Position numbers and translations under genes: made by a program. The notes beneath the pieces were generated by a model that was given only the letters and a program-made list of their open reading frames with translations, did no database searches and was not told the origin of the DNA. From Haloarcula litorea (GTDB lineage Archaea > Halobacteriota > Halobacteria > Halobacteriales > Haloarculaceae): a stretch of DNA of 64,000 bases. The stretch is from assembly GCF_029338195.1 (NCBI RefSeq), contig NZ_CP119780.1, forward strand, positions 1-64,000, given 5' to 3'. Shown here piece by piece: positions 1 through 64,000 of this stretch. Positions within the stretch are counted from its first letter, which is position 1. Every line of letters starts with the position of its first letter.

Positions 1-398
1 ATCCCGCCCGCCGGCCCCACCACGCGCAGGTCACACGCCAGCGCGAAGTCACAGCCCGCGCCGATCGCCGGCCCGTTCACCGCCGCGATGGAGGGCGTCG
101 CGGCCTGTCGGAAGTTCCAGACGAGCTGCTGGATGAGCCAGAGGAACGCGCCGTACTCCTCCGGGGACTGCTCGTCCCAGTCGGGCATCTCCGTGGTGTC
201 GGCCCCCGAACAGAAGCCGTCGCCCGCACCCGTCAGGACCATCGCGTACACGCCGTCGTCGCCCTCGGCGGTCCGGACGGCCTCGTTGAGTTCCAGGACC
301 GTGTTCCGGGTGAACGCGTTGTACACGTCGGGGCGCTCGATGGTGATGGTCGCGATGCCGTCGGTCACGTCGTAGCTGATGTCGTCGAACGTCGGCAT
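1..398 (-). CDS. Enoyl-CoA hydratase/isomerase family protein (3' end outside window)
   Basis: This is the N-terminal 132 residues of a crotonase-fold enzyme; the frame is still open at base 1. Enoyl-CoA hydratases add water across 2-enoyl-CoA in the cytoplasm, and the family also includes isomerases and hydrolases. The fragment shows both oxyanion-hole segments: CSGAD near residues 63-67, and AVNGPAIGAGCD near residues 106-117. The start is the ATG at 398, preceded by a TATA element (minus-strand gttatatgaa, 421-430) about 27 bp upstream, which suggests a leaderless transcript. It is divergent from the glycerate kinase. Family assignment is firm; the exact substrate cannot be told from half a protein. 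Confidence 0.85.
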   Translation of the reverse strand, partial: MPTFDDISYDVTDGIATITIERPDVYNAFTRNTVLELNEAVRTAEGDDGVYAMVLTGAGDGFCSGADTTEMPDWDEQSPEEYGAFLWLIQQLVWNFRQAATPSIAAVNGPAIGAGCDFALACDLRVVGPAGG

Positions 399-420
399 AC
401 CTACTGCAACGCTCTCCCCC

Positions 421-456
421 TTCATATAACCGGGCGCGACGAGGGAACCGATTTAC
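421..456. promoter_or_regulatory. Divergent TATA elements between hydratase and glycerate kinase
   Basis: On the minus strand gttatatgaa (421-430) lies about 27 bp before the ATG at 398. On the plus strand gatttac (450-456) lies about 27 bp before the ATG at 480. The geometry is that of haloarchaeal leaderless promoters. Position and spacing are seen; function is inferred. Confidence 0.5.
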
Positions 457-479
457 GGCAGAAGGCTCTGCCCCCTCGT

Positions 480-1812
480 ATGATACAGAACAGAGCGACG
501 CTCGCGACCTCCGAGCCCCGCGAGCTGGCGCTCTCGTGCGTCGAGGCGGGGATCGACGCTGCCCATCCGCGGACGGTCGTCGAGTCGACAGTCGAAGCAC
601 GCGACGACGATGTGCGCATCGACGGGACCACGTACTCGCTGCGCGAGTTCGACGAGGTCGTCGTCTTGGGTGCCGGGAACGCGGCCGGCCAGATCGCGGC
701 GGCCCTCGAAGCGGTGCTCGGTGACACCGTCGACGGCGGAATCGTCGTCACCGACGACCCCGCGGAGACGGAGCGGGTGACCGTGGCCCGTGGTGACCAC
801 CCGGTCCCGAGCGAGCGGGGCGCGTCGGCGGCCGAATCGGTCCGGGAGCGAGCCGAAGCCGCGACGGATCGGACCCTCATCATCGCGGTCGTCGGTGGCG
901 GCGGGAGCGCCCTCCTCCCGGCACCCGCCGGCGACCTCTCGCTGGACGGGCTCCGGACCGTGACTGACGAACTGCTTGCGAGCGGGGCGACGATCCACGA
1001 GATCAACGCGGTCCGGAAACACGTCTCTGCGGTCAAGGGGGGCCGCCTCGCCGCGGCCGCAGCGCCCGCGACCGTCGTCGGACTGGTGTTCAGCGACGTC
1101 GTCGGTAACGACCTCGACGTCGTCGCTGCGCGGCCCGCTCTCGCCGGACCCCACGACGTACGAGGACGCCCGAGACGTGGTCGACCGGTACGACCTCGAC
1201 GTGCCCGCGGCGGTGCACGATCGTCTCGCGCGGGGCGTCGCCGGCGAACTGCCGGAGACCCCGGGGCCCGGTGCCGGCGTCTTCGACCGCGTCGACACCC
1301 ACGTCCTCGCCGACGGGCTGACCGCGGTCAGGGCCGCAGCGTCTCGTGCTCGGGAGGCGGGGTCCGAGCCGTTGATTCTCTCCACACGCGTCCGCGGGGA
1401 GGCCCGCGAGGCCGCGAAGACGCAGGTCGCCATCGCGGAGGAGGCGGCCGCGACCGGGACGCCGGTCGAGCCGCCGGCGGTCCTCCTGTCGGGCGGCGAG
1501 ACGACCGTGACGCTCACCGGGGACGGGACCGGTGGCCCCAACCAGGAGTTCGCGCTCAGCGCCGCCGTCGAGCTCGCTGGCGGCGACGCGTCGGTGACGG
1601 TCGCGAGCGTCGACACGGACGGCATCGACGGGGCGACCGACGCGGCCGGTGCGCTGATCGACGAGACGACCTGCGACGACGCGACGGGGGCACTCGACGC
1701 GCTGGCCGAGAACGACGCCTATCCGTTTCTCGCCGAGCACGACGCCCTCGTCGAGACGGGACCGACGGGGACCAACGTCAACGACCTCCGGGTCCTCGTC
1801 GTCGAGGACTGA
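480..1812 (+). CDS. Glycerate 2-kinase, DUF4147/MOFRL family (one apparent frameshift near 1128)
   Basis: The product is a ~443-residue ATP-dependent kinase that phosphorylates glycerate to 2-phosphoglycerate in the cytoplasm. The N-terminal DUF4147 domain shows GAGNAAGQI, HPVP, VVGGGGSALL and a KHVSAVKGG segment; the C-terminal MOFRL domain shows LSGGETTV and GGPNQEFALS. The reading frame breaks at about 1126-1134, inside a GCGCG run. The first part ends DLDVVAA and the second continues GPLSPDPTTYEDA, so two lost bases (GCGCGC read as GCGC) or one extra base would join them. Many family members have Lys where GAGNAA has Asn; I recall this from memory and it is unverified. Start ATG at 480 has a TATA box 27 bp upstream. 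The likely role is salvage of glycerate from sugar-acid breakdown. Confidence 0.8.
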
Positions 1813-1833
1813 GCGAACGCGGCGTCGGTCGGC

Positions 1834-3192
1834 TCAGAACACCATCCCGACGGCGTTCCGGAGGACGACGATCCAGACGATGCTGACGACGCCGAGCAGG
1901 AGCGTCGCAAGCGTCCAGGCCTGGTAGGCGGTCGCGGTCTCCGTGTCGGAGAACTCGGTGATGATCCAGAAGTACGAGTCGTTCGCGTGACTGACGGTCA
2001 TACTCCCGGCCCCGATGGCCAGGACGGCGAAGACCCTGCCCCACTGTGAGGCCAGGCCCAGCGGCCCCAGCAGCGGCGCGACCAGCCCGGAGGTGGTCAG
2101 GATCGCGACCGTCGAGGAGCCGAGGGCCGTCTTCAGTGCGGCGGCGATGACGAACGCGGCGACGAGGCCGATACCGAGGCCGCTGAACGTGTTGCCGATG
2201 AACTGCTTCAGCGGGAGCGCGCTGAGGACCTGCCCGAACGAACCGCCGGCCCCGGTCACGGCGATGATGACGGCGGCGTCCGTGAGCCCGTCGCTGACCC
2301 ACTCGTCGATGACGTCGTCGGAGAACTCGGGGACGACGGCGAAGCTCGTGAACGCGCCGACGACGAGCGCGACCGCCGGGTCGCCCGCAAACAGCAGCCA
2401 CCGTTGGAGCGGGCCGGTGACCAGCGCGGGATTCTCGGCCTCCGGATATGCGGCGATGCTTCCGAGAGTGATGAGAGCGATCGGGACGAGGATGGGCGCG
2501 AACGAACGAGGCGGGCGGGGGCGTCCCGTACTCGTCTTTGATGTCGTCCATCGTCATCTCCGGAGCGGGGTCGATGTGGTACCGAGACGCGACGGTGCCG
2601 GCCCACTTCGCTGCGACGAGCGTGACCGGCGCGCTGACGAGGATCCCGGCCAGCATCACGAGCCCGACGTCCGCCCCGAGGATACCCGCGGCGGCGATGG
2701 GCCCGGCGTCGGTGGCACGAAGACGTGTGTGACGTAGAGCCCACCCGCGAGAGCGACACTCAGGGTCGCCAGCGAGAGCTTCGACCGCTCGGCGAGCGAT
2801 CGGCTCAGCCCAGAGAGGATCACGTAGCCGGAGTCACAGAACACGGGAATGCTGACGAGGCTGCCGGTGACGGCCATCACCTCGGGCGTGTGGTCCTCAC
2901 CGATGAGGTCGAGGATCGTTTCCGCGATGACGATTGCGGCCCCGGACCGCTCCAGGGCGGTCCCGATGATGGTCCCCGCGAGGATGACGATGCCGATGTA
3001 GCCAAGCACGCCACCGAACCCGTCGGTCACCAGTGACGCCGTCTCGGCGGGATCCAATCCGGCGGCGAGACCCGTCGCGTACGCGGCGACCAGCAACGTC
3101 AGGAACGCGTGGAGATTGATGCGAGCGGTCGCGACGATGATGAACGCGACTGCTGCAACTAACAGTAGTATGAGGGGTAACCCTTCGAGCAT
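1834..3192 (-). CDS. GntP-family gluconate/sugar-acid permease (two apparent frameshifts)
   Basis: The product is a ~453-residue integral membrane symporter of the GntP family, which imports gluconate and related hydroxy acids. Hydrophobic segments run through the full length. Family landmarks include the N-terminal LVAAYATGLAAGLDP and GYIGIVILAGTIIG, the middle SIPVFCDSGYVIL, and HVFVPPTPGP. Two frame breaks interrupt it: at 2699-2701 (a GGG/CCC run one base short, after PPTPGP), and at 2496-2500 (a GCGCG run two bases short, after ASFVRA). Repairing both gives a normal-length permease. A TATA-like ctttaat near 3220 lies about 30 bp before the ATG at 3192. It converges on the glycerate kinase, which fits a hydroxy-acid uptake and use pair. 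Confidence 0.8.
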
Positions 3193-3467
3193 ACAGGCCG
3201 GTCTGGATAACCTTCGACATTAAAGGCTGTGAAGACAGGTCTCCGACGGTCGGTCCGGCGACCACCACACTATTTAATATGAGCCACCGAGATATATCGA
3301 TAGGACACATCCAGAGTCAGCGATGGCGGTAGTGTGCCGTCCGTCGCGGACTGGACGACCAACACTATGTCTCACGCCACTGACGGCGGGCCTCGCAGCG
3401 CCACCACCGACCACAGACGCATCGTGACCGAGCGAATACGCCAGCGGCACGACGGGGTGACGACTGG
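3193..3467. other. Divergent intergenic region with promoter elements and a possible 34-codon leader ORF
   Basis: The 275 bp between the GntP gene and the CoA-transferase carry a minus-strand TATA near 3220 and a strong plus-strand AT-rich element, ctatttaatatg, at 3269-3280, nearly 190 bp before the CoA-transferase start. A 34-codon frame opens at ATG 3367 and ends in the TGA at 3469-3471, overlapping the downstream ATG as ATGA. It encodes a basic, unrecognised peptide (MSHATDGGPR...). It could be a translated leader, or chance in G+C-rich DNA. Confidence 0.35.
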
Positions 3468-4943
3468 ATGAGCGGCCCGAAGCCGGAGCAGGGACCGGTC
3501 ACCGAACGGCGATACGGCGACCTGCCGGAGGTCGATGCCGCGGAGGCCGCGGCCGACATCGAACCCGACGCGACGGTTCTCACGAGCGGCTTCGGGAGCG
3601 TCGGCTACCCGAAGGCGATCCCGCTCGCGCTGGCGGCTGACGACCGGGACCTGTCGCTGACAGTCGTCCACAGCGGCAACGTCGGCGAGGAGATCGACGT
3701 CGACCTCGTCGAGTCCGGCGCGGTCGCCCGCCGCTTCTCGTACCAGTTCTCCGACGTCGCCCGTGCGGCGACGAACCGGCGAGAGATCGCCTTCGGGGAC
3801 CGTCACGCCTCCGCCATCGGCGACGAGGTGCAGTACGGCGGGCTGGTCGATCCCGACGTGGCGGTCGTCGAGGCGGTCGCCGTCGGCGAGGACTGGTTCG
3901 TCCCGTCCACGTCGCTGGGGCAGGTGCCGGCGTTCGTCGAGGCCGCGGACCGGCTCTACGTCGAGCTGAACCGCCGGCAACCGCTGGCGCTACAGGCCCT
4001 ACACGACGTCTACCGGCCGGCGGCCCCGCCGGATCGCGGGCCGATCCCGCTCTCCGGCCCGGGCGAACGCATCGGCGACCGATACGTCGGCTTCGAGGCC
4101 GAGAAGCTCGCCGGCGTCGTCGAGACCGACCGTTCGGACTCGACGTACACGTTCCGGGAGCCGACCGACGACGACCTGGCCATCGCGGCCAACCTCGGGT
4201 CGTTCCTCGCCGAAGAGATGGACCGCTCGCCGGTGTTCGACGACGCCGTCTCGCTCCAGTTCGGCGTCGGGTCACTCGGTAACGCCCTGATGGGGGAGCT
4301 GCAGGAGCTGGACTTCGGCGACCGCGACGTCGTCTACTTCGGGGAACTCGTCCAGGACGGGCTGTTCGGCATGCTCGACGCCGGCCGGCTGGCGTGTGCG
4401 AGCGCGACCTCGCTGGCGCTGACCGACGAGGGCCAGCGCCGACTGTTCGACGACGTCGAGCGGTACGCCGAGGACATCGTCCTCCGGCCGGCCGACGTCG
4501 CCAACCACCCGGGACTCATCGACCGGTTCGGCGTCGTCGGGGTCAACAGCGCCATCGAGTTCGACATCTACGGCAACGTCAACTCGACCCACGTCCGCGG
4601 GTCGGAGATGATCAACGGCCTCGGGGGCTCGGGCGACTTCAACCGGAACGCCCTCGTCTCGGTCTGTGCGCTCCCGTCGACGCTGAAAGACGGCGCGATC
4701 TCCCGTGTCGTCCCGATGACGTTCCACGTCGACCACACCGAACACGACGTCGACGTGTTCGTCACCGAACAGGGTGTCGCCGACGTCCGCGGCCTCGCGC
4801 CCGTCGAGCGGGCCGAACGCATCGTCGAGAACTGCGCCCACCCGGCGTTCCGTCCGAAGCTCCGTGACTACCTCGACGACGTGACGGCGCGGGACGAACA
4901 CATCCCACACGACGTCGAGCGGGCCGCGGAGTGGTACGAGTGA
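3468..4943 (+). CDS. Acetyl-CoA hydrolase/CoA-transferase family protein (succinyl-CoA:acetate type)
   Basis: The 491-residue protein belongs to the acetyl-CoA hydrolase/transferase family (class I CoA-transferases), which moves CoA between acyl-CoA and a free acid through a glutamyl-CoA intermediate. The diagnostic C-terminal block is clear: NSAIEFDIYGNVNSTHV with the predicted catalytic Glu at about residue 364, followed by GLGGSGDFNRNA. The length is normal. Plausible substrates are succinyl-CoA plus acetate, or a 4-carbon hydroxy acid; the sequence alone does not decide. The start ATG at 3468 follows a possible leader ORF. Together with the enoyl-CoA hydratase and glutaryl-CoA dehydrogenase nearby it supplies acyl-CoA chemistry in an island otherwise made of sugar-acid genes. 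Confidence 0.85.
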   Translation: MSGPKPEQGPVTERRYGDLPEVDAAEAAADIEPDATVLTSGFGSVGYPKAIPLALAADDRDLSLTVVHSGNVGEEIDVDLVESGAVARRFSYQFSDVARAATNRREIAFGDRHASAIGDEVQYGGLVDPDVAVVEAVAVGEDWFVPSTSLGQVPAFVEAADRLYVELNRRQPLALQALHDVYRPAAPPDRGPIPLSGPGERIGDRYVGFEAEKLAGVVETDRSDSTYTFREPTDDDLAIAANLGSFLAEEMDRSPVFDDAVSLQFGVGSLGNALMGELQELDFGDRDVVYFGELVQDGLFGMLDAGRLACASATSLALTDEGQRRLFDDVERYAEDIVLRPADVANHPGLIDRFGVVGVNSAIEFDIYGNVNSTHVRGSEMINGLGGSGDFNRNALVSVCALPSTLKDGAISRVVPMTFHVDHTEHDVDVFVTEQGVADVRGLAPVERAERIVENCAHPAFRPKLRDYLDDVTARDEHIPHDVERAAEWYE

Positions 4944-5031
4944 GGACTCCCGCCTGAGTGGGGCGAGTCACGAAGAAGTGCGGTCGCGACCGCGAGCGGG
5001 CGTGCCTCGAAGAGAGCGGAAGGTGACAGCC

Positions 5032-5280
5032 TCAGATCGGTGCGCCGGACCCGCCCAGCAGGTAGAGGTAGATCCACCAGACGTACCCGCCGATGAGCGC
5101 GATCGCCGTGAGGAGCTCGAGGACCGCGACGTACTTCTCGCCGTGGGTGTCCCGGAAGTCCTGGATCAGCTGGACGCGCCGCCAGACCGGCATCAGCGGG
5201 TCAGGGATGATCTCGCCCAGCCCGCCGGCTTTCTCCGCCGAGCTCGCGGCGATGTCCTCGGGGGACTCCTCTCCGCTCAC
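5032..5280 (-). CDS. Small membrane protein coupled to the TRAP permease
   Basis: An 82-residue protein starts at GTG 5280, whose first four bases (GTGA) overlap the TGA stop of the TRAP permease, implying translational coupling. The N-terminal half is acidic and soluble; one hydrophobic segment lies near the C-terminus (about residues 53-77, with GGYVWWIYLYLL). I do not recognise a named family. The overlap, co-orientation and single membrane helix suggest an accessory subunit of the transporter, perhaps standing in for a small TRAP component. That role is inference. It is the last gene of the operon. Confidence 0.6.
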   Translation of the reverse strand: MSGEESPEDIAASSAEKAGGLGEIIPDPLMPVWRRVQLIQDFRDTHGEKYVAVLELLTAIALIGGYVWWIYLYLLGGSGAPI

Positions 5281-7265
5281 TGTCCTGCCCCCCGTTTGAA
5301 CGGCAGTTCGAGGCCGCGGACCATCACCTTCTCCGCGAGGAAGATCCCGACGAAGACGGCGATACCGCCGAGCTTCACGACGTTGTTGGGGTAGACCATC
5401 ACGAAGACCCCGAGGGCGGTCAACAGCGCCCTGAGCCCGATCGTCCGGCCCGGCTTCATCCGGAACGGGTAGTTGAGCCCGTAGATGATCGTGATCGCGC
5501 CAAGCAGCACGAGCGAGCCGACGACGACCGTGCTCAGGCCGAGCGACATCGACACCATCGCGGGGTTGTAGACGAACGAGACCGGCAGGACGAACAGCGG
5601 CGCGGCGATCTTGATAGCCGCCCCGCAGGTCCGCCAGAAGTTCGCCTCCGCGATCCCGGCCGCGACGACCGCGGCGGTCGCCACCGGTGGCGTGATGCCG
5701 GCCAGTATCGCGGCGTAGAACACCGTGTAGTGGGCCGTGATCTCCGGGATTCCGAAGTCGGCCACGAACGTCGGGACGATCAGGATGGCGACGATGACGT
5801 AGGCCGCCACCGTCGGCATCCCGACGCCCATCAGGATCGCGACGGCCATCCCCAGCAGGACCGCGAAGAGGACGCCGCCCGAGAGGTTGATCAGCAGCAG
5901 CGCGATCTTCGCCGGGACGCCGGTCGTCCCGAAGATGTTGACGACGCCGCTGATGACCACCAGGATGATCGCGATGGGCGCGAGGATGATGGCACCGCGC
6001 CGGAAGCCGTGGATCGTGTCTTTCACCTGCGAGACGAACTCCTGGCCGGGCGTCGTCTCGTCGGAGTCGACGAGGCGCTGGACCGTCGGCATCAGGATGC
6101 CGGTGAGCACCATCGCGACGACGGTGTACAGCGCCGAGGTCATCACGGTGAACTGGGCGATACCCAGCAGGTAGATGAGGATCCCGAAGGGGATCCCGAA
6201 CCGGAAGGCCTCGAAGACCTTCTGCTCGGTCGAGAGTGTCTCGTCGAAGAACTCCGAGAACTCCATCTCCTGGCTGCTCGCGTCGCTGAGCGCGGTGTAG
6301 TGGACCGCGATGCCGATGGAGGCGACCAGGATCGCCGCCGGGACGAGCCCGGCGACGATGATGTTGACGTACGGGACGCCGAGGTACGACGCCATCACGA
6401 ACGCGGAGGCCCCCATCACGGGCGGGAGCACCTGTCCGGACGTGGAGGCGACGGCCTCGATGCCGGCCGCCCGGTGGCCGGCCATCCCGCTCTCCTGCAT
6501 CGTCGGGATGGTGAACGACCCGGTCATCGCGGCGTTGGCGGTGTAGGAGCCGTTGATCGAGCCGATGACCGCCGAGGAGAGGACGGCGGTCTGTGCGACC
6601 CCGGACTTGATGTAGTTCGCGGCGACGATGGCGACCCGTAGGATCAGATCGAACGCCCCGTACGCGAACAGCAGCCCCGCGTACAGCAGGAACGGTGCGA
6701 TCCACGACGCGGTCAGCTGGGTGAGCTGCCCGTAGAAGCCGTAGAGGTCCGTCACCGTCGCCTGGAGGAGCGTCAGCTCCGACATCCCCGCGTGGCCGAG
6801 CACGCCCGGCACGGCGTCGCCGAAGATCGCGTAGATCATCACCCCGACGACGAGCCCGAGGAAGAGGTTCCCGAACTCGCGCCACGTCAGGTACAGCAGC
6901 GAGATGATGATGAGCCGCGCGAGCATATACTCGTGTTCCAGTGCGAACCCCTGTCTGAGGAGGTACACCTGCTCGAAGTTCAGCGCGAAGTACGCCGAGG
7001 CGGTGATGAGGACGAGCGACGACGGGATCAACACCGCACCGTCGATCCAGTCGCCCGCCTCGACCGCCTCGCGCGTCTCATTGAGGGCGTACACCGTCAT
7101 GATGCCGCCGACGAAGACGGTGCCGTACCGGACCGTCGACCACGTCTGCGTGTACGCCCACGCGAGGACGATCGCCCAGAACACGACGGCCGCCGCGGTG
7201 ACGGTGACGTCGAGTCCTCGGACGAGTGTCGGCAGGCGTCCGGTCTGTGTCGTTTCTGAGCTCAT
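5277..7265 (-). CDS. TRAP transporter fused permease subunit (TAXI type)
   Basis: The 662-residue, highly hydrophobic protein is a fused TRAP permease (DctQ-like 4-TM part joined to the 12-TM DctM-like part) of the TAXI subclass, using an ion gradient to take up organic acids. Recognisable segments are INGSYTANAAMTGSFTIP and VASTSGQVLPPVMGASAF in the middle, and the C-terminal TPPVATAAVVAAGIAEANF. It starts at ATG 7265, 65 bp after the receptor gene on the same strand, and ends overlapping the small 82-residue gene. The receptor-permease-small protein order makes one operon. The substrate is unknown; the surrounding sugar-acid genes suggest a hydroxy acid or keto acid. Confidence 0.92.
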   Translation of the reverse strand: MSSETTQTGRLPTLVRGLDVTVTAAAVVFWAIVLAWAYTQTWSTVRYGTVFVGGIMTVYALNETREAVEAGDWIDGAVLIPSSLVLITASAYFALNFEQVYLLRQGFALEHEYMLARLIIISLLYLTWREFGNLFLGLVVGVMIYAIFGDAVPGVLGHAGMSELTLLQATVTDLYGFYGQLTQLTASWIAPFLLYAGLLFAYGAFDLILRVAIVAANYIKSGVAQTAVLSSAVIGSINGSYTANAAMTGSFTIPTMQESGMAGHRAAGIEAVASTSGQVLPPVMGASAFVMASYLGVPYVNIIVAGLVPAAILVASIGIAVHYTALSDASSQEMEFSEFFDETLSTEQKVFEAFRFGIPFGILIYLLGIAQFTVMTSALYTVVAMVLTGILMPTVQRLVDSDETTPGQEFVSQVKDTIHGFRRGAIILAPIAIILVVISGVVNIFGTTGVPAKIALLLINLSGGVLFAVLLGMAVAILMGVGMPTVAAYVIVAILIVPTFVADFGIPEITAHYTVFYAAILAGITPPVATAAVVAAGIAEANFWRTCGAAIKIAAPLFVLPVSFVYNPAMVSMSLGLSTVVVGSLVLLGAITIIYGLNYPFRMKPGRTIGLRALLTALGVFVMVYPNNVVKLGGIAVFVGIFLAEKVMVRGLELPFKRGAGQ

Positions 7266-7329
7266 GTGTGTCAGTGGTGGTGTCGGCTTCCCCCTTCTTC
7301 AGTCAGCGGCGTAGCCGGGGACAAGCGAC

Positions 7330-8478
7330 TTACTCACCCTCTTGGAGACTGTCGTCCCAGGCGTCGTTGTCCTTGTAGTACTGGACCGCACCGGGGTGGA
7401 CCGGGATGTTCTGTCGGGCGGACGCCAGCATCTCGCTGGTCGACTCGAAGTCGTTGAACTGGGCCTCGCCCTCGTTGACCGTCTCGTTGTGCTCGTCGAC
7501 GACGCGACAGAGCTCGTAGACGGCCCCGTTCGTGGCCTCGGGGTTGAACGTGTAGTTGACCTGCAGGTCCCAGTGGAACACCTCGTCGGTGCCGATGTCC
7601 TGGCCCATCCCCCACTCGCTGTAGTCGGTCCGGCTGGCACCGGCACCGCCGTAGGACTCGGCGGACTCGATGAGCGCGTCGGTCGGCTCGACGTAGTGGA
7701 CGTCGACGCGCGAGGAGTACTCCCGGACCCAGCCCGTGTACCGAACGCCGGGGGTCCCGTAGGCGATCGCGGCGTCGATCTGCCCCTCTTCCAGCGCACC
7801 GGGCGCGGAGTCGACCCCCATGTTCTGGATGTTCATCTCCTCGTAGACGCCCTGTGTCGGCTCCTGGGACCAGACGTCCAGCGTGGTCGCCCGGGTCGAG
7901 TAGCCGGGCTCGGCCGGGTAGACGTTCGCGCCCGCGAGGTCGTCGAACGTCTCGATGCCCGTGCCGTCGCGTGCGACGATGTAGATGCTGTACGGGAACG
8001 CGTAGAACCCGTAGTAGGGGATGCGGTCGACGGACTGCTCGGAGAAGCGGCCGCGGTCCTCGATGGCCTTGAGCAGGGAGTTGTTGTCGGTGATGCCGCC
8101 GTTGAACTGCCCCTGGGCCATCCGGTAGATCGTCCCGATGTAGCCCGGGCTCTCGATGGTCGAGTAGTCCAGCGAGTCGCTGTGCTGACTGACGGCACGC
8201 TCGACGGCCAGCCCGACGTCGCGTGTCCCGCCGGCGGAAGTACCGACCCGCAGCGAGTACTGCTGGTCGCCGCCCCCGTCGCCGCCGTCGCCGCTGGTGG
8301 TCTCGCCACCGCCGTCGCCGCCGTCGCTACCGCCGTCACCGCCGTCACCGCCGTCGCTACCGCCGTCTCCACCGCCGCCGTCGCCGCCACCGCAGCCGGC
8401 GAGGCCGACGACACTGGCTGTCGCTGCACTGTACAGGAACTTGCGCCGCTGCATACTGCTGTCTTCCGCCATAGCCAT
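7330..8478 (-). CDS. TAXI-family TRAP transporter solute-binding lipoprotein
   Basis: The 382-residue receptor delivers substrate to the fused TRAP permease outside the membrane. The N-terminus has a twin-arginine motif (RRKFLY, residues 11-16) and a lipobox ending in GLAGC with the lipid-anchor Cys at about residue 29. A Gly/Asp/Ser-rich low-complexity linker follows, then the TAXI domain (GTSAGGTRDVG, ITDNNSLLKAIE). I chose ATG 8478 because minus-strand gttatag (about 8498-8504) lies about 25 bp upstream, giving a leaderless start; ATG 8472 and GTG 8490 are alternatives. It is first in the operon with the permease and small membrane protein. The ligand cannot be read from sequence. Confidence 0.88.
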   Translation of the reverse strand: MAMAEDSSMQRRKFLYSAATASVVGLAGCGGGDGGGGDGGSDGGDGGDGGSDGGDGGGETTSGDGGDGGGDQQYSLRVGTSAGGTRDVGLAVERAVSQHSDSLDYSTIESPGYIGTIYRMAQGQFNGGITDNNSLLKAIEDRGRFSEQSVDRIPYYGFYAFPYSIYIVARDGTGIETFDDLAGANVYPAEPGYSTRATTLDVWSQEPTQGVYEEMNIQNMGVDSAPGALEEGQIDAAIAYGTPGVRYTGWVREYSSRVDVHYVEPTDALIESAESYGGAGASRTDYSEWGMGQDIGTDEVFHWDLQVNYTFNPEATNGAVYELCRVVDEHNETVNEGEAQFNDFESTSEMLASARQNIPVHPGAVQYYKDNDAWDDSLQEGE

Positions 8479-8581
8479 TCGGTCCAACACCTGGCTACTA
8501 TAACAATCTATTCATTTACTGCACCAAGAAACGTTATGAATACTACCAGCCAGGAAATGAACGGTACGACTGGTTCTCGAT

Positions 8582-9009
8582 TTATTCTTCCGTGAACGTC
8601 ACCATCACCGGCCGGTCGGCCGCGAGCATCACCGACTGGGTGACGCTACCGAAGAGGACCTTGCCGGTCGGGCTCCGCTTGCGACCGCCCATCACGATGC
8701 TGTCGGCGTCGAGGTCGTCCGCGACGGCGACGATCTCCTCGGCGGGATCGCCGTGTTCCCGGCGCTTCGAGACGGCGATCCCCTCGGACGCCAACCGGTC
8801 CGCGATCGTCTCGACGCTCTCGGGGAAGTTCCCTCGTCCCAGATCTCCTCGGACTTGACCTTGCCCTCGGCCGTCGCCTCGAACTCCTCGTAGACGTTCA
8901 GGACGACGACCTCGACGTCGTCGGCCGCGCCGGGGAGCGCCTCGACGGCGCTCGCCGCCAGTTCCGCACGGTTCGCGCTCTCGTCGACCGGTAGGAGCAC
9001 CCGGTACAT
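8582..9009 (-). CDS. Universal stress protein, UspA family (one apparent frameshift at 8831-8833)
   Basis: When the frame is joined the product is ~142 residues, the usual UspA length. The N-terminus MYRVLLPVDES is the family beta-1 and acidic ATP site, and the C-terminal GGRKRSPTGKVLFGSVTQ is the ATP-binding GxxG-S/T motif. The break lies at a GGG/CCC run at 8831-8833, one base short: restoring it joins EEIWDEG to NFPESVET. UspA proteins bind nucleotides and modulate stress or metabolic partners in the cytoplasm; in haloarchaea they often sit beside transporters. It is downstream of the FAH gene and before the TRAP operon on the same strand. Its role here is unknown. Confidence 0.8.
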
Positions 9010-9055
9010 ACCCGGATGTCCGTCGCGGACCGACAAAAAGCTGCTCCCGACCGCG

Positions 9056-9875
9056 CTACCGCGTGACCGTCGCCGAGACGGACCCGATCGACTCGACGGT
9101 GGCACGCACGTCGTCGCCCGGCTCGATCGGGGCCGCGCCGGGCGTGCCCGTGCTGAACAGGTCGCCCGGCCGGAGCGTCATCACGTCGGAGTGGAAGGCG
9201 ACGATCTCCGCGGGCGGGAACAGCATATTCCGGATCTCGTTCTCGGCCTCGACGGTCCCGTCGACCTCGGTGGCGACCCGCAGCGAGGAGAGGTCGAGCG
9301 GGTCCTCGGGCACCGCTAAGGCGGGGCCGACGACGAGGAACGTGTCGTAGCTCTTGGCTCGGGTCAGGAACCGGGGGTTCCGCTGGAGGACGTCCTCGGC
9401 GGTCATATCGATGACCGGGAGGTAGCCGGCGACGACGTCGTCGACGGCCGCCTCGTCGACGTTGCGACACTCGCGTCCCATCACGACCGCGAGCTCGGCC
9501 TCCGCGGTGACCCGCTCGCTCTGGTCAGTCGGTGGGAGCCGGATCGGCCCGCCGGGACCGGTCAGCACCGACGACGGCTTCATGAAGCTCGCCGGCTCGT
9601 CGGGGCGGTCCTCGTCGAGGTCGCCGGCGTGTTCGGCGTAGTTGAGCCCGATGCCCCACAGCTTCCCGAACCGGTCGAGCGGCGGGCCGAGCGTGAGGTC
9701 GGCGGCCGGCACTCGCGGCGCTGGCGCGTCGGCGGGATCGGCCAGGGTCCCCGCGGCCGCACGCGGGAGTGCGTCGCGGACGCTCCCGAGGTCCGGCTCC
9801 GCCGCTCCGAGGGGACGAACCCCCGTCGTCGCCGAGCAGCGGTCGGCCCTCGGCGGTGCGTGCGAGGTACTTCAT
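9056..9875 (-). CDS. Fumarylacetoacetate hydrolase family protein (two apparent frameshifts)
   Basis: Rejoined, this is a ~273-residue FAH-fold enzyme. It shows WGIGLNYAEHAGD, the metal-site region AEAELAVVMG, and the C-terminal GDLFSTGTPG. FAH enzymes cleave or dehydrate acylpyruvates and 2-keto-3-deoxy acids with a divalent metal. Two one-base losses, in the G4 run at 9811-9814 and the C5 run at 9820-9824, break the N-terminus between LLGDDGG and LGAAEPDLGSVRDALP. The ATG at 9875 overlaps the TGA of the cupin gene (ATGA), so SDR, cupin and FAH form one coupled operon. A diketo-acid hydrolase releasing pyruvate is a good guess, because an SDR dehydrogenase precedes it; this is not proven. 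Confidence 0.8.
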
Positions 9876-10219
9876 TCCTCGCGGTCCGTCCAGAAGTCGA
9901 ACGAGCGGCCCGGCGCGAACACGTCCAGGCCGACGGCCCGCTCGTCACCGGTGTTCTCGACGCGGTGTGTCTCGTTGGACTCCAGCAGCACCGAGTCGTT
10001 CGGTGCCAGCGTCACCGAGTCGTCCTCGGTGGCGACGGTCAGTTCGCCCTCCAGACAGAGACACACCTGCTCGTTCTCGTGGTCGTGCATCGGGGAGCTG
10101 TGCCCCGGCGGCTTCTCGAACCACTCGAAGGAGAACTGGTCGCTGCCGGCCAGCGCGACCCGTCGCCACCCCTCGTCGGGCTCGTAGGTCTCGGCCTCGT
10201 CGAACGTGACCGGTCTCAT
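9872..10219 (-). CDS. Small cupin-domain protein
   Basis: A 115-residue single-domain cupin. The metal-binding motif 1 is visible as MHDHENEQVCLCLEGELTV, with two His and a Glu, around residues 43-61; motif 2 lies in HRVENTGDE near residue 85. Such small cupins act as sugar or acid isomerases, lyases or ligand sensors. It is translationally coupled on both sides: its ATG overlaps the SDR stop, and its stop overlaps the FAH start. That position suggests a step, perhaps epimerisation or isomerisation, in the same pathway. The exact reaction cannot be stated. Confidence 0.82.
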   Translation of the reverse strand: MRPVTFDEAETYEPDEGWRRVALAGSDQFSFEWFEKPPGHSSPMHDHENEQVCLCLEGELTVATEDDSVTLAPNDSVLLESNETHRVENTGDERAVGLDVFAPGRSFDFWTDREE

Positions 10220-11004
10220 AGGTTCGCCCCCGTGGAGCCCCCGTCGATGGGCAGCGCGGTGCCGTTGACGAACCCGGACTTCGGCGAGGAGAGGTACGCG
10301 ACCGTGTTGCCCAGTTCCATCGGGTCGCCGATCCGTTCGAGGGGGTTGCCGGCCCAGCCCTGGAGCCCCTCCTCGTAGGAGTCGTACTCGCCGCGCTCGA
10401 CGGCGTCCTCGACGAGTTCCTGGATGCGCGCGGTCTCGTGTGGCCCCGGGAGGACGGCGTTGGCACGGACCTCCGGCGCGAACTCCTTCGAGAGGGTCTT
10501 CTCCAGCCCGATGACGCCCATCCGGACGGAGTTCGACAGGACGAGGCTGTCGAGGGCCTCCTTGACGCTGCGGGAGGTGATGGTGACGATGGTGCCGCCG
10601 CCGTCCTCCTTCAGGTGGGGGTACGCCTCGCGGGCCAGGCGGACGACGCTCATCACGAGCAGTTCGTAGGCTTCCTCCCAGTCCTCGTCGTCCGTGTCGA
10701 GGAAGGCACCGGAGGGCGGGCCGCCGGCGCTGGTCACGAGGTGGTCGAGCCCGCCGAACTCCTCGACGGTCGTCTCGACCATCGCTTCGACGTCCTCCGG
10801 GTCCGTGAGGTCGCCCGGCTGTGCGACGACGCGACCCTCGGCCTCGGCCGCGATCTCCTCGCGCGCCTCGGCCAGTCGCTCCTCGTCGCGGCCGTTGATC
10901 ACTACGTCGACCCCCTCCCGGGCGAGGGCGGTGGCCGAGGCCTTGCCGAGTCCGCTCGACGATGCTGTCACGAGCGCCGCGTTGCCGTCTATCTCCAGAT
11001 CCAT
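10216..11004 (-). CDS. SDR-family oxidoreductase with altered catalytic site
   Basis: A 262-residue short-chain dehydrogenase/reductase homologue. The cofactor motif TASSSGLGKA is present at residues 13-22 and a SAGG segment replaces the usual NNAG. Where classical SDRs have Tyr-x-x-x-Lys, this protein reads LVLSNSVRMGV, so the catalytic Tyr appears to be missing, with Ser/Asn and Arg around the site. The C-terminal NGTALPIDGGS is normal. I use ATG 11004; the open frame extends further upstream without family similarity. It lies 57 bp after the LarA-like gene and overlaps the cupin by ATGA. It may oxidise a 2-keto-3-deoxy acid or have a non-redox role. Confidence 0.85.
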   Translation of the reverse strand: MDLEIDGNAALVTASSSGLGKASATALAREGVDVVINGRDEERLAEAREEIAAEAEGRVVAQPGDLTDPEDVEAMVETTVEEFGGLDHLVTSAGGPPSGAFLDTDDEDWEEAYELLVMSVVRLAREAYPHLKEDGGGTIVTITSRSVKEALDSLVLSNSVRMGVIGLEKTLSKEFAPEVRANAVLPGPHETARIQELVEDAVERGEYDSYEEGLQGWAGNPLERIGDPMELGNTVAYLSSPKSGFVNGTALPIDGGSTGANL

Positions 11005-11060
11005 GTGAGACAACACCAGAGTCGGACGTGAAAACGTTTCCCTACAGGCAAGCGCCGGCG

Positions 11061-12359
11061 CTACTCGGGAGCGAACGAGGCGGTCCCGTCCTCGAAGACG
11101 ACGCGCTCCCGGTCGAGAACCGTCGCGTCCGCCGGGAGTTCCTCGACCAGCGGGGCCGAGACGCGCAGCTCTCCGAGGTCCTCCGTGTTCCGGATCCACG
11201 CGATCCGAGCCGTCTCGGGGTCGTAACCGCCCAGCGCCGCCAGCGCCGTCCGCAGGGCGAACTCGTCGTCGGGGGCGACCACGGGGAGCTTGGCCTTCGC
11301 GAGCGAGCCGCTCGTGAGCACGTTCGCGTAGGTCGTCCCGAGATCGAGCTGTTCGACCGCTCGCTCCCGGGTGAGGTCCGCCAGCCCGATGCCGGTGCCG
11401 TTGCCCTTCGTCGCCTCGGTCAGCCCGCGGGCGTACACGAGGTCGATGTCGGGCGTCTCGGGGTCGGGCGCGTTGAGGACCCGGTACCGCCCGATCACGT
11501 TCGTGTCCATCCCGGCCCCGGAGATCTCCTTGCCGAGTTCGTCGACGACCAGCAGGTCCAGATCCGGCACCGGGAGCGTCGCCATCTCCTCGTCGGCCCG
11601 GTCGAGCAGGGCCGGCTCGCGGTCCAGGAACGAGTCGGCGGGGACGCCCTCGACGTGGGCGATCTCCTCGTGGAAGTTCTCGACCAGCACGATCCCGCCG
11701 AGCAGCGGCGTCTCCGATCGGATCACGTCCAGTGCGGGCGTGAGCGTCTCGACGTACCCCTCCTCGATTGCGGTCGAGTGGAACGTCTTCGCGCCCCGCT
11801 GCTTGCCGAGGCCGACGACGGTCATCTTCGTCAGGCCGCTCTCGACGGGACCGGTGAAGTTCGTGTGGGCCTTGACGCGGTTCACGACGATGACGGCGTC
11901 GGCCGCTATCGCGGCCGTCGAGACGTGGACCGGCATCTCGGTGTCGCCGACGGTCACCGTCGCCAGTCGCTCGGTGTCCATCCGGGCGTCGATCGGCGCG
12001 CCGACCCGCTCCTCGGTGATGCCGACGGAGGCCAGCACCTCGCGCTGTCCCGCCGCCGTCGCCCCGCCGTGGCTCCCCATCGCCGGGACGAGCACCGGGT
12101 CGAGGCCGCGCTCGGTCAGCCCGTCGACGACGGCCGCCGTCACGTCGTCGATCCGGTGGATGCCGCGGCTCCCGACGCCGACGGCGACGGTCGCGCCCTC
12201 GTCGAGTGCCCCGAGGGGGAGGGCGTCGAGTTCGGCCTGGGCCGTCGCTTCGAGGTTCGTGACAGTCTCAGCCGGCGGGTCGTACCGGACCCGTGCGAAC
12301 GTCGGGAGCGGCCTGGGATCGATGAGGTCGTCCACCTCGCTCCGGTCGGGGATGTCCAT
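11061..12359 (-). CDS. LarA-like (DUF2088, lactate-racemase homologue) protein
   Basis: The 432-residue protein resembles the LarA family of nickel-pincer-dependent alpha-hydroxyacid racemases/epimerases. Seen in order are VGVGSRGIHRIDD, VPAMGSHGGAT, VVNRVKAHTNF and SGLTKMTVVGLGK, holding candidate His and Lys active-site residues. The family includes racemases for lactate, malate and longer hydroxy acids, and sugar-acid epimerases. I start at ATG 12359; an in-frame start at 12383 is possible. It heads the minus-strand operon followed by SDR, cupin and FAH, and is divergent from an enolase-superfamily dehydratase. Epimerising a hydroxy acid before dehydration fits the context. No LarB, LarC or LarE cofactor genes are in the window. 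Confidence 0.7.
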   Translation of the reverse strand: MDIPDRSEVDDLIDPRPLPTFARVRYDPPAETVTNLEATAQAELDALPLGALDEGATVAVGVGSRGIHRIDDVTAAVVDGLTERGLDPVLVPAMGSHGGATAAGQREVLASVGITEERVGAPIDARMDTERLATVTVGDTEMPVHVSTAAIAADAVIVVNRVKAHTNFTGPVESGLTKMTVVGLGKQRGAKTFHSTAIEEGYVETLTPALDVIRSETPLLGGIVLVENFHEEIAHVEGVPADSFLDREPALLDRADEEMATLPVPDLDLLVVDELGKEISGAGMDTNVIGRYRVLNAPDPETPDIDLVYARGLTEATKGNGTGIGLADLTRERAVEQLDLGTTYANVLTSGSLAKAKLPVVAPDDEFALRTALAALGGYDPETARIAWIRNTEDLGELRVSAPLVEELPADATVLDRERVVFEDGTASFAPE

Positions 12360-12383
12360 ACCGGAGGGTGTACGAGCCCCCAC

Positions 12384-12430
12384 ACAAATGTTTGTCTGGT
12401 AAGTGTTGCCGTGACGAGTGGCTATTTTAC
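12384..12430. promoter_or_regulatory. Divergent promoter with palindrome ACAAATGTTTGT
   Basis: The 92 bp between the LarA-like gene and the first dehydratase contain a perfect 12-bp palindrome at 12384-12395, about 25-36 bp before the LarA-like ATG, where that promoter should lie. A plus-strand TATA element, gctattttac, at 12421-12430 is about 27 bp before the ATG at 12452. A repressor site controlling one or both operons is a reasonable inference. Confidence 0.45.
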
Positions 12431-12451
12431 TCCGACCCTCGCGGAACCGCT

Positions 12452-13556
12452 ATGGAGATCGCTGCGGTCGAGTCGTTCCCGATAGAGATACCCCTGGAGT
12501 CCCCGGTGTCGTTCTCGAACCGGACGCTCACCTTCCGCGACCACGCGGTGACCCGCGTCAGGACCGAGAGCGGGCTGGAGGGCGTCGGCTACTCGCTGGG
12601 CTACGAGACGGCCCCGCTGATCGCCGACGCGGTCGAGTCCCGGCTCGCGCCGGTCGTCGAGGGCGAGGACCCCCGCGACACCGCGCGGCTCTGGGAGGAG
12701 ATGTACGAGGGCAACGTCCAGGTCGGCCGGCACGGGCTGTTCCTGCGGGCCATCTCCACGGTGGATATGGCGCTGTGGGACATCACGGCCAAGGCCGCGG
12801 GCCAGCCGCTGCACAAGCTGCTCGGCGGCTACGCGGAGTCGGTGCCGTCCTACGCCAGCGGCGGCTACTACCGCGACGACAAGGGCCACGAGGGGCTGCG
12901 CGCGGAGGTCAGCCGGTACCTCGACGAGGGCCACGACACGGTCAAGATGAAGGTCGGCCGTCGCTCCGTCGACGAGGAGGTCGACCGCGTGGCCGCCGTC
13001 CGCGACGAGATCGGCGACGACCGGACGCTCCTGCTGGACGCCAACGGCGTCTGGTCGTCGACGACCGAGGCCGTCCGGGCCTGCCGGGCCTTCGAGCCGT
13101 ACGACCCCTACTTCATCGAGGAGCCGGTGATGATCGACCGGGTCGAGACGATGGCCGAGGTCAACGACGCCCTCTCCTACCCGGTCGCGACCGGCGAACT
13201 GGAGGACGCGCCACAACTTCGCCCGGCTCCACGACACCGGGGCGGCGACCGTCCTCCAGCCGGACGTCACCGTCTGTGGCGGGATCACGGAGTGGCTCCG
13301 CATCGCCAACCACGCCGCCGCCTACGACGTCCCCATCGCGCCCCACTACAACTGGAACATCCACACGTCGCTGTTGGGTGCGATCGAGAACGGCCTGTTC
13401 ATCGAGTACTTCTACCGGGACGTGGACGTGAAGGTGTTCGACGACGTGGTCGTCGACCCGGTCGAACCCGACGATAGCGGACGGATCCCGCTCCCCGACG
13501 AGCCGGGCCACGGCGTACAGCTAGACGAAGCCGCACTCCAGGAGTTCAGCAAATGA
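12452..13556 (+). CDS. Mandelate racemase/muconate lactonizing enzyme family dehydratase (one apparent frameshift at 13208-13211)
   Basis: A ~368-residue enolase-superfamily protein, probably a sugar-acid dehydratase or epimerase in the cytoplasm. The N-terminal capping domain is followed by the barrel with K165-x-K167 (VKMK), metal ligands Asp196 (DANGVW), Glu223 (IEEP) and a Glu in ATGE, and a His in PHYNWNIH. These positions match mandelate racemase closely. The frame breaks at 13208-13211: GGACGCGCCAC needs one more CG, giving GELEDARHNFARLHD. The start ATG at 12452 has a TATA box 27 bp upstream. The stop overlaps the next dehydratase start (ATGA). The substrate is unknown. Confidence 0.85.
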
Positions 13557-14768
13557 GAGACTATTCCGACCACATCGACACGCGCGACCCCGAGCGAGAC
13601 GTACAGATCACCGACATCACGACCGCCGTCGTCGAGGGCAACTTCGAGTGGAACCTCATCAAGGTCGAGACCGACGCCGGCGTGACCGGCATCGGCGAGT
13701 CCTACCGGGGCGGTGGCGTCCCGGAACTCGTCGAGTACACGAAGCGGTTCCTGCTCGGCGAGAACCCGCTGGACGTCGAACGGCTCGTCCGGTACATCGT
13801 CCAGGAGATGTCCGGCCACGGTGGCACCACCGGGAAAGTCGTCACCGCCGCCTCGGGCATCGAGGTGGCGCTGTGGGACGCCGCCGGCAAGATCCTCGAC
13901 CTCCCGGTCTACCAGCTGCTGGGCTCGAAATACCGGGACCAGGTGCGCATCTACTGTGACTGTCACGCCGGCGAGGCCTACGAGGTCGAGGACGGCGCGA
14001 CGGCCTACGCCGACGCCGAGGCGTACTCCCCGGAGGCGTACGCCGCCGAGGCCGCCCGCGTCACGGACGGGCTTCAGCGCGCTGAAGTTCGACCTCGACC
14101 TGCCGGCGGACAACGACCCGGACCCGTACAACGGCCGGCTGACCAACGAGGCCATCGAGGAGAAACGCGAGATCGTCGCCGCGGTGCGCGACGAGATCGG
14201 CTACGACGTCGACCTCGCCTTCGACTGTCACTGGGACTACTCCGTCGAGAGCGCCAAGCGGTTGGCCCACGAACTGGAGGAGTTCAAGCTGATGTGGCTC
14301 GAGGACCTCGTCCCGCCGGAGAACATAGACGCCCAGATCGAGGTGACACAGGACACCCGCACCCCGGTCGCCACCGGCGAGAACCGGTTCCGCGTGTTCG
14401 AACTGAGCGAGCTGGTCTACGAACACGGGGTCGACATCATCACCCCGGACCCGACCACCGTCGGGGGCCTGGCCGAGACGATGCGGGTCGCCGACCGGGC
14501 CGAGGAGAACTACATGCCCGTCTCGCCGCACAACGTCTGCAGCCCCGTCGGGACGATGGCCTGTGTCCACCTCGGTGCGGCCGTCCCGAACTTCGACGTG
14601 CTGGAGTACCACGCGCTGGAGGTCGACTGGTGGGACGACCTGCTCGCCCGGGACGAACCGCTCATCCAGGACGGCTACATCGAGGTCCCCGAGGAGCCGG
14701 GCCTGGGGATCGAACTCGACGAGTCCGTCGTCGAGGAGCACCTGCTCGACGGGACCAGCGGGTTCTGA
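13553..14768 (+). CDS. Galactonate-dehydratase-like enolase-superfamily enzyme (one apparent frameshift at 14069-14071)
   Basis: A ~404-residue member of the mandelate racemase subgroup, closest in pattern to D-galactonate/gluconate-type dehydratases. It has a Lys in SALKFDLD (about K178), Asp224 and His226 in FDCHW, WLEDLVPPEN, VATGENRF and the C-terminal SPHNVCSPVG. Enzymes of this group dehydrate aldonic acids to 2-keto-3-deoxy acids. The frame breaks in a GGG run at 14069-14071: removing one G (or adding two) joins ARVTDG to FSALKFD. It is translationally coupled to the preceding dehydratase. Two dehydratases in one operon could act on two epimeric acids, or one may be a racemase. Confidence 0.86.
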
Positions 14769-14773
14769 GACGC

Positions 14774-14815
14774 GTTCCCACTGACCGGGAACACGGTGGT
14801 CCCATTTTGGTAGTC
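14774..14815 (+). promoter_or_regulatory. Inverted repeat GTTCCC-N7-GGGAAC and TATA before glutaryl-CoA dehydrogenase
   Basis: A perfect 6-bp inverted repeat with 7-bp spacer lies at 14774-14792, just after the dehydratase stop. The TATA-like cattttgg follows at 14808-14815, and the ATG at 14834. It could be an operator for the dehydrogenase or the hairpin of a terminator for the dehydratase operon. There is no T-tract directly after the repeat, which favours an operator. Confidence 0.4.
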
Positions 14816-14833
14816 GAGAGAGCAGAGACGCGT

Positions 14834-15993
14834 ATGCTCGACTACTTCGACCTGGAGGCGTCGCTGTCACAGGAGGAACGGCTCGTCCTCGACTCGGCCC
14901 GGGAGTTCGTCGACGCGGAGATCGAAGACCCCGGCCGGCACTGGCTCGACGGAACCTTCCCGACGGAGCTCGTCACGAAGATGGGAGAGATGGGGTTCTA
15001 CGCGCCGAACCTGGACGGCTACGGCCTCCCGAACCTCAGCGAGCGGGCGTACGGGCTCGTGATGCAGGAGTTGGAGGCCTGTGACTCGGGGCTGCGGTCG
15101 ATGGCGTCGGTCCAGGGGGCGCTCGTGATGTACCCGATCCACGCCTACGGGAGCGAGACACAGAGAGACGAGTGGCTCCCGGCGCTGGCGAGCGGCGAGG
15201 CGGTCGGCTGTTTCGGGCTGACGGAGCCGGAACACGGCTCGAATCCGTCGGCGATGGAGACCAGCGCCGAACGGGACGGCGACGGGTTCGTTCTGAACGG
15301 GTCGAAGACGTGGATCACGAACTCGCCGATCGCGGACGTCGCCGTGGTGTGGGCTCGGGACCTGAGCAGCGAGGGGACCCGGTCCGTGGCTTCCTCGTCG
15401 AGACCGACCGCGACGGCGTCACGACCAACGAGATCGAGGAGAAGCTCTCGCTCCGGATGTCGATCACCGGCGAGATCGGACTGAACGACGTCTACGTTCC
15501 GGAGTCGAACCGTCTGCCGGGCGTCGAGGGGATGAAGGGGCCGCTGTCCTGTCTCACGCAGGCCCGGTACGGGATCGCCTGGGGCGCGGTCGGTGCTGCC
15601 CGGAACTGCTTCGAGACGGCCCGCGAGTACGCCACCGAGCGCGAGCAGTTCGGCGGTCCGATCGGGCGGTTCCAGCTCCAGCAGGAGAAGCTCGCGGAGA
15701 TGGCCACCCAGATCACGCTCGCGCAGTTGCTCGCCCACCGACTCGCCGACCTGAAGGAGGCCGGCGACCTGCGGCCGCAACACGTCTCGATGGCCAAGCG
15801 AAACAACGTCAGGATGGCACGGGACCAGTCCCGGATCGCGCGGGAGATGCTCGGCGGGAACGGCATCACGGCCGACTACTCCCCGATGCGACACATGGCG
15901 AACATGGAGACGGTGTACACCTACGAGGGGACCCACGACATCCACACGCTGGTGCTGGGCGAGGACCTCACCGGTATCGCGGCCTACCAGTGA
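14834..15993 (+). CDS. Glutaryl-CoA dehydrogenase-like acyl-CoA dehydrogenase (one apparent frameshift near 15384)
   Basis: Rejoined, a ~386-residue flavoprotein of the acyl-CoA dehydrogenase family. The match is to glutaryl-CoA dehydrogenase, which oxidatively decarboxylates glutaryl-CoA to crotonyl-CoA. Evidence is the CDSGLRSMASVQ segment, GCFGLTEPEHGSNPS and KTWITNSPIADV in the FAD domain, and the C-terminal YTYEGTHDIHTLVLGEDLTGI with the catalytic Glu. The frame slips near 15384-15385 (TCCGTGGC needs one more C), joining GTRS to RGFLVET. It converges on the D-2-hydroxyacid dehydrogenase. Its place in a sugar-acid island is unexpected, but the enoyl-CoA hydratase and CoA-transferase in the window could serve the same acyl-CoA route. 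Confidence 0.85.
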
Positions 15994-16012
15994 AGACGGG
16001 AGGGCGCTGCGC

Positions 16013-16978
16013 CTACAGCACCCGGTTCCGGAGGTCGTCGTACGCGCCCGTCTCGGCGATTCGCTCGACGTTCTCGACGAGGATGTCCGCGCGACGCTCC
16101 CAGTAGTCCGGCGTGTGCCCCGCGACGTGGGGCGTGAGGAAGACGTTCTCGAACCCCCAGAGGTCGTGGTCGGTCGGGAGCGGTTCGGGGTCGGTCACGT
16201 CCAGCGCGGCCCCGTGGATAGCGTTCGACCGGAGGGCGTCGACCAGCGCGGACGTGTCCACGACGCCGCCCCGGGCGATGTTGACGAGGATCGCGTCGGT
16301 CGGGAGCGCGTCGAGAGCCCGCTCGCCGACGAGACCGTCGGTGGCGTCGGTGAGGGGACAGGCGAGCACGAGCACGTCCGTCCGCGGCAGCACGGCGAGC
16401 AGGTCGTCGTACCCGACCACCTCGTCGGTCGGGCCGCCCTTGGACGGCGTGTGGCGGACGCCGATCGTGTCGACGTCGAACGCGTCGAACCGCTGGACGA
16501 GCGCCTCGCCGATCGCGCCGAGGCCGACGACGGTGACGGTGCTCCCAGCGAGGTCGGTAAAGGACTGGAACCGCCGCCACTCGCGGCGCTGCTGTCGGCG
16601 GCGGCCCTCGTCCAGCCGGCGGGTGAACGTCAGCACCCACCCGAGGACGTGCTCGGCGACGTTGGGACCGTGGACGCCCGAGGCGTTCGTCACGGCGACG
16701 CCGCGCTCGTCGAGGAGGTCCAGCGGCAGGTGGTCGACGCCGGCGGCGTTGCAGGCGAACAACCGCAGTTCGGGGGCCTCGTCGAGGGTCGACCGGTCGA
16801 TGGACGTGCCGGCGACGATACGCGCGTCGGCGAGGTGGTCGCGGCGCTCGGCGGCCGTCCGGGCGAGCGCGACGGAGTGGTCCGGGAGCCGCCGTCGGAG
16901 GACGTCCACGTAGTCCGCGGCCGGGATTCCGTGGGCGTCGTGGTCCAGCACCGTGATCGGGGGCGAGTCGGTTGGCAT
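16013..16978 (-). CDS. D-isomer-specific 2-hydroxyacid dehydrogenase
   Basis: A 321-residue NAD(P)-dependent oxidoreductase that interconverts 2-keto acids and D-2-hydroxy acids such as glyoxylate, hydroxypyruvate or phenylpyruvate. It shows the Rossmann motif VVGLGAIGEAL and the catalytic triad: Arg in NIARGGVVD, Glu in DVTDPEPLP and His in LTPHVAGHTPDY. It starts at ATG 16978, 42 bp after the MFS transporter stop on the same strand, so the two probably form an operon controlled with the divergent IclR gene. Uptake of a hydroxy acid followed by its oxidation is the simplest reading; the substrate is not decided. Confidence 0.9.
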   Translation of the reverse strand: MPTDSPPITVLDHDAHGIPAADYVDVLRRRLPDHSVALARTAAERRDHLADARIVAGTSIDRSTLDEAPELRLFACNAAGVDHLPLDLLDERGVAVTNASGVHGPNVAEHVLGWVLTFTRRLDEGRRRQQRREWRRFQSFTDLAGSTVTVVGLGAIGEALVQRFDAFDVDTIGVRHTPSKGGPTDEVVGYDDLLAVLPRTDVLVLACPLTDATDGLVGERALDALPTDAILVNIARGGVVDTSALVDALRSNAIHGAALDVTDPEPLPTDHDLWGFENVFLTPHVAGHTPDYWERRADILVENVERIAETGAYDDLRNRVL

Positions 16979-17020
16979 CGGGTGTCGGTGCTACGGCGAG
17001 CGCCGACAAAGCTCCGGTGG

Positions 17021-18273
17021 TCACGCGCCGTCGACGCGGATCGGCGGTGCCGCGCTCATCAGGAACAGGCAGACCACACCGACGGCGACGCCGACGACGG
17101 CCGTCGTGGCCCCGACCGCACGGACGGCCGGGACGAACCCGAGCCGCGGGGCGGCAACCGCGATCGCACCGCCCATCGCGATGGGCGTGACCGTCGCCGC
17201 GGCGCGCCCGCTCCCCTCACCGATGCTCACCAGCCCGCCGCGGTACGCCGGCGGCGCGACGTCGGTGACGATGCTCCGGTACAGCGACAGCGTGATGCCG
17301 AAGCCGACGCCCATCACCACGACACCGACGGTCGCGACCGCCAGCGAACCCGCGAGGAAGACCGTCGTCAGACCGACGGCCATCGCGACGTTGGTCGTGA
17401 CGAGCGGGTAGAGTCGCCGCTCGAACCGCGCCGTGAGACGACCGGCCTGGGTCGCCGCGAGCGCGTAGCTGGTACTGGCCACCGCGGCGAGGAGGCCGGC
17501 CGCGGCGGGCGTGCGACCGAGGACGTCGACGACCACGATGGAGTTGTACGTGAGGAAGCCCAGCCACACGAGCGTCCCGGACCCCCGAGCGACGACGATG
17601 GTCCACGCCCGGCGGTGGCTGACGACGGCCCAGAGGTCGGTCAGCTGTTCCAGGACGGCCACCTCCGACTCGGCCTCGTCGGTCGCGTGGACGGGCTCCT
17701 CGAACCACCGGTACACGACCAGTGCGATCGGGAACGCGATCGCGTACAGCAGGAACGGGTACTGCCAGCCGACACCGACGAGGACCCCCGCGGCGAGCGG
17801 GAACACCGTCTGTGCGACCCCGGAGCCCGTGAACCGGAGGCCCTGTGCCGTCGCCTCCTTCGTCCCGGAGTAGAGGTCCCCCAGGCTCGTGATGATGATC
17901 GGCGTGAGCGCCGCGAACCCGATCCCCTGGCAGAACCGGAGCGCGAGGGCGACCCGGAACTCCCCGACGAACGCGATCGCGGTCCCGGTCGCCCCGAACC
18001 ACAGGAGCCCGAACAGGATGACCGGACGTCGGCCGTATCGGTCGGCGAGGAACCCCGTCACCGGGATGATGAACACCGCCGGGGCGGTGAACGCCGACAT
18101 CATCAGTCCGACGGTCGCGGGCGTCGCACCGAGGGGTCGACGAGCGAGTCCAGGACGGGCGACATCAGCGCCGTCCCCAGTGGCGGAAGCATGTTCGTCA
18201 GGAACAGCAACTGGAACGAGCGTTCCCGAACGATGTCCGTATCCGACCCCGCGATCGACGAGAGGGATGCCAC
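17021..18273 (-). CDS. MFS transporter (one apparent frameshift at 18133-18136)
   Basis: A ~417-residue, 12-helix major facilitator superfamily permease. The family motif A is seen as GFLADRYGRRPV between helices 2 and 3. The frame breaks after the first helix at a G4/C4 run (18133-18136) one base short; restoring it joins SLVDP to LGATPATVGLMMSAF. I place the start at GTG 18273, because minus-strand ccagttttaat (18298-18308) lies about 27 bp upstream; an ATG at 18324 in the same frame would sit upstream of that box. The gene is followed by the 2-hydroxyacid dehydrogenase and is divergent from the IclR regulator, so it probably imports the inducing acid. Confidence 0.82.
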
Positions 18274-18297
18274 GATGCTGACCACAGGACTGAACGG

Positions 18298-18308
18298 ATT
18301 AAAACTGG
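18298..18308 (-). promoter_or_regulatory. TATA element of MFS/2-hydroxyacid dehydrogenase operon
   Basis: Minus-strand ccagttttaat is centred about 27-30 bp before the proposed GTG start at 18273. The same core, ccagtttta, recurs in the divergent iclR promoter at 18399-18407. This suggests that both promoters share a TATA/BRE context or a regulator contact. Confidence 0.5.
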
Positions 18309-18382
18309 CTATCGGCCGCGGCACTCCACCGCTCGGGCCGGCAGTGAGGCGTGGTATCGACTGTCACGAATCGGCCGATATT

Positions 18383-18408
18383 GTTCGAACTGATCGAACC
18401 AGTTTTAC
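18383..18408 (+). promoter_or_regulatory. iclR promoter: GTTCGA-N5-TCGAAC operator abutting TATA box
   Basis: The perfect inverted repeat GTTCGA-ACTGA-TCGAAC occupies 18383-18399 and abuts the TATA element agttttac at 18401-18408, about 27 bp before the iclR ATG at 18432. Binding there would block TFB/TBP, so autorepression is a natural inference. The same 17-bp architecture recurs downstream at 19272-19288 and 19477-19493. Confidence 0.6.
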
Positions 18409-18431
18409 CGCCGGCCCATCTTGGTTGGCGT

Positions 18432-19205
18432 ATGGCACAGGGAACGAACGAACAATCGGACTCGGTCCAGACCGCGCGAACGATGTTCGACGTGGTCTGT
18501 TGCATCAAGAACGGGAGCGGGATGACGCTGACCGAGATCGTGACCGAACTCGACTACGCGAAGAGCACGGTACACCGGCATCTGCGAACGCTAGAGGAAC
18601 TCGGGTACGTCGTACAACGGGACGACGGCTACCACGTCGGGCTCCGGTTCCTCGACATCGGAGTGACCGCTCGGAACAGCTACGACGGGTACAAACTCAT
18701 CCGGAACAAGGTCGAAGAGATCGCCGACGAGACCGGGGAGCGCGCGCAGTTTTTCGTCGAGGAACACGCCGAGGCGGTGTATCTCGCACGGTCGGTCGGC
18801 GAACAGGCAGTCCACACGGACCCCGGAATCGGGAGCCGGATCCCGCTCTACGCGGCCTCCGCGGGGAAGGCCATCCTGGCGGAACTCCCCGAGGACGAGC
18901 TGTTCGAAATGATCGAACGAATGGAGTTCGAACCGATGACGGAGTACACGATCACGGACCCGGACGAGCTGATGGCGGAACTGGCGGAGATCCGCGACCG
19001 GGGCTACAGCTTCAACCGCGAAGAGTCGTTACAGGGGACACACGCGGTCGGCGTCGCCATCTGCGATGAACAGGGCGAGGTCATCGGCGGGCTGAGCGTC
19101 ACCGGGCCGTCCCACCGACTGAAGGGCGAGCGGTTCACCGAGGAGCTGCCGGACCTGCTGTTGGGTGCCGCGAACGAACTCGAACTCAACATCGCTCACT
19201 CGTAG
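18432..19205 (+). CDS. IclR-family transcriptional regulator
   Basis: A 257-residue regulator with an N-terminal winged helix (LTEIVTELDYAKSTVHRHLRTLEELGYV, residues about 33-61) and a C-terminal IclR ligand domain (PLYAASAGKAILAELP, GYSFNREESLQG, GLSVTGPSHRL). Members bind small acids or sugars and repress or activate nearby catabolic genes. ATG 18432 is preferred over the longer open frame because a TATA box lies 27 bp upstream. It is divergent from the MFS/hydroxyacid dehydrogenase operon. An exact inverted repeat abuts its own TATA box, two more copies lie 3' of the gene, and one lies inside it (18902-18918). Confidence 0.92.
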   Translation: MAQGTNEQSDSVQTARTMFDVVCCIKNGSGMTLTEIVTELDYAKSTVHRHLRTLEELGYVVQRDDGYHVGLRFLDIGVTARNSYDGYKLIRNKVEEIADETGERAQFFVEEHAEAVYLARSVGEQAVHTDPGIGSRIPLYAASAGKAILAELPEDELFEMIERMEFEPMTEYTITDPDELMAELAEIRDRGYSFNREESLQGTHAVGVAICDEQGEVIGGLSVTGPSHRLKGERFTEELPDLLLGAANELELNIAHS

Positions 19206-19271
19206 CGAGCCGGACCCGCCGTCTTCCCCACCGTCCGGGGTCGCTCGCTGTCCGACGAGACCGTACGTCGA

Positions 19272-19288
19272 GTTCGAGAGCGTCGAAC
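19272..19288. promoter_or_regulatory. Operator-like inverted repeat GTTCGA-GAGCG-TCGAAC
   Basis: A perfect 6-bp inverted repeat with a 5-bp spacer lies 67 bp after the iclR stop codon. It is identical in architecture to the repeat at the iclR promoter. It is seen directly; binding by the adjacent IclR protein is inferred. Confidence 0.5.
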
Positions 19289-19476
19289 TTTGATGGTCAG
19301 GGCACTCGTCTCCCACGTCGTGCCGGTAGAGCGGCGTCTGTTCGGGTAGAGCGTCGTGTGAGGTGGCGACGCCGCGCGTCCGCAGCCGTTTCGTTCGTCG
19401 GAACCGGAGCTAAAAGTAGTGTGTTCGTCCGCCCTCAGTGACGGACTTCGCCCGGGCCGTGGTCCGGACAGCTCTT

Positions 19477-19493
19477 GTTCGACGTTGTCGAAC
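19477..19493. promoter_or_regulatory. Operator-like inverted repeat GTTCGA-CGTTG-TCGAAC
   Basis: A perfect inverted repeat, extendable to 7-bp arms with a 3-bp spacer, lies about 330 bp before the SMC-like gene start. Same architecture as the repeats at 18383 and 19272. Confidence 0.5.
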
Positions 19494-19822
19494 TATATGT
19501 CATCATCGTTTGTACACCTCGGGTACGGTCGTCACCGGTCGCGCGAGCGAACGAGCGGCGAAGCGATTCCGGGGCGGCGGGATCGGAGACTACCGGCGTC
19601 GCGCTGAGGACGACGCCCCGACGCTTCGGCGGGCACCCGGACCGGCCGGGAGCGTGTCCCGAGGGAACGCGCCGTCGCGGTCGGGGACCGTGCGGCGATC
19701 GAACCGCGCCGGTGGAGTCGAAATCACAACGGTACTTTTGTTACTCTTTCCGACCGGCGGAGGCAGAGAGTGGGTGGATAGGTACATTTATACACGCCCA
19801 GTCTGACTCTTTGGGTATACTG

Positions 19823-21772
19823 ATGTCGACTCCAACGCAAAAGTCTGCTGTCGCACACATCGACGTGGAGAACATCGGCGGGATCGCGGAGACCGCACTC
19901 GATATCCCACCCGGCGTGACCGTCCTCTCGGGCGAGAACGCGACGAACCGGACGTCGTTCCTGCAGGCGATCATGGCGGCGATGGGGAGCGACCAGGCCA
20001 CGCTCAAGGGCGACGCCGAGACCGGGCGGGCGTCCCTACGGCTCGGCGAGAGCGAGTACGAGCGGACCCTCGAACGGCAGAACGGCACGGTCGTCCTGGA
20101 CGACGGCGGCTACCTCGACGATCCGACCGTGGCCGACCTCTTCGCGTTCCTCCTCGAGACCAACGAGGCCCGGCAGGCCGTGGCCCGGGACGGGGACCTC
20201 CGGGACCTCATCATGCGACCCATCGACACCGAGTCCCTCAAGTCCGATATCGAACGGCTCGAGGCCGAGAAAGGCGAGATCAACGACCGACTCGCGACCA
20301 TCGAGTCGCGGAAGACCGACCTCCCGGACCTCGAACAACAGCGCAACGAGTACCAGTCGGAGATCGCGGAGAAACGCGAGGAGCTGGCCGAACTGGAGTC
20401 GGAGATCGACGACCACAGCCGTGGCGTCGAGGAGACCCGCCAGGAGCAGGAGGAGCTGGAGAGCAAGCTCCAGGAGCTGCGGTCGACCCGTTCGGAGATC
20501 GAGTCCGTCCGCCGGAAGATCGAGAACCAGCAGCAGTCGATCACCTCGCTCAAGCAGGAGCGCAGCGAGATCGAGGCGGAACTCGACGACCTCCCGGAGA
20601 CGCCGACGGCCGAGCAGTCCGACCTCGACGCCGAGATCCAGCAGCTCCGCGACGACCGACAGCGCCTCAACGGGGAGATCTCGGACCTCCAGAGCCTCAT
20701 CCAGTACAACGAGGAGCGCCTCGATGAGGAGGACTACCAGATGCTCGAGGAGTTCGAGACGGACGACGCCAACGGCTCGGTGACGGACGACCTGCTCTCG
20801 GACACCGACGAGATCGTGTGCTGGACGTGTGGATCGACGGTCGACCGCCAGCAGATCGAGGAGACGATCGATCGGCTCCAGGACCTCCGGAGCGAGAAGG
20901 TCACGGAACTCAACGACATCAAGGATCAGCTCGAAGACCTGAAGGCGGACAAGCGCGACATCGAGCGGCAGCGGGACCGGCGGTCGGAGCTCCAGAGCTC
21001 GCTGGCCCAGGTCGAGGACGAGCTCGACCGCCGGGGGAAACAGATCGACTCGCTCAAGGACCGCCGCGACGAGCTGACCGACGACGTCGAGGAACTCGAA
21101 GCGGAGGTGGACGCGCTCGAGTCCGAGGACTTCGGGGACATCCTCGACCTGCACAAGGAGGCCAACCAGCTCGAGTTCGAGATCGACCAGCTGGAGTCCG
21201 ACCTCGACGAGGTCACCGACGAGATCGAGACGATCGAGGAGATGCTCGACGAGGCGGACGACCTCCGAGCGGAACGCGACCGGCTGGCCGACGAACTGAC
21301 CGAGAAGCGGACCAAGATCGACCAGATCGAGGCCGACGCCGTCGAGCGGTTCAACGATCACGTGGACACGATCCTGGAGATGCTCGACTACGAGAACCTC
21401 GATCGCATCTGGATCGAGCGGCTGGAGAAGACGGTTCGAGAGGGGCGACAGAAGGTCCAACAGACCGCCTTCGAGATCCACGTGGTCCGGACGACGGAGA
21501 ACGGGGCGGCCTACGAGGACACCATCGACCACCTCAGCGAGAGCGAACGGGAGGTGACGGGACTCGTGTTCGCGCTGGCCGGGTATCTGGTCCACGACCT
21601 GCACGAGGAGGTCCCCTTCATGCTGTTGGACTCGCTGGAGGCGATCGACTCCGACCGGATCGCCACCCTCGTAGGGTACTTCGCCGATCACGTCGACTAC
21701 CTCGTCGTCGCGCTCCTCGAGGAGGACGCCGCGGCCCTGCCCGGGGAGTACAACTACGTCACCGATATCTGA
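19823..21772 (+). CDS. sph3: Archaea-specific SMC-related protein (Sph3-like)
   Basis: The 649-residue protein is an SMC/Rad50-type coiled-coil ATPase found in haloarchaea, encoded next to RdfA. The N-terminal head holds the nucleotide loop GENATNRTS (Arg in place of the usual Lys, as I recall for this group). Two long heptad-rich coiled coils (about residues 125-320 and 340-510) flank a zinc-hook-like CWTCG near residue 334. The C-terminal head carries the signature LSESER and Walker B FMLLDSLEAID. ATG 19823 follows a TATA element (catttatac) about 35 bp upstream. In Haloferax the homologous pair is implicated in cell shape; gene symbol and role are transferred from that knowledge. Confidence 0.8.
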   Translation: MSTPTQKSAVAHIDVENIGGIAETALDIPPGVTVLSGENATNRTSFLQAIMAAMGSDQATLKGDAETGRASLRLGESEYERTLERQNGTVVLDDGGYLDDPTVADLFAFLLETNEARQAVARDGDLRDLIMRPIDTESLKSDIERLEAEKGEINDRLATIESRKTDLPDLEQQRNEYQSEIAEKREELAELESEIDDHSRGVEETRQEQEELESKLQELRSTRSEIESVRRKIENQQQSITSLKQERSEIEAELDDLPETPTAEQSDLDAEIQQLRDDRQRLNGEISDLQSLIQYNEERLDEEDYQMLEEFETDDANGSVTDDLLSDTDEIVCWTCGSTVDRQQIEETIDRLQDLRSEKVTELNDIKDQLEDLKADKRDIERQRDRRSELQSSLAQVEDELDRRGKQIDSLKDRRDELTDDVEELEAEVDALESEDFGDILDLHKEANQLEFEIDQLESDLDEVTDEIETIEEMLDEADDLRAERDRLADELTEKRTKIDQIEADAVERFNDHVDTILEMLDYENLDRIWIERLEKTVREGRQKVQQTAFEIHVVRTTENGAAYEDTIDHLSESEREVTGLVFALAGYLVHDLHEEVPFMLLDSLEAIDSDRIATLVGYFADHVDYLVVALLEEDAAALPGEYNYVTDI

Positions 21773-21798
21773 GACCCCCACAACGAGAGATCACAACA

Positions 21799-22416
21799 AT
21801 GTCACAGGGAGAATCCGACCGCCGGTCGAACAAGGTGGCGAGGCTCATCGACGAGTACGAACTGGAGGGGCTCGGGACGGAACTGGAGGCGCGCTGGACC
21901 GACGACGGCGAGGACCGGATGAGCCTCCGCGACCTCGCGGAGTACTTCAACAAGCGGCTCCTGGAGACGGAGCTCATCGAGGCCGGGATGAGTGCGCTCG
22001 ACAGCGAGGTCGACACCACGTACCGGCAACTGACCGACGACGACGTCAGCACGGGCGTCCGCACCGAGACGCGGTCGCGCCTCGAGCAGAACGGGATCGA
22101 CGTCGACGCGCTCGAATCGAACTTCGTCACCTACCAGGCGATCCGGTCGTACCTCCAGAACGTTCGGGGGGCCTCCTACGAGGGGCCGTCCGACGCGGAG
22201 AAGGTCGAGACCGACCAGCAGAGCATCCAGCGGTTGCTGACGCGGACACACACCGTCATCGACCAGCGGGTCGAGGCGCTCCGGGACACGGACCGGCTCG
22301 CGCTCGACGACTTCGAGGTGTTCGTGGACGCACAGGTCCTCTGTCAGGCCTGCGGGACCCAACACTCCATCACCGACCTGCTGGAGCAGGGCGGGTGCGA
22401 GTGCCAGCAGTCCTGA
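21799..22416 (+). CDS. rdfA: Rod-determining factor RdfA homologue
   Basis: A 205-residue protein that begins 26 bp after the SMC-like stop and is surely co-transcribed with it. It matches the haloarchaeal rod-determining factor family by its N-terminus (NKVARLIDEYELEGLGTELEARW), the DRMSLRDLAEYFNKRLLE segment, and a C-terminal zinc-binding cluster (CQACGTQHSI followed by CECQQS). RdfA is needed for rod formation in Haloferax volcanii. How it acts is not known, and partnership with the SMC-like protein is inferred from conserved neighbourhood. No frame problems are seen. Confidence 0.82.
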   Translation: MSQGESDRRSNKVARLIDEYELEGLGTELEARWTDDGEDRMSLRDLAEYFNKRLLETELIEAGMSALDSEVDTTYRQLTDDDVSTGVRTETRSRLEQNGIDVDALESNFVTYQAIRSYLQNVRGASYEGPSDAEKVETDQQSIQRLLTRTHTVIDQRVEALRDTDRLALDDFEVFVDAQVLCQACGTQHSITDLLEQGGCECQQS

Positions 22417-22613
22417 CCCGGAGGCCCCACCGCGTGTCGCCTCGCGCGTGACCACCGACGGGGAGTCGGCACGACGAGAGCGGCGTCACAGAACGAGCGA
22501 GACCGCGGCTCGCGAGTCTCCGCCATCGTCGGACACACTGTGGGCCGAGCGCGTCGTCTCTCGGCCGCCGGCCCGCCGACGGTCGACACCGTGCCGAACG
22601 GATCGTCGTCTAC

Positions 22614-22633
22614 TAACACGAGTACGCCTGTTA
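22614..22633. promoter_or_regulatory. Operator-like repeat TAACA-N10-TGTTA (copy 1)
   Basis: The arms TAACA and TGTTA flank a 10-bp spacer, CGAGTACGCC. A second copy with the same arms and spacer start CGAGTA lies at 51948-51967. The rest of the flanking DNA is not similar, so the match is a short conserved element, not a duplication. Confidence 0.5.
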
Positions 22634-23052
22634 TTTGTTCGGCAGTCCGGGGTACCTCAGAGACGCGACCCGCAGTTCGGGGTCGCCGGACCCACGATAC
22701 CCGTACCGTGTCGCGGGGGAGAGGCCCTCGTCCGATCATACCGGATAGATTCTCCCGGTGGCTCACTCGCGGCTGTCGCAGTGGCGATTGGTCGACCGCC
22801 TGTGGAGTGGGGGTGGTCGGAACGCACATCCCGGGAACCGTCTCGCGAAGTGGACCGAACGAGCCGTGAGTCACGCGGCGAACCGCAGCACTCGCCGGCG
22901 ACCGTCCGAACGACGGCTGCTCCGTGACCGGCGCGGCCGCTGGACTCCGTCGCCGGTCCCGTTCCGGTTCGGGATTCCGGGAGTACGTCTTCCGATATCG
23001 TCGGACGAGTTTCCGCCCCTCGGCGTGATCGTGTGACACCACGGCGAACACA

Positions 23053-23064
23053 CACGTTTACGTG
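23053..23064 (+). promoter_or_regulatory. Inverted repeat CACGT-TT-ACGTG over the SDR TATA region
   Basis: The 12-bp element is centred about 27 bp before the ATG at 23087, so it overlaps the expected TATA position. It is a candidate operator of the rhamnose-type cluster. Confidence 0.4.
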
Positions 23065-23086
23065 AGTTCCCCACCCAGGCAGTGAT

Positions 23087-23908
23087 ATGTCCACTCGGGA
23101 GAGCCCCGACCGGGATGTACAGTCCGACTCGCGCCTGACCGACCGACACGTCGTCGTCACCGGTGCCGCCCAGGGGATCGGCCGGGGGATCGCCGTCCGC
23201 TGTGCGCGGGCGGGAGCCGACGTCTCCGTCTTCGACGTCGACACCGAGACCGCCGCCGAGACGGCGTCGCTGGTGCGCGAGACCGGGAGCGAGGCGATCG
23301 TCGTCGAGGTCGACGTGGCCGACGGCGACTCCGTCGACGACGGGGTCGAGACCGCGGTCGACGAACTCGGCCCCGTCCACGGCGTCGTCAACAACGCCGG
23401 CGTCCAGCGTTCGGTCCCGCTGTTGGAGACCACCGAGGCCGAGTGGGACCGCCACTTCGCGGTCAACGCGAAGGGGCCGTTCCTCGTCTCGAAGCGAGTC
23501 GCGACCCAGATGATCGACGACGGGATCGAGGGGAGCATCGTCAACGTCTCGTCGGTCGGGGCCGAGCGGCCGTTCCGCGGCCAGGGCGCGTACGGTGCGT
23601 CCAAGGCCTCGGTGCTCGCGCTGACGACGGTACTGGCGAAGGAACTCAGCGACCACGGGATCACGGCAAACGCCATCAAACCGGGGACCGTCCGGACGCC
23701 GATGGTCGACGAGTGGCTCGAAGAGCGGGCCGAACAGCAGGACACGACACCCGAAGAAGTGCTGTCGGACTCGCTGGACACGCACATCCTCGACCGGGCC
23801 GCACAGCCGGTCGAGATCGGCCATATGGTGGTCCTGTTGCTCTCGGCCGAGGGCGAGTGGATCACGGGCGAGTCGATCGCGGTCGACGGCGGCTACCTGA
23901 AGGCCTGA
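23087..23908 (+). CDS. SDR-family sugar or sugar-acid dehydrogenase
   Basis: A 273-residue classical short-chain dehydrogenase with a full active site: TGAAQGIG cofactor loop (residues about 26-33), NNAG (about 102-105), catalytic Ser in NVSSVG and Tyr-x-x-x-Lys in YGASKAS. The C-terminal GESIAVDGGYL is typical. It converges tail to tail with the L-rhamnose mutarotase gene, one base between stops. In haloarchaeal rhamnose oxidation, SDR enzymes serve both as rhamnose dehydrogenase and as 2-keto-3-deoxy-rhamnonate dehydrogenase; either is possible here. ATG 23087 has a TATA-like cgtttacg 27 bp upstream. Confidence 0.87.
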   Translation: MSTRESPDRDVQSDSRLTDRHVVVTGAAQGIGRGIAVRCARAGADVSVFDVDTETAAETASLVRETGSEAIVVEVDVADGDSVDDGVETAVDELGPVHGVVNNAGVQRSVPLLETTEAEWDRHFAVNAKGPFLVSKRVATQMIDDGIEGSIVNVSSVGAERPFRGQGAYGASKASVLALTTVLAKELSDHGITANAIKPGTVRTPMVDEWLEERAEQQDTTPEEVLSDSLDTHILDRAAQPVEIGHMVVLLLSAEGEWITGESIAVDGGYLKA

Positions 23909-23909
23909 C

Positions 23910-24212
23910 TCAGACCATCCGGTACACTTCGTCCATCCACGGGTCGTCCTCGTCGACGAGGATGGGGTCCATCACCTCGTCCCAGTCCGCCTGCGCGTCG
24001 CTCTCGGCCATCACGTCCTTGATCGCCGCGGGATCCTCGACCGCCAGATAGCCGAAGACGTGGCCGTCCTTCTCGAAGACGCTGTAGGTCTCGATGCCGG
24101 CGTCGGAGTCGAGGTAGGCCTCCTCCAGCGCCGTCGGGACGTCTTCGTGTTCCTCGCGGTACGCCTCGCGCTGTCCCTCCTTGATCCGGAGGTGGAACGC
24201 TATCCGTTGCAT
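23910..24212 (-). CDS. rhaM: L-rhamnose mutarotase family protein (RhaM/DUF718)
   Basis: A 100-residue single-domain protein of the RhaM family, which interconverts the alpha and beta anomers of L-rhamnose or related deoxy-sugars before oxidation. The N-terminus RIAFHLRIKEGQREAYREEHEDVP carries the conserved His near residue 22. The middle has IETYSVFEKDGHVFGYLAVE, and the C-terminus DEVMDPIL, with Trp and Met residues near the active-site cleft. I use ATG 24212, not the GTG 9 bp upstream. It faces the SDR tail to tail and is divergent from the lactonase. A second, more diverged paralogue is at 43495-43839. Confidence 0.85.
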   Translation of the reverse strand: MQRIAFHLRIKEGQREAYREEHEDVPTALEEAYLDSDAGIETYSVFEKDGHVFGYLAVEDPAAIKDVMAESDAQADWDEVMDPILVDEDDPWMDEVYRMV

Positions 24213-24291
24213 ACGTGCCACCCGTTCACGCTCGGTCGGCTTCAGTCTTCCTCAGGTAACTTTTACTATCGGCACCGACGACACTGGTGGT

Positions 24292-25160
24292 ATGCTCGAC
24301 ACGCACACCCACGCGTGGGGACCGGCGAGCGAGACACACCCTGGGTGAACGGCCCGATCCTGGACCTCGTCGACTCCTTCGACGTCCACACCGTCTACAC
24401 GGCGGACCGACTGCTGGCCGATATGGACCGCAACGGCGTCGACGAGGCCGTCGTCGTCGGCTACCCGATCTGTGACTGGACGGACAACTGGTACACGCTG
24501 GAGGCGGTCGAGGAACACGACCGGCTGTACGGGGTCGTGATGCTCGATCCGTTCGCCGACGACGCGGCCGAACGGCTCCGCCGCTGTATGGAAACCGACG
24601 GCGTCGTCGGCTTCCGTCTCGGTGCCGCCTGTCCGTACGACCGGATGTGGGAGACGTTCGACCCGAGCGTGACGTGGCTCCGCGACGCCGTCGAGGAGAC
24701 CGAGTTCTGGGCGGCCGCCGTCGAGACCGACGCCGCCGTCCAGATCCTCTGTGACCACGGCCAGCTCGACCAGGCGCTCGAACTGGTCGAGACCTACCCG
24801 GACCTGTCGTACCTGTTCGACCACTTCGCCCACGCCGGGCCGGAGACGCCGACCGACGAGGGGACCTTCGCGCAGTTCGCGGACCTGGCGGAGTACGAGA
24901 CGGTCGCCGTCAAGGTCTCTGAGGTCGTCCACATGTCGGACGCGGCGTTCCCGTACGCCGGCGTGCACGACCACGTCCGCTGGTACGTCGAGACGTTCGG
25001 CCGCGAGCGCGTGATCTGGGGCTCGGACTACCCGAACGTCAGCGACGAGGCCACCTATGCCGAGGCGTGCAACTGGCTCAGACAGGTCGAGGGCCTCTCG
25101 CAGAGGGATCGGGAGTGGCTCACCGGGAGGGCGTTCCGGGAGCACGTCGGGCTGAACTGA
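24292..25160 (+). CDS. Amidohydrolase-family lactonase, COG3618 type (one apparent frameshift at 24339-24341)
   Basis: A ~289-residue TIM-barrel metal-dependent hydrolase of the group that contains L-fucono- and L-rhamnono-lactonases. The N-terminal metal motif is HTHAW, with later VQILCDHGQ, YLFDHFAH and the C-terminal VIWGSDYPNVSDEATY carrying the metal Asp. In the annotated strand the frame stops after THPG at codon 19: a CCC run (24339-24341) is one base short, and restoring it reads ETHPWVNGPILDLVD. With the RhaM gene divergent at its 5' side it probably opens an aldonolactone. A paralogue lies at 59678-60547. Confidence 0.82.
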
Positions 25161-27339
25161 CTACGGGGCCAGCAGTTCGACCGGGTGACGCGGCCGGCGC
25201 TCCAGCAGGGCGTCGATCTGTTCCAGACAGGAGGTGCCGCTGGCGACCACCTCGCGGTCGGCGACGCCGTCGGCCCGGAACTGGTCGCGGAGGCGGCTCC
25301 CCACGTCCATACTGACCTCGTAGTAGTCGGACTTGTACCCGAAGCTGCCGGCCATCCCGCAGCACTCGGTCTCGGAGGTGACGACGTCGTAGCCGCAGTC
25401 CTCCAGGACGGCGACGGTGTGGGCCTCCAGCCCGAGCGTCCGCTGCTGGCAGTGGCTGTGGTAAGCGAGTCCGTCGCCGTCGGCGGTCGCCAGCGCCTCC
25501 GCCTCGGCACCGTTGTCAAGGAGCCCGTAGACGTACTCAAGGACCTCGTAGCTGTTCTCGGCGAGCGCGGCGAACGCCTCGCCGTCGACGAGCTTCTCGT
25601 ACTCGCGCTGGAACATCGCGTGGTCGCTGGGCTCGACGACCACCACGTCGCGGCCATCCTCGACGTGGGGTCGGAGCGCCTCGGTCACGCGCTCGGCGTG
25701 GTCGGTCGCCGTCGCGACCATCCCCTGTGACAGCGGCGCGCGCCCGCTGGAGGGCGTCGGGGACGACCACGTCGACCCCGAGCGCTTCGAGGACGCGCAC
25801 GGCCGCCTTCCCGCGCTCGACCTGGACGTGGTTGGTGTAGAGGTCCGGGTAGAGGACGGCCTCGCGCTCGGGGTCGTCGACCGGCGACTCGCGACCGTCG
25901 GCCCACGCGACGAACGTCTCGCGCTCGAATGTCGGGAGGTCCCGTCGCGGGTCGACCCCCAGGACTCGTGCCATCGCCTGCCGGGCGACCCCCGTGTCGG
26001 CCAGCCAGTTCGACAGCGGTGCCGTCGCGCTGCCGAGCTTCGCGACGGTCGCGAAGTTGCCGAAGAAGCGCTTCTGGAGCGGCGCGCCCCCGTCCTCCTC
26101 GTCGGGGGTCAGGCCCTCGACGAGCCAGTCGAGTTCGGTGGTCCCCTCGCGGTTGATGCGGTCCCGGACGACCGTGTTGATCCACGGGATGTCGATCCCG
26201 ACCGGACAGGCGTTGACACACCGCGAACAGCCCGTACAGAGGTCGTTGAACTCCGCGGCCGTCTCCAGCCCCTCGATGCCGGCCTCCCAGCCGGTCGCGA
26301 TGCCGCCGGAGTAGGTCTCCCCGCCGAAGGCGTGGCCGCCGACGCTCTGGAAGTTCGCACAGGAGTTCGAGCAGGCCGAGCAGCGGATGCAGTACAGCGT
26401 CTCCCGGAGCTGGTCGTCCTCGCGCATCGCCAGCCGGCCGTTGTCGATGAGCACGAGGTGGAAGTCGCGGTCGCTGTCGAACTCCGAGAGGGGCGTCTCG
26501 TCGTCCTGGAAGTCCACGACCGGGGTGTCGACCGGCGGGGTCAGCAGCGAGACGTAGGAGGTGATGTCCTGGCCCGTGCCCGACCGGCCGATCAGTTCCA
26601 CGAAGGGTGCGAAGTCCGCGACGCTGGGGACGATCTTCTCGACGCCGGCGACGGCGACGTGGGTGTCCGTCGCCGCGACCGTCTTGCGGGCGTTGCCCTC
26701 GCTCGTGACCAGCGCCATCGTCCCGGTCTCGGCCGCCAGGAAGTTCGCGCCGGTGATCCCCACCTCGGCGTCGACGATCTGCTCGCCGAGCTTCTCGCGA
26801 GCGAAGCGGGTCAGCTCCTCGGCGGTCTCCGGCGGTTCGTCGGGGTCGAACCGGTCGTTGAACAGTTCCGCGATCCCCTCGCGGGACTTGTGGATCGCCG
26901 GCGCGACGATGTGGGAGGGCGCTTCGTCGGCCAGTTGCAGGACCCACTCGCCGAGGTCCGTCTCGACGACGTCGACACCGTCCGCTTCGAGCGCCTCGTT
27001 GACCTCGATCTCCTCGCTGGTCATCGACTTGCTCTTGACGACGCGGTCGGCGTCCCGGTCGGCGGCGACCGCCCGGATGTAGTCGTTGGCGTCCGCCGCG
27101 TCGTCGGCGACGTAGACGGTCCCGCCGTTATCCTCGACGGCCGCGGTCAGCTCGTCGAGCAGGTCGGGCAGCCGTTCGATGGCGTCCGCCTTGATCGCGC
27201 GGGCCCGGTCTTTCAGCTCCTCATAGTCCTCGAGGTCGGCCACGGAGTCGTACCGGCCCTCGTTGAACGCCTGGGTGTTCTGCGCGATCGCCGCCCCCTC
27301 GGTCCGCATTATCTCGCGGAGCTCGTCGGCCTTGGACAT
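25161..27339 (-). CDS. LutB/LutA-like lactate oxidation protein: LUD + 4Fe-4S + CCG fusion (one apparent frameshift at 25736-25742)
   Basis: Rejoined, a ~726-residue protein that fuses the LutB type (LUD domain, residues about 60-310, then two 4Fe-4S motifs, CIRCSACSNSC and CTGCSRCVNACP) to a LutA/GlpC-type cysteine-rich region (HSHCQQRTLG and ETECCGMAGSFGYK). Lut proteins oxidise L-lactate to pyruvate and pass electrons to the respiratory chain. The first CCG repeat is degenerate: its usual cysteines are replaced around RARAPLSQG, where the frame also breaks in a GCGCGCG run (25736-25742) needing one more GC. It starts 2 bp after the LutC-like gene. It would dispose of lactate released by a diketo-acid hydrolase. 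Confidence 0.85.
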
Positions 27340-27341
27340 CC

Positions 27342-27863
27342 TCAGGCCCCCTCCTCGACGAGGACGACGTGGACGTCCTCGGGGCCGTGTGCACCCTTGA
27401 CCAGCGCGCCCATATCGGCGGTGGCGCTCGGCCCGGTCGCGACGATCGTGCTCCCCCGCGTGCGCTCGATGTCCTCCGCGAGGGACTCGATGGCCGTCTC
27501 CATATCGCCGACGACGTCCGCGGCACGGAGGACCGCGACGTGCTCCTCGACGAACAGGCTGACCAGTTCGCTGGCCCGGTCGGTCATCGACAGCGACAGC
27601 GAGCCGTAGTCCCCGACGCCCAACTGTGCCCCCGTCACGCCCGTGGTCGCCGCCCGGAGGGCCGCCGGGGTCGGATCGACGGTGACGGGCGTGTCGGCCA
27701 GCGAGTACGCCGGGTCGTCGAACGTCTCGTCAAGGGCGACGCCGACGGCCGGTTCGGTGACGATGTCAGCGATACGGTTCCGGACGTCCGCGGTGTCGGT
27801 CCGCGTGACGGTGACCCCGAGGTCCGCGAGCGACGCCGCGAACGACGATTCTGCGTTTGTCAT
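27342..27863 (-). CDS. LUD-domain protein (LutC-like)
   Basis: A 173-residue LUD-domain protein, the LutC counterpart of the lactate-utilisation complex. Segments such as TGAQLGVGDYGSLSLSM and the C-terminal IVATGPSATADMGALVKGAHGPEDVHVVLVEE are typical for the fold. It precedes the LutB/A fusion gene by 2 bp on the same strand, so the two are co-expressed and probably form one membrane-associated oxidase. In Bacillus all three Lut proteins are required; here LutA and LutB appear fused. Confidence 0.88.
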   Translation of the reverse strand: MTNAESSFAASLADLGVTVTRTDTADVRNRIADIVTEPAVGVALDETFDDPAYSLADTPVTVDPTPAALRAATTGVTGAQLGVGDYGSLSLSMTDRASELVSLFVEEHVAVLRAADVVGDMETAIESLAEDIERTRGSTIVATGPSATADMGALVKGAHGPEDVHVVLVEEGA

Positions 27864-27991
27864 CGATACGTGTCACGACGGCCCACACCGACATTTAGCT
27901 TTGGTTGGGACCGGCGGCGGATCCGGGGTCGACCGCCGGGGAAGACTCCGGACAGAGGGGCTGTCGGGGACGGTACGTGAGCCGCCTGTTT

Positions 27992-28011
27992 AATGTACCG
28001 ATACATTTATG
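27992..28011 (+). promoter_or_regulatory. Inverted repeat AATGTA-CCGA-TACATT over the CUT1 operon promoter
   Basis: The perfect 6-bp repeat at 27992-28007 runs into the TATA element atttatg (28005-28011). The start codon at 28045 would leave an 11-base leader. An operator that blocks transcription factor assembly is the likely reading. Confidence 0.5.
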
Positions 28012-28044
28012 AAAGACGGGCTGAGTTGTTTGTAACAGCGTCCC

Positions 28045-29511
28045 ATGACAAGCGATAGTTCAGCGAGCGGACTGGATAGGCGTCGGTACCTGACTGGCCT
28101 GGGAACCGCACTCGCGGCCGGCTTCGCCGGCTGCGGTGGCAACGGCGGTGACGGCGGTGACGGTGGCGGCGGCGACGGCGGTGACGGCGGCGGCGGTGAC
28201 GGTGGCGGCGGCGGCGGGTCCGGCCCCCAGGACCTCGACTTCTGGTTGTTCGGCGGCATCCCGGCCGAGCGGGAGTACGTCAGCAACCACTACACGAACT
28301 ACGGTGCCAACAACGTCAGCTACCAGCACAAGGCGTGGGGACAGAAGTACCAGATCGTCGCCTCCGCCGCGGCCAACGACAGCCTGCCCGACGTGATGGC
28401 GGGGCAGAACCTGCTGATCCCGGACTTCGTCTCCGCCGGCGCGATCGAACCGCTCGACCAAGAGGGGTTCCAGGACCGGCTGGAGACGCTGAACGAGCCG
28501 TTCGTCGACGCCAACATCCAGGCCCAGATGTACGAGGGACTGGGCGACTACGACGAGGCTCGGCAGTGGGGGATGCCGGGGGGCTACGCGGACCTCGGCC
28601 CGTTCATCGACATCCGCTCGGACTACCTCGAACAGACGAGTTTCGACCGGCCGCCCCGCAGCTGGCCGGAGCTCATCCAGATGGGCGAGGAGATGCAGGA
28701 GATCGACGGCGTCTCGGCCGCCATCACGGCTCCCGGTCTCGACTTCGGACTCACGGCGGGCTACTTCATCGGGTTCGTCTACGCGAACGGCGGCCGGTAC
28801 TTCGACCCAGAGTCCCTGGAGGCGACGATCGACCAACCGGGCTTCGTCGACGCGGTGAGACTGTACCAACAGATCGCCGAGGCGGGCCTGTTCCCGGACT
28901 CGGTCGCCGAACTCAACCACATCGAGGCCGGCCGACTGCTGCGTGAGGGCGAGTCGGGCATCTTCATCACGTACTCGCACGCGAACGCGGTGTACCAGAC
29001 GACCGGTGCGCCCCAGCCCTGGCTCGACGGCGAGGGCCACACCGTCACGCGCGCCCCGCTGCCGGACCAGCCGTCCGGGAACTTCCAGCCCAACGACCTC
29101 CTGCTGCAGAACGCGCAGGGCCACACGCTCGGGACCGGAACGGCGAGCCAGGCCGAGAAGGAGGCCGCGTTCGACTACATCGGCTGGTGGAACCAGCCCG
29201 CGCAACTGGAGCCGTGGACGTACAAGACCGACGTCGGCATCCGCGGTCGGGTGCCGACCCTCCAGAGCGCGTTCGACGAGCCAGCGGACCTCATGCAGAG
29301 CCAGTTCGGCGACCTGCTGGAGCTGTACGAGAACGATAACCTGTTCACGCGCACGTCCCGCTTCCCGTCGTTCTCCGGGCTCTCGGCGGTCCAGAGCGAG
29401 ATCAACACGACGATCCTCCAGCCCGTGATGTTGGGCAACAAGACCGCCGAGGAGGCCTGTTCGGAGGCCAACTCTCGGGTCCAGTCGATCATCGACGAGA
29501 ACCTCGGCTGA
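28045..29511 (+). CDS. CUT1-type ABC transporter sugar-binding lipoprotein
   Basis: A 488-residue extracellular solute-binding protein for a carbohydrate ABC importer. The N-terminus has a twin-arginine stretch (DRRRYLTG, residues 11-18) and a lipobox with the lipid Cys at residue 30 (FAGC), then a Gly/Asp linker (residues 31-60) and a family 1 solute-binding domain with repeated aromatic residues (FGLTAGYFIGFVYANGG, GIFITYSHANAVY). It leads the operon: two permeases, an ATPase, and then sugar-acid enzymes downstream. The cluster's enzymes suggest a deoxy-sugar, glycoside or uronate, but the ligand is unknown. Confidence 0.9.
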   Translation: MTSDSSASGLDRRRYLTGLGTALAAGFAGCGGNGGDGGDGGGGDGGDGGGGDGGGGGGSGPQDLDFWLFGGIPAEREYVSNHYTNYGANNVSYQHKAWGQKYQIVASAAANDSLPDVMAGQNLLIPDFVSAGAIEPLDQEGFQDRLETLNEPFVDANIQAQMYEGLGDYDEARQWGMPGGYADLGPFIDIRSDYLEQTSFDRPPRSWPELIQMGEEMQEIDGVSAAITAPGLDFGLTAGYFIGFVYANGGRYFDPESLEATIDQPGFVDAVRLYQQIAEAGLFPDSVAELNHIEAGRLLREGESGIFITYSHANAVYQTTGAPQPWLDGEGHTVTRAPLPDQPSGNFQPNDLLLQNAQGHTLGTGTASQAEKEAAFDYIGWWNQPAQLEPWTYKTDVGIRGRVPTLQSAFDEPADLMQSQFGDLLELYENDNLFTRTSRFPSFSGLSAVQSEINTTILQPVMLGNKTAEEACSEANSRVQSIIDENLG

Positions 29512-29530
29512 CGGGGCCGCGAAACGCTTT

Positions 29531-29547
29531 TGTTCGTGGCCTGAACA
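29531..29547 (+). promoter_or_regulatory. Inverted repeat TGTTC-N7-GAACA between binding protein and permease genes
   Basis: The perfect 5-bp repeat lies in the 64-bp gap after the binding-protein stop, 29 bp before the permease ATG at 29576. It may be an RNA hairpin that lowers read-through, raising binding protein over permease, or an operator. Confidence 0.35.
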
Positions 29548-29575
29548 GCTAACGTACCACACGACGTGAGATAGA

Positions 29576-30511
29576 ATGTCATATACCGAACAAACGCGGT
29601 CGTCGGTCGAACGGATAACCGGGCGGATTCCCGACCGGGTTCTGGTACAGCTTCCGGTCCTCCCGGTGATCGCACTGGTAGGGACCTTCATCCTCTACCC
29701 CATCGCGCGGGCGATCTACTCCAGCTTCTTCCAGAAGAGCCTGCTCAGACCCGAAGAGGCGCAGTTCGCCGGGCTCGCGAACTACGCGGAGATCTGGGGG
29801 AGCCCGACCATCCACCAGGTGCTCTGGAACACGTTCGTCTGGGTCACCGTCGGGAGCGGGGTCGCCATCGTCGCCGGCTTTATGATGGGCTGGCTGATGT
29901 ACGAGAAACTGCCGTACGCGAGCGTCGCCAGCGCGATCATCCTCATCCCGTGGGTGTTGCCCCGGGTCGTCGGCGCGTCGATCTGGGCGTTCATGTTCAG
30001 CGGCTCGCAGGGGATCATCAACGAACTGCTCGTCACGCTGGGGCTCACCCAGGAGTACATCGTGATGCTCGGCTCCACCGACGTCTCGCTGTGGCCGCCG
30101 ATCGTCGGGATGATCTGGCGGTTGGCCCCGCTGTTCGCGCTGCTCACGCTGACGTCGTTCCAGGGCATCAACGACCGCCTGTACGAGGCCGCCCGGATGG
30201 ACGGCGCGACGCCGTGGGAGCAGTTCCGCTACATCACGCTGCCGCTGATGCGGTACAACCTCGCGATCGGGTTCCTGCTGATGCTCATCTACAACATCAG
30301 GAACTTCTCGATGATCTGGGTGATGACGAAGGGCGGACCGGGGGTCTCGAGCACCACGCTGCCGGTGATGATCTACCGGCAGGCGTTCGTCGACTTCAAC
30401 ATCGGGATGGCGTCGGCCCTCTCAGTGCTCCTGTTCCTCGTCCTGCTGGTGTTCTCGTACTACTACATCAAGGTCTACGATCAGGTTCAGGGTGAGACGA
30501 ATGGCAACTGA
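29576..30511 (+). CDS. CUT1-type sugar ABC transporter permease (MalF/UgpA-like)
   Basis: A 311-residue inner-membrane permease with six predicted helices. The cytoplasmic EAA loop, which docks the ATPase, is clear: YEAARMDGATPWEQFRYITLPLM near residues 203-225. It shares an operon with the binding protein upstream and overlaps the second permease by 11 bp. The N-terminus (DRVLVQLPVLPVIALVGTFIL) is the first membrane segment. It forms the heterodimeric channel with the next gene product. Confidence 0.93.
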   Translation: MSYTEQTRSSVERITGRIPDRVLVQLPVLPVIALVGTFILYPIARAIYSSFFQKSLLRPEEAQFAGLANYAEIWGSPTIHQVLWNTFVWVTVGSGVAIVAGFMMGWLMYEKLPYASVASAIILIPWVLPRVVGASIWAFMFSGSQGIINELLVTLGLTQEYIVMLGSTDVSLWPPIVGMIWRLAPLFALLTLTSFQGINDRLYEAARMDGATPWEQFRYITLPLMRYNLAIGFLLMLIYNIRNFSMIWVMTKGGPGVSSTTLPVMIYRQAFVDFNIGMASALSVLLFLVLLVFSYYYIKVYDQVQGETNGN

Positions 30512-31466
30512 ATCGACGGACGAACTCGAGGAGTTCCGCACGAACACGTCGTGGCTGTACGACACGACGCCGGGCGCGTACGTGCGCCACGCCTTCACAG
30601 CCGCGTCGACGGCACTCGTGGCGGTCTTCGTGCTCGGACCGCTGTACTGGATGGTCGTCACCGCGTTCAAGACGAAGGCGGAGATCCAACGGATCCCGCC
30701 GACCATCGTCCCGCAGGACTGGTCGATACAGGCGTTCGTCGCCGTCATCGAGTCGTCGCTCCAGGCCGGCGGCTACGACGGCTTCGTCGAGCGGACGTTC
30801 GGGGTGTCCGTCTCCTCGGCCATCGACATCGACGTGTTCGGGCTCATCGTCAGCAGCCTGAAGGTGTCGGTCGGCGCGGCGCTGCTGGCGGTGTTGTTCG
30901 GGACGATGGCGGCGTACGTGCTCTCGCGGCACGACTTCCGTGGGAAGAGCGTGCTGATGAGCCTCCTGCTGGCGTCGCTGATGTTCCCCGGGACGGCGAT
31001 CATGGTCCCGGAGTGGGAACTCATCAACACGCTCGGGCTGTTCGACACCCACCTGGGACTGATACTGGTCTACGGCGCGATGACCTCGCCGTTCGTCGTC
31101 TGGCTGATGAAGGGTCACTTCGACGACTTCCCGGGGTCGATCCTCGACGCGGCACGGATGGACCAGTGCAGCCCCTTCGAGATGTTCCGGTACGTCCTGG
31201 TGCCGATGTCGGTCAACTCGATCATCGCGTCGTTCATCTTCGCGTTCCTGCTGGCGTGGAACGAACTCGTGTTCGCGCTGACGCTGCTCTCGAACACGAA
31301 GTACACCGTCCCCCCGGGGCTGTTGACCTTCGTCCAGGGGTTCAACACCCAGTGGAACGTCGTGGCGGCGGCCTCGATCATCGCCTCGATCCCGGTGCTG
31401 CTGGGACTGGCGTACATCCAGCGGTACTTCGTCCAGGGACTGACCGGCGGCGCGATCAAGGGCTGA
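30501..31466 (+). CDS. CUT1-type sugar ABC transporter permease (MalG/UgpE-like)
   Basis: A 321-residue second permease subunit. Its EAA-type loop reads LDAARMDQCSPFEMFRYVLVPM, and the family ending IQRYFVQGLTGGAIKG is intact. I chose ATG 30501 over the in-frame start at 30492 because the protein then begins MATESTDELEEF, a normal haloarchaeal N-terminus; both overlap the preceding gene. An insertion between the first and second helices (about residues 85-110, AGGYDGFVERTFG) is longer than in typical MalG homologues. It completes the membrane channel with the upstream permease. Confidence 0.92.
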   Translation: MATESTDELEEFRTNTSWLYDTTPGAYVRHAFTAASTALVAVFVLGPLYWMVVTAFKTKAEIQRIPPTIVPQDWSIQAFVAVIESSLQAGGYDGFVERTFGVSVSSAIDIDVFGLIVSSLKVSVGAALLAVLFGTMAAYVLSRHDFRGKSVLMSLLLASLMFPGTAIMVPEWELINTLGLFDTHLGLILVYGAMTSPFVVWLMKGHFDDFPGSILDAARMDQCSPFEMFRYVLVPMSVNSIIASFIFAFLLAWNELVFALTLLSNTKYTVPPGLLTFVQGFNTQWNVVAAASIIASIPVLLGLAYIQRYFVQGLTGGAIKG

Positions 31467-31499
31467 CTCCGGTCGGCTCTCGGCGGGGCGACGCAGTAG

Positions 31500-31507
31500 T
31501 TTTAATA
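31500..31507 (+). promoter_or_regulatory. TATA box of the sugar ABC ATPase gene
   Basis: The element ttttaata is centred about 28 bp before the ATG at 31532, so the ATPase gene has its own leaderless promoter in addition to any read-through from the permeases. Confidence 0.5.
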
Positions 31508-31531
31508 CGCGGTGGGTGGTAGCACGTTCCA

Positions 31532-32698
31532 ATGACACGCCTCGAACTAGACAGTGTCACGAAAGTCTTCGGCGACCCCGACCAGGACGGCGTCGTCGCG
31601 GTCGACGACCTGAGCATCGACGTCCCGGACGGGGACTTCCTCGTGTTGCTCGGTCCGTCGGGGTGCGGGAAGACGACCACCCTCCGGATGATCGGCGGGC
31701 TGGAGAACCCCACCGACGGCGAGGTCAAGTTCGACGGGACCGTCGTCAACGACATCAAGGCCCGCAACCGCGACGTGGCGATGGTGTTCCAGGACTTCGC
31801 GCTGTACCCGCACATGACCGTCGGCGAGAACCTCGGCTTCGGGCTCCGGCGCGAGGACAACGATATGAGCGACGAGCAGATCGAGACGCGGGTCACCGAG
31901 GTCGCGGAGATGCTCGAGATCGAGGAGCTGGTGAACAACAAGCCCGCCCAGCTCTCGGGCGGGCAGAAACAGCGGGTGGCGCTGGGGCGGGCCATCATCC
32001 GCGAACCGCGGCTGTTCCTGTTCGACGAGCCGCTGGCGAACCTGGACGCGTCGCTGCGGAAGACGATGCGGACGGAGATCGACGAGCTCCAGTCCGAGGT
32101 CGGCATCACCTCGGCGTACGTCACCCACAATCAGGAGGAGGCCCTGACCATCGCCGACCGGATCGCGATCCTGGACGAGGGCCAGCTCCAGCAGCTCGGC
32201 ACGCCGGACGAGGTGTTCAACGAGCCCGCGAACCTCTTCGTCGCGCAGTTCGTCGGCAGCCCCGACATGAACCTCTTCGACGGGACGGTGAGCGAACGCG
32301 ACGACGCGTACCGGATCGAGATGGACGCCGTCGACTTCGAGATCCCCAAGCGGCTCGTCGACGCCGAGATCGAGACCGACGACGTGCTGGTGGGCTTCCG
32401 GCCACAGGACCTCTACCAGGGGGCGAATCGCCCGCGCGACGGCCCCGACATCGAGGCGGACGTCCGCGTCGTCGAGCCGGTCGGGACCGAGGCCATCGTC
32501 CACGGGTCGTCGTTCCTCGGCGACGTGACGGCGAAGGTCGGCGACTTCCACGGCATCGGCTCCGGCGACCAGCTGACGGTCTCGATCGCCCCCGAACACG
32601 TGTACCTCTTCGACGCGACGACGGAGGAGCTCCTGAAGGGGCGGCTCGTCACCGAGCGCGAGGAGGGCGCGGTGTCGACCGACGGCGTCGAAGCCTGA
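31532..32698 (+). CDS. Sugar ABC transporter ATP-binding protein (UgpC/MalK family)
   Basis: A 388-residue ATPase that powers the CUT1 importer. It has Walker A GPSGCGKTTT (residues about 39-48), Q-loop VFQDFALYPHM, signature LSGGQKQRVALGRA, Walker B LFLFDEPLANLD and the switch His in YVTHNQEE, followed by a C-terminal OB/TOBE domain (VGFRPQDLY, VSIAPEHVYLF) of the kind that receives regulatory input in MalK proteins. It is complete. Such ATPases can serve several importers in one cell. It is co-directional with the permeases and followed by a zinc dehydrogenase. Confidence 0.94.
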   Translation: MTRLELDSVTKVFGDPDQDGVVAVDDLSIDVPDGDFLVLLGPSGCGKTTTLRMIGGLENPTDGEVKFDGTVVNDIKARNRDVAMVFQDFALYPHMTVGENLGFGLRREDNDMSDEQIETRVTEVAEMLEIEELVNNKPAQLSGGQKQRVALGRAIIREPRLFLFDEPLANLDASLRKTMRTEIDELQSEVGITSAYVTHNQEEALTIADRIAILDEGQLQQLGTPDEVFNEPANLFVAQFVGSPDMNLFDGTVSERDDAYRIEMDAVDFEIPKRLVDAEIETDDVLVGFRPQDLYQGANRPRDGPDIEADVRVVEPVGTEAIVHGSSFLGDVTAKVGDFHGIGSGDQLTVSIAPEHVYLFDATTEELLKGRLVTEREEGAVSTDGVEA

Positions 32699-32864
32699 CG
32701 CGGTCCCGGGATCGGTGAGCGACGACGGCCCACCCCGTTAGTCGTCACTCTCTTCCGCTAAAACGTCGATTTCGGGCGACTGAGCGGGTCTTCGACCCAA
32801 AATTATTAAACCTCGTCGGACAATAGCACAGACGAGTCGAGCAGACCTCGCTCCACCAGCAATC

Positions 32865-33896
32865 ATGAAAGCAATAGTCCAGACGGGCCCCCGCTCCGTG
32901 GAGACACAGGAGCGTGACCGGCCCGCAGTCGCGACCGACGAAGTGCTCGTGCGGGTCCACACGGCTGGCCTGTGTGGCAGCGACGCGCACGCCTACAAGT
33001 ACGACGGTGGATACGAGTGGATCCCGATTCCCCGGATCATGGGCCACGAGTACTCCGGGGAAGTGGTCACGGCCGGCTCCGCCGTCGACGGGTTCACCGA
33101 GGGCGACAAGGTCATCGAGGAGCCGATCCACGACTGCGGCCACTGCTTCCAGTGCAAGAACGGCCAGCCGAACGTCTGTCAGAACTTCTCCATCACCGGG
33201 ATGCACCGGGACGGTGCCTACGCGGAGTACGTGACGGTCAACCCCGAACACCTCCACACCGTCCCCTCGGACGTCCCGCTCCGGCACGCGGCGATCACCG
33301 AGCCGACCAGCATCGCCACGCGGGCGGTGCTGGAGCAGTCGACCACGACGCCCGGCGACAACGTCCTCGTCGAGGGACCGGGACCGATCGGCGTACTGGT
33401 CGCCGCGGTCGCCGACTCGCTGGGGGCCAACGTCGTGGTATCGGGCCTCGAACAGGACGCCCGGTACCGGCTCCCGCTGCTGGACGACCTCGGCATCGAG
33501 ACGCTGAACGTCCAGACGGACGACCTGACGGCCCGAACGGAGGAGCTCACCGACGGCATCGGGTTCGACGTGGTGTTCGACTCGACCGGCCACCACACCG
33601 GCGTCGGCACGGCCGTCGAACACGTCCGGAAGGGCGGGCAGGTCGTGGTCGTCGGGATCCCGAACGAGGCCAGCGAGGTGACGCTCACGTCGGCGGTCCG
33701 GGGCGAGGTCGACATCAACACGTCGTACGGCTCGACGTGGACGAACTTCGAGCAGGCGCTGCGACTGATGGAGCGCGGCGAGATCGCGGTCGACGAGATC
33801 CTGGACACCTCCTTCAGCACCGACGACCCCGCCGAGGCGTTCGACGCCTTCCTCGACTCGGAGACCTGCAAGCCGGTGTTCGAGTTCTCCGGGTGA
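32865..33896 (+). CDS. Zinc-dependent MDR alcohol/polyol/sugar dehydrogenase
   Basis: A 343-residue medium-chain dehydrogenase. It shows the catalytic zinc Cys in LCGSDAHAYKY, the GHEYSGEVV motif, a structural zinc cluster (DCGHCFQCKNGQPNVC), and the NAD(P) loop VEGPGPIGVLVAAVADSLGA. The pattern resembles sorbitol, threonine and galactitol dehydrogenases. In this cluster it may oxidise a sugar or a 2-keto-3-deoxy acid; an RhmD-like dehydratase follows. A TATA-like attattaaac (about 32801-32810) is roughly 55 bp before the ATG, leaving a leader of about 30 bases. Confidence 0.9.
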   Translation: MKAIVQTGPRSVETQERDRPAVATDEVLVRVHTAGLCGSDAHAYKYDGGYEWIPIPRIMGHEYSGEVVTAGSAVDGFTEGDKVIEEPIHDCGHCFQCKNGQPNVCQNFSITGMHRDGAYAEYVTVNPEHLHTVPSDVPLRHAAITEPTSIATRAVLEQSTTTPGDNVLVEGPGPIGVLVAAVADSLGANVVVSGLEQDARYRLPLLDDLGIETLNVQTDDLTARTEELTDGIGFDVVFDSTGHHTGVGTAVEHVRKGGQVVVVGIPNEASEVTLTSAVRGEVDINTSYGSTWTNFEQALRLMERGEIAVDEILDTSFSTDDPAEAFDAFLDSETCKPVFEFSG

Positions 33897-33965
33897 TCGG
33901 TGAGAGTGTGACGGGCTGACGGAAAGATTTTAACCACACCGAGCGGACTGTTACCGTGGCGACCG

Positions 33966-35171
33966 ATGGAGATCACAGACATCTCAGCGACCAAGATCAG
34001 CAACGACTCGTGGGGCGAGTTCATCGAGTTCCCCCTCGTCACGATTATGTCGAAGTACGACGAGTACCGCAACGTCGACGGCGAGAACCCGCAGGCCCGC
34101 CGGAAGTGGATGGGGCCGGTCGGCGACGTCGTCGTCGAAGTCGAGACCGACGCCGGCATCACCGGCGTCGGCGTCGGTAACTGGGGCACCGGGGCCATCG
34201 CCACCGTCGTCGAGGAGACCCTCTCGAAGATCGTCGTCGGCGAGGACCCGATGCGACGCGAGCACCTCTGGGAGCAGATGTACCGCGCGACGCTCCCGTT
34301 CGGACGGAAAGGCGTCGCCGTCATGGCGATCAGCGCCGTCGATCAGGCGCTGTGGGACATCGCCGGCAAGGACGCCGACAAGCCGGTGTACGAGCTGCTG
34401 GGCGGCCCCACCACCGAGGAGATCCCCGCGTACGCGTCGAACCTCCACCCCGTCGACTTAGAGAAGCTCGAACGCGAGGCCGTCCAGTACGCCGAGGCGG
34501 GCTTCGACGCGATGAAACTCCGCTTCCTCCACGGCCCCGAGGCCGGGCGGCAGGGGATGGAGAAAAACGAGGAGATCGTCGAGACGGTGCGAGACGCCGT
34601 CGGCCACGAGATCGAGATCGCGGGCGACGCCTACATGGGCTGGTCGGTGAAGTACGCGAAGAAGATGACCCAGCGGCTCGCGAAGTACGACATAGCCTGG
34701 GTCGAGGAGCCGGTCATCGCCGACGACGTGCAGGGCTACGCGGAGGTGCGCGAGGCCGCGCCGATGCCCATCTCCGGGGGCGAACACGAGTTCACCCGCT
34801 GGGGCCACGAGCGCCTCCTCGAGGAGGAGGCCGTCGACATCCTCCAGCCGGACGTCGGCCGCGTCGGCGGCATCACGGAGATGAAGAAGGTCGCCGACAT
34901 GGCCGAGGTCCACGACGTGCCCGTGATCCCCCACGCCGGGACGAACCCGACGTTGCACGCCATCGCGGGCCACACGAACATGCCGATGGCGGAGTACTTC
35001 CCGACGCCCGAGTGGTTCCAGGAGCGACGGGAAGAACGGGAGTCGACCTACGCCGACGCCGTCTTCCAGAACCCGCCCTCGCCCGAGAACGGGTCGATCC
35101 CGCTGCCCGACGACCCCGGCGTCAGCACGGCGTTGAACCGCGAGGCGGTCGAACACTTCGCCGTGGAGTGA
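33966..35171 (+). CDS. L-rhamnonate dehydratase-like enolase-superfamily enzyme
   Basis: A 401-residue mandelate-racemase-type dehydratase. It shares the RhmD traits I recall from the E. coli enzyme: an N-terminal TIMSKYDEYRN segment, FLHGPEAGRQGM in the barrel, SGGEHEFTRWGHE and LQPDVGRVGGIT. Metal ligands fall in AGDAYMGWS, WVEEP and SGGEHE, with His in VIPHAGTNP. The predicted reaction is dehydration of L-rhamnonate (or an epimer such as L-mannonate/L-lyxonate) to the 2-keto-3-deoxy acid. A TATA element at 33927-33934 gives a short leader. The LLM gene starts 2 bp after its stop. The substrate is inferred from pattern and two rhaM genes in the window. Confidence 0.82.
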   Translation: MEITDISATKISNDSWGEFIEFPLVTIMSKYDEYRNVDGENPQARRKWMGPVGDVVVEVETDAGITGVGVGNWGTGAIATVVEETLSKIVVGEDPMRREHLWEQMYRATLPFGRKGVAVMAISAVDQALWDIAGKDADKPVYELLGGPTTEEIPAYASNLHPVDLEKLEREAVQYAEAGFDAMKLRFLHGPEAGRQGMEKNEEIVETVRDAVGHEIEIAGDAYMGWSVKYAKKMTQRLAKYDIAWVEEPVIADDVQGYAEVREAAPMPISGGEHEFTRWGHERLLEEEAVDILQPDVGRVGGITEMKKVADMAEVHDVPVIPHAGTNPTLHAIAGHTNMPMAEYFPTPEWFQERREERESTYADAVFQNPPSPENGSIPLPDDPGVSTALNREAVEHFAVE

Positions 35172-35173
35172 CG

Positions 35174-36205
35174 ATGTCCGAGATCAAATTCGAGTACAAC
35201 GTCCCGGTGTTCGCCGGCGCGCCCGACGCCGGCAGCGACGAACCGGTCCACCGGGACACACCCGAGTACGAGGCGTTGGACTGGGCGACGACCCGCCGGG
35301 GGATCGAACTGGCCGAGGAACTCGGATTCGACGCCGCGTGGGCTCCCGACCACCTGATGCTCGGCCGGGACCGCGCCGAGTACGAGTGCTGGACGCTGCT
35401 GTCCGCGATGGCCGGATTCACCGAGGAGATGAACATCGGCTCGCTGGTGCTCTGTAACGACTACCGGAACCCGGCGCTGGTCGCGAAGATGGCGGCGACG
35501 CTCGACGTGATCTCCGAGGGGCGGCTCGAACTCGGGCTGGGCGCGGGCTGGCACGAACCGGAGTACGACGCCTACGGCTGGGAGTACCGCGACGGCTTCG
35601 AGCGGCTGATGCGGCTCGACGAGTCGATCCGGCTGATGAAGCGGATGTGGGACGCCGGCGGCGAGGGGGCGAGTTTCGACGGCGACCACTACCGGATCGA
35701 CGACGCGGCCTGTGCCCCGACGCCAGTGCAGGACCCACACCCCGAGATTCTCGTCGGCGGGCAAGGCGAGGAGGTGACGCTCAAGCTCGTCGCGAAGCTG
35801 GCCGACGTCTGGAACACCGACGTGTTCAACGGCGACGTCGAGACGCTGGAACACAAGATCGGCGTCATCGAGGACCACTGCGAGACGGTCGGCCGCGACC
35901 CCGACGACATCGAGTACTCGTGGGACGGCCACGTCATCTGCACCCGCGACGAGGAGAAGTTCGACCGCCTCGTGGACCTGATGACGCCGATCCAGTTCGA
36001 GGCGGAGTACCAGGACCAGGCCCCCATCCGGACCGAGGAGGACGCCCGCGAGTACTTCGTGATGGGGACGCCCGAGGAGTGTGCCGCGGCCATCGAGGAC
36101 CGGATCGACGCCGGCGTCACGAAGTTCCAGTGCTGGTTCGTGGACTTCCCGGACACCGGCGGGATGGAGCTGTTCGCCGACGAGGTGATGCCGGAGTTCC
36201 GCTGA
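35174..36205 (+). CDS. LLM-class (luciferase-like, probably F420-dependent) oxidoreductase
   Basis: A 343-residue TIM-barrel oxidoreductase of the luciferase-like family. AWAPDHLMLG, RNPALVAKMAATLDVISEGRLELGLGAGWHEPEYDAYGW, and the C-terminal GGMELFADEVMPEFR fit the subgroup I know as F420-dependent (Rv1855c-like). It is tightly coupled to the RhmD-like dehydratase (2 bp). A sister gene with the same ending is at 41373-42374. F420-dependent glucose-6-phosphate dehydrogenase belongs to the same superfamily, so an F420-linked sugar or sugar-acid oxidation is plausible; a flavin monooxygenase is the main alternative. Confidence 0.85.
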   Translation: MSEIKFEYNVPVFAGAPDAGSDEPVHRDTPEYEALDWATTRRGIELAEELGFDAAWAPDHLMLGRDRAEYECWTLLSAMAGFTEEMNIGSLVLCNDYRNPALVAKMAATLDVISEGRLELGLGAGWHEPEYDAYGWEYRDGFERLMRLDESIRLMKRMWDAGGEGASFDGDHYRIDDAACAPTPVQDPHPEILVGGQGEEVTLKLVAKLADVWNTDVFNGDVETLEHKIGVIEDHCETVGRDPDDIEYSWDGHVICTRDEEKFDRLVDLMTPIQFEAEYQDQAPIRTEEDAREYFVMGTPEECAAAIEDRIDAGVTKFQCWFVDFPDTGGMELFADEVMPEFR

Positions 36206-36246
36206 CCGCCGACGGGCGGGCGTCGGGTCGAACAGTCCCAGTTCTC

Positions 36247-37443
36247 TCAGTTCCCGCCGGCGAGCGTCTCGACGATCGGGTCGGTGGCACGGTCGGTGTC
36301 GCCGGCGTCGAGAAACCCCGCGATGGCAGTCAGTATCTCGACGCGCTGGGCCGGCGGGACGCCGAGCCCGCGGGTCGCGTTGACCCGTGTCGTCGCGGTC
36401 TGATACGCGCGCAGTTGATCCCGAAAGAACGGCGAGTACCGATCGGTCGGGACGTCGGACCGAGGGGGGACTGCGCCGCGCGCTCCGGTGAACTGGGCGA
36501 TCGCCTCGGCCGAGCCGATCTCGCGTAACACGCGCTCCGTCACGTCCGTCTCGCTGGCCGTCGACGGCATCAGAAACGCGTCCATCACGACCTGATACGT
36601 GTCTGCCGTCCCCGGGAACGGAACGCATCCCCAGTCGGAGCCGTACTCGTATCCGTCCCTGTTCTTGAGGACGCCCCCGGCCCAGTCGCCCATCGCGAAG
36701 AAGGCAGCGTCCCCCTCCGCGAACCGCCCGAGTCCGGCCTGCCAGCCGTCGTACAGCGCGTCGTCGGGAGAGTGAGCCCGGAGCGCCGCGAGGGAATCGA
36801 GTGCGGCGTCGACGATGTCGCGGTGTCGCGCCGGCTCGGACCCGCGGAAGATCGCCTCGTACGTGGCGGCGTCGCCGTGGCTCAAAACGAGCATATCCCA
36901 CAGATCCAGCGCCGGCCACGGCCGTTTCTGCGGGAGCAGCAGTCCCGCCGCGTCGGTCGCCTCCTCGACCGCTTCGAGTGCGTCGCGCAGCGACTCCGGG
37001 GTGTCGAGTCGGGCCGGATCAACGCCGGCCCGCTCCAGTAACTCGACGTCGTAGAAGAGGTTGTTCTGTCGCTGAACGTTCGTCGGGATCGCGCGATACC
37101 GGCCGTCGTACCGGACCGTCTCCTTCGCGTGGTCGAAGTAGACGTCGGTGTACCCGGCGCGCTCCCAGAGATCGGTGATGTCGCTCACGATGTCGGCGTC
37201 GAGGTACGGCCGGAGGTTCTGTCCGGGCCAGGTCTCGAACACGTTCGGCGGGTCGCCGCTGAGGATGTCGACTTTCGCTCGAAGACGCACCTGGGCGTCG
37301 GACCGTTCGGCGATCCGCGCGCCGGGGACAGCGGGTCGGACGACGTCCAACAGCGCCTCCATCGCGCTCCTGTCCTCGCCGACGAAGTGGTGCAAGACTG
37401 TGATCCGCGGATCGGTCCGCCGCTGTCCTGTCGTATCTGTCAT
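36247..37443 (-). CDS. Solute-binding-protein-like protein without a signal peptide
   Basis: The 398-residue protein has the fold pattern of family 1 extracellular sugar-binding proteins: ITVLHHFVGEDRSAMEALLD at the start, NVFETWPGQNLRPYLDADIVSD, FFAMGDWAGGVLKN, and the C-terminal FTGARGAVPPRSDVP. Yet it starts directly at MTDTTGQRRTDPRITVLHH with no Tat or Sec signal, no lipobox and no Gly/Asp linker; I found no upstream exon-like stretch that would supply one. It may be a cytoplasmic ligand sensor, or be exported by an unusual route. It converges on the LLM gene and is divergent from the IclR gene. A TATA element, minus-strand ttttaatatc, lies at 37521-37530. Confidence 0.8.
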   Translation of the reverse strand: MTDTTGQRRTDPRITVLHHFVGEDRSAMEALLDVVRPAVPGARIAERSDAQVRLRAKVDILSGDPPNVFETWPGQNLRPYLDADIVSDITDLWERAGYTDVYFDHAKETVRYDGRYRAIPTNVQRQNNLFYDVELLERAGVDPARLDTPESLRDALEAVEEATDAAGLLLPQKRPWPALDLWDMLVLSHGDAATYEAIFRGSEPARHRDIVDAALDSLAALRAHSPDDALYDGWQAGLGRFAEGDAAFFAMGDWAGGVLKNRDGYEYGSDWGCVPFPGTADTYQVVMDAFLMPSTASETDVTERVLREIGSAEAIAQFTGARGAVPPRSDVPTDRYSPFFRDQLRAYQTATTRVNATRGLGVPPAQRVEILTAIAGFLDAGDTDRATDPIVETLAGGN

Positions 37444-37467
37444 GACTCGGTGGCTGTCCCGACGGCC

Positions 37468-37497
37468 CTCGCGCTGGGCGCGAGCGGAACGGGTTCC
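37468..37497 (-). promoter_or_regulatory. Hairpin CTCGCGC-N3-GCGCGAG and palindrome GGAACGGGTTCC in the leader of the binding-protein-like gene
   Basis: A 7-bp perfect stem with a 3-base loop lies at 37468-37484, and a 12-bp palindrome at 37486-37497. The predicted transcription start is near 37498, so both elements fall at the start of the leader RNA. They could be an operator and a 5' stem that affects translation. Confidence 0.4.
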
Positions 37498-37629
37498 TGC
37501 GAGGGGAATTTCCGGTCGTAGATATTAAAACTTCGTCTCACGACAGGGAGGTGGTCGATCGGTTCGTGGTCGAGGTGTTGCTTCCGGCGATGGCGGAACG
37601 CTTTTGTCCGCGTCAATCGTTCGCCCGGT

Positions 37630-38387
37630 ATGGGCGACGACGTTCCGATCAAGGCGGCGAAGATCTCTATGGACATCGTCGAGACCGTTCGGGACCTCGA
37701 CGGTGCGGGCGTCTCCGAGGTCGCGAACGAGCTGGACAGGCCGACGAGCACGGTCCACGACCACCTCCGGACGCTCGAACAGGAGCAGTACCTCGTCAAG
37801 CAGGGGGAGAAGTACCACGTCAGCACGCGGTTCCTCCAGCTGGGGGACCAGGCGCGCTCCCGCCGGAAAGTGTTCGAGATCGCGCGCCCGGAGATCAACG
37901 AGTTGGCGGAGAAGACCGGCGAGCACGCGAACCTCATGATCGAGGAGCACGGCCTCGGGGTGTTCCTGTACCGCGCCCGAGGGTCCGACGCGGTCCAACT
38001 GGACACCCACGCCGGGATGCGCGTACCCCTCCAGACGACCGCGCTGGGGAAGGCGATCATGGCCCACCGTCCGCGCGAGGAGGTCGAGGCGATCCTCGAC
38101 CGACACGGGCTCCCGGAGGTGACCGAGAACACCGTCACCGACCGCGACACCCTGTTCGAGCAACTCGAAGCGATACGGGAGCGCGGCTACTCGTACGACG
38201 ACGAGGAGCGCGTCCGGGGATGCGGTGCGTCGCGGCACCCATCACCGACCGGGACGACCACGCCATCGCCGCGGTCAGCGTCTCGGGGCCGAAGAGTCGG
38301 ATGCGAGACGACCGCTTCACCGACGACGTCCCGGAGCGGATCCTGCGGAGCGCGAACGTCATCGAGGTGAACCTGACGTACTCGTAG
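37630..38387 (+). CDS. IclR-family transcriptional regulator (one apparent frameshift at 38216-38219)
   Basis: Rejoined, a ~252-residue regulator: an N-terminal winged helix (VSEVANELDRPTSTVHDHLRTLEQEQYLV) and a C-terminal ligand domain (VPLQTTALGKAIMAHRP, GMRCVAAPITD, VSVSGPKSRM). The break falls in a GGGG run at 38216-38219, one G short; restoring it reads ERVRGMRCVAAP. TATA-like cttttgtc at 37601-37608 is about 27 bp before the ATG at 37630. It sits between the binding-protein-like gene and the FAH gene and probably controls this cluster. It is more like the IclR at 51059 than the one at 18432. Confidence 0.87.
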
Positions 38388-38432
38388 CCGCGAACACAAC
38401 AGTTAGGTTCTCCCGGTGGACAGGGACACACG

Positions 38433-39281
38433 ATGCAGTTCGTCAGATACACCGCCGGCGGATCTCCCCAGTGGGGCGTCCGCCGCGACGACGGAATCGT
38501 ACCCCTGGACGGCCTCCGCGAGGAGGTCGCGTACGAGCAGTTCACCTCTCCCGGTTTCCTCCGCACAGTCGAGGACGCCGTCGACGCCGCCAGCGACCGA
38601 GCGGTCCAGGAGTCCGCGGTGAAGCTCCTCGCACCGGTCCCGCGTCCCGGGAAGGTGATCTGTGTCGGCCTGAACTACCACGACCACGCCGAGGAACAGG
38701 ACGAGGAGATCCCCGAACGACCGCTGCTGTTCGGCAAGGCCGGAACCGCCGTCACGAACCCCGGCGACCCCATCGTCCATCCCGCCGAGATCGAGGAGGT
38801 CGACTACGAGGTCGAACTCGGCGTCGTGATCGGCCGGACCGCGAAGGACGTGAGCCGGGCGAACGCCCGGGACTACGTCGCGGGTTACACCGCGATCAAC
38901 GACGTGAGCGCCCGCGACGCCCAGTTCGCGGACGAGCAGTTCTTCCGCGGCAAGAGCTACGACACGTTCGCGCCGATGGGGCCGACCCTGGTCCCCGACG
39001 ACCGGCTCGACCCGGCGAGTCTCGACGTCGCCTGTCGCGTCAACGGCGAGACGAAACAGTCGTCGAACACGGCGGAGTTCATCTTCGGCGTCGACGAGCT
39101 GATCGAGTACATCAGCGGGATCACGACGCTGCGGCCAGGGGACGTCATCTCCACGGGGACCCCCGGCGGCGTCGGCATCTTCCGCGACCCGCCGGAACTG
39201 CTCGAACCTGGCGACACGGTCGACGTCGAGATCGAGGGGATCGGGACGCTCACCAACCCGGTGACGGGAGCGTCGGAGTAG
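38433..39281 (+). CDS. Fumarylacetoacetate hydrolase family protein (diketo-acid hydrolase candidate)
   Basis: A 282-residue intact FAH-family enzyme with VGLNYHDHAEEQ, the metal ligands in EVDYEVELGVVIG (acidic cluster), GYTAINDVSARD, and STGTPGGVGIFRDPP. The pattern matches 2,4-diketo-3-deoxy-L-rhamnonate/fuconate hydrolases and acylpyruvases, which cleave a C-C bond to give pyruvate and, from rhamnose, L-lactate. It follows the IclR gene on the same strand, in the cluster with the RhmD-like dehydratase. The substrate is inference; a decarboxylase or ureidoglycolate-type enzyme is less likely given the context. Confidence 0.87.
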   Translation: MQFVRYTAGGSPQWGVRRDDGIVPLDGLREEVAYEQFTSPGFLRTVEDAVDAASDRAVQESAVKLLAPVPRPGKVICVGLNYHDHAEEQDEEIPERPLLFGKAGTAVTNPGDPIVHPAEIEEVDYEVELGVVIGRTAKDVSRANARDYVAGYTAINDVSARDAQFADEQFFRGKSYDTFAPMGPTLVPDDRLDPASLDVACRVNGETKQSSNTAEFIFGVDELIEYISGITTLRPGDVISTGTPGGVGIFRDPPELLEPGDTVDVEIEGIGTLTNPVTGASE

Positions 39282-39889
39282 CCGGCTCGAACTGCCGTCG
39301 GGCGAACCGACGACGGGACCTCGTGTATGGTCGGACCCGAACCCCGCCGACCAGACGGACGGGCCGGTGAGCGACGCGACGGTCGAGTCGGTACTCGTCG
39401 GACGGTAGCGAGGGTCGTCCGGCGAGGCCCGACACGAAAGTACACTATATCTTATATTTTGTATATCGTACCAAATTTTTGTTACGTCGTCGGGGAACGA
39501 GAGGTGGCGGTATCGATCGGTGGCCGAGTCCCGATCGCCGTCGCTGTCTCGTCGCTTCGATCACCACACGGCGTCCCCGTGACACTCGCAGCCTCGTCTC
39601 TCGTCGGCGTTCGCTCCGACGGTCGGGTCGGCCCCGATCCCACCGGGGTCGGCAGCGTGGTTCAGATGGGGTTTCTCGGGCGTGTTACCGTCGATTTCGG
39701 CGGTCGGTACAGGAATCGTCCCGTCAGTCGGTGGTCGACGCGGTAGCGATCTCGTGTCCGAGTTATATCCTAATTCGTGATAAGCTACTCGTTTGATAGT
39801 TCTGATCGGGAGCATCGAGCTCGGTCGTCGACACGCCGGCCGGGGTGCCGATGGGAAGAACCAAGACCGTGTGGAACCGTCGCACACGT
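39282..39889 (+). other. 608-bp region with an AT-rich block and no supported gene
   Basis: Most of the region is G+C-rich with no convincing coding frame. Two AT-rich islands stand out: 39437-39487 (actatatcttatattttgta in its core), flanked by GTAC on both sides, and 39757-39805 (agttatatcctaattcgtga and beyond). They look like promoter DNA, but no good gene starts within 60 bp downstream of the first. A short minus-strand frame ending near 39561 encodes a Cys/His-containing peptide; I cannot support it. Confidence 0.45.
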
Positions 39890-40510
39890 ATGTGCCGGGA
39901 CCGTGCGTGGCCGACGCTCGCGGTCGTCGGACTCTGTCTGGTTCTCGGCGGCTGTCAGGGCGTGTTCGGCCCGGGAGAGCCGACACGGACACGAACCGTG
40001 ACCCCGGCCCCCGTACCCGCGACGGAGACGCCGACGCCGGAACCGAACGGCCGCGCGCTCGGCGGGGCGTGGCCGGGCCAGTGGCACGAGTTCGATCCCC
40101 CGCTGCCGGCGGCCGCGTACCGGGACCTCCGACCGACCTGTGACCGGCCGCCGGCGCTGGCCGTGCGGTTGCAGATCGGTGCGATACTGACGGACGACGG
40201 GACGGGAGAGGGGATCGAGACGACGTGGGAGTTCCTCGCGCCCTCCGCCCGCCAGGGTTTCGGGACCGTCTCGACGTACGTCGACACGTTCGAACGCCGG
40301 TACCGGCCGCTGCTGGCGGCCGAGTCGGTGACACTCAGACCGCTACAGCGCAACGGAAGCGTCGCGACCCAGCCGCTTCGGGTCCGGACCGACGGGTCCA
40401 CGGTGACGTACCGGTGGCGCGCCGAGCGCCGGTCGACGGCCGGCGACGACGGGTGTTGGCTGACGACGGAGATACGCGCGGCGTCTGCCTCGGACGCCGG
40501 TCTCGGATAG
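39890..40510 (+). CDS. Predicted secreted lipoprotein of unknown function
   Basis: A 206-residue protein with a hydrophobic stretch (TLAVVGLCLVLGGC) ending in a lipobox, lipid Cys at residue 22, then a Thr/Pro-rich spacer (residues 30-52) and a ~150-residue domain I do not recognise, with two Cys (CDRPP and CWLT) that could pair. An ATG at 39851 in frame would add 13 residues including Arg-Arg; I use 39890. It is not obviously metabolic and differs in style from the solute-binding proteins. It may be a surface-anchored haloarchaeal lipoprotein unrelated to the neighbouring SDR. Confidence 0.65.
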   Translation: MCRDRAWPTLAVVGLCLVLGGCQGVFGPGEPTRTRTVTPAPVPATETPTPEPNGRALGGAWPGQWHEFDPPLPAAAYRDLRPTCDRPPALAVRLQIGAILTDDGTGEGIETTWEFLAPSARQGFGTVSTYVDTFERRYRPLLAAESVTLRPLQRNGSVATQPLRVRTDGSTVTYRWRAERRSTAGDDGCWLTTEIRAASASDAGLG

Positions 40511-40540
40511 CGTTAAGTCACTGGCTGTGAATCACTACCT

Positions 40541-41329
40541 ATGTCTGGAGAGCGACACGCGGACCGGACGGTCGTCGTCACCGGCGCAGCGAGCGGCATC
40601 GGACGCGGTATCGCACGGCGCTTCGGCGCGGAGGGCGCGAACGTCGTCGTCGCGGACCTCCAGCGCGAGCCGAAACAGGGGGCGCGGTACGACAGCGACG
40701 TGACGACCCCGACCGACGTCGTCGTCACCGAGGAGACGGCGGGGGACGCGACGTTCGTCGAGACGGACGTCGGCGATCCCGACAGCGTCGAGGCGATGGT
40801 CGAGACGGCGGTCGAGACCTACGGCGGCGTCGACGTCCTCGTCAACAACGCCGGCATCCAGATCGTCGGCGACTCCCAGTCGACGACGGTCGAGGAGTGG
40901 CAGCGGTCCATCGACGTCGACCTGAGCGGCGCGTTCTACTGCACGAAGTTCGCGGTGCCACACCTCGTCGACAGCGGGGGACAGATCGTCAACATCGGCT
41001 CCGTCCGCGGGTTCGAGGGCGGCGGCGGGCCGCCGTACGCCGCGGCGAAGGGCGGCGTGGTCAACATGACGCGGGACCTCGCGATGGAGCTGGGCGAGGA
41101 CGGCGTCCGGGTCAACTGCGTCAACCCCGGCTACATCGAGACGCCGTTACAGGACATCAACACCGACGAGGACGTGGCCAAGGCCGAGGAGCACACGCTC
41201 CTGCCGCGGTTCGGGACTCCCGAGGACATCGGCGACGCCGCGGTGTTCCTCGCCAGCGACGAGGCCTCGTTCATCACCGGCGCGAACCTCGCGGTCGACG
41301 GCGGGTGGCTCGCACACAGCGGGCTGTGA
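40541..41329 (+). CDS. SDR-family sugar dehydrogenase
   Basis: A 262-residue classical SDR with TGAASGIGRG (residues about 15-24), NNAG, Ser in NIGSVRG, and the Tyr-x-x-x-Lys motif in PPYAAAKGG. The C-terminus GANLAVDGGW is intact. It leads a plus-strand run: SDR, LLM oxidoreductase, aldo/keto reductase. Aldose 1-dehydrogenase or 2-keto-3-deoxy acid dehydrogenase activity would fit; the lactonase at 44915 could act on its product. A TATA-like gttaagtc lies about 27 bp upstream of the ATG. Confidence 0.88.
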   Translation: MSGERHADRTVVVTGAASGIGRGIARRFGAEGANVVVADLQREPKQGARYDSDVTTPTDVVVTEETAGDATFVETDVGDPDSVEAMVETAVETYGGVDVLVNNAGIQIVGDSQSTTVEEWQRSIDVDLSGAFYCTKFAVPHLVDSGGQIVNIGSVRGFEGGGGPPYAAAKGGVVNMTRDLAMELGEDGVRVNCVNPGYIETPLQDINTDEDVAKAEEHTLLPRFGTPEDIGDAAVFLASDEASFITGANLAVDGGWLAHSGL

Positions 41330-41372
41330 GAGCGTCCCAAACAGTTATTCTCGTGCCGGTGCCAGTGGCCCT

Positions 41373-42374
41373 ATGCAGTTCGACTGGATGGTCCAGTGCT
41401 ACGCGGGCGCTGGCGTACACCGCGACACGCCGATGCTCGAGAGCCTCGACAGGGAGACGGTCCTCCGGGGAGTCGACGCGGCCGTCGACACCGGCCTCGA
41501 GGGACTCTGGGCACCCGATCACTTCATGCTCGGTCCGAAGGCCGAGGAGTTCGAGGTGTGGACGCTGTTGAGCGCGCTCGCCGAGCGGACCGACGACGTC
41601 GACCTCGGGCCGCTGGTGGGGTCGATCACGTACCGTAACCCCGCGCTGCTGGCGAAGATGGCGACGACGGTCGACATCCTCTCCGAGGGGCGACTCCGAC
41701 TCGGCCTCGGAGCCGGCTGGCACGAGGAGGAACACCAGGCCTACGGCTTCGACTTCCCCGACGTCGGGACCCGGATCGAGATGCTGGAGGAGGGGATCCG
41801 GGTCGTGAAGGCGATGTTCACCGAGGAGGATCCGACCTTCGCGGGCGACCACTACACCATCGACGGGGCGCTGAACGAGCCGAAACCGGTCAGTCAGCCC
41901 CACCCGCCCATCGTCGTGGGCGGCGCGGGCCCGAAGATGCTCCGGCTCGCCGCCCGGCACGCCGACGAGTGGAACGTCGAGATCAGCGGTCGGGCGCGGG
42001 GCCGCTCGATCGAGTTCAAGGCCCGGAAGTTCGACGAGTACCTGGAGAACGAGGGGCGAGATCCGGACGAGGTAGACCGGTCGTGGCTCGCCCACGCGCT
42101 GGTCCGCGAGGACGAGGCCGCCGTCGAGTCGGCCGTCGAGGACATCTTCCCGCTCCCGTGGGGCGAGGAGTCGGACATGGACGACCAGCTCAGTACCGCC
42201 GCCGAGGCCCGCGAGAAGGGGGACATGCTCATCGGGACGCCCGCACAGGTCGCCGAACAGATCGAGGGGATCAGGGACCTCGGGTTCGAGAAGCTCCAGC
42301 TGCTGTTCCTGGACTTCCCCGACCACCGCGGGATGGAGCTGTTCGGCGACGAGGTGGCTCCGGAGTTCCGGTAG
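41373..42374 (+). CDS. LLM-class (probably F420-dependent) oxidoreductase
   Basis: A 333-residue paralogue of the enzyme at 35174. GLWAPDHFMLG, RNPALLAKMATTVDILSEGR, LGLGAGWHEEEHQAYGFDFP and the ending RGMELFGDEVAPEFR repeat the same subgroup signature. It lacks part of the other protein's N-terminal extension. Its neighbours are an SDR and an aldo/keto reductase, so a redox step in sugar oxidation is likely. An alternative is a flavin monooxygenase in a sulfosugar pathway, since LLM plus AKR pairs occur there, but no flavin reductase or sulfur gene is seen. Confidence 0.85.
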   Translation: MQFDWMVQCYAGAGVHRDTPMLESLDRETVLRGVDAAVDTGLEGLWAPDHFMLGPKAEEFEVWTLLSALAERTDDVDLGPLVGSITYRNPALLAKMATTVDILSEGRLRLGLGAGWHEEEHQAYGFDFPDVGTRIEMLEEGIRVVKAMFTEEDPTFAGDHYTIDGALNEPKPVSQPHPPIVVGGAGPKMLRLAARHADEWNVEISGRARGRSIEFKARKFDEYLENEGRDPDEVDRSWLAHALVREDEAAVESAVEDIFPLPWGEESDMDDQLSTAAEAREKGDMLIGTPAQVAEQIEGIRDLGFEKLQLLFLDFPDHRGMELFGDEVAPEFR

Positions 42375-42440
42375 CTGTCCGGGCGAACGAGCCGCCGGAA
42401 GGGAAAACAGTTTGACACCGCCGTCCGAAGGGCCGGTGGA

Positions 42441-43466
42441 ATGAACTACCGACGGCTCGGCAGCACGGGAACACGCGTCTCGGAACTCTGTCTCGGGACG
42501 TGGCGCTTCGGCAAGGAGACCAACGGCGTCGTCGAGACGGGCCGCGAGGAGGCCCACGAACTGCTCGACGCGGCCTGGGACCGCGGGGTCAACTTCATCG
42601 ACACCGCGAACGTCTACGGCTCGCCACACGGCACCAGCGAACAGTACATCGGGGAGTGGCTGGACGACCACGACCGGTCGGACTTCGTCATCGCCTCGAA
42701 GGTGTACTTCCCGTTCGACGGCTGGGGCGAGCCCGGCCCCAACGACTCCGGCCTGGGCCGCAAGCACATCCGGGAGCAGGTCGAGGGGACGCTGGACCGG
42801 CTCGGGACCGACTACCTGGACCTCTACTACATCCACCGCTGGGACGAGGAGAGCGACATCGAGGAGACGATGCGGACGCTGAACGACCTCGTGCGCGAGG
42901 GGAAGGTCAACTACCTCGGCGCGTCGACGATGGCCGCCTGGCAGCTCACGAAGGCGCTCTGGACGTCCGACGTCGAGGGGCTCGAGCGGTTCGACGTCAC
43001 GCAGCCGCTCCACCACGCCGGCTACTACGAGGACGTGCGCGACTACCTCGACGTGTGCGCCGACCAGGACATCGCCGTCTGTCCGTACTCGCCGCTGGCC
43101 GGCGGGTTCCTCACCGGGAAGTACGAACGCGCCGACCCGGAGGACCCCGAGGCCGTCGAGGCACCGGACGGCTCCCGGGGGAGCTTCGACGACTTCTTCG
43201 ACGACTACTACCTCTCCGAGCGGGGCTGGCACGTCCTCGACGAGGTCGAGACCGTCGCCGACGAGGTCGACGCCACGCCCGCGCAGGTGGCCCTGCGCTG
43301 GCTGATGGACTGGGACGAGTTCACCTGCGTCCCCATCGTCGGCGCTCGCACGGTCGACCAGCTCGACGAGAACGTCGCCGCCACGGAGGTCGACCTCTCC
43401 GACGACCAGTGGGACCGGATCATGGACGCCCGGTACGACCCCGACGGGAACCTCTGGGGCCACTGA
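42441..43466 (+). CDS. Aldo/keto reductase
   Basis: A 341-residue TIM-barrel NADPH-dependent oxidoreductase. The catalytic tetrad is visible: Asp and Tyr in DTANVYGSP (about residues 54-62), Lys in IASKVYFP and His in YIHRWDEE. The C-terminal cofactor pocket reads VPIVGARTVDQLDEN. The family reduces or oxidises sugars, keto acids and aldehydes such as methylglyoxal or lactaldehyde. It follows the LLM gene by 66 bp. Lactaldehyde handling, from deoxy-sugar aldol cleavage, is one plausible role; sugar oxidation is another. Confidence 0.9.
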   Translation: MNYRRLGSTGTRVSELCLGTWRFGKETNGVVETGREEAHELLDAAWDRGVNFIDTANVYGSPHGTSEQYIGEWLDDHDRSDFVIASKVYFPFDGWGEPGPNDSGLGRKHIREQVEGTLDRLGTDYLDLYYIHRWDEESDIEETMRTLNDLVREGKVNYLGASTMAAWQLTKALWTSDVEGLERFDVTQPLHHAGYYEDVRDYLDVCADQDIAVCPYSPLAGGFLTGKYERADPEDPEAVEAPDGSRGSFDDFFDDYYLSERGWHVLDEVETVADEVDATPAQVALRWLMDWDEFTCVPIVGARTVDQLDENVAATEVDLSDDQWDRIMDARYDPDGNLWGH

Positions 43467-43494
43467 CAACGGCGTCGCGACCGCCGCCGGCGTC

Positions 43495-43839
43495 TCACTC
43501 GCCGTCCGGGTCGAACCGCCAGACCCGTTCCATAAACGGGATGCCGTCCGCCGGATCTGCGTCGGCGTCGACGCCGGACTGCTTGAACTGGCCGGTGTAA
43601 CGCTCCCACTCGGCGACGGTCTCGTCGCCGTCGACGGCGTCGAGGTAGGCGTCCAGGTCCTCGCACTCGAGGATACAGACCGCGACGTCGTCGCGGACGT
43701 ACAGTTCGAACTCCTCGACGCCGCCACGTTCCATCGCGTCTGTCACGCCCTCGGGCACGTCGTCGTGGGCCTCGACGTACGCCTCGCGCTGGTCGGGGTC
43801 GAGTCGCTGGACGTAGACGGCACGCTCGGTGTCTGCCAT
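43495..43839 (-). CDS. L-rhamnose/L-fucose mutarotase family protein (RhaM/DUF718)
   Basis: A 114-residue RhaM-family protein diverged from the one at 23910. It keeps RAVYVQRLDPDQREAYVEAHDDVP at the N-terminus with the conserved His near residue 25, EFELYVRDDVAVCILECED in the middle, and an FMERVWRF ending; an insertion (FKQSGVDADADPAD) lengthens the C-terminal part. It should interconvert anomers of a deoxy-sugar or related aldose. It converges on the aldo/keto reductase and is divergent from the mannonate-dehydratase-like gene. Two mutarotases suggest two aldose substrates. Confidence 0.8.
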   Translation of the reverse strand: MADTERAVYVQRLDPDQREAYVEAHDDVPEGVTDAMERGGVEEFELYVRDDVAVCILECEDLDAYLDAVDGDETVAEWERYTGQFKQSGVDADADPADGIPFMERVWRFDPDGE

Positions 43840-43942
43840 ACAGTACGGTCTCCCGGCGGGTAAATCAGCGTTTGGGGGCGGTTCCGGTCGGGGTCGTCGT
43901 GCGGGCGGTGGGTATTAGTGTCCCGGCCCCGGCATAGCGGGT

Positions 43943-44908
43943 ATGGTTTCGCCCGCACTCGTATTGCCACACGAACCGGACGACCGCTGGCACCTCGCGC
44001 GACAGATGGGCGTCGAGGACGCCGTTATCCACCCGCTGGAGATCGGCGACGGTCGCACGCAGTGGACCTACGACGACCTGCAGGGACTGTCGAACTGGCT
44101 CGCCGAGGTCGGCCTGAACTTCGCCGTCCTGGAGGGGTCGGTCCCCATCTCGGATCGCATCCGCCTCGGCCGCGAGGGCCGCGACGAGGACATCGAGGTG
44201 TTCAAGCAGTTCCTCCGGAACTGCGGCGAGGTCGGGATCCCGGTGGTGTGTTACGACTGGATGGCGGGCGTCCGCTGGGCACGGACGGCGGCCCACGTCG
44301 AGGCCCGCGGTGGCTCCTACGTCACCGAGTTCGACGTCGAGAAGACCCGCGGCGGGCCGGAGACGCTGCCAGACGCGACCCACGAGGACCTCTGGGACGG
44401 CATCGAGTACTTCCTGCGGGAGGTCACCCCCGTCGCGGAGGAGGCCGGCGTGAAACTGGGACTGCACCCAGACGACCCGCCCCGGGAGTCGCTGCGAGAC
44501 ATCCCCCGCATCGCGACCAGCGTCGAGAACTACGACCGCGTGCTCGACGCCTACGACAGCGAGTACAACGGCGTCACGTTCTGTCAGGGCAACTTCGCCG
44601 CGATGGGGGCTGACGTCCCCGAGGCGATCGAGCACTTCGGCGATCGCATCAACTTCGTCCACTTCCGGGACGTCGAGGGCGACACCGACCGGTTCGTCGA
44701 GACCTGGCACGACGACGGGCCGACGGATATGCTGGCGGCGATGCGGGCCTACGAGCGCCACGTCGACGACGACGTGCCGATGCGACCCGACCACGTGCCG
44801 ACGATGGCCGGCGAGGACAACTCCAACCCCGGCTACCACACGAAGGGGCGGCTGTTCGCCATCGGCTATATGCGCGGGCTGCGGGAGCAGGTCCGAGCCG
44901 ACGGCTGA
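43943..44908 (+). CDS. Mannonate dehydratase (UxuA) family protein
   Basis: A 321-residue TIM-barrel enzyme related to D-mannonate dehydratase, which dehydrates D-mannonate to 2-keto-3-deoxy-gluconate. Recognisable parts are VKLGLHPDDPP, VTFCQGNFAAMG, INFVHFRDVEG and the C-terminal MRPDHVPTMAGE, GRLFAIGYMRGL. The catalytic His and Mn ligands sit in these blocks. It lies between the second mutarotase (divergent) and the SMP-30 lactonase (convergent). D-mannonate comes from glucuronate in bacteria; no uronate isomerase or reductase is in the window, so another aldonic acid is possible. Confidence 0.85.
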   Translation: MVSPALVLPHEPDDRWHLARQMGVEDAVIHPLEIGDGRTQWTYDDLQGLSNWLAEVGLNFAVLEGSVPISDRIRLGREGRDEDIEVFKQFLRNCGEVGIPVVCYDWMAGVRWARTAAHVEARGGSYVTEFDVEKTRGGPETLPDATHEDLWDGIEYFLREVTPVAEEAGVKLGLHPDDPPRESLRDIPRIATSVENYDRVLDAYDSEYNGVTFCQGNFAAMGADVPEAIEHFGDRINFVHFRDVEGDTDRFVETWHDDGPTDMLAAMRAYERHVDDDVPMRPDHVPTMAGEDNSNPGYHTKGRLFAIGYMRGLREQVRADG

Positions 44909-44914
44909 GCGCTG

Positions 44915-45817
44915 TCAGGGATCGACGGCCGACCGGAACTCCGCCCGGCCCGAGACGCCGAGGGCGACGCGGTAGAGGCTGCCCGCGCCCTCGCCTTCCG
45001 TCTCGCGGGTCTCGACGCAGGCGGTCGTGACGTAGGCCGTGTCGTGGTCGTCGCCGGCGAAGGTCAGCGACGACACCTTCCGTGGATCGAACGCAACGGC
45101 CCGTTCGTGGGTGCCGTCGGGCGCGAACCGGTGGAGCGCGCCCCCGTCCCAGAACGCCGACCAGACGTGGCCCTCGTCGTCGACTGTCATCCCGTCGGGG
45201 TAGCCCTCGATGTCGCCTGCGTCGACGAACACCTCGGGGTCGGAGATCGCACCGCTCGCGCGGTCGTAGTCGTACCGGTAGACGTACCCCGGTTCGTCGG
45301 GGTCGACCTCGCAGGTGTCGGTGAAGTACAACTGCGACAGGTCGGGCGTGAATCCCATCCCGTTCGGGAGCACGCAGGCCTCCCGGACGAGTTCGAACGT
45401 CCCGTCGGTGTCCAGCCGGTAGAGCTGGCCGGGCAGGTCCCGCTCGGTGTCGGGCATCACGCCGGCGAAGACCCGCCCCTCGGGGTCGGCGATCACGTCG
45501 TTGAACCGCTCGTGGAAGCGGTCGGGGTCGGGAGCGACGACGGTCTCGGTCGTCCAGTCCTCCCGAGAGAGCCGGCGAACCGCGCCGGCCTCCTGGAACA
45601 GCAGCAGCGAGCCGTCCCGCTGGATCGTGAAGCCGCCGATCCGCTCGCGGTCGTCCTCGTAGACGCGTTCGTGGCCCCCCACCGCGGGGTCGTACCGGTA
45701 GACGTGTCCCCGGGGGATGTCACACCAGTAGACGTACTCGTCGTCGGGGTGCCACAGCGGCCCCTCGCCGGTCTCGCACTCGACGTCGACGACTCGTTCG
45801 GGCGTGTCGATAGCCAT
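44915..45817 (-). CDS. SMP-30/gluconolactonase/LRE family protein
   Basis: A 300-residue six-bladed propeller hydrolase that opens aldonolactones. The family signature is clear: CETGEGPLWHPDDEYVYWCDI at the start (Glu metal ligand), RFNDVIADPEGRVFAGVM (Asn/Asp ligand), VLPNGMGFTPD (Asn), and YPDGMTVDDEGHVWSAFWDGGALHRF (Asp catalytic). It is convergent with the mannonate-dehydratase-like gene, and upstream of it on the same strand side lies a CUT2 importer. It provides the lactone-opening step for a sugar dehydrogenase in this cluster, complementing the two amidohydrolase-type lactonases. Confidence 0.92.
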   Translation of the reverse strand: MAIDTPERVVDVECETGEGPLWHPDDEYVYWCDIPRGHVYRYDPAVGGHERVYEDDRERIGGFTIQRDGSLLLFQEAGAVRRLSREDWTTETVVAPDPDRFHERFNDVIADPEGRVFAGVMPDTERDLPGQLYRLDTDGTFELVREACVLPNGMGFTPDLSQLYFTDTCEVDPDEPGYVYRYDYDRASGAISDPEVFVDAGDIEGYPDGMTVDDEGHVWSAFWDGGALHRFAPDGTHERAVAFDPRKVSSLTFAGDDHDTAYVTTACVETRETEGEGAGSLYRVALGVSGRAEFRSAVDP

Positions 45818-45897
45818 ACTGGTACGTCGGTCGACGGGATAGAAAAACCGTGGGTCGGTCCGCGTCCGCGAGGAACCCCCCTGCGGTCGGTTCCTCG

Positions 45898-46725
45898 CTA
45901 GTCGTCCAGTCGCCCGGTCGCAAGCGTCCCCGTCGTCATCAGCTCGTTCAGCTCCTCGAGGTCCGTCTCCGAGGGCTGTTTGATGTCGACGAGCGAGCCC
46001 TGGAACAGGACGCCGATGCGATCGGCGTGTTCCAGGACGGACTCGATGTTGTGGCTGACGATGACGATTGTGATGCCCTGGTCGGCCAGTTTGTCGATGG
46101 TGTCCTGGACGAGGCGGGTCGCGTCGACCGAGAGCGCGCTCGTCGGCTCGTCGAGGATGATGACGTCCGGGTCGAACGCCAGGGCGCGGCCGATGGCGAC
46201 CAGTTGGCGCTGGCCCCCCGAGAGGAACTCGACCTCCGTCTTGATGTCGACGTCGCGGCCGAGCTGGTCCATCATGATCTGCTCGGCGCGCTCGTAGGTC
46301 TCGTCCCAGTCGATGAACCGGAAGGGGCCGAAGCCGTTGCGCGGGAACTGCCCCATAAAGATGTTCGTCGCGATGTCGAGGTCGTCCATCAGCGCGAGGT
46401 CCTGGTAGACGGTCTCGATGCCGGTGGCCCGCGCGTCCGAGGGGTTGTCGAAGTTCACCGGCTGACCGTCCTTGTAGATCTGCCCCTTCGTGGGCTCGTG
46501 GACGCCGCTGAGCATGTTCATCAGCGTCGACTTGCCGGCCCCGTTGTCGCCCACGAGCGCGAACACTTCCGAGGGCTGGATCTCCAGCGAGACGTCCTCG
46601 ACGGCCACGATGCGACCGAACTGCTTGGTGACGTTCTCGGTTCGGAGCTTCGGCTCCCCCTCGTGGTCCGCCGGGTCGGCCTCGGCGGTGGCCTGCTCCG
46701 TCGGAGCGGCGTCTTCGACGCTCAT
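45898..46725 (-). CDS. CUT2-type sugar ABC transporter ATP-binding protein (single-domain)
   Basis: A 275-residue ATPase with Walker A GDNGAGKSTLM, Q-loop VYQDLAL, signature LSGGQRQLVAIGRA, Walker B VIILDEPTSALS and switch His in IVSHNIESV. Most CUT2 ATPases (RbsA, XylG) have two fused domains of about 500 residues; this one has a single domain, like FrcA. The N-terminal 25 residues are an acidic tail. The start ATG overlaps the permease stop (ATGA). The order on the minus strand is binding protein, permease, ATPase. The second CUT2 set at 54968-58012 has the same one-domain design. Confidence 0.92.
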   Translation of the reverse strand: MSVEDAAPTEQATAEADPADHEGEPKLRTENVTKQFGRIVAVEDVSLEIQPSEVFALVGDNGAGKSTLMNMLSGVHEPTKGQIYKDGQPVNFDNPSDARATGIETVYQDLALMDDLDIATNIFMGQFPRNGFGPFRFIDWDETYERAEQIMMDQLGRDVDIKTEVEFLSGGQRQLVAIGRALAFDPDVIILDEPTSALSVDATRLVQDTIDKLADQGITIVIVSHNIESVLEHADRIGVLFQGSLVDIKQPSETDLEELNELMTTGTLATGRLDD

Positions 46726-47729
46726 ACCGCACCACTCGCGAGGATGCGAGCGCGGAGCTTCGTCTGCGTGCTGTACAGCAGGATCGCGGCCAGCAAGACA
46801 ATCCCGTTTATCATCTGGATCTGCGTCGCGCCGATGACCGGACTGTTGTTCAGCGCCGACTGCACGACCTGGATGAGGATGACACCGCCGAGCGCGCCGG
46901 TGATCTTCCCCCGGCCGCCGAAGAGGCTGATGCCGCCGATGACCGCACCGGCGAACGCCTGGAACACGAGTCCCTCGCCGATCAGCGGCGGGACGACGCC
47001 GACGAACCCGGTCAGCATCAGCCCCGCGATGGCCGAGAGCAAGCCGCTGACCGTGTAGATGACGATGATGAGCCGCTCCGTGTCGACCCCGACCTCGCGG
47101 GCGGAGTGCTCGGAGCTCCCCAGCGCGTACACCGCCTGTCCGAGGGAGGTGTACCGCAGGAGGAGGCCGGCGATCAGGAACGCGACGAGCATCAGCCCGA
47201 TGGCGAACCGCGGCGTCCCGCCGACCTGCGTGTACAGCCGCGGGAGACCGGTCACCGGCTGGGTCTGCATCGCCGTCTTGGCCCCCTCGAAGATGATGAG
47301 GAAGGCAAGCGTCTGCAGGAACGGGTTCAGCCCGACCTTCGCGATCATCACCCCGTTGGCGAGGCCGATGAGCGCGCCGACGGTCAGGATGACGGCGAAC
47401 CCGATCCACGGGCTGGTCGTCAGCGACCAGCAGCTCGGACACGTGCCGAGGATCATCCCGGTGAACATCGCCGAGAAGCCGGCGATCGAGCCGATCGAGA
47501 GGTCGAAGTGCCCCGACAGCAGGCAGAGGCTCTCCGCCAGCACGAGCAGCCCGATCGGCACGGCCCCCCACAGGATCAGCTGGACCGACCTGAACGTCTG
47601 GGGGACGAACACCAGCACCCCCAGCAGTACCACGGCCAGGATCGGCCAGATCATATTGTCTAACAGCGTCAGCAGCACGTCGTCCCGGTCCCCGAAGGCC
47701 CGGCCGAGGAATCCTTGTTCCGTTGCCAT
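46722..47729 (-). CDS. CUT2-type sugar ABC transporter permease
   Basis: A 335-residue permease of the RbsC/FrcC family. It shows LAESLCLLSGHFDLSIGSIAGFSAMFTG, GLNPFLQTLAFLIIFEG, ALGSSEHSAREVGVD and the typical FAGAVIGGISLFGGRGKITGALGGVILI. These are the membrane segments and the conserved GG/R loop of the family. It starts at ATG 47729, 9 bp after the binding-protein stop, and ends overlapping the ATPase. No frame problem is visible. Confidence 0.93.
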   Translation of the reverse strand: MATEQGFLGRAFGDRDDVLLTLLDNMIWPILAVVLLGVLVFVPQTFRSVQLILWGAVPIGLLVLAESLCLLSGHFDLSIGSIAGFSAMFTGMILGTCPSCWSLTTSPWIGFAVILTVGALIGLANGVMIAKVGLNPFLQTLAFLIIFEGAKTAMQTQPVTGLPRLYTQVGGTPRFAIGLMLVAFLIAGLLLRYTSLGQAVYALGSSEHSAREVGVDTERLIIVIYTVSGLLSAIAGLMLTGFVGVVPPLIGEGLVFQAFAGAVIGGISLFGGRGKITGALGGVILIQVVQSALNNSPVIGATQIQMINGIVLLAAILLYSTQTKLRARILASGAV

Positions 47730-47737
47730 CGGTAGCG

Positions 47738-48955
47738 TTAGCCCCAGACGTTACCCCAGAGGAACGGCTGATCGTAGTTCTCTTGCGTGATGACGACGCT
47801 GTTGGTACGGAACCACGGGTGGCCGTTCTGCTCGCGCATGATGCCCGGCTCCCAGATGGGCTCCGACCACAGCTCGACTCCCTTGTGCTGGCCGGGCTCG
47901 ATGGTCAGCTGGTCCGAGGAGACCTCCGACCCCACCTCCGGGATGACGCTGTCGTCCATCCCGCTCTCGACGTACTCCCGCATGTAGTACATCGCGATGG
48001 GGTTGTAGAAGTAGTTGGGCTGGTCGACCGCCGCGTCGATCATCCCCTCGCCGACGAGGGGGTTGACCTCCGGGCTGCCGTCCATCTGAGTCAGGCAGAT
48101 GTGACCGTCCTCGCCCCTGGGGACCAGCATATCGAGGTTCCGGAGCGCCTGCACGACGCCCAGCCCCATCGAGAGGTTCCCCGAGTAGATGCCGTCGACG
48201 CGGCCGTTGGCCTGGATCCACTCCTGGGTCGTGGACTGGGCCACGTCCCGGGCGTACTCGCCGTTGAGCGTCTGTGCGACCTCGACGTTGTCCTGCTCGG
48301 CCATCACGTCGAGGAACCCCTGCGAGCGCTGGTTGGCCGACTGGTTCCCCTGGACCCCGCGGACGTTCAGCACGCGGTACTGGTCCTTGTCGGGGTACTG
48401 CTCTTCGAGGGCGTTGAGCATCTGCTCGCCGGAACTCGCACCCCCGTCGTAGTTACTGAACCCGACGTACAGCGGGATCTCCGAACTGGACGTGTCGGCG
48501 TTGGTCGCGAACACCGGTGTCCCGCCCTGGATCGCCTGGTTGATCGCACCCTCCGCGGCCCCGGTCTGCCAGACCCCGACGAGGATGGCGTCGTGGTCGC
48601 TGTTGGCGAACTCGCGGATGTCCGAGACCTGTTTCTGGGCGCTCTGTTGGTTCGGCCGGACGTCGAGCTCGATGCCCTGGTCCTCGGCGTAGAACCGCGC
48701 GGCCTCGATGTAGGCCGTGATCCACGAGCCGCCACGGACGTACGCCGTCATCCCGACCTTGTCGAGGGAGTTGCCGCCACCGCCGCCCCCGTCCCCGGTG
48801 GAGCCGCCGTCGCTGCCGTTGCTGCCCCCGTCGCCGCCGTCACCGCCGTCGCCGCCGCCCCCGTCGCCGCCGTTTCCGCCACACCCGGCAAGGGAGACGG
48901 TCGTGATCGCTGCGCCAGTCGCTTTCAGGAACTTACGCCTGTTACTACCTCGCAT
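47738..48955 (-). CDS. CUT2-type sugar ABC transporter binding lipoprotein
   Basis: A 405-residue periplasmic-binding-protein-like (family 1/peripla_BP_4) receptor. Tat motif NRRKFLKATG (residues 5-14), lipobox VSLAGC with lipid Cys at residue 25, a Gly/Asp/Ser linker to about residue 60, then the ribose-binding-type domain (KVGMTAYVRGGSWITAY, ILVGVWQTGAAEGAINQA, DGIYSGNLSMGLGVVQAL). I start at ATG 48955, which has minus-strand ctttatgt about 27-30 bp upstream, instead of the frame-extending start at 48982. It is the first gene of the operon, divergent from the transaldolase-family gene. Confidence 0.9.
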   Translation of the reverse strand: MRGSNRRKFLKATGAAITTVSLAGCGGNGGDGGGGDGGDGGDGGSNGSDGGSTGDGGGGGGNSLDKVGMTAYVRGGSWITAYIEAARFYAEDQGIELDVRPNQQSAQKQVSDIREFANSDHDAILVGVWQTGAAEGAINQAIQGGTPVFATNADTSSSEIPLYVGFSNYDGGASSGEQMLNALEEQYPDKDQYRVLNVRGVQGNQSANQRSQGFLDVMAEQDNVEVAQTLNGEYARDVAQSTTQEWIQANGRVDGIYSGNLSMGLGVVQALRNLDMLVPRGEDGHICLTQMDGSPEVNPLVGEGMIDAAVDQPNYFYNPIAMYYMREYVESGMDDSVIPEVGSEVSSDQLTIEPGQHKGVELWSEPIWEPGIMREQNGHPWFRTNSVVITQENYDQPFLWGNVWG

Positions 48956-49301
48956 AGAGTACTCATTAAACCGTTGGTACATAAAGATTGTCGATGATCG
49001 AGGGTGCAGGACCGGGATATCACGTCGGCTTGTCGTCCTCGCCGTCGGTCGTTCTGTGCGGTAGCGGGTTTGTTACGAGCGGGCGTGTCGGACAAATCGA
49101 GACACCAGAGCGCACCGTCAGAAAGCGGATTCGGCCCCAGAGGTCCCCTCTCCTCTCCCACGGCGGGTTTGAGTCGTGTTGTACGGTGTCGTGGTTCGTT
49201 TGTTTCGTGTTGTTTCCTGTGAAACGGTGATCGGTCGGGGTCCTGCACCGGGCTCGCGCCCGTCGATAGCTTCTTTCGCGTCGATACCGAACGCACCCGT
49301 C
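48956..49301 (+). other. 346-bp divergent region between CUT2 operon and transaldolase gene
   Basis: It contains the CUT2 promoter (minus-strand ctttatgt, about 48980-48988) and a T/G-rich stretch at 49172-49225 with the short repeats gtttcgtgtt and tgtttcctgt, ending in the inverted repeat GTTTC-CTGT-GAAAC (49212-49225). Weak TATA-like cttctttcg lies at 49270-49278 before the GTG at 49302. No coding frame is supported. Confidence 0.45.
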
Positions 49302-49958
49302 GTGAACGTATACCTCGACACGGCGTCCCCGGAACGTATCCGGTCCGCCGACCGACTGGGCGTCGTGGACGGCGTGACGACGAACCCGTCCATCGTCGCC
49401 GACACCGACCGCCGGTACAGGGACGTCGTCGAAACCGCTGCGGACATCGTCGACGGCCCGGTGTTCGCGCAGGTGCTGGCCGAGGACGCGGACGGGATGG
49501 TCCGCGAGGCGCGGGGCTACCAGGACTGGGCCGACCACGTGATCGCGAAACTCCCGGCGACACGGGCGGGCTTCCAGGCGCTCGCCCGCCTGCGTGCGGA
49601 CGGAGTTCCGTCGGGGACGACCGTGGTCTTCAGCGTCGAGCAGGCGGTGCTGGCCGCGAAAAACGACGCGGCGTTCGTCGCTCCCTACGTCGGTCGCATC
49701 GACGACTCGGGCGCGGACGGGGTCGCGACGACTCGCCGCATCCAGTCGGTCTTCGACGCGCAGGGGTTCGAGACGGAGGTGCTGGCCGCGAGCATCCGGA
49801 ACACGACACAGGCGACGACCCTCTACGAGGCCGGGGTCGACGCGATCACGATGTCGCCGGACGTCCTCGACGCACACGTCGACCACCCCGAGACGGAGAA
49901 CGGCGTCGCCGGCTTCGCGGCGGCCTGGGGCGACCGGGACCCGCCGCTGTCGGAGTGA
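49302..49958 (+). CDS. Transaldolase/fructose-6-phosphate aldolase family protein
   Basis: A 218-residue TIM-barrel protein of the short transaldolase (TalC/FSA) group: VYLDTASPERIRSADRLGVVDGVTTNPSI at the N-terminus, the Schiff-base Lys in HVIAKLPAT (about residue 88), GTTVVFSVEQAVLAAK, FVAPYVGRID and VLAASIRNTTQ. The start is GTG 49302, giving VNVYLDTA as in the family; the open frame upstream lacks similarity. It is followed by a PfkB kinase. A sugar-phosphate aldolase step after phosphorylation is the likely context, perhaps for the ABC importer's sugar. Confidence 0.87.
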   Translation: MNVYLDTASPERIRSADRLGVVDGVTTNPSIVADTDRRYRDVVETAADIVDGPVFAQVLAEDADGMVREARGYQDWADHVIAKLPATRAGFQALARLRADGVPSGTTVVFSVEQAVLAAKNDAAFVAPYVGRIDDSGADGVATTRRIQSVFDAQGFETEVLAASIRNTTQATTLYEAGVDAITMSPDVLDAHVDHPETENGVAGFAAAWGDRDPPLSE

Positions 49959-49984
49959 CGGTGTGACCGGCCGTCGCACGAACC

Positions 49985-49991
49985 AATAAAT
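49985..49991 (+). promoter_or_regulatory. TATA box of the PfkB kinase gene
   Basis: The element aataaat is centred about 28 bp before the ATG at 50016. It predicts a leaderless transcript separate from the transaldolase gene. Confidence 0.5.
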
Positions 49992-50015
49992 AGCGGTGGG
50001 TGCTATCGAGCCACT

Positions 50016-50987
50016 ATGTCGACGGACCCGACGATCCTGGTCGCCGGCGACGCGCTCGTGGACTTCGTTCCACGCGACCCCGGCCCCCCGGGCGACGCCG
50101 GCGGGTACGAACCGGCCTTCGGCGGCTCCGGCGCGAACGCCGCGATGGCGCTGGACCGGCTCGGCGTTCCCCCGCTGTGCTGGACGCGGCTGGCGACCGA
50201 CGACCTCGGGGCGTTCCTCAGGGCGCACTTCGAGGCCTCGGACATCCCGCCCGACCTGCTCGTGACCGACGACGACGCGCGGACGACGCTCGCGCTCGTC
50301 ACCCACGACACCGAGCGAGGGCCGTCGTTCGTCTTCTACCGGGAGCGGGGCGCGGACACCAGACTCCGGCCGGGGACCGTCACCGACGACACGCTGCGGT
50401 CGGTGTCGTGGGTCCACACGACCGGCGTGACGATGAGCGTCGAGCCGAGCCGGTCCGCGACGCTGGAGTTGCAGTCGCGGGCCACGGACCACTGCACGGT
50501 GTCGCTGGACCCCAACTGGCGACCCGAGATGTGGCACAGCCGCCACGAGTTCCGCGCGGTCGTCCGCGGCGCGCTGCCGGACGTCGACGTCGTCACGGCG
50601 ACGCCGGACGAGCTGGCGGTTGCGGGGTTCGAGGCCGCGGACCCCCCGGCGTTGGCGCGCGCCGTGGCCGACGCGGGGCCACACACCGTGGTCCTGACCC
50701 TCGGGGACGCGGGCGCGTTCTGCTACGGGACCGACGACAGCCCGGTGGCCGGCCGGGCTCGGCACGAGGGGTACGACGTCGACCCGGTCGATACGACGGG
50801 TGCCGGCGACGCCTTTCTCGCGGGGTTCGTCGCCGCGGTGACACACGGCGTGCGGGACCCACACCGGGCGCTCGCGCTCGCGAACGCGGCCGGAGCCGTC
50901 ACAACCACGCGGGCCGGCGCTGTCACGGCGCTGACCGGCCCCGACGCGCTCCGCCGCTTCCACGACGATATCCCCTGGCTGTCGTAG
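50016..50987 (+). CDS. PfkB-family carbohydrate kinase
   Basis: A 323-residue ribokinase-fold kinase. Signature 1 region: FGGSGANAAMALDRLG (residues about 39-54); signature 2 and catalytic Asp: DTTGAGDAFLAGFVAAV (about 261-277). The length and pattern fit fructokinase or 2-keto-3-deoxy-gluconate kinase. With the transaldolase-family gene upstream it gives a phosphorylative branch in an island of mainly non-phosphorylative enzymes. The substrate is not decided: keto-deoxy-acid, ketohexose or nucleoside are all possible. Confidence 0.92.
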   Translation: MSTDPTILVAGDALVDFVPRDPGPPGDAGGYEPAFGGSGANAAMALDRLGVPPLCWTRLATDDLGAFLRAHFEASDIPPDLLVTDDDARTTLALVTHDTERGPSFVFYRERGADTRLRPGTVTDDTLRSVSWVHTTGVTMSVEPSRSATLELQSRATDHCTVSLDPNWRPEMWHSRHEFRAVVRGALPDVDVVTATPDELAVAGFEAADPPALARAVADAGPHTVVLTLGDAGAFCYGTDDSPVAGRARHEGYDVDPVDTTGAGDAFLAGFVAAVTHGVRDPHRALALANAAGAVTTTRAGAVTALTGPDALRRFHDDIPWLS

Positions 50988-51058
50988 CGTCCCCCGCGTC
51001 GGGATGGCCGTTCCGGCGTAGTGAACAGAACTAAGGAGGACGGGCTCCTGTCTCGGCT

Positions 51059-51820
51059 ATGGCACCGGAGGGAAACACGATCACGGCGACCAGGACCTCC
51101 TTGCGAATCGTCGAGGCGCTGAAACGGCTGGACGGGGCCGGCGTGACGGCGGTGGCGGACGACCTCGGGATCGCGAAGAGCACCGTTCACAACCACCTGC
51201 AGACCCTGGAGGACGAGGGATACGTCACGAACGAAGGAGACGCCTACCGCGTGGGCCTGCGGTTCCTCGAACTCGGCGAGTACAAGCGCAACCGGATGGC
51301 CATCTACGAGAAGGCCCGACCGGAGGTCGCCTCGCTGGCCCAGGAGACGGGCGAGATGGCCAACGCCGCGGTCGAGGAACACGGCGAGGGCGTCTACATC
51401 ACCCGGGCGGAGGGAACCCAGGCCGTCACGGTCGACACCTACGCCGGCAAGCGGGTGAAGCTCCACTGCACGGCGCTCGGCAAGACCATCCTCGCGGAAC
51501 TGCCGGAGGAACGCGTCGACGAGATCGTCGACGCCCACGGCCTCCCGGCGCGGACGGAGAACACCATCACGGACCGGACGGAACTGAAGGCGGAACTCGC
51601 CGAGATCAGAGAGCGCGGCTACGCCTACGACCGCGAGGAGCGACTGCCGGGCCTGCGCTGTGTGGCCGCCCCGGTGGTCCCCGAGGACGGCGACCTCGTG
51701 GCGGCACTCAGCGTCTCGGGGCCGACGACGCGTATCGAGGGGGACCGCTTCCACGAGGAGATCCCGGAACTGCTCCGCTCGGCCGCCAACGTCATCGAGA
51801 TCAACATGGCCTACTCGTGA
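51059..51820 (+). CDS. IclR-family transcriptional regulator
   Basis: A 253-residue regulator: winged helix VTAVADDLGIAKSTVHNHLQTLEDEGYV (residues about 29-56), and IclR ligand domain (VKLHCTALGKTILAELPEE, LPGLRCVAAPVV, LSVSGPTTRIEG). It is intact. A purine-rich ggagg lies 20 bp before the ATG, too far for a standard ribosome site. It follows the PfkB gene by 71 bp. Three inverted repeats lie between this gene and the aldolase at 52071; they are candidate targets. Similar in pattern to the IclR at 37630. Confidence 0.92.
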   Translation: MAPEGNTITATRTSLRIVEALKRLDGAGVTAVADDLGIAKSTVHNHLQTLEDEGYVTNEGDAYRVGLRFLELGEYKRNRMAIYEKARPEVASLAQETGEMANAAVEEHGEGVYITRAEGTQAVTVDTYAGKRVKLHCTALGKTILAELPEERVDEIVDAHGLPARTENTITDRTELKAELAEIRERGYAYDREERLPGLRCVAAPVVPEDGDLVAALSVSGPTTRIEGDRFHEEIPELLRSAANVIEINMAYS

Positions 51821-51858
51821 CGACCCGACGGGAGGCGCGATCCCCGTCGGCGATCGCA

Positions 51859-51907
51859 CGAACGGTCGTTCGATTAGTAAGGACTTGTGTTCTGCTATAC
51901 TGAACAC
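51859..51907. promoter_or_regulatory. Tandem inverted repeats CGAACG-GT-CGTTCG and GTGTTC-N9-GAACAC
   Basis: Two perfect 6-bp inverted repeats lie 14 bp apart in the gap between the IclR and aldolase genes: 51859-51872 and 51887-51907. The second spans a TATA-like ctatact. They are seen directly; regulator binding is inferred. Confidence 0.45.
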
Positions 51908-51947
51908 CGCCGGTAGCGTCGGCCATCGGGGGAGTGCCGCGAGTATA

Positions 51948-51967
51948 TAACACGAGTAAGTTTGTTA
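51948..51967. promoter_or_regulatory. Operator-like repeat TAACA-N10-TGTTA (copy 2)
   Basis: The arms TAACA and TGTTA flank CGAGTAAGTT; with flanking bases the repeat reads ATAACA/TGTTAT. It overlaps a strong tatataa (51944-51950). It shares the arms and CGAGTA with the copy at 22614-22633. The aldolase start at 52071 is about 100 bp downstream; a weaker TATA (gtttcata, 52041-52048) lies nearer the start. Confidence 0.5.
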
Positions 51968-52070
51968 TTCAACCCGGGTCCTTCGTTCCATCTGTCGGCC
52001 AGAGCGTTCGGCCAGGCCGAACGTGACACTGCTCCCATAGTTTCATACCCGCCCCGCCCGTCGTCTCGGT

Positions 52071-52829
52071 ATGCCTTCGACGACCCTTCGCGAGCGACTC
52101 CGGGACGGTGAGACGGTCGTGGGGACGTTCCAGTTGCTCGACTCACCGATGGCGGCCGAGATGGCCGGCGAGGCCGGCCTCGACTTCACGGTCCTCGACC
52201 AGGAACACGGGCCGCTGAGCGCGGAGACGACAGTCGCGATGTGTGCGGCGGCACAGCGGGCGGGGGCTGCTCCGATCGTCCGGGTCCGGACCAACAGCGA
52301 GGCCGAGATCCAGCGCGCGCTCGACATCGGTGCCGCCGGGGTCGAGATCCCGCAGATCGAGACTGCTGGAGACGCGGCGGCCGCGGTCGACCACGCGCGG
52401 TTCGACCCGCTGGGGTCGCGCGGCCTCTCGCCGTACGTCCGTGCGAGTGGCTACACCGGCGGGCCCGAGTACACCGAACGGCAGAACGAGCGGGTGACCG
52501 TGGTCGTCCACATCGAGGGAGAGCGCGGCGTCGAGAACCTGGACGACATCGCCGCCGTCGACGGCATCGACGTGCTGTTTCTCGGCCCGTACGACCTCTC
52601 ACAGTCGGTCGGGCTCCCCGGTCAGGTCGACGATCCGCGGGTCACGGACCTGATGGACGAGGTGTGTGACCGCGCGGCCGACCACGACGCCGTCGTCGGG
52701 ACGTACGCCGACGATCCCGAGATGGCCCGTCGCTGGATCGACGCCGGGGCGCAGTACGTCGCGGTCGGCGTCGACGGCGCGTTGCTGACGCGAGCCTTCG
52801 CCGACGTCGGCGACGCCGTCCGGGAGTGA
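52071..52829 (+). CDS. HpcH/HpaI aldolase family protein (2-keto-3-deoxy acid aldolase)
   Basis: A 252-residue class II metal-dependent aldolase. It shows DFTVLDQEHGPL (His/Glu region), PIVRVRTNSEAEIQRALDIGAAGVEIPQIE with the metal Glu, SRGLSPYVRASGY and VLFLGPYDLSQSVGLPGQ. Family members cleave 2-keto-3-deoxy-L-rhamnonate, 2-keto-3-deoxy-glucarate or 4-hydroxy-2-oxo-acids to pyruvate and an aldehyde. It is preceded by an operator-rich 250-bp gap and followed by a Gfo/Idh/MocA gene. It gives an aldol alternative to the FAH-type diketo hydrolases in the window. Confidence 0.9.
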   Translation: MPSTTLRERLRDGETVVGTFQLLDSPMAAEMAGEAGLDFTVLDQEHGPLSAETTVAMCAAAQRAGAAPIVRVRTNSEAEIQRALDIGAAGVEIPQIETAGDAAAAVDHARFDPLGSRGLSPYVRASGYTGGPEYTERQNERVTVVVHIEGERGVENLDDIAAVDGIDVLFLGPYDLSQSVGLPGQVDDPRVTDLMDEVCDRAADHDAVVGTYADDPEMARRWIDAGAQYVAVGVDGALLTRAFADVGDAVRE

Positions 52830-52954
52830 GACGGTTTGTTGTAGCGCTTCATCGGGACGCGCCGACCCCGGGATCGGCGCTGTCCGGAACCGATCGACAG
52901 TAGTCCGTACGAGGGCGGCGGTAGTTCTTTCATCACTGGTCCTGAACGTTCGGT

Positions 52955-54034
52955 ATGGAGCTCGACGCACTCACGACCGACTTCACCCGTCGTGACTGGC
53001 AGCACGTCACGGAGACGGACGATCCGGTCCGGATCGCGATGATCGGCGTCGGCTGGTGGACGCGGGAACAGGCGATGCCCGCCGTGGCCGCCGCCGACCT
53101 CTGTGAGACGACGGTCCTCGTGAGCGGCGACGCCGCGAAGGCCGAGTCCGTCGGCGCGGACTCGCCGACGGTCGAGCGCGGGATCACCTACGAGCAGTTC
53201 CACGACGGCGAGGCCAGCGACGCGTACGACGCCGTCTACGTCGTGACGCCGAACGCCGAACACCTCCCGTTCGTCGAGACGGCCGCGGAGCTCGGGAAGG
53301 CGGTCCTCTGCGAGAAGCCGATGGAGGCGACCGTCGAGCGGGCCGAGCGGATGGTCGCGACCTGCGACGCCCACGACGTCCCGCTGATGGTCGCCTACCG
53401 GATGCACACAGAGCCGGCCGTCCGACGAGCGAGAGACCTCATCCGGGACGGCTACGTCGGCGACCCGGTGTTCGTCCACGGCAACATGACCGAGCCCATC
53501 CTCGAACTGGTCCCCGACGCCGACCAGTGGCGGCTGGACTGGGATCTCTCCGGGGGGTGTGCCGCGATGGACATCGGCATCTACTCGCTGAACACCGCGC
53601 GGTTCCTGCTCGACGCGGACCCGACGGCGGTGTACGGCACCGCCCACTCCGTCGCCCCGGAGTTCGACGACGTGCCGGACGAACACGCCGCCTTCCAGGT
53701 GGCGTTCCCGGACCACGTCACCGCGATGTGTACGGCGAGTCAGAACGCGCACCTGGCGAGTCACATCCGCGTCACCGGTACGGCCGGCGAGCTCAGGGTC
53801 GAACCGGCGTTCTACCCGTGGGACGAGCGCCGCCTGCACGTCGCCCACGGCGAGAGCGACCTGACGATCGACTTCGACGGGATCGACCAGATGGAGGAGG
53901 AGTTCGAGTACTTCGCCCACTGCCTGCTGACCGACACCGAGCCACACGCCGACGGCGACCACGGCCTCGTCGACATCCGAACGCTGAAAGGCGTCTACGA
54001 GGCCAGCGAGACGGGCGCTGCGGTCGAGCTCTGA
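52955..54034 (+). CDS. Gfo/Idh/MocA-family oxidoreductase
   Basis: A 359-residue NAD(P)-dependent dehydrogenase. The N-terminal Rossmann motif is [17 protein letters not shown], the conserved dipeptide region is [17 protein letters not shown] (Glu-Lys-Pro), and the C-terminal dimer domain has [19 protein letters not shown] with the active Asp/His area. Family members oxidise sugars such as glucose, xylose, inositol or aldonates. It is separated from the aldolase by 125 bp with its own weak TATA (agttctttca). A glycosidic-type or pentose-type dehydrogenase is plausible. Confidence 0.9.
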
Positions 54035-54066
54035 GGCCGGCTGCGTCTCGCGGTCGCGCGACCCAC

Positions 54067-54918
54067 TCAGCGGTGCGTCGACGGCCGCACGACGCCGGGG
54101 CTCCCGAGGTCCACCCGGTCGCCGACCCGGACCACGTCGAGCACTCTCGGATACTCGTGTGAGGCGACGTGGTCGTGGAGGCTCTTCGGGTCGGCCTCGA
54201 CGCCGCGCCACATATCGTAGTGCGAGGGGAGCAGCCGGTCAAGTTCGAGGGCGTTCGCGGCCTCGACGACCTCGTTCTCGTCCATGTACCACTTCGTCCG
54301 CCGGGTCTCGTCGTCCTCGGAGTACCGGATATTGCCGACGGTGCCGAAGGCCAGGACGCCCGCGTCGATGTCGAACGCTCGCCCCACGTCCGCGAAGGCG
54401 TCGGCGGGCTTGCTGTCGCCGGCGTGGAAGAAGGTGCCGGCGTCGTGGTCGATCACGTACGAGACCGGTTCGACGGCGTCGCCGTCGTTCGCGCCCCTGG
54501 TGTGGACGGTGAAGTCGCCGACCGAGAAGGTCTCGCCCGCCGCGACGACGTGGCGCTGGTCGGCGTCGAGTCGCAGGTCGCCGTCGTAGTCCGGGGCGTC
54601 GTAGGACGCCTGGGGCGCGTACACGGGCGCGTCGTCGCCGACCAGCGGGCCGTACGACGGCGGGTGCATATGGTCGATGTGCTCGTGAGTGACGAGGACC
54701 GCGTCGCAGTCGGTCGCGTCCGCGGGGTCCATCGGCACTGGGATCATCCGCAGCAGGTCCGGCGGGTCCCCGTCCGCGAAGTAGGGGTCGACGTACAGGG
54801 TCGTCTCCGCGGACCTGAGGACGAACCCGTTGCAGCCGAGGTACCAGACCGCGACGCCGTCGGGGTCGGCCCCCTCGATCTCCGAGACGAGCCAGTCGTC
54901 CCACGTTGCGTGGACCAT
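54067..54918 (-). CDS. Metallo-beta-lactamase-fold hydrolase (UlaG-like)
   Basis: A 283-residue MBL-fold protein. Key motifs: WYLGCNGFVLRS, TLYVDPYFADG, VLVTHEHIDHMHPPSY (HxHxDH), FFHAGDSKPAD, and RLLPSHYDMW. The pattern resembles UlaG, the L-ascorbate-6-phosphate lactonase, and related lactonases. It converges on the Gfo/Idh/MocA gene. A lactone or phosphodiester hydrolase role in the sugar pathway is likely, but its substrate is unknown. Start ATG 54918 is chosen over an upstream frame extension. Confidence 0.87.
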   Translation of the reverse strand: MVHATWDDWLVSEIEGADPDGVAVWYLGCNGFVLRSAETTLYVDPYFADGDPPDLLRMIPVPMDPADATDCDAVLVTHEHIDHMHPPSYGPLVGDDAPVYAPQASYDAPDYDGDLRLDADQRHVVAAGETFSVGDFTVHTRGANDGDAVEPVSYVIDHDAGTFFHAGDSKPADAFADVGRAFDIDAGVLAFGTVGNIRYSEDDETRRTKWYMDENEVVEAANALELDRLLPSHYDMWRGVEADPKSLHDHVASHEYPRVLDVVRVGDRVDLGSPGVVRPSTHR

Positions 54919-54967
54919 ACCGTGGGGTACGTGACCGCACGACAAATAACGTGGCCCCGGAGCGGCC

Positions 54968-56038
54968 TCAGAAGTACTGGTCGAGGTAGTCGCTGGCGTT
55001 GTCCTGCGTGACCTCCAGCCCCTCGATGACGATGGTGTCCTCGACCTCCTCCCCGGCGAGGTGGGCCGTGGCCCGGTCGATGGCCGTGGTGACCATCTCC
55101 TCGGGCAGCTGGGCGATCGTCCCGTACGTGTCGTTGTCGGCGAACAGTTCGACCCACGCCTGCGTCCCGTCGATGCCGGTGACGGGGACGGACATGTCCG
55201 CGTTCTGGAGGGCCTGGTGTGCGCCCAGCGCCATCAGGTCGTTCTGACAGAACACGCCGTCGATCTCGTCGCCGTACTGCGTGATGAAGTCCTCCATCAC
55301 GCTGAGGGCGTTCTGCGTCGAGAACTCCCCCGTCTGACTGGCGAGCCGGCTGAGGCTGTCGTTGTTCTCGACGGCGTTGCTGAACCCCTGTCCGCGGTCG
55401 TTGGTGACGCTGGCTCCGGGGGTCCCCTCCAGCTGGACGACGTTGTAGGTGTCCTGATCGCCGGCGTTCTGCATAAACTGCAGACAGAGCTCGGTCGACC
55501 GACGGCCCAGCTGGACGTTGTCGGACGCGACGTAGGTGACCGTGTCGCCCTCGGCGACGTTCCGGTCGATCGCGACGACCGGGATGCCGGCCTCGTTGGC
55601 CTGCCGGATGGCGTTGATGACGCCCTCGGCCGTGATCGCGGAGATCATCAGGAAGTCCACCTCGTTGGAGATGGCCGTCTCCACGTCGGAGACCTGCTGG
55701 CTCTGGTTGTTGCCGGCGTCGTAGAACGAGGAGTCGCCGGCGATCAAGCCGTCGCTCTTGGCCTGGTCGAAGGCGTTCTGCATCCGCGCGAAGAACGTGA
55801 ACTCGAGCGACGGGACCGAGAGGGCCGCAGACGGCGGCCCGCTGCTCGTCGTCTCGGTCTCTGTCATCCCGCCGTCGCCGCCGTCGCCGCCGTCGCCGCC
55901 ATCGCTACCGTCTCCCCCGTCACCGCCGTCTCCACCGTCGCCGCCGTCTCCGCCGTCTCCGCCACAGCCAGCGAGGAGTGCCGTTCCGACGAGTGCGCTG
56001 CTCCGGATAAACCGACGTCTGCGGATGGGTCGTGCCAT
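54968..56038 (-). CDS. CUT2-type sugar ABC transporter binding lipoprotein
   Basis: A 356-residue ribose-binding-type receptor. Basic n-region PIRRRRFIRSS with twin arginines, lipobox LLAGC with lipid Cys at residue 25, a long Gly-Gly-Asp repeat linker (about residues 26-55), then the sugar-binding domain (VDFLMISAITAEGVINAIRQANEAGIPVVAIDRNV, YNVVQLEGTPGAS, DGVFCQNDLMALGAHQAL). The pattern fits aldopentose/aldohexose receptors. Start ATG 56038. The permease follows upstream on the same strand, but its own promoter lies between; the ATPase is divergent. Confidence 0.9.
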   Translation of the reverse strand: MARPIRRRRFIRSSALVGTALLAGCGGDGGDGGDGGDGGDGGDGSDGGDGGDGGDGGMTETETTSSGPPSAALSVPSLEFTFFARMQNAFDQAKSDGLIAGDSSFYDAGNNQSQQVSDVETAISNEVDFLMISAITAEGVINAIRQANEAGIPVVAIDRNVAEGDTVTYVASDNVQLGRRSTELCLQFMQNAGDQDTYNVVQLEGTPGASVTNDRGQGFSNAVENNDSLSRLASQTGEFSTQNALSVMEDFITQYGDEIDGVFCQNDLMALGAHQALQNADMSVPVTGIDGTQAWVELFADNDTYGTIAQLPEEMVTTAIDRATAHLAGEEVEDTIVIEGLEVTQDNASDYLDQYF

Positions 56039-56068
56039 ACGCTCACGAGTGACGGACCCCGGGATCAA

Positions 56069-56093
56069 AGAGTTATCGGTAAGTAATAACTTC
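56069..56093 (-). promoter_or_regulatory. Inverted repeat AGTTAT-N9-ATAACT near the binding-protein start
   Basis: A perfect 6-bp inverted repeat with a 9-bp spacer lies between the permease stop and the binding-protein ATG (56038). It overlaps the area where the TATA element should lie, so it is a candidate operator. Confidence 0.4.
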
Positions 56094-56129
56094 ACTTTGG
56101 GAAACCAGTGTCGGTGCCGGGAGTCGGGA

Positions 56130-57116
56130 TCAGTCCCGCCCCAGGACGTTCGCGAGGACCGCGAGCATCAGGACGATACCCTGTGCGACCAGTTGCCCGG
56201 CCGGGTCGACGCCCAGGAGGTTCAGGCCGTTGCTGAGGACCCCGAGGATGAGGACGCCGATGAGGGTCCCGACCATATTCCCGGACCCGCCGAAGAGGTC
56301 CGCACCGCCGAGAATGACGGCGGCGATCGGGGGCAAGAGGAGACCGGCACCCATCGTCGGCACCGCGCTGCCGAGCCGTCCGAGGGTCACGAGGCCGGCG
56401 ACGGCCGCGAACGCGGCCGAGATCACGAGCGTCCCCATCCGGACGGCCGTGACGTTGATCCCCATCCGCTCGGCCGCCGTCCGGTCGCCCCCGATGGCGT
56501 AGATGTAGAGCCCGAACCGGGTGTACGAGAGCAGCAACTGCGAGACCACCAGCAGGAGGAGGAACACGAGGACGATGCTCGGGAAGCCGAACACGCGCGC
56601 CCCGCCGATACCGGTGAGTGTCGGCGGCAGGCCGATGATCGGCCTGTTGCCCGAGACGATGAGACCGAGGCCGTCCGCGAGGAACAGGACGGCGAGGGTA
56701 GTCATGAAAGAGGGGACTCCGAACCGCGCCGTGACGAAGCCCGACAGCGCGCCGAACGACGACGCGAGCGCGATCCCGGCGACGATGGCGACGACGACGG
56801 GGACCGCGAACCCCTCGAACAGCCGGGCACCCACGGCGAGGGTCGCCATCGTGAGCCCGGCGATCTCCATCACCTGCGCGATGCTGAGGTCGATCTCCGC
56901 ACAGAGGATGGGGAAGGTGACGCCGATCGCCATGATGCCGATGATCGACACCTGCTGGAGGACGTTTACCTGGTTCTGGACCGTGAGGAACCGCTCGTTC
57001 AGGAAGGTGAACGCGACGTACAGCCCCACGAGGCCGAGCATCGGGCCGTAGCGACTCAGGTCCTGAAGCGTCACCCGACGGCCGACGTCGCTCTCCTCCA
57101 CCACCGATTGCAACAT
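56130..57116 (-). CDS. CUT2-type sugar ABC transporter permease
   Basis: A 328-residue RbsC-type permease: FPILCAEIDLSIAQVMEIAGLTMATLA, GVPSFMTTLAVLFLADG, AIGGDRTAAERMGINV and PIAAVILGGADLFGGSGNMVGTLIGVLILGVLSNGL. The C-terminal ending LGRD is complete. It is upstream of the binding-protein gene on the minus strand, with about 90 bp between. A TATA-like minus-strand gctataac at about 57144-57151 lies 27 bp before ATG 57116. It is paired with the ATPase at 57224, which is transcribed the other way. Confidence 0.92.
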   Translation of the reverse strand: MLQSVVEESDVGRRVTLQDLSRYGPMLGLVGLYVAFTFLNERFLTVQNQVNVLQQVSIIGIMAIGVTFPILCAEIDLSIAQVMEIAGLTMATLAVGARLFEGFAVPVVVAIVAGIALASSFGALSGFVTARFGVPSFMTTLAVLFLADGLGLIVSGNRPIIGLPPTLTGIGGARVFGFPSIVLVFLLLLVVSQLLLSYTRFGLYIYAIGGDRTAAERMGINVTAVRMGTLVISAAFAAVAGLVTLGRLGSAVPTMGAGLLLPPIAAVILGGADLFGGSGNMVGTLIGVLILGVLSNGLNLLGVDPAGQLVAQGIVLMLAVLANVLGRD

Positions 57117-57189
57117 ACCGTGAACCTATCTGTGGAGTGATGTTATAGCTTTGGGGGTTGGACACACACCGCGAGCGCGTTCGCGTCCG

Positions 57190-57211
57190 AACGCTTATCA
57201 CGACAAGCGTT
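57190..57211 (+). promoter_or_regulatory. Operator AACGCTT-N8-AAGCGTT overlapping the ATPase TATA box
   Basis: A perfect 7-bp inverted repeat with an 8-bp spacer at 57190-57211 contains the TATA-like cttatca at 57194-57200, about 27 bp before the ATG at 57224. Protein binding here would block initiation. This is among the strongest operator candidates in the window. Confidence 0.55.
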
Positions 57212-57223
57212 GACACGTTCCGT

Positions 57224-58012
57224 ATGAGCGAGACCGGCGAGGACTACATCGTCGAGATGGAAGACATCACGAAGCGGTTCGGTGAGGTGGTCGCCCTCGA
57301 CGGGGTGACGCTGCGGCTGCGCCGCGGCGAGGTGCTGGCGCTGGCGGGGGACAACGGGGCCGGGAAGTCAACGCTCATCAAGTGTCTGGCGGGCGCGCTC
57401 CAGCCCGACGGCGGGACAATCCGCATCAACGGCGAGGCGGTCGAGATCGACTCGCCGCGGCGGGCGAAGGAACTGGGGATCGAGACGACGTTCCAGGACC
57501 TCGCGATCGCCGGGAACCTCACGGTCACGCAGAACATCTTCCTCGGGCGCGAGGAGGTCGCCGGCACCGGCGGGCTGCTCGGTGTCCTCAACAAGGGCGC
57601 GATGCGCGAGCGAGCCCAGGAGTTGCTCGACGAACTGAACATCGGCGTCGACGTCGAGGAGAAGGTGTCGAACCTCTCCGGCGGCGAGCGCCAGCTGGTC
57701 AGTATCTCGCGGACGATGCTCTCGGACCCCGAGATCATCATCATGGACGAGCCGACCAGCGCCCTCTCCGTCGAGGGGGCCGAGCGCGTGCTCGAACTCA
57801 TCGACCGGATGCAGAGCCAGGGGATCTCGATCATCCTCATCTCGCACAACCTCGACTACATCCGGCGGGCCGCCGACCGCATCCACGTCCTGCACCAGGG
57901 CACCGACGCCGGCGTGATCGACGGCGAGACGGCGACACAGGACGACATCGTCAAGCGGATGGTCGCCGGGATGCCCGACGGCGACCAGGGCGGGCAGCCG
58001 GCCGACGGTTAG
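57224..58012 (+). CDS. CUT2-type sugar ABC transporter ATP-binding protein (single-domain)
   Basis: A 262-residue ATPase: Walker A GDNGAGKSTLIK (residues about 41-52), Q-loop TFQDLAIAG, signature LSGGERQLVSISRT, Walker B IIIMDEPTSALSVEG, switch His in LISHNLDYI. Like the set at 45898 it has one nucleotide-binding domain, the FrcA-like design, so it must form a homodimer. It is divergent from its own permease and receptor; an operator overlaps its TATA box. It is tail to tail with a UspA gene, one base apart. Confidence 0.92.
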   Translation: MSETGEDYIVEMEDITKRFGEVVALDGVTLRLRRGEVLALAGDNGAGKSTLIKCLAGALQPDGGTIRINGEAVEIDSPRRAKELGIETTFQDLAIAGNLTVTQNIFLGREEVAGTGGLLGVLNKGAMRERAQELLDELNIGVDVEEKVSNLSGGERQLVSISRTMLSDPEIIIMDEPTSALSVEGAERVLELIDRMQSQGISIILISHNLDYIRRAADRIHVLHQGTDAGVIDGETATQDDIVKRMVAGMPDGDQGGQPADG

Positions 58013-58013
58013 C

Positions 58014-58469
58014 TCACTCTCGCTTGACGTACAGCACCGGGACGGGCGCGTTCAGCAGGACCTGCTGGGCGTGGTCGCCGAACATCGCCTTCCCGGCCGG
58101 CGACCGCTTGGTGCCGCCGACGACGGCCACGTCGGCCTCGACCTGTTCGATCTTGCGTACGATCTGGTCCGAGGCGTTCCCGCCGGAGACGCCGCGGATC
58201 TCGTAGTCGATGCCCAGCGACTCCAGGCGCTCGGCCGGCTCCCTGACGCTCTCGTGGCGCTGTGCGACCTCGTCCGGCGTGAGCCCGCTGGTCGTCGTGT
58301 CGATGTCCATCTGTTCCATCACCGTCTCGTAGTCGTCCCGGGGGAAGACGTACAGCAGGTAGACGGTGGCACCCGCGGGCTCCGCGAGGTCGATGGCGGC
58401 GTCCACGAGGGTGTTCAGGCTGTCTCGGTCTTCGGGGCCGATCGCGAGCAGGACGCGGTCGTGTGCCAT
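58014..58469 (-). CDS. Universal stress protein, UspA family
   Basis: A 151-residue UspA protein: DRVLLAIGPEDRDSLNTLVDAAIDLAEP at the N-terminus and the C-terminal ATP site VVGGTKRSPAGKAMFGDHAQQVLLNAPVPVLYV. It converges on the CUT2 ATPase. It is similar to the UspA at 8582 in its C-terminal motif. Possible roles include nucleotide sensing linked to transport; not determined. Confidence 0.92.
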   Translation of the reverse strand: MAHDRVLLAIGPEDRDSLNTLVDAAIDLAEPAGATVYLLYVFPRDDYETVMEQMDIDTTTSGLTPDEVAQRHESVREPAERLESLGIDYEIRGVSGGNASDQIVRKIEQVEADVAVVGGTKRSPAGKAMFGDHAQQVLLNAPVPVLYVKRE

Positions 58470-58511
58470 ACGCGAGAGACTCGTGGGACGGGCAATTAGG
58501 TGTTTGGGGTC

Positions 58512-59681
58512 CTACTCGTAGGTTCGCCGGCCGACGGCGTTGTCCTCGACGTAGTCCCAGTCGTAGTCGACGCCCAGGCCCGGCCCGTCGGGTACCGGCA
58601 CGGTCCCGTCGGCGTCGATCGCGTCGAGGTCGTCGGCGTAGTCCCCCTCGTACACCGGCGGCGTCGTGTTGGGCGCGTCCGGGTGGACCAGCGCCAGTTC
58701 GTAGAACGAGGTGTTGCGCGTCGCCGCGATGCAGTGGCGCTGGGCCGGCCCCGGGGCGTGGAACTCCACGTCCAGACCCAGCCCCTCGGCCGCGGCGACG
58801 ATCTTCATCGCGCCGGTGATCCCGCCGTCGTACTCGGGGTCCGCCCGGAGGAGGTCCGTCGCCTCCGTCGCCGCGAAGTCGACGTGGGGTTCGAGCCCGC
58901 GGACGTGCTCGGTCTGGAGCAGCGGCGTCGACAGCGTCTGTCGGAGCTTCCGGTGACCGTGCTGTGAGATGCCGCCGTCCCGGTAGGGGTCCTCGTACCA
59001 GCGGTAGTCGTGATCGTCGCAGGCCCGACCGATCCGGACCGCCTCCGCGAACGTGTCGAGGTCACAGGCCGGGTCGACCATCAGCGCCATCCGGTCGCCG
59101 ACGCGCTCGCCGACCGCGCGGACGGTCCGCTCCAGCAGGTCCGGGTCGCGCCAGTCGCCGTCCCACCCGTGGACCTTGAACCCCGGATAGCCGCGGTCGA
59201 GACAGACCTCGGCGAAGTCGGCGTACGCCGCCGGCGAGTCCAGCCCGCCGCTGCGGTCGCCCTGGTAGGTCGAGGCGTAGGCCGGCAGCCGCTCGCGGTA
59301 CGTCCCGAGCAGTTCGTGGATCGGGGCGTCGTACTTCTTGCCGGCGTAGTCCCACAGCGCGATGTCGAGCGGGCCGATCCCCATCCGGTCGTACTTCCGC
59401 AAGGCGCGCTTGACCTCGCTCCAGTGGTGTTCGTGCCTGGCGGGGTCCCGGCCGACGAGGTAGTCCGCGACGATGTTCATCTGTGCCGCGCCCGGCGAGT
59501 TGCTCCCGACGTACGCGCCGACGAGCCCGTCCGAGCACTCGACCCTGACCGCGAACAGGCGGCGCTCCATCGTCGATCCGGGATCGTAGACGATGTCGAA
59601 CCCGCCCGGGGGCGTCCCCACGTCCGGGAGCGGGTATGCGAACTCCACCGTCTCGATGCGCTCGATCGTGGCCACGGTCAC
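58512..59681 (-). CDS. Enolase-superfamily (mandelate racemase-type) sugar-acid dehydratase
   Basis: A 389-residue dehydratase. The barrel shows FKVHGW (Lys-x-His), LMVDPACDLDTF, WYEDPYRDGGIS, LQTEHVRG and VEFHAPGPAQRHC. The start is GTG 59681, overlapping the lactonase stop (GTGA). That gives MTVATIERIE, matching the start and length of its paralogue at 61451. The two share most of their sequence, including YDRMGIGPLDIALWDYAGKK. The order on the minus strand is SDR, lactonase, dehydratase. It is probably a pentonate or hexonate dehydratase. Confidence 0.88.
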   Translation of the reverse strand: MTVATIERIETVEFAYPLPDVGTPPGGFDIVYDPGSTMERRLFAVRVECSDGLVGAYVGSNSPGAAQMNIVADYLVGRDPARHEHHWSEVKRALRKYDRMGIGPLDIALWDYAGKKYDAPIHELLGTYRERLPAYASTYQGDRSGGLDSPAAYADFAEVCLDRGYPGFKVHGWDGDWRDPDLLERTVRAVGERVGDRMALMVDPACDLDTFAEAVRIGRACDDHDYRWYEDPYRDGGISQHGHRKLRQTLSTPLLQTEHVRGLEPHVDFAATEATDLLRADPEYDGGITGAMKIVAAAEGLGLDVEFHAPGPAQRHCIAATRNTSFYELALVHPDAPNTTPPVYEGDYADDLDAIDADGTVPVPDGPGLGVDYDWDYVEDNAVGRRTYE

Positions 59682-60547
59682 ACCCCGTGGATCCGCTCGA
59701 AGGTCCGGTGGGCCAGGTAGGAGTAGTCCCGCGCCGAGAGGAACGGGGTCTCCTCGACCCACGAGAGACAGGCCTCGTAGTCCGCCCAGTCGTCCATCCA
59801 CGGGTAGTCCGAGCCGAGCAGCAGGCGGTCCGCGCCGAACCAGTCCACGAGGTTGCGGACGTACCCCCACAGGTCCTCGTATGGCCAGGCCTCCTCGCTG
59901 GATCGGGGGAGCGAGCTCACCTTGACCGCGACGTTGTCGTGGTCGGCCAGCGCCTCGAAGTCCGTCCACGGGGCCTCCTCGGGGTCGGTCGTCTCGTCCG
60001 GGAAGGCCATGTGGTCGACGACGAGCTGGACGTCCGGGTGGCGTTCTGCGAGCGTGGCGAGCATCGAGAGCTGCTCGGCCTTCGGGAAGACGAACACGGC
60101 CGTCTCCTGCTCGGCCGCCTCGGCCCACACCGGAGCCAGCTCGTCGTCGAGGATCCAGTCGGCGGTGCGGTCCAGCTCCGTCGAGTGCTCCTCGTACGCG
60201 AGACAGGCGTGCATCCGGACGCCGAGCATCCGGTCGTGGCCGACGACCCGCCGGAGGTCACTCCGGACGTCGTCGGGGTCGCCGTAGAAGTCCATCAGCC
60301 CGACCCCCCAGAGGCGGTCCGGGTACGCCTCGATGGACCGCATCGTGTACTCGTTGGCCCGGACGCCGCGGCCGTACATCGGCGTCGTCACCATCACCGC
60401 CTCGTCGACCCCGGCGGCGTCCATATCGCCGACGAGGTCGTGGGCGGTGTAGGGCCCTTCCCAGCCCGGCGGGAGGACGGTCTCGGGCCAGGGCAGTTCC
60501 GCGGTGTTCGGTCCCCAGGTGTGGGTGTGGGTGTCGACGAAGCGCAT
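59678..60547 (-). CDS. Amidohydrolase-family lactonase, COG3618 type
   Basis: A 289-residue TIM-barrel hydrolase with FVDTHTHTWGPN (metal His-x-His), GVRMHACLAYEEHS, LVVDHMAFPDE, VAVKVSSL and the C-terminal LLLGSDYPWMDDWADYEA. It is intact and similar to the paralogue at 24292, supporting that protein's repaired frame. It is coupled to the dehydratase by GTGA overlap and lies 2 bp after the SDR. The likely reaction is opening of an aldonolactone formed by the SDR. Confidence 0.9.
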   Translation of the reverse strand: MRFVDTHTHTWGPNTAELPWPETVLPPGWEGPYTAHDLVGDMDAAGVDEAVMVTTPMYGRGVRANEYTMRSIEAYPDRLWGVGLMDFYGDPDDVRSDLRRVVGHDRMLGVRMHACLAYEEHSTELDRTADWILDDELAPVWAEAAEQETAVFVFPKAEQLSMLATLAERHPDVQLVVDHMAFPDETTDPEEAPWTDFEALADHDNVAVKVSSLPRSSEEAWPYEDLWGYVRNLVDWFGADRLLLGSDYPWMDDWADYEACLSWVEETPFLSARDYSYLAHRTFERIHGV

Positions 60548-60549
60548 CG

Positions 60550-61356
60550 TCACTCCAGGTTGCCGCCCCCGCTGACGCGGACGATGTCGCCCACGACGTA
60601 GTCCGCGCGGTCGCTCGCGAGCCACAGCACCGCGTCGGCGAGGTCCTCCGGCTGGCCGAGGCGGCCGAGCGGACGCTGTTCGCCTCGGGCTTGCAGTATC
60701 TCCTCGGCAGTGCGGCCGGGGTCGTCTCTCGCCGCCTGTTCTGCCTCGTGGCGGGTCTGTGCCGTCTCGGTCACGTCCGTCGAGATCGCGTTCACCCGGA
60801 TGCCGTGTTCGGCCAGTTCCTGGGCCATCCGCCAGGTCAGCCCGTTGATCGACGTCTTCGAGATGCCGTAGAGCCCGAACGGGCCGGTCCGCCGGTCGCC
60901 GGCCTGGCTCGTGTGGTTGACGATGCAGCCCTCGATGCCCTCGTCGATCATGTGCCGAGCGACGCGCTTGGCGGCGTAGTACTGCGCGCGGACGTTGACG
61001 GCCATCGTGTGGTCCCACTGCTCGACGTCGGACTCCACGAGCGACTCCTCCTCCGGCCAGACGGCCGCGTTGTTGACCAGCAGGTCGATCTCCCCGAACT
61101 CGTCGACGGTCCGGTCGACCAGGTCGTCGATCTCGTCGGTCGAGCCGACGTCGGCGGCGACGCCGACGACCCGGCCCGTCCCCCGCTCGTCCAGTTCGGC
61201 GGCGACTGACTCGACGTCGGATTCCGACCGTGCGTTGACGACGACGTTCGCGTCGGCGTCGGCCAGGCCGGCGGCGATGCCGCGCCCGATCCCCTTCGTG
61301 GACCCGGTGACTACGGCGGTCTCGCCGCTGTAGTCGTAGTCTGTGTGACCTACCAT
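60550..61356 (-). CDS. SDR-family sugar dehydrogenase
   Basis: A 268-residue classical SDR: TGSTKGIGRGIAAGLA (residues about 15-30), NNAAVWPEEES, Ser in NHTSQAG, and Tyr-x-x-x-Lys in GLYGISKTS. The C-terminus DIVRVSGGGNLE is complete. It is the first gene of a three-gene operon (SDR, lactonase, dehydratase), so it should oxidise the aldose to the lactone. It is divergent from the second dehydratase at 61451. Confidence 0.92.
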   Translation of the reverse strand: MVGHTDYDYSGETAVVTGSTKGIGRGIAAGLADADANVVVNARSESDVESVAAELDERGTGRVVGVAADVGSTDEIDDLVDRTVDEFGEIDLLVNNAAVWPEEESLVESDVEQWDHTMAVNVRAQYYAAKRVARHMIDEGIEGCIVNHTSQAGDRRTGPFGLYGISKTSINGLTWRMAQELAEHGIRVNAISTDVTETAQTRHEAEQAARDDPGRTAEEILQARGEQRPLGRLGQPEDLADAVLWLASDRADYVVGDIVRVSGGGNLE

Positions 61357-61450
61357 ATCACGTCACACGTCTCGCCACGCCGAAATGAATCCTCCGGTGG
61401 TGCTGGCCTCGGCACCTACGTTTATCTGCGGGGGTGTCACATAGTAGGCT

Positions 61451-62626
61451 ATGGCGTCAGAGATTACCAGCATCGAGTCCGTCGAGTTCTCCTACCCCAT
61501 CGAGGACGTCGGGACGGACCAGCACGGGTTCAACCTCGTGTACGAACCGGGCGCGGTGACCGAACGGAAACTGTTCGGCCTCAAGATCCACACGGACGAG
61601 GGCATCACCGGGGAGTACGTCGGCGGGAACTCCCCGGCGGCGGCACAGATCAACACCTTCGCCGACTACCTCGTCGGGAAGAACCCTCTCGAACGGGAGC
61701 GTCACTGGAGCGAGATGAAACGGGCGCTGCGGAAGTACGACCGGATGGGCATCGGTCCCATCGACATCGCGCTGTGGGACTACGCCGGCAAGAAGTACGA
61801 CGCCCCCATCCACGAGATGTTGGGCACCTACCGGACGCGGTTCCCCGCCTACGCCTCGACCTACCACGGAGACGAGAACGGCGGGCTCGACACGCCCGAG
61901 GCGTTCGCCGACTTCGCCGAGGACTGCCTGGAGATGGGGTACGGCGGTTTCAAGATCCACGGCTGGGGCGGCAGCGAGGGGTCCCGCGACCTCGACCGGG
62001 AGGTCGACGCGGTCCACGCCGTCGGCGAGCGCGTCGGCGACGAGATGGACCTGATGCACGACCCGGCCTGCGAACTGGAGACCTACGCCGACGCGCTGAA
62101 ACTCGGCCGCGCGCTCGACGAGGAGGGGTTCTTCTGGTACGAGGACCCCTACCGGGACGGCGGCATCTCTCAGCACGCCCACCGGAAGCTCCGTCAGGCG
62201 CTCGATACCCCGATCCTCCAGACCGAACACGTCCGCGGGCTGGAGCCGGCGACCGACTTCGCCGCCAACGAGTCCACGGACTTCCTGCGGGCGGACCCCG
62301 AGTACGACGGCGGGATCACCGGCGCGATGAAACGCGCGAAGGTGGCGGAGGGCTTCGGGATGGACGTGGAGTTCCACGCGCCCGGACCGGCACAGCGCCA
62401 CTGTATCGCGGCGATCCGCAACACGAACTACTACGAGCTCGCGCTGGTCCACCCCGACTGCCCGAACACGCAGCCGCCGGTGTACGAGGGCGACTACTCC
62501 GACATGCTCGACACCGTCGACGACGAGGGGATGGTCACGGTGCCCGAGGGACCCGGCCTGGGCGTCGACTACGACTGGGACTACATCGAGTCGAACGCCA
62601 CCGGGAGCGTCCACACCTACGACTGA
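61451..62626 (+). CDS. Enolase-superfamily (mandelate racemase-type) sugar-acid dehydratase
   Basis: A 391-residue paralogue of the enzyme at 58512, with FKIHGWG, LMHDPACELETY, WYEDPYRDGGIS, LQTEHVRG, VEFHAPGPAQRHC and the shared ending GLGVDYDWDYIE. The start ATG 61451 has a TATA-like cgtttatctg 27 bp upstream. The Gfo/Idh/MocA gene starts 1 bp after its stop. Conserved acid/base residues are all present, so both copies are probably active, maybe on different epimers. Confidence 0.9.
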   Translation: MASEITSIESVEFSYPIEDVGTDQHGFNLVYEPGAVTERKLFGLKIHTDEGITGEYVGGNSPAAAQINTFADYLVGKNPLERERHWSEMKRALRKYDRMGIGPIDIALWDYAGKKYDAPIHEMLGTYRTRFPAYASTYHGDENGGLDTPEAFADFAEDCLEMGYGGFKIHGWGGSEGSRDLDREVDAVHAVGERVGDEMDLMHDPACELETYADALKLGRALDEEGFFWYEDPYRDGGISQHAHRKLRQALDTPILQTEHVRGLEPATDFAANESTDFLRADPEYDGGITGAMKRAKVAEGFGMDVEFHAPGPAQRHCIAAIRNTNYYELALVHPDCPNTQPPVYEGDYSDMLDTVDDEGMVTVPEGPGLGVDYDWDYIESNATGSVHTYD

Positions 62627-62627
62627 G

Positions 62628-63725
62628 ATGACCTACAGAGCCGGCATCATCGGAACCGGAGGCATCGCTGGGATGGGCATCCTCGGGATGCACGACGAGG
62701 AGGAGATCGGCGAGAAGAAGGTCAGGGCCAGCCACGCCGGCGGGTACGACGCGACGGAGGGCGTCGAACTGGTGGCCGTCGCCGACGTCGACGAGGACAC
62801 CCTCGAGCGGTTCGGGGAGGCCTGGGAGATCCCGCCGGACCGGCGGTACGTCGGCCACGAGTCGATGCTCGCGGCGGAGGACCTCGACCTCGTCTCCGTC
62901 TGCACGCCGTCGTACCTCCACGCCGACCACGTCGTCGACGCGGCCGAGTCGGCGGCAGACCCCGGGCTGATCTGGTGTGAGAAGCCCATCGCGTCGTCGG
63001 TCAGCGAGGCCGAGGAGATGGTCGCCGTCTGCGACGAGACGGACACGGAGCTCCTGATCAACCACTCGTTCCGGTTCACGACGAAGCTCCAGCGGCTCCG
63101 GGAGCTCGTCCAGACCCAGGACCTGCTGGGTGAGGTCCACGCCGTCGCGACGCAGTTCCGGATGGAGCTGTTGCGCAACTCCACGCACCTGCTGGACACG
63201 CTTGTGTACCTGCTGGACGCCCGCGCGGAGCGCGTCTCGGGCTACATCACCGGCGAGAACGAGGCCGTCGACTCGCTGCAGGCCGCGGAACGCGTCGACG
63301 ACGCCGGCGGCGGGGGGTTCGTGGTGATGGACGACGGGAGCTTCGTCACGATCGACTGTACCATCCCGCGGGAGCCGTCGTCGATGACCCTCCAGTTCGT
63401 CGGGAGCGACGGGAAGCTCTACCTCAACAACGACGACGGGGAGTGGCGCTACTGGCGGCTCGACGACGGCACCCACGTGGAGGACGACCTGCCGGGCATC
63501 GAGGGGGCCTGGACGTGGGACGAGGACTACCGCGACGCCTTCGCCAACGCCGCCGCCGACGCCGTGGCCGTCCTCGACGGAACCATCGAGAACCCCTCGA
63601 CTGGCGAGGAGGCGACGCGATCGCTGGAGATCATCGTCGGCTTCTACGTCTCCCACTACACCGGCGGGCAGGTGTCGATCCCGCTGGAGCGCCCGCTTCG
63701 AGACGTGACTATCACCTCCTGGTAG
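62628..63725 (+). CDS. Gfo/Idh/MocA-family oxidoreductase
   Basis: A 365-residue dehydrogenase: GIIGTGGIAGMGILGMHDEEE with the Rossmann glycines at the N-terminus, CTPSYLHADHVVDAA, WCEKPIASSVSEAEEM (Glu-Lys-Pro), and the C-terminal domain with FRMELLRNSTHLLDTLVYLLD. A 13-residue insertion (MGILGMHDEEEIGEKKVRASHAGG region) follows the glycine loop. It is transcribed directly after the second dehydratase. A sugar or aldonate oxidation is the expected role. Confidence 0.9.
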   Translation: MTYRAGIIGTGGIAGMGILGMHDEEEIGEKKVRASHAGGYDATEGVELVAVADVDEDTLERFGEAWEIPPDRRYVGHESMLAAEDLDLVSVCTPSYLHADHVVDAAESAADPGLIWCEKPIASSVSEAEEMVAVCDETDTELLINHSFRFTTKLQRLRELVQTQDLLGEVHAVATQFRMELLRNSTHLLDTLVYLLDARAERVSGYITGENEAVDSLQAAERVDDAGGGGFVVMDDGSFVTIDCTIPREPSSMTLQFVGSDGKLYLNNDDGEWRYWRLDDGTHVEDDLPGIEGAWTWDEDYRDAFANAAADAVAVLDGTIENPSTGEEATRSLEIIVGFYVSHYTGGQVSIPLERPLRDVTITSW

Positions 63726-63779
63726 CGGGTCGGAGCCGGGCCGGGGATGGAACGCGGCGGCGCGGCGTGAACCGGGGTT

Positions 63780-64000
63780 TCAGACCGTCGCCACGCCGTT
63801 GGCGAGGCTGCCGACGTTCTCGATGTCGATGTGGACCTCGTCGCCGGCCGCCAGCGAGAACCCCTCCTCCGGGACGAGCGAGGTGCCGGTCAGGAGGACC
63901 GCCGACTCCGGGACGGTGTTGTGCCGGCGGAGGTACGAGACCAGTTCCTCGCAGGTCCGGACCATCTCGCCCGTCGACGTCTCGCCCTCGTAGACCGTCT
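63780..64000 (-). CDS. FAH-family 2-keto-3-deoxy acid dehydratase, C-terminal part (5' end outside window)
   Basis: The last ~73 residues of a protein that continues beyond base 64000. It shows LTGTSLVPEEGFSLAAGD and IDIENVGSLANGV, the ending of FAH-fold enzymes of the 2-keto-3-deoxy-pentonate (arabinonate/xylonate) dehydratase type, which make 2-oxoglutarate semialdehyde. Its neighbours (dehydratase, Gfo/Idh/MocA) agree with pentose-acid oxidation. The N-terminal metal site is not in the window, so the assignment stays tentative. Confidence 0.7.
   Translation of the reverse strand, partial: TVYEGETSTGEMVRTCEELVSYLRRHNTVPESAVLLTGTSLVPEEGFSLAAGDEVHIDIENVGSLANGVATV

Follow-up and report, generated by a model that had tools for sequence, protein, structure and literature searches.

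Four exact copies of a 17-bp palindrome, GTTCGA-N5-TCGAAC, lie before, inside and behind an iclR gene of Haloarcula litorea, and we propose that they are probably operators of the IclR protein encoded between them and make up an autoregulatory array of several sites, one of them intragenic. The sites, which we call O1 to O4, were found in the first 64,000 nucleotides of contig NZ_CP119780.1 (the window, meaning the whole stretch of DNA analysed). An initial annotation had offered them as candidate IclR binding sites, a reading now strengthened by footprints in orthologues, recurrence across the family, covariation between recognition helix and site, and likeness to a published IclR motif. On these grounds, IclR very probably binds all four.

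The iclR locus

The iclR gene (18432..19205, plus strand) encodes 257 amino acids with profile matches to HTH_IclR and IclR_C; its product scores 133 bits against PF01614 and 48 bits against PF09339, both past the cut-off, which makes it an IclR-family transcription factor, and the solved structures that match it by sequence are IclR-family proteins. Against the nearest NCBIfam model, that of PcaR/PcaU/PobR (TIGR02431), it reaches 161.5 bits, below the cut-off of 284.75, and it is not a member. The predicted promoter operator O1 (GTTCGAACTGATCGAAC, 18383..18399) ends 3 bp before a TATA-like TTTTA on the plus strand (18403..18407), a position read from the sequence. About 27 bp separate this box from the ATG, so that the iclR transcript would be leaderless, with a putative start at the gene itself. 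The predicted intragenic operator O2 (GTTCGAAATGATCGAAC, 18902..18918) lies at +470 of iclR; the predicted operator O3 (19272..19288) follows 66 bp past the stop codon, without an adjoining TATA-like box, and the predicted distal operator O4 occupies 19477..19493. Some 77 bp from O1 on its other side is the TATA-like box (ATTAAAACT as read on the plus strand, 18298..18306) of a divergent MFS transporter gene on the minus strand, a box conserved in three species; the start codon of that gene, read from the sequence, is a GTG near 18273.

Four palindromes in 1.1 kb exceed the background

The initial annotation placed the exact copies correctly, at 18383, 18902, 19272 and 19477, and was also right about the 617-bp length of the non-coding stretch behind iclR (19206-19822). 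The pattern was absent from 100 dinucleotide shuffles, and when the gap between GTTCGA and TCGAAC was varied from 0 to 15 nt across the whole window, matches appeared at a gap of 5 only, in four copies. Are four such copies more than haloarchaeal DNA would offer by itself? The annotation had cautioned that both arms are common there, and counts in the genome and its relatives agree for isolated copies: 57 related haloarchaeal genomes hold about 2-21 exact copies each, roughly 2 per Mb, and the chromosome has arm spacings of 2, 8 and 17 no less often than spacing 5, so single copies are background. The genome-wide count that it had proposed as a check returned 13 places in the organism's own genome (G000, 3.79 Mb), namely the four of the array, a repeated set of four, and five single chromosomal copies. 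Since the repeated set (offset 240669 in contig C2) is the terminally redundant end of that contig, the unique copies number nine, with four inside 1.1 kb and five scattered on the chromosome. The count upholds the clustering and leaves the five singles at background level, and the view that three non-coding copies within 1.1 kb are hard to dismiss is borne out by a cluster of four that exceeds it.

That the repeats are a coding or compositional coincidence, GTTCGA and TCGAAC being frequent in GC-rich haloarchaeal DNA, is thus hardly credible here: it would explain the copies found in any related genome and the equal frequency of other spacings on the chromosome, but not four copies in 1.1 kb with a single spacing, three of them non-genic, and for this cluster it is already contradicted by the positions kept in orthologues and the synonymous constraint on O2.

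The layout is conserved across genera

We searched for footprints in 15 distinct iclR orthologues of at least 70% identity, all from one order; because they are related, significance values drawn from them are optimistic. Two, from Haloarcula genomes (G026 and G001), stand at 82% identity, and those at 70-78% come from Halobacterium, Halorubrum, Halogranum and other relatives. An equivalent of O1 with 0-1 arm mismatches lies at -49..-63 from the start in all 15, followed in nearly all by an AT-rich box, and an equivalent of O2 with 0-2 arm mismatches lies within the gene at exactly +470, again in 15 of 15. Equivalents of O3 (at most two arm mismatches) occur at +773..+864 in 13; the Halogranum orthologue has an exact downstream copy at +1140 in place of the O3 position, and no downstream site with up to two arm mismatches was found in the L069 orthologue. 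Both Haloarcula relatives carry all four sites in the same order and at similar distances, with 0-1 mismatches in the arms and mostly altered spacers; their O4 equivalents, at +1081 in G026 and +1082 in G001, have one mismatch each. The loci of more distant proteins retain parts of the plan. At that of the Halophilic archaeon DL31 IclR (63%), the full motif stands unaltered at +470, with GTTC-N9-GAAC at -49 and again at +780; at that of a Haloferax lucentense IclR (44% identity), the full motif is present without mismatch at -50, +809, +910 and +1347. This comparison indicates that selection has maintained, in several genera, the layout of sites before, inside and behind iclR.

Two half-matches, one that many orthologues have at +53 (GTTCGACATCGTCGAAT) and one at +317 (GTTCTTCGTCGAGGAAC), were set aside as probable protein-driven coincidences, as they cover conserved residues and are asymmetric or absent in the window.

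The intragenic site is constrained at the DNA level

The comparative data also indicate that O2 is under selection as DNA, the clearest such constraint of all the sites. When its seven codons were synonymously recoded in the 15 orthologues, 38.3 +/- 3.5 arm mismatches were expected against 11 observed, a value reached in 0 of 5000 draws. Because relatedness inflates this contrast, a second comparison ranked every codon against the rest within the same sequences; alignment codons 161 and 164, which lie in the arms of O2 and vary in amino acid, rank first and second of 251 for low DNA diversity given their amino-acid diversity. Per-base diversity falls to 0.07 in the arms, against 0.31 in the flanks and 0.51 in the spacer. 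All 15 orthologues carry the right arm, TCGAAC, without a single change, even though the residues it helps to encode vary: it completes a codon for I, V, L or F, spells E, and opens a codon for R, L, Q or H. Glutamate is always written GAA (38% GAA in the pool), and serine always TCC. The suggestion that the intragenic copy might be chance is contradicted by its conservation at +470, the recoding null and the two codon ranks.

A family-wide site tracks the recognition helix

The outer part of the palindrome, GTTC-N9-GAAC, recurs before, and often also after, IclR genes of haloarchaea with identities as low as about 40%. Among 63 other haloarchaeal IclR genes, it was present 15-120 bp upstream in 15 of the 22 at >=60% identity and 15 of the 41 at <60%, while any other spacing from 0 to 20 was found upstream of at most 3 genes. 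An unbiased scan of inverted 4-mers placed GTTC at spacing 9 on top in both identity sets, and the same spacing leads downstream (740-1150), at 13 of 22 and 12 of 41 loci. Nine such sites occur in the window, seven of them at its two iclR genes. The second gene, from 51071 on, follows the same plan with inner bases of its own: a predicted promoter site (GTTCCGGCGTAGTGAAC, 51010..51026), a predicted downstream site found in the GTTC-N9-GAAC scan (GTTCTGCTATACTGAAC, 51889..51905) and a predicted distal site (GTTCGGCCAGGCCGAAC, 52006..52022). The match at 14387 was rejected, being coding sequence of an enolase gene that has the same sequence at the same gene in a relative. A point that tells against the operator reading is that the cluster's remaining catabolic operons have no matching site at their promoters.

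The inner bases vary by IclR clade and do so together with the protein. With Arg as the recognition-helix residue that follows STxH/Y, T is never found at site position 13 (42 of 42); with Asn or Ser there, T occupies that position in 11 of 12 cases (P = 6e-5 once identical combinations are collapsed). It is quite improbable, then, that another regulator, one controlling many iclR genes, binds these sites; a single outsider would not track arms that differ across IclR clades and covary with the IclR recognition helix. The motif is testable and belongs to a large, little-mapped group of haloarchaeal regulators, with dozens of IclR-like candidates in each related Haloarcula genome, and the helix residue would predict part of the site.

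The downstream sites appear to belong to iclR

The initial annotation described O3 and O4 as lying upstream of SMC-like and RdfA genes, which is correct as geography. That they are promoter operators of those genes is improbable. In favour, O4 is followed by TATATG in the window and by TATAAATA in G026; against it, the genes that follow vary by lineage, O3 lacks a TATA-like box, and the SMC-related gene has its own near 19787, some 300 bp past O4. The two closest relatives, G026 and G001, have an unrelated gene on the opposite strand beyond their downstream sites, and in several Halorubrum the gene behind them is HtpX-like and also on the opposite strand (neighbour names read from sequence). 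Since the sites are retained where no SMC/RdfA gene follows, they would belong to iclR, and the differing downstream genes, with the separate TATA-like box, make SMC/RdfA probably not targets. What is conserved as a unit is instead iclR, the MFS and 2-hydroxyacid dehydrogenase genes divergent from it and, close by, genes of the enolase superfamily and for acyl-CoA dehydrogenase.

The SMC-related gene is of the ASRP family (671 bits). Such genes stand behind a similar iclR in the window (19712-22416, ASRP with RdfA), on one Halorubrum contig, and perhaps on the DL31 plasmid phalar01 (annotated Spc25-like), with coordinates 10812-12677 in L095 and 9256-11184 in L057; they are apparently independent neighbours of iclR. 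A hidden RNA or small gene behind iclR was considered and rejected: the region has no Rfam match, and no sequence between O3 and O4 is conserved across relatives other than a second palindrome. Bacterial-type promoter and terminator models found no match there either, and say little for an archaeon.

A second palindrome

This second palindrome, P, with the consensus TAACA-N3-GTAC-N3-TGTTA, is present downstream of iclR in most of the closer orthologues and in some distant ones, frequently no more than about 110 bp from O3. At the first iclR locus it is TCACAACGGTACTTTTGTTA (19724..19743), with one mismatch; further copies in the window are at 22614-22633 and at 51948-51967, the latter between the two downstream sites of the second iclR, and contig C2 of G000 has it at 169155, 235359 and 235432. 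In 27 of 32 Haloarcula genomes there are 1-10 copies, whereas the reversed control never occurs. Of 30 loci examined, 14 directly adjoin an IclR gene, on either side, and others adjoin sugar ABC transporters and oxidoreductases (neighbours read from sequence). A literature search found no published description of the motif. P is probably the site of another carbon regulator.

Gene cluster and assembly

Contig C2 represents a circular replicon of about 240.7 kb whose assembly contains indel errors and a redundant terminus: its end (240.68-284.46 kb) repeats its start (1-43.8 kb) at 99.87% identity with 32 gaps. The minus-strand MFS gene is frameshifted at 18140-18160, which looks like a sequencing error because a second copy of the region, differing by one base in a G run, has an open frame and relatives are intact. 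At 13553-15993, the enolase-superfamily and acyl-CoA dehydrogenase genes, separate in relatives, read through each other in frame, possibly another indel error. At 11061-12383 (minus strand) a nickel pincer cofactor-dependent isomerase (NCBIfam group 22, 485 bits; cut-off 400) adjoins galactonate/talarate dehydratase-like enolases, and together they may form an uncharacterised sugar-acid pathway.

A model of the array

What might four sites do for one regulator? O1 lies where TFB and TBP would meet the iclR promoter. It probably sets the level of iclR expression, and it may also govern the divergent MFS/2-hydroxyacid dehydrogenase genes. Because O1 ends 3 bp before TTTTA, a dimer bound there would, judging from position, overlap the BRE, which fits repression (TFB blocked) or activation (TFB recruited); both autoregulation and the direction of control are put forward here as predictions. 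O2 and O3 are unlike promoter operators, as one is mid-gene and the other has no TATA-like box. We suggest that O2 in the gene and O3 and O4 behind it are auxiliary operators, which IclR dimers paired into tetramers would bridge to O1, raising local occupancy and making autoregulation steep and effector-responsive. Bridging is in our judgement the most likely use of the auxiliary sites, held with moderate confidence, and it is the weakest step of the explanation. A fixed loop is not supported by helical phasing: the O2-O3 and O1-O3 distances vary freely among orthologues, and the O1-O2 distance looks phased (P ~0.005), but relatedness and fixed gene positions account for that.

The same free variation of the O3 distance leaves room for a reading in which IclR binds all four sites and O2-O4 act without looping, either as titration sites, an internal sponge buffering free IclR, or as roadblocks to transcription through and past iclR. 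We regard this as unlikely, though a sizeable minority view. In its favour, the long stretch behind iclR that holds O3 and O4 (about 610-830 bp) has no conserved gene, and in Halorubrum, H. lucentense and both Haloarcula relatives the arrangement there is convergent; however, a sponge would give no reason for O2 to keep one position inside the gene, and roadblocks leave sites on both sides of the gene unexplained. Bridged auxiliary operators remain our preferred model. Extending it, we tentatively raise the possibility that haloarchaeal IclRs share a conserved array, with promoter and downstream operators and, in this clade, one within their own codons, which an IclR tetramer would bridge into a repression or activation loop at a TBP/TFB promoter, often beside a second palindrome bound by another regulator. 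Here selection on a predicted intragenic operator can be seen in an archaeon, and silent mutations in a single gene could probe whether far-apart sites cooperate at an archaeal promoter.

Comparison with known systems

A survey of IclR regulators in 320 bacterial genomes gives the motif GKTYCRYW3-4RYGRAMC, with a 17-bp subgroup GTTYCRYW3RYGRAAC; site centres mostly between -20 and -80; common autoregulation; and proteins binding as dimers or tetramers (Suvorova and Gelfand 2021, PMC8222616). The array resembles bacterial group 1, which includes PcaR/PcaU/PobR-type proteins, in length class, GTTC outer arms, promoter position and adjoining regulator gene, and the centre of O1, at -41, falls within the group 1 range of -20 to -80 (PMC8222616). 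Against the bacterial 17-bp consensus (PMC8222616), length, outer arms and the R at position 6 agree, and position 5 is G, not C; related haloarchaeal sites of the form GTTCCG..CGGAAC match it more fully. PcaR-class sites as presented in the survey (PMC8222616) have similar arms but closer spacing, and the tandem sites described there are 18-22 nt apart, whereas the intragenic and downstream copies here are hundreds of bases away.

Closer to home, XacR, GacR, RhcR and MscR are haloarchaeal IclR activators of catabolic genes, shown by deletion mutants, and are likewise encoded beside sugar catabolic genes; no operator for them is given in the open literature examined (PMC11519228). For archaeal or IclR intragenic operators with looping, a search of the open literature gave nothing directly on point; an earlier account of a haloarchaeal IclR motif may exist. 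Multi-operator autoregulation in bacteria, as with lac O1/O2/O3, combines a main promoter operator with one inside coding sequence and one farther off. The array proposed here also has promoter, intragenic and distant sites, but its protein belongs to an unrelated family and its intragenic site lies in the regulator's own gene.
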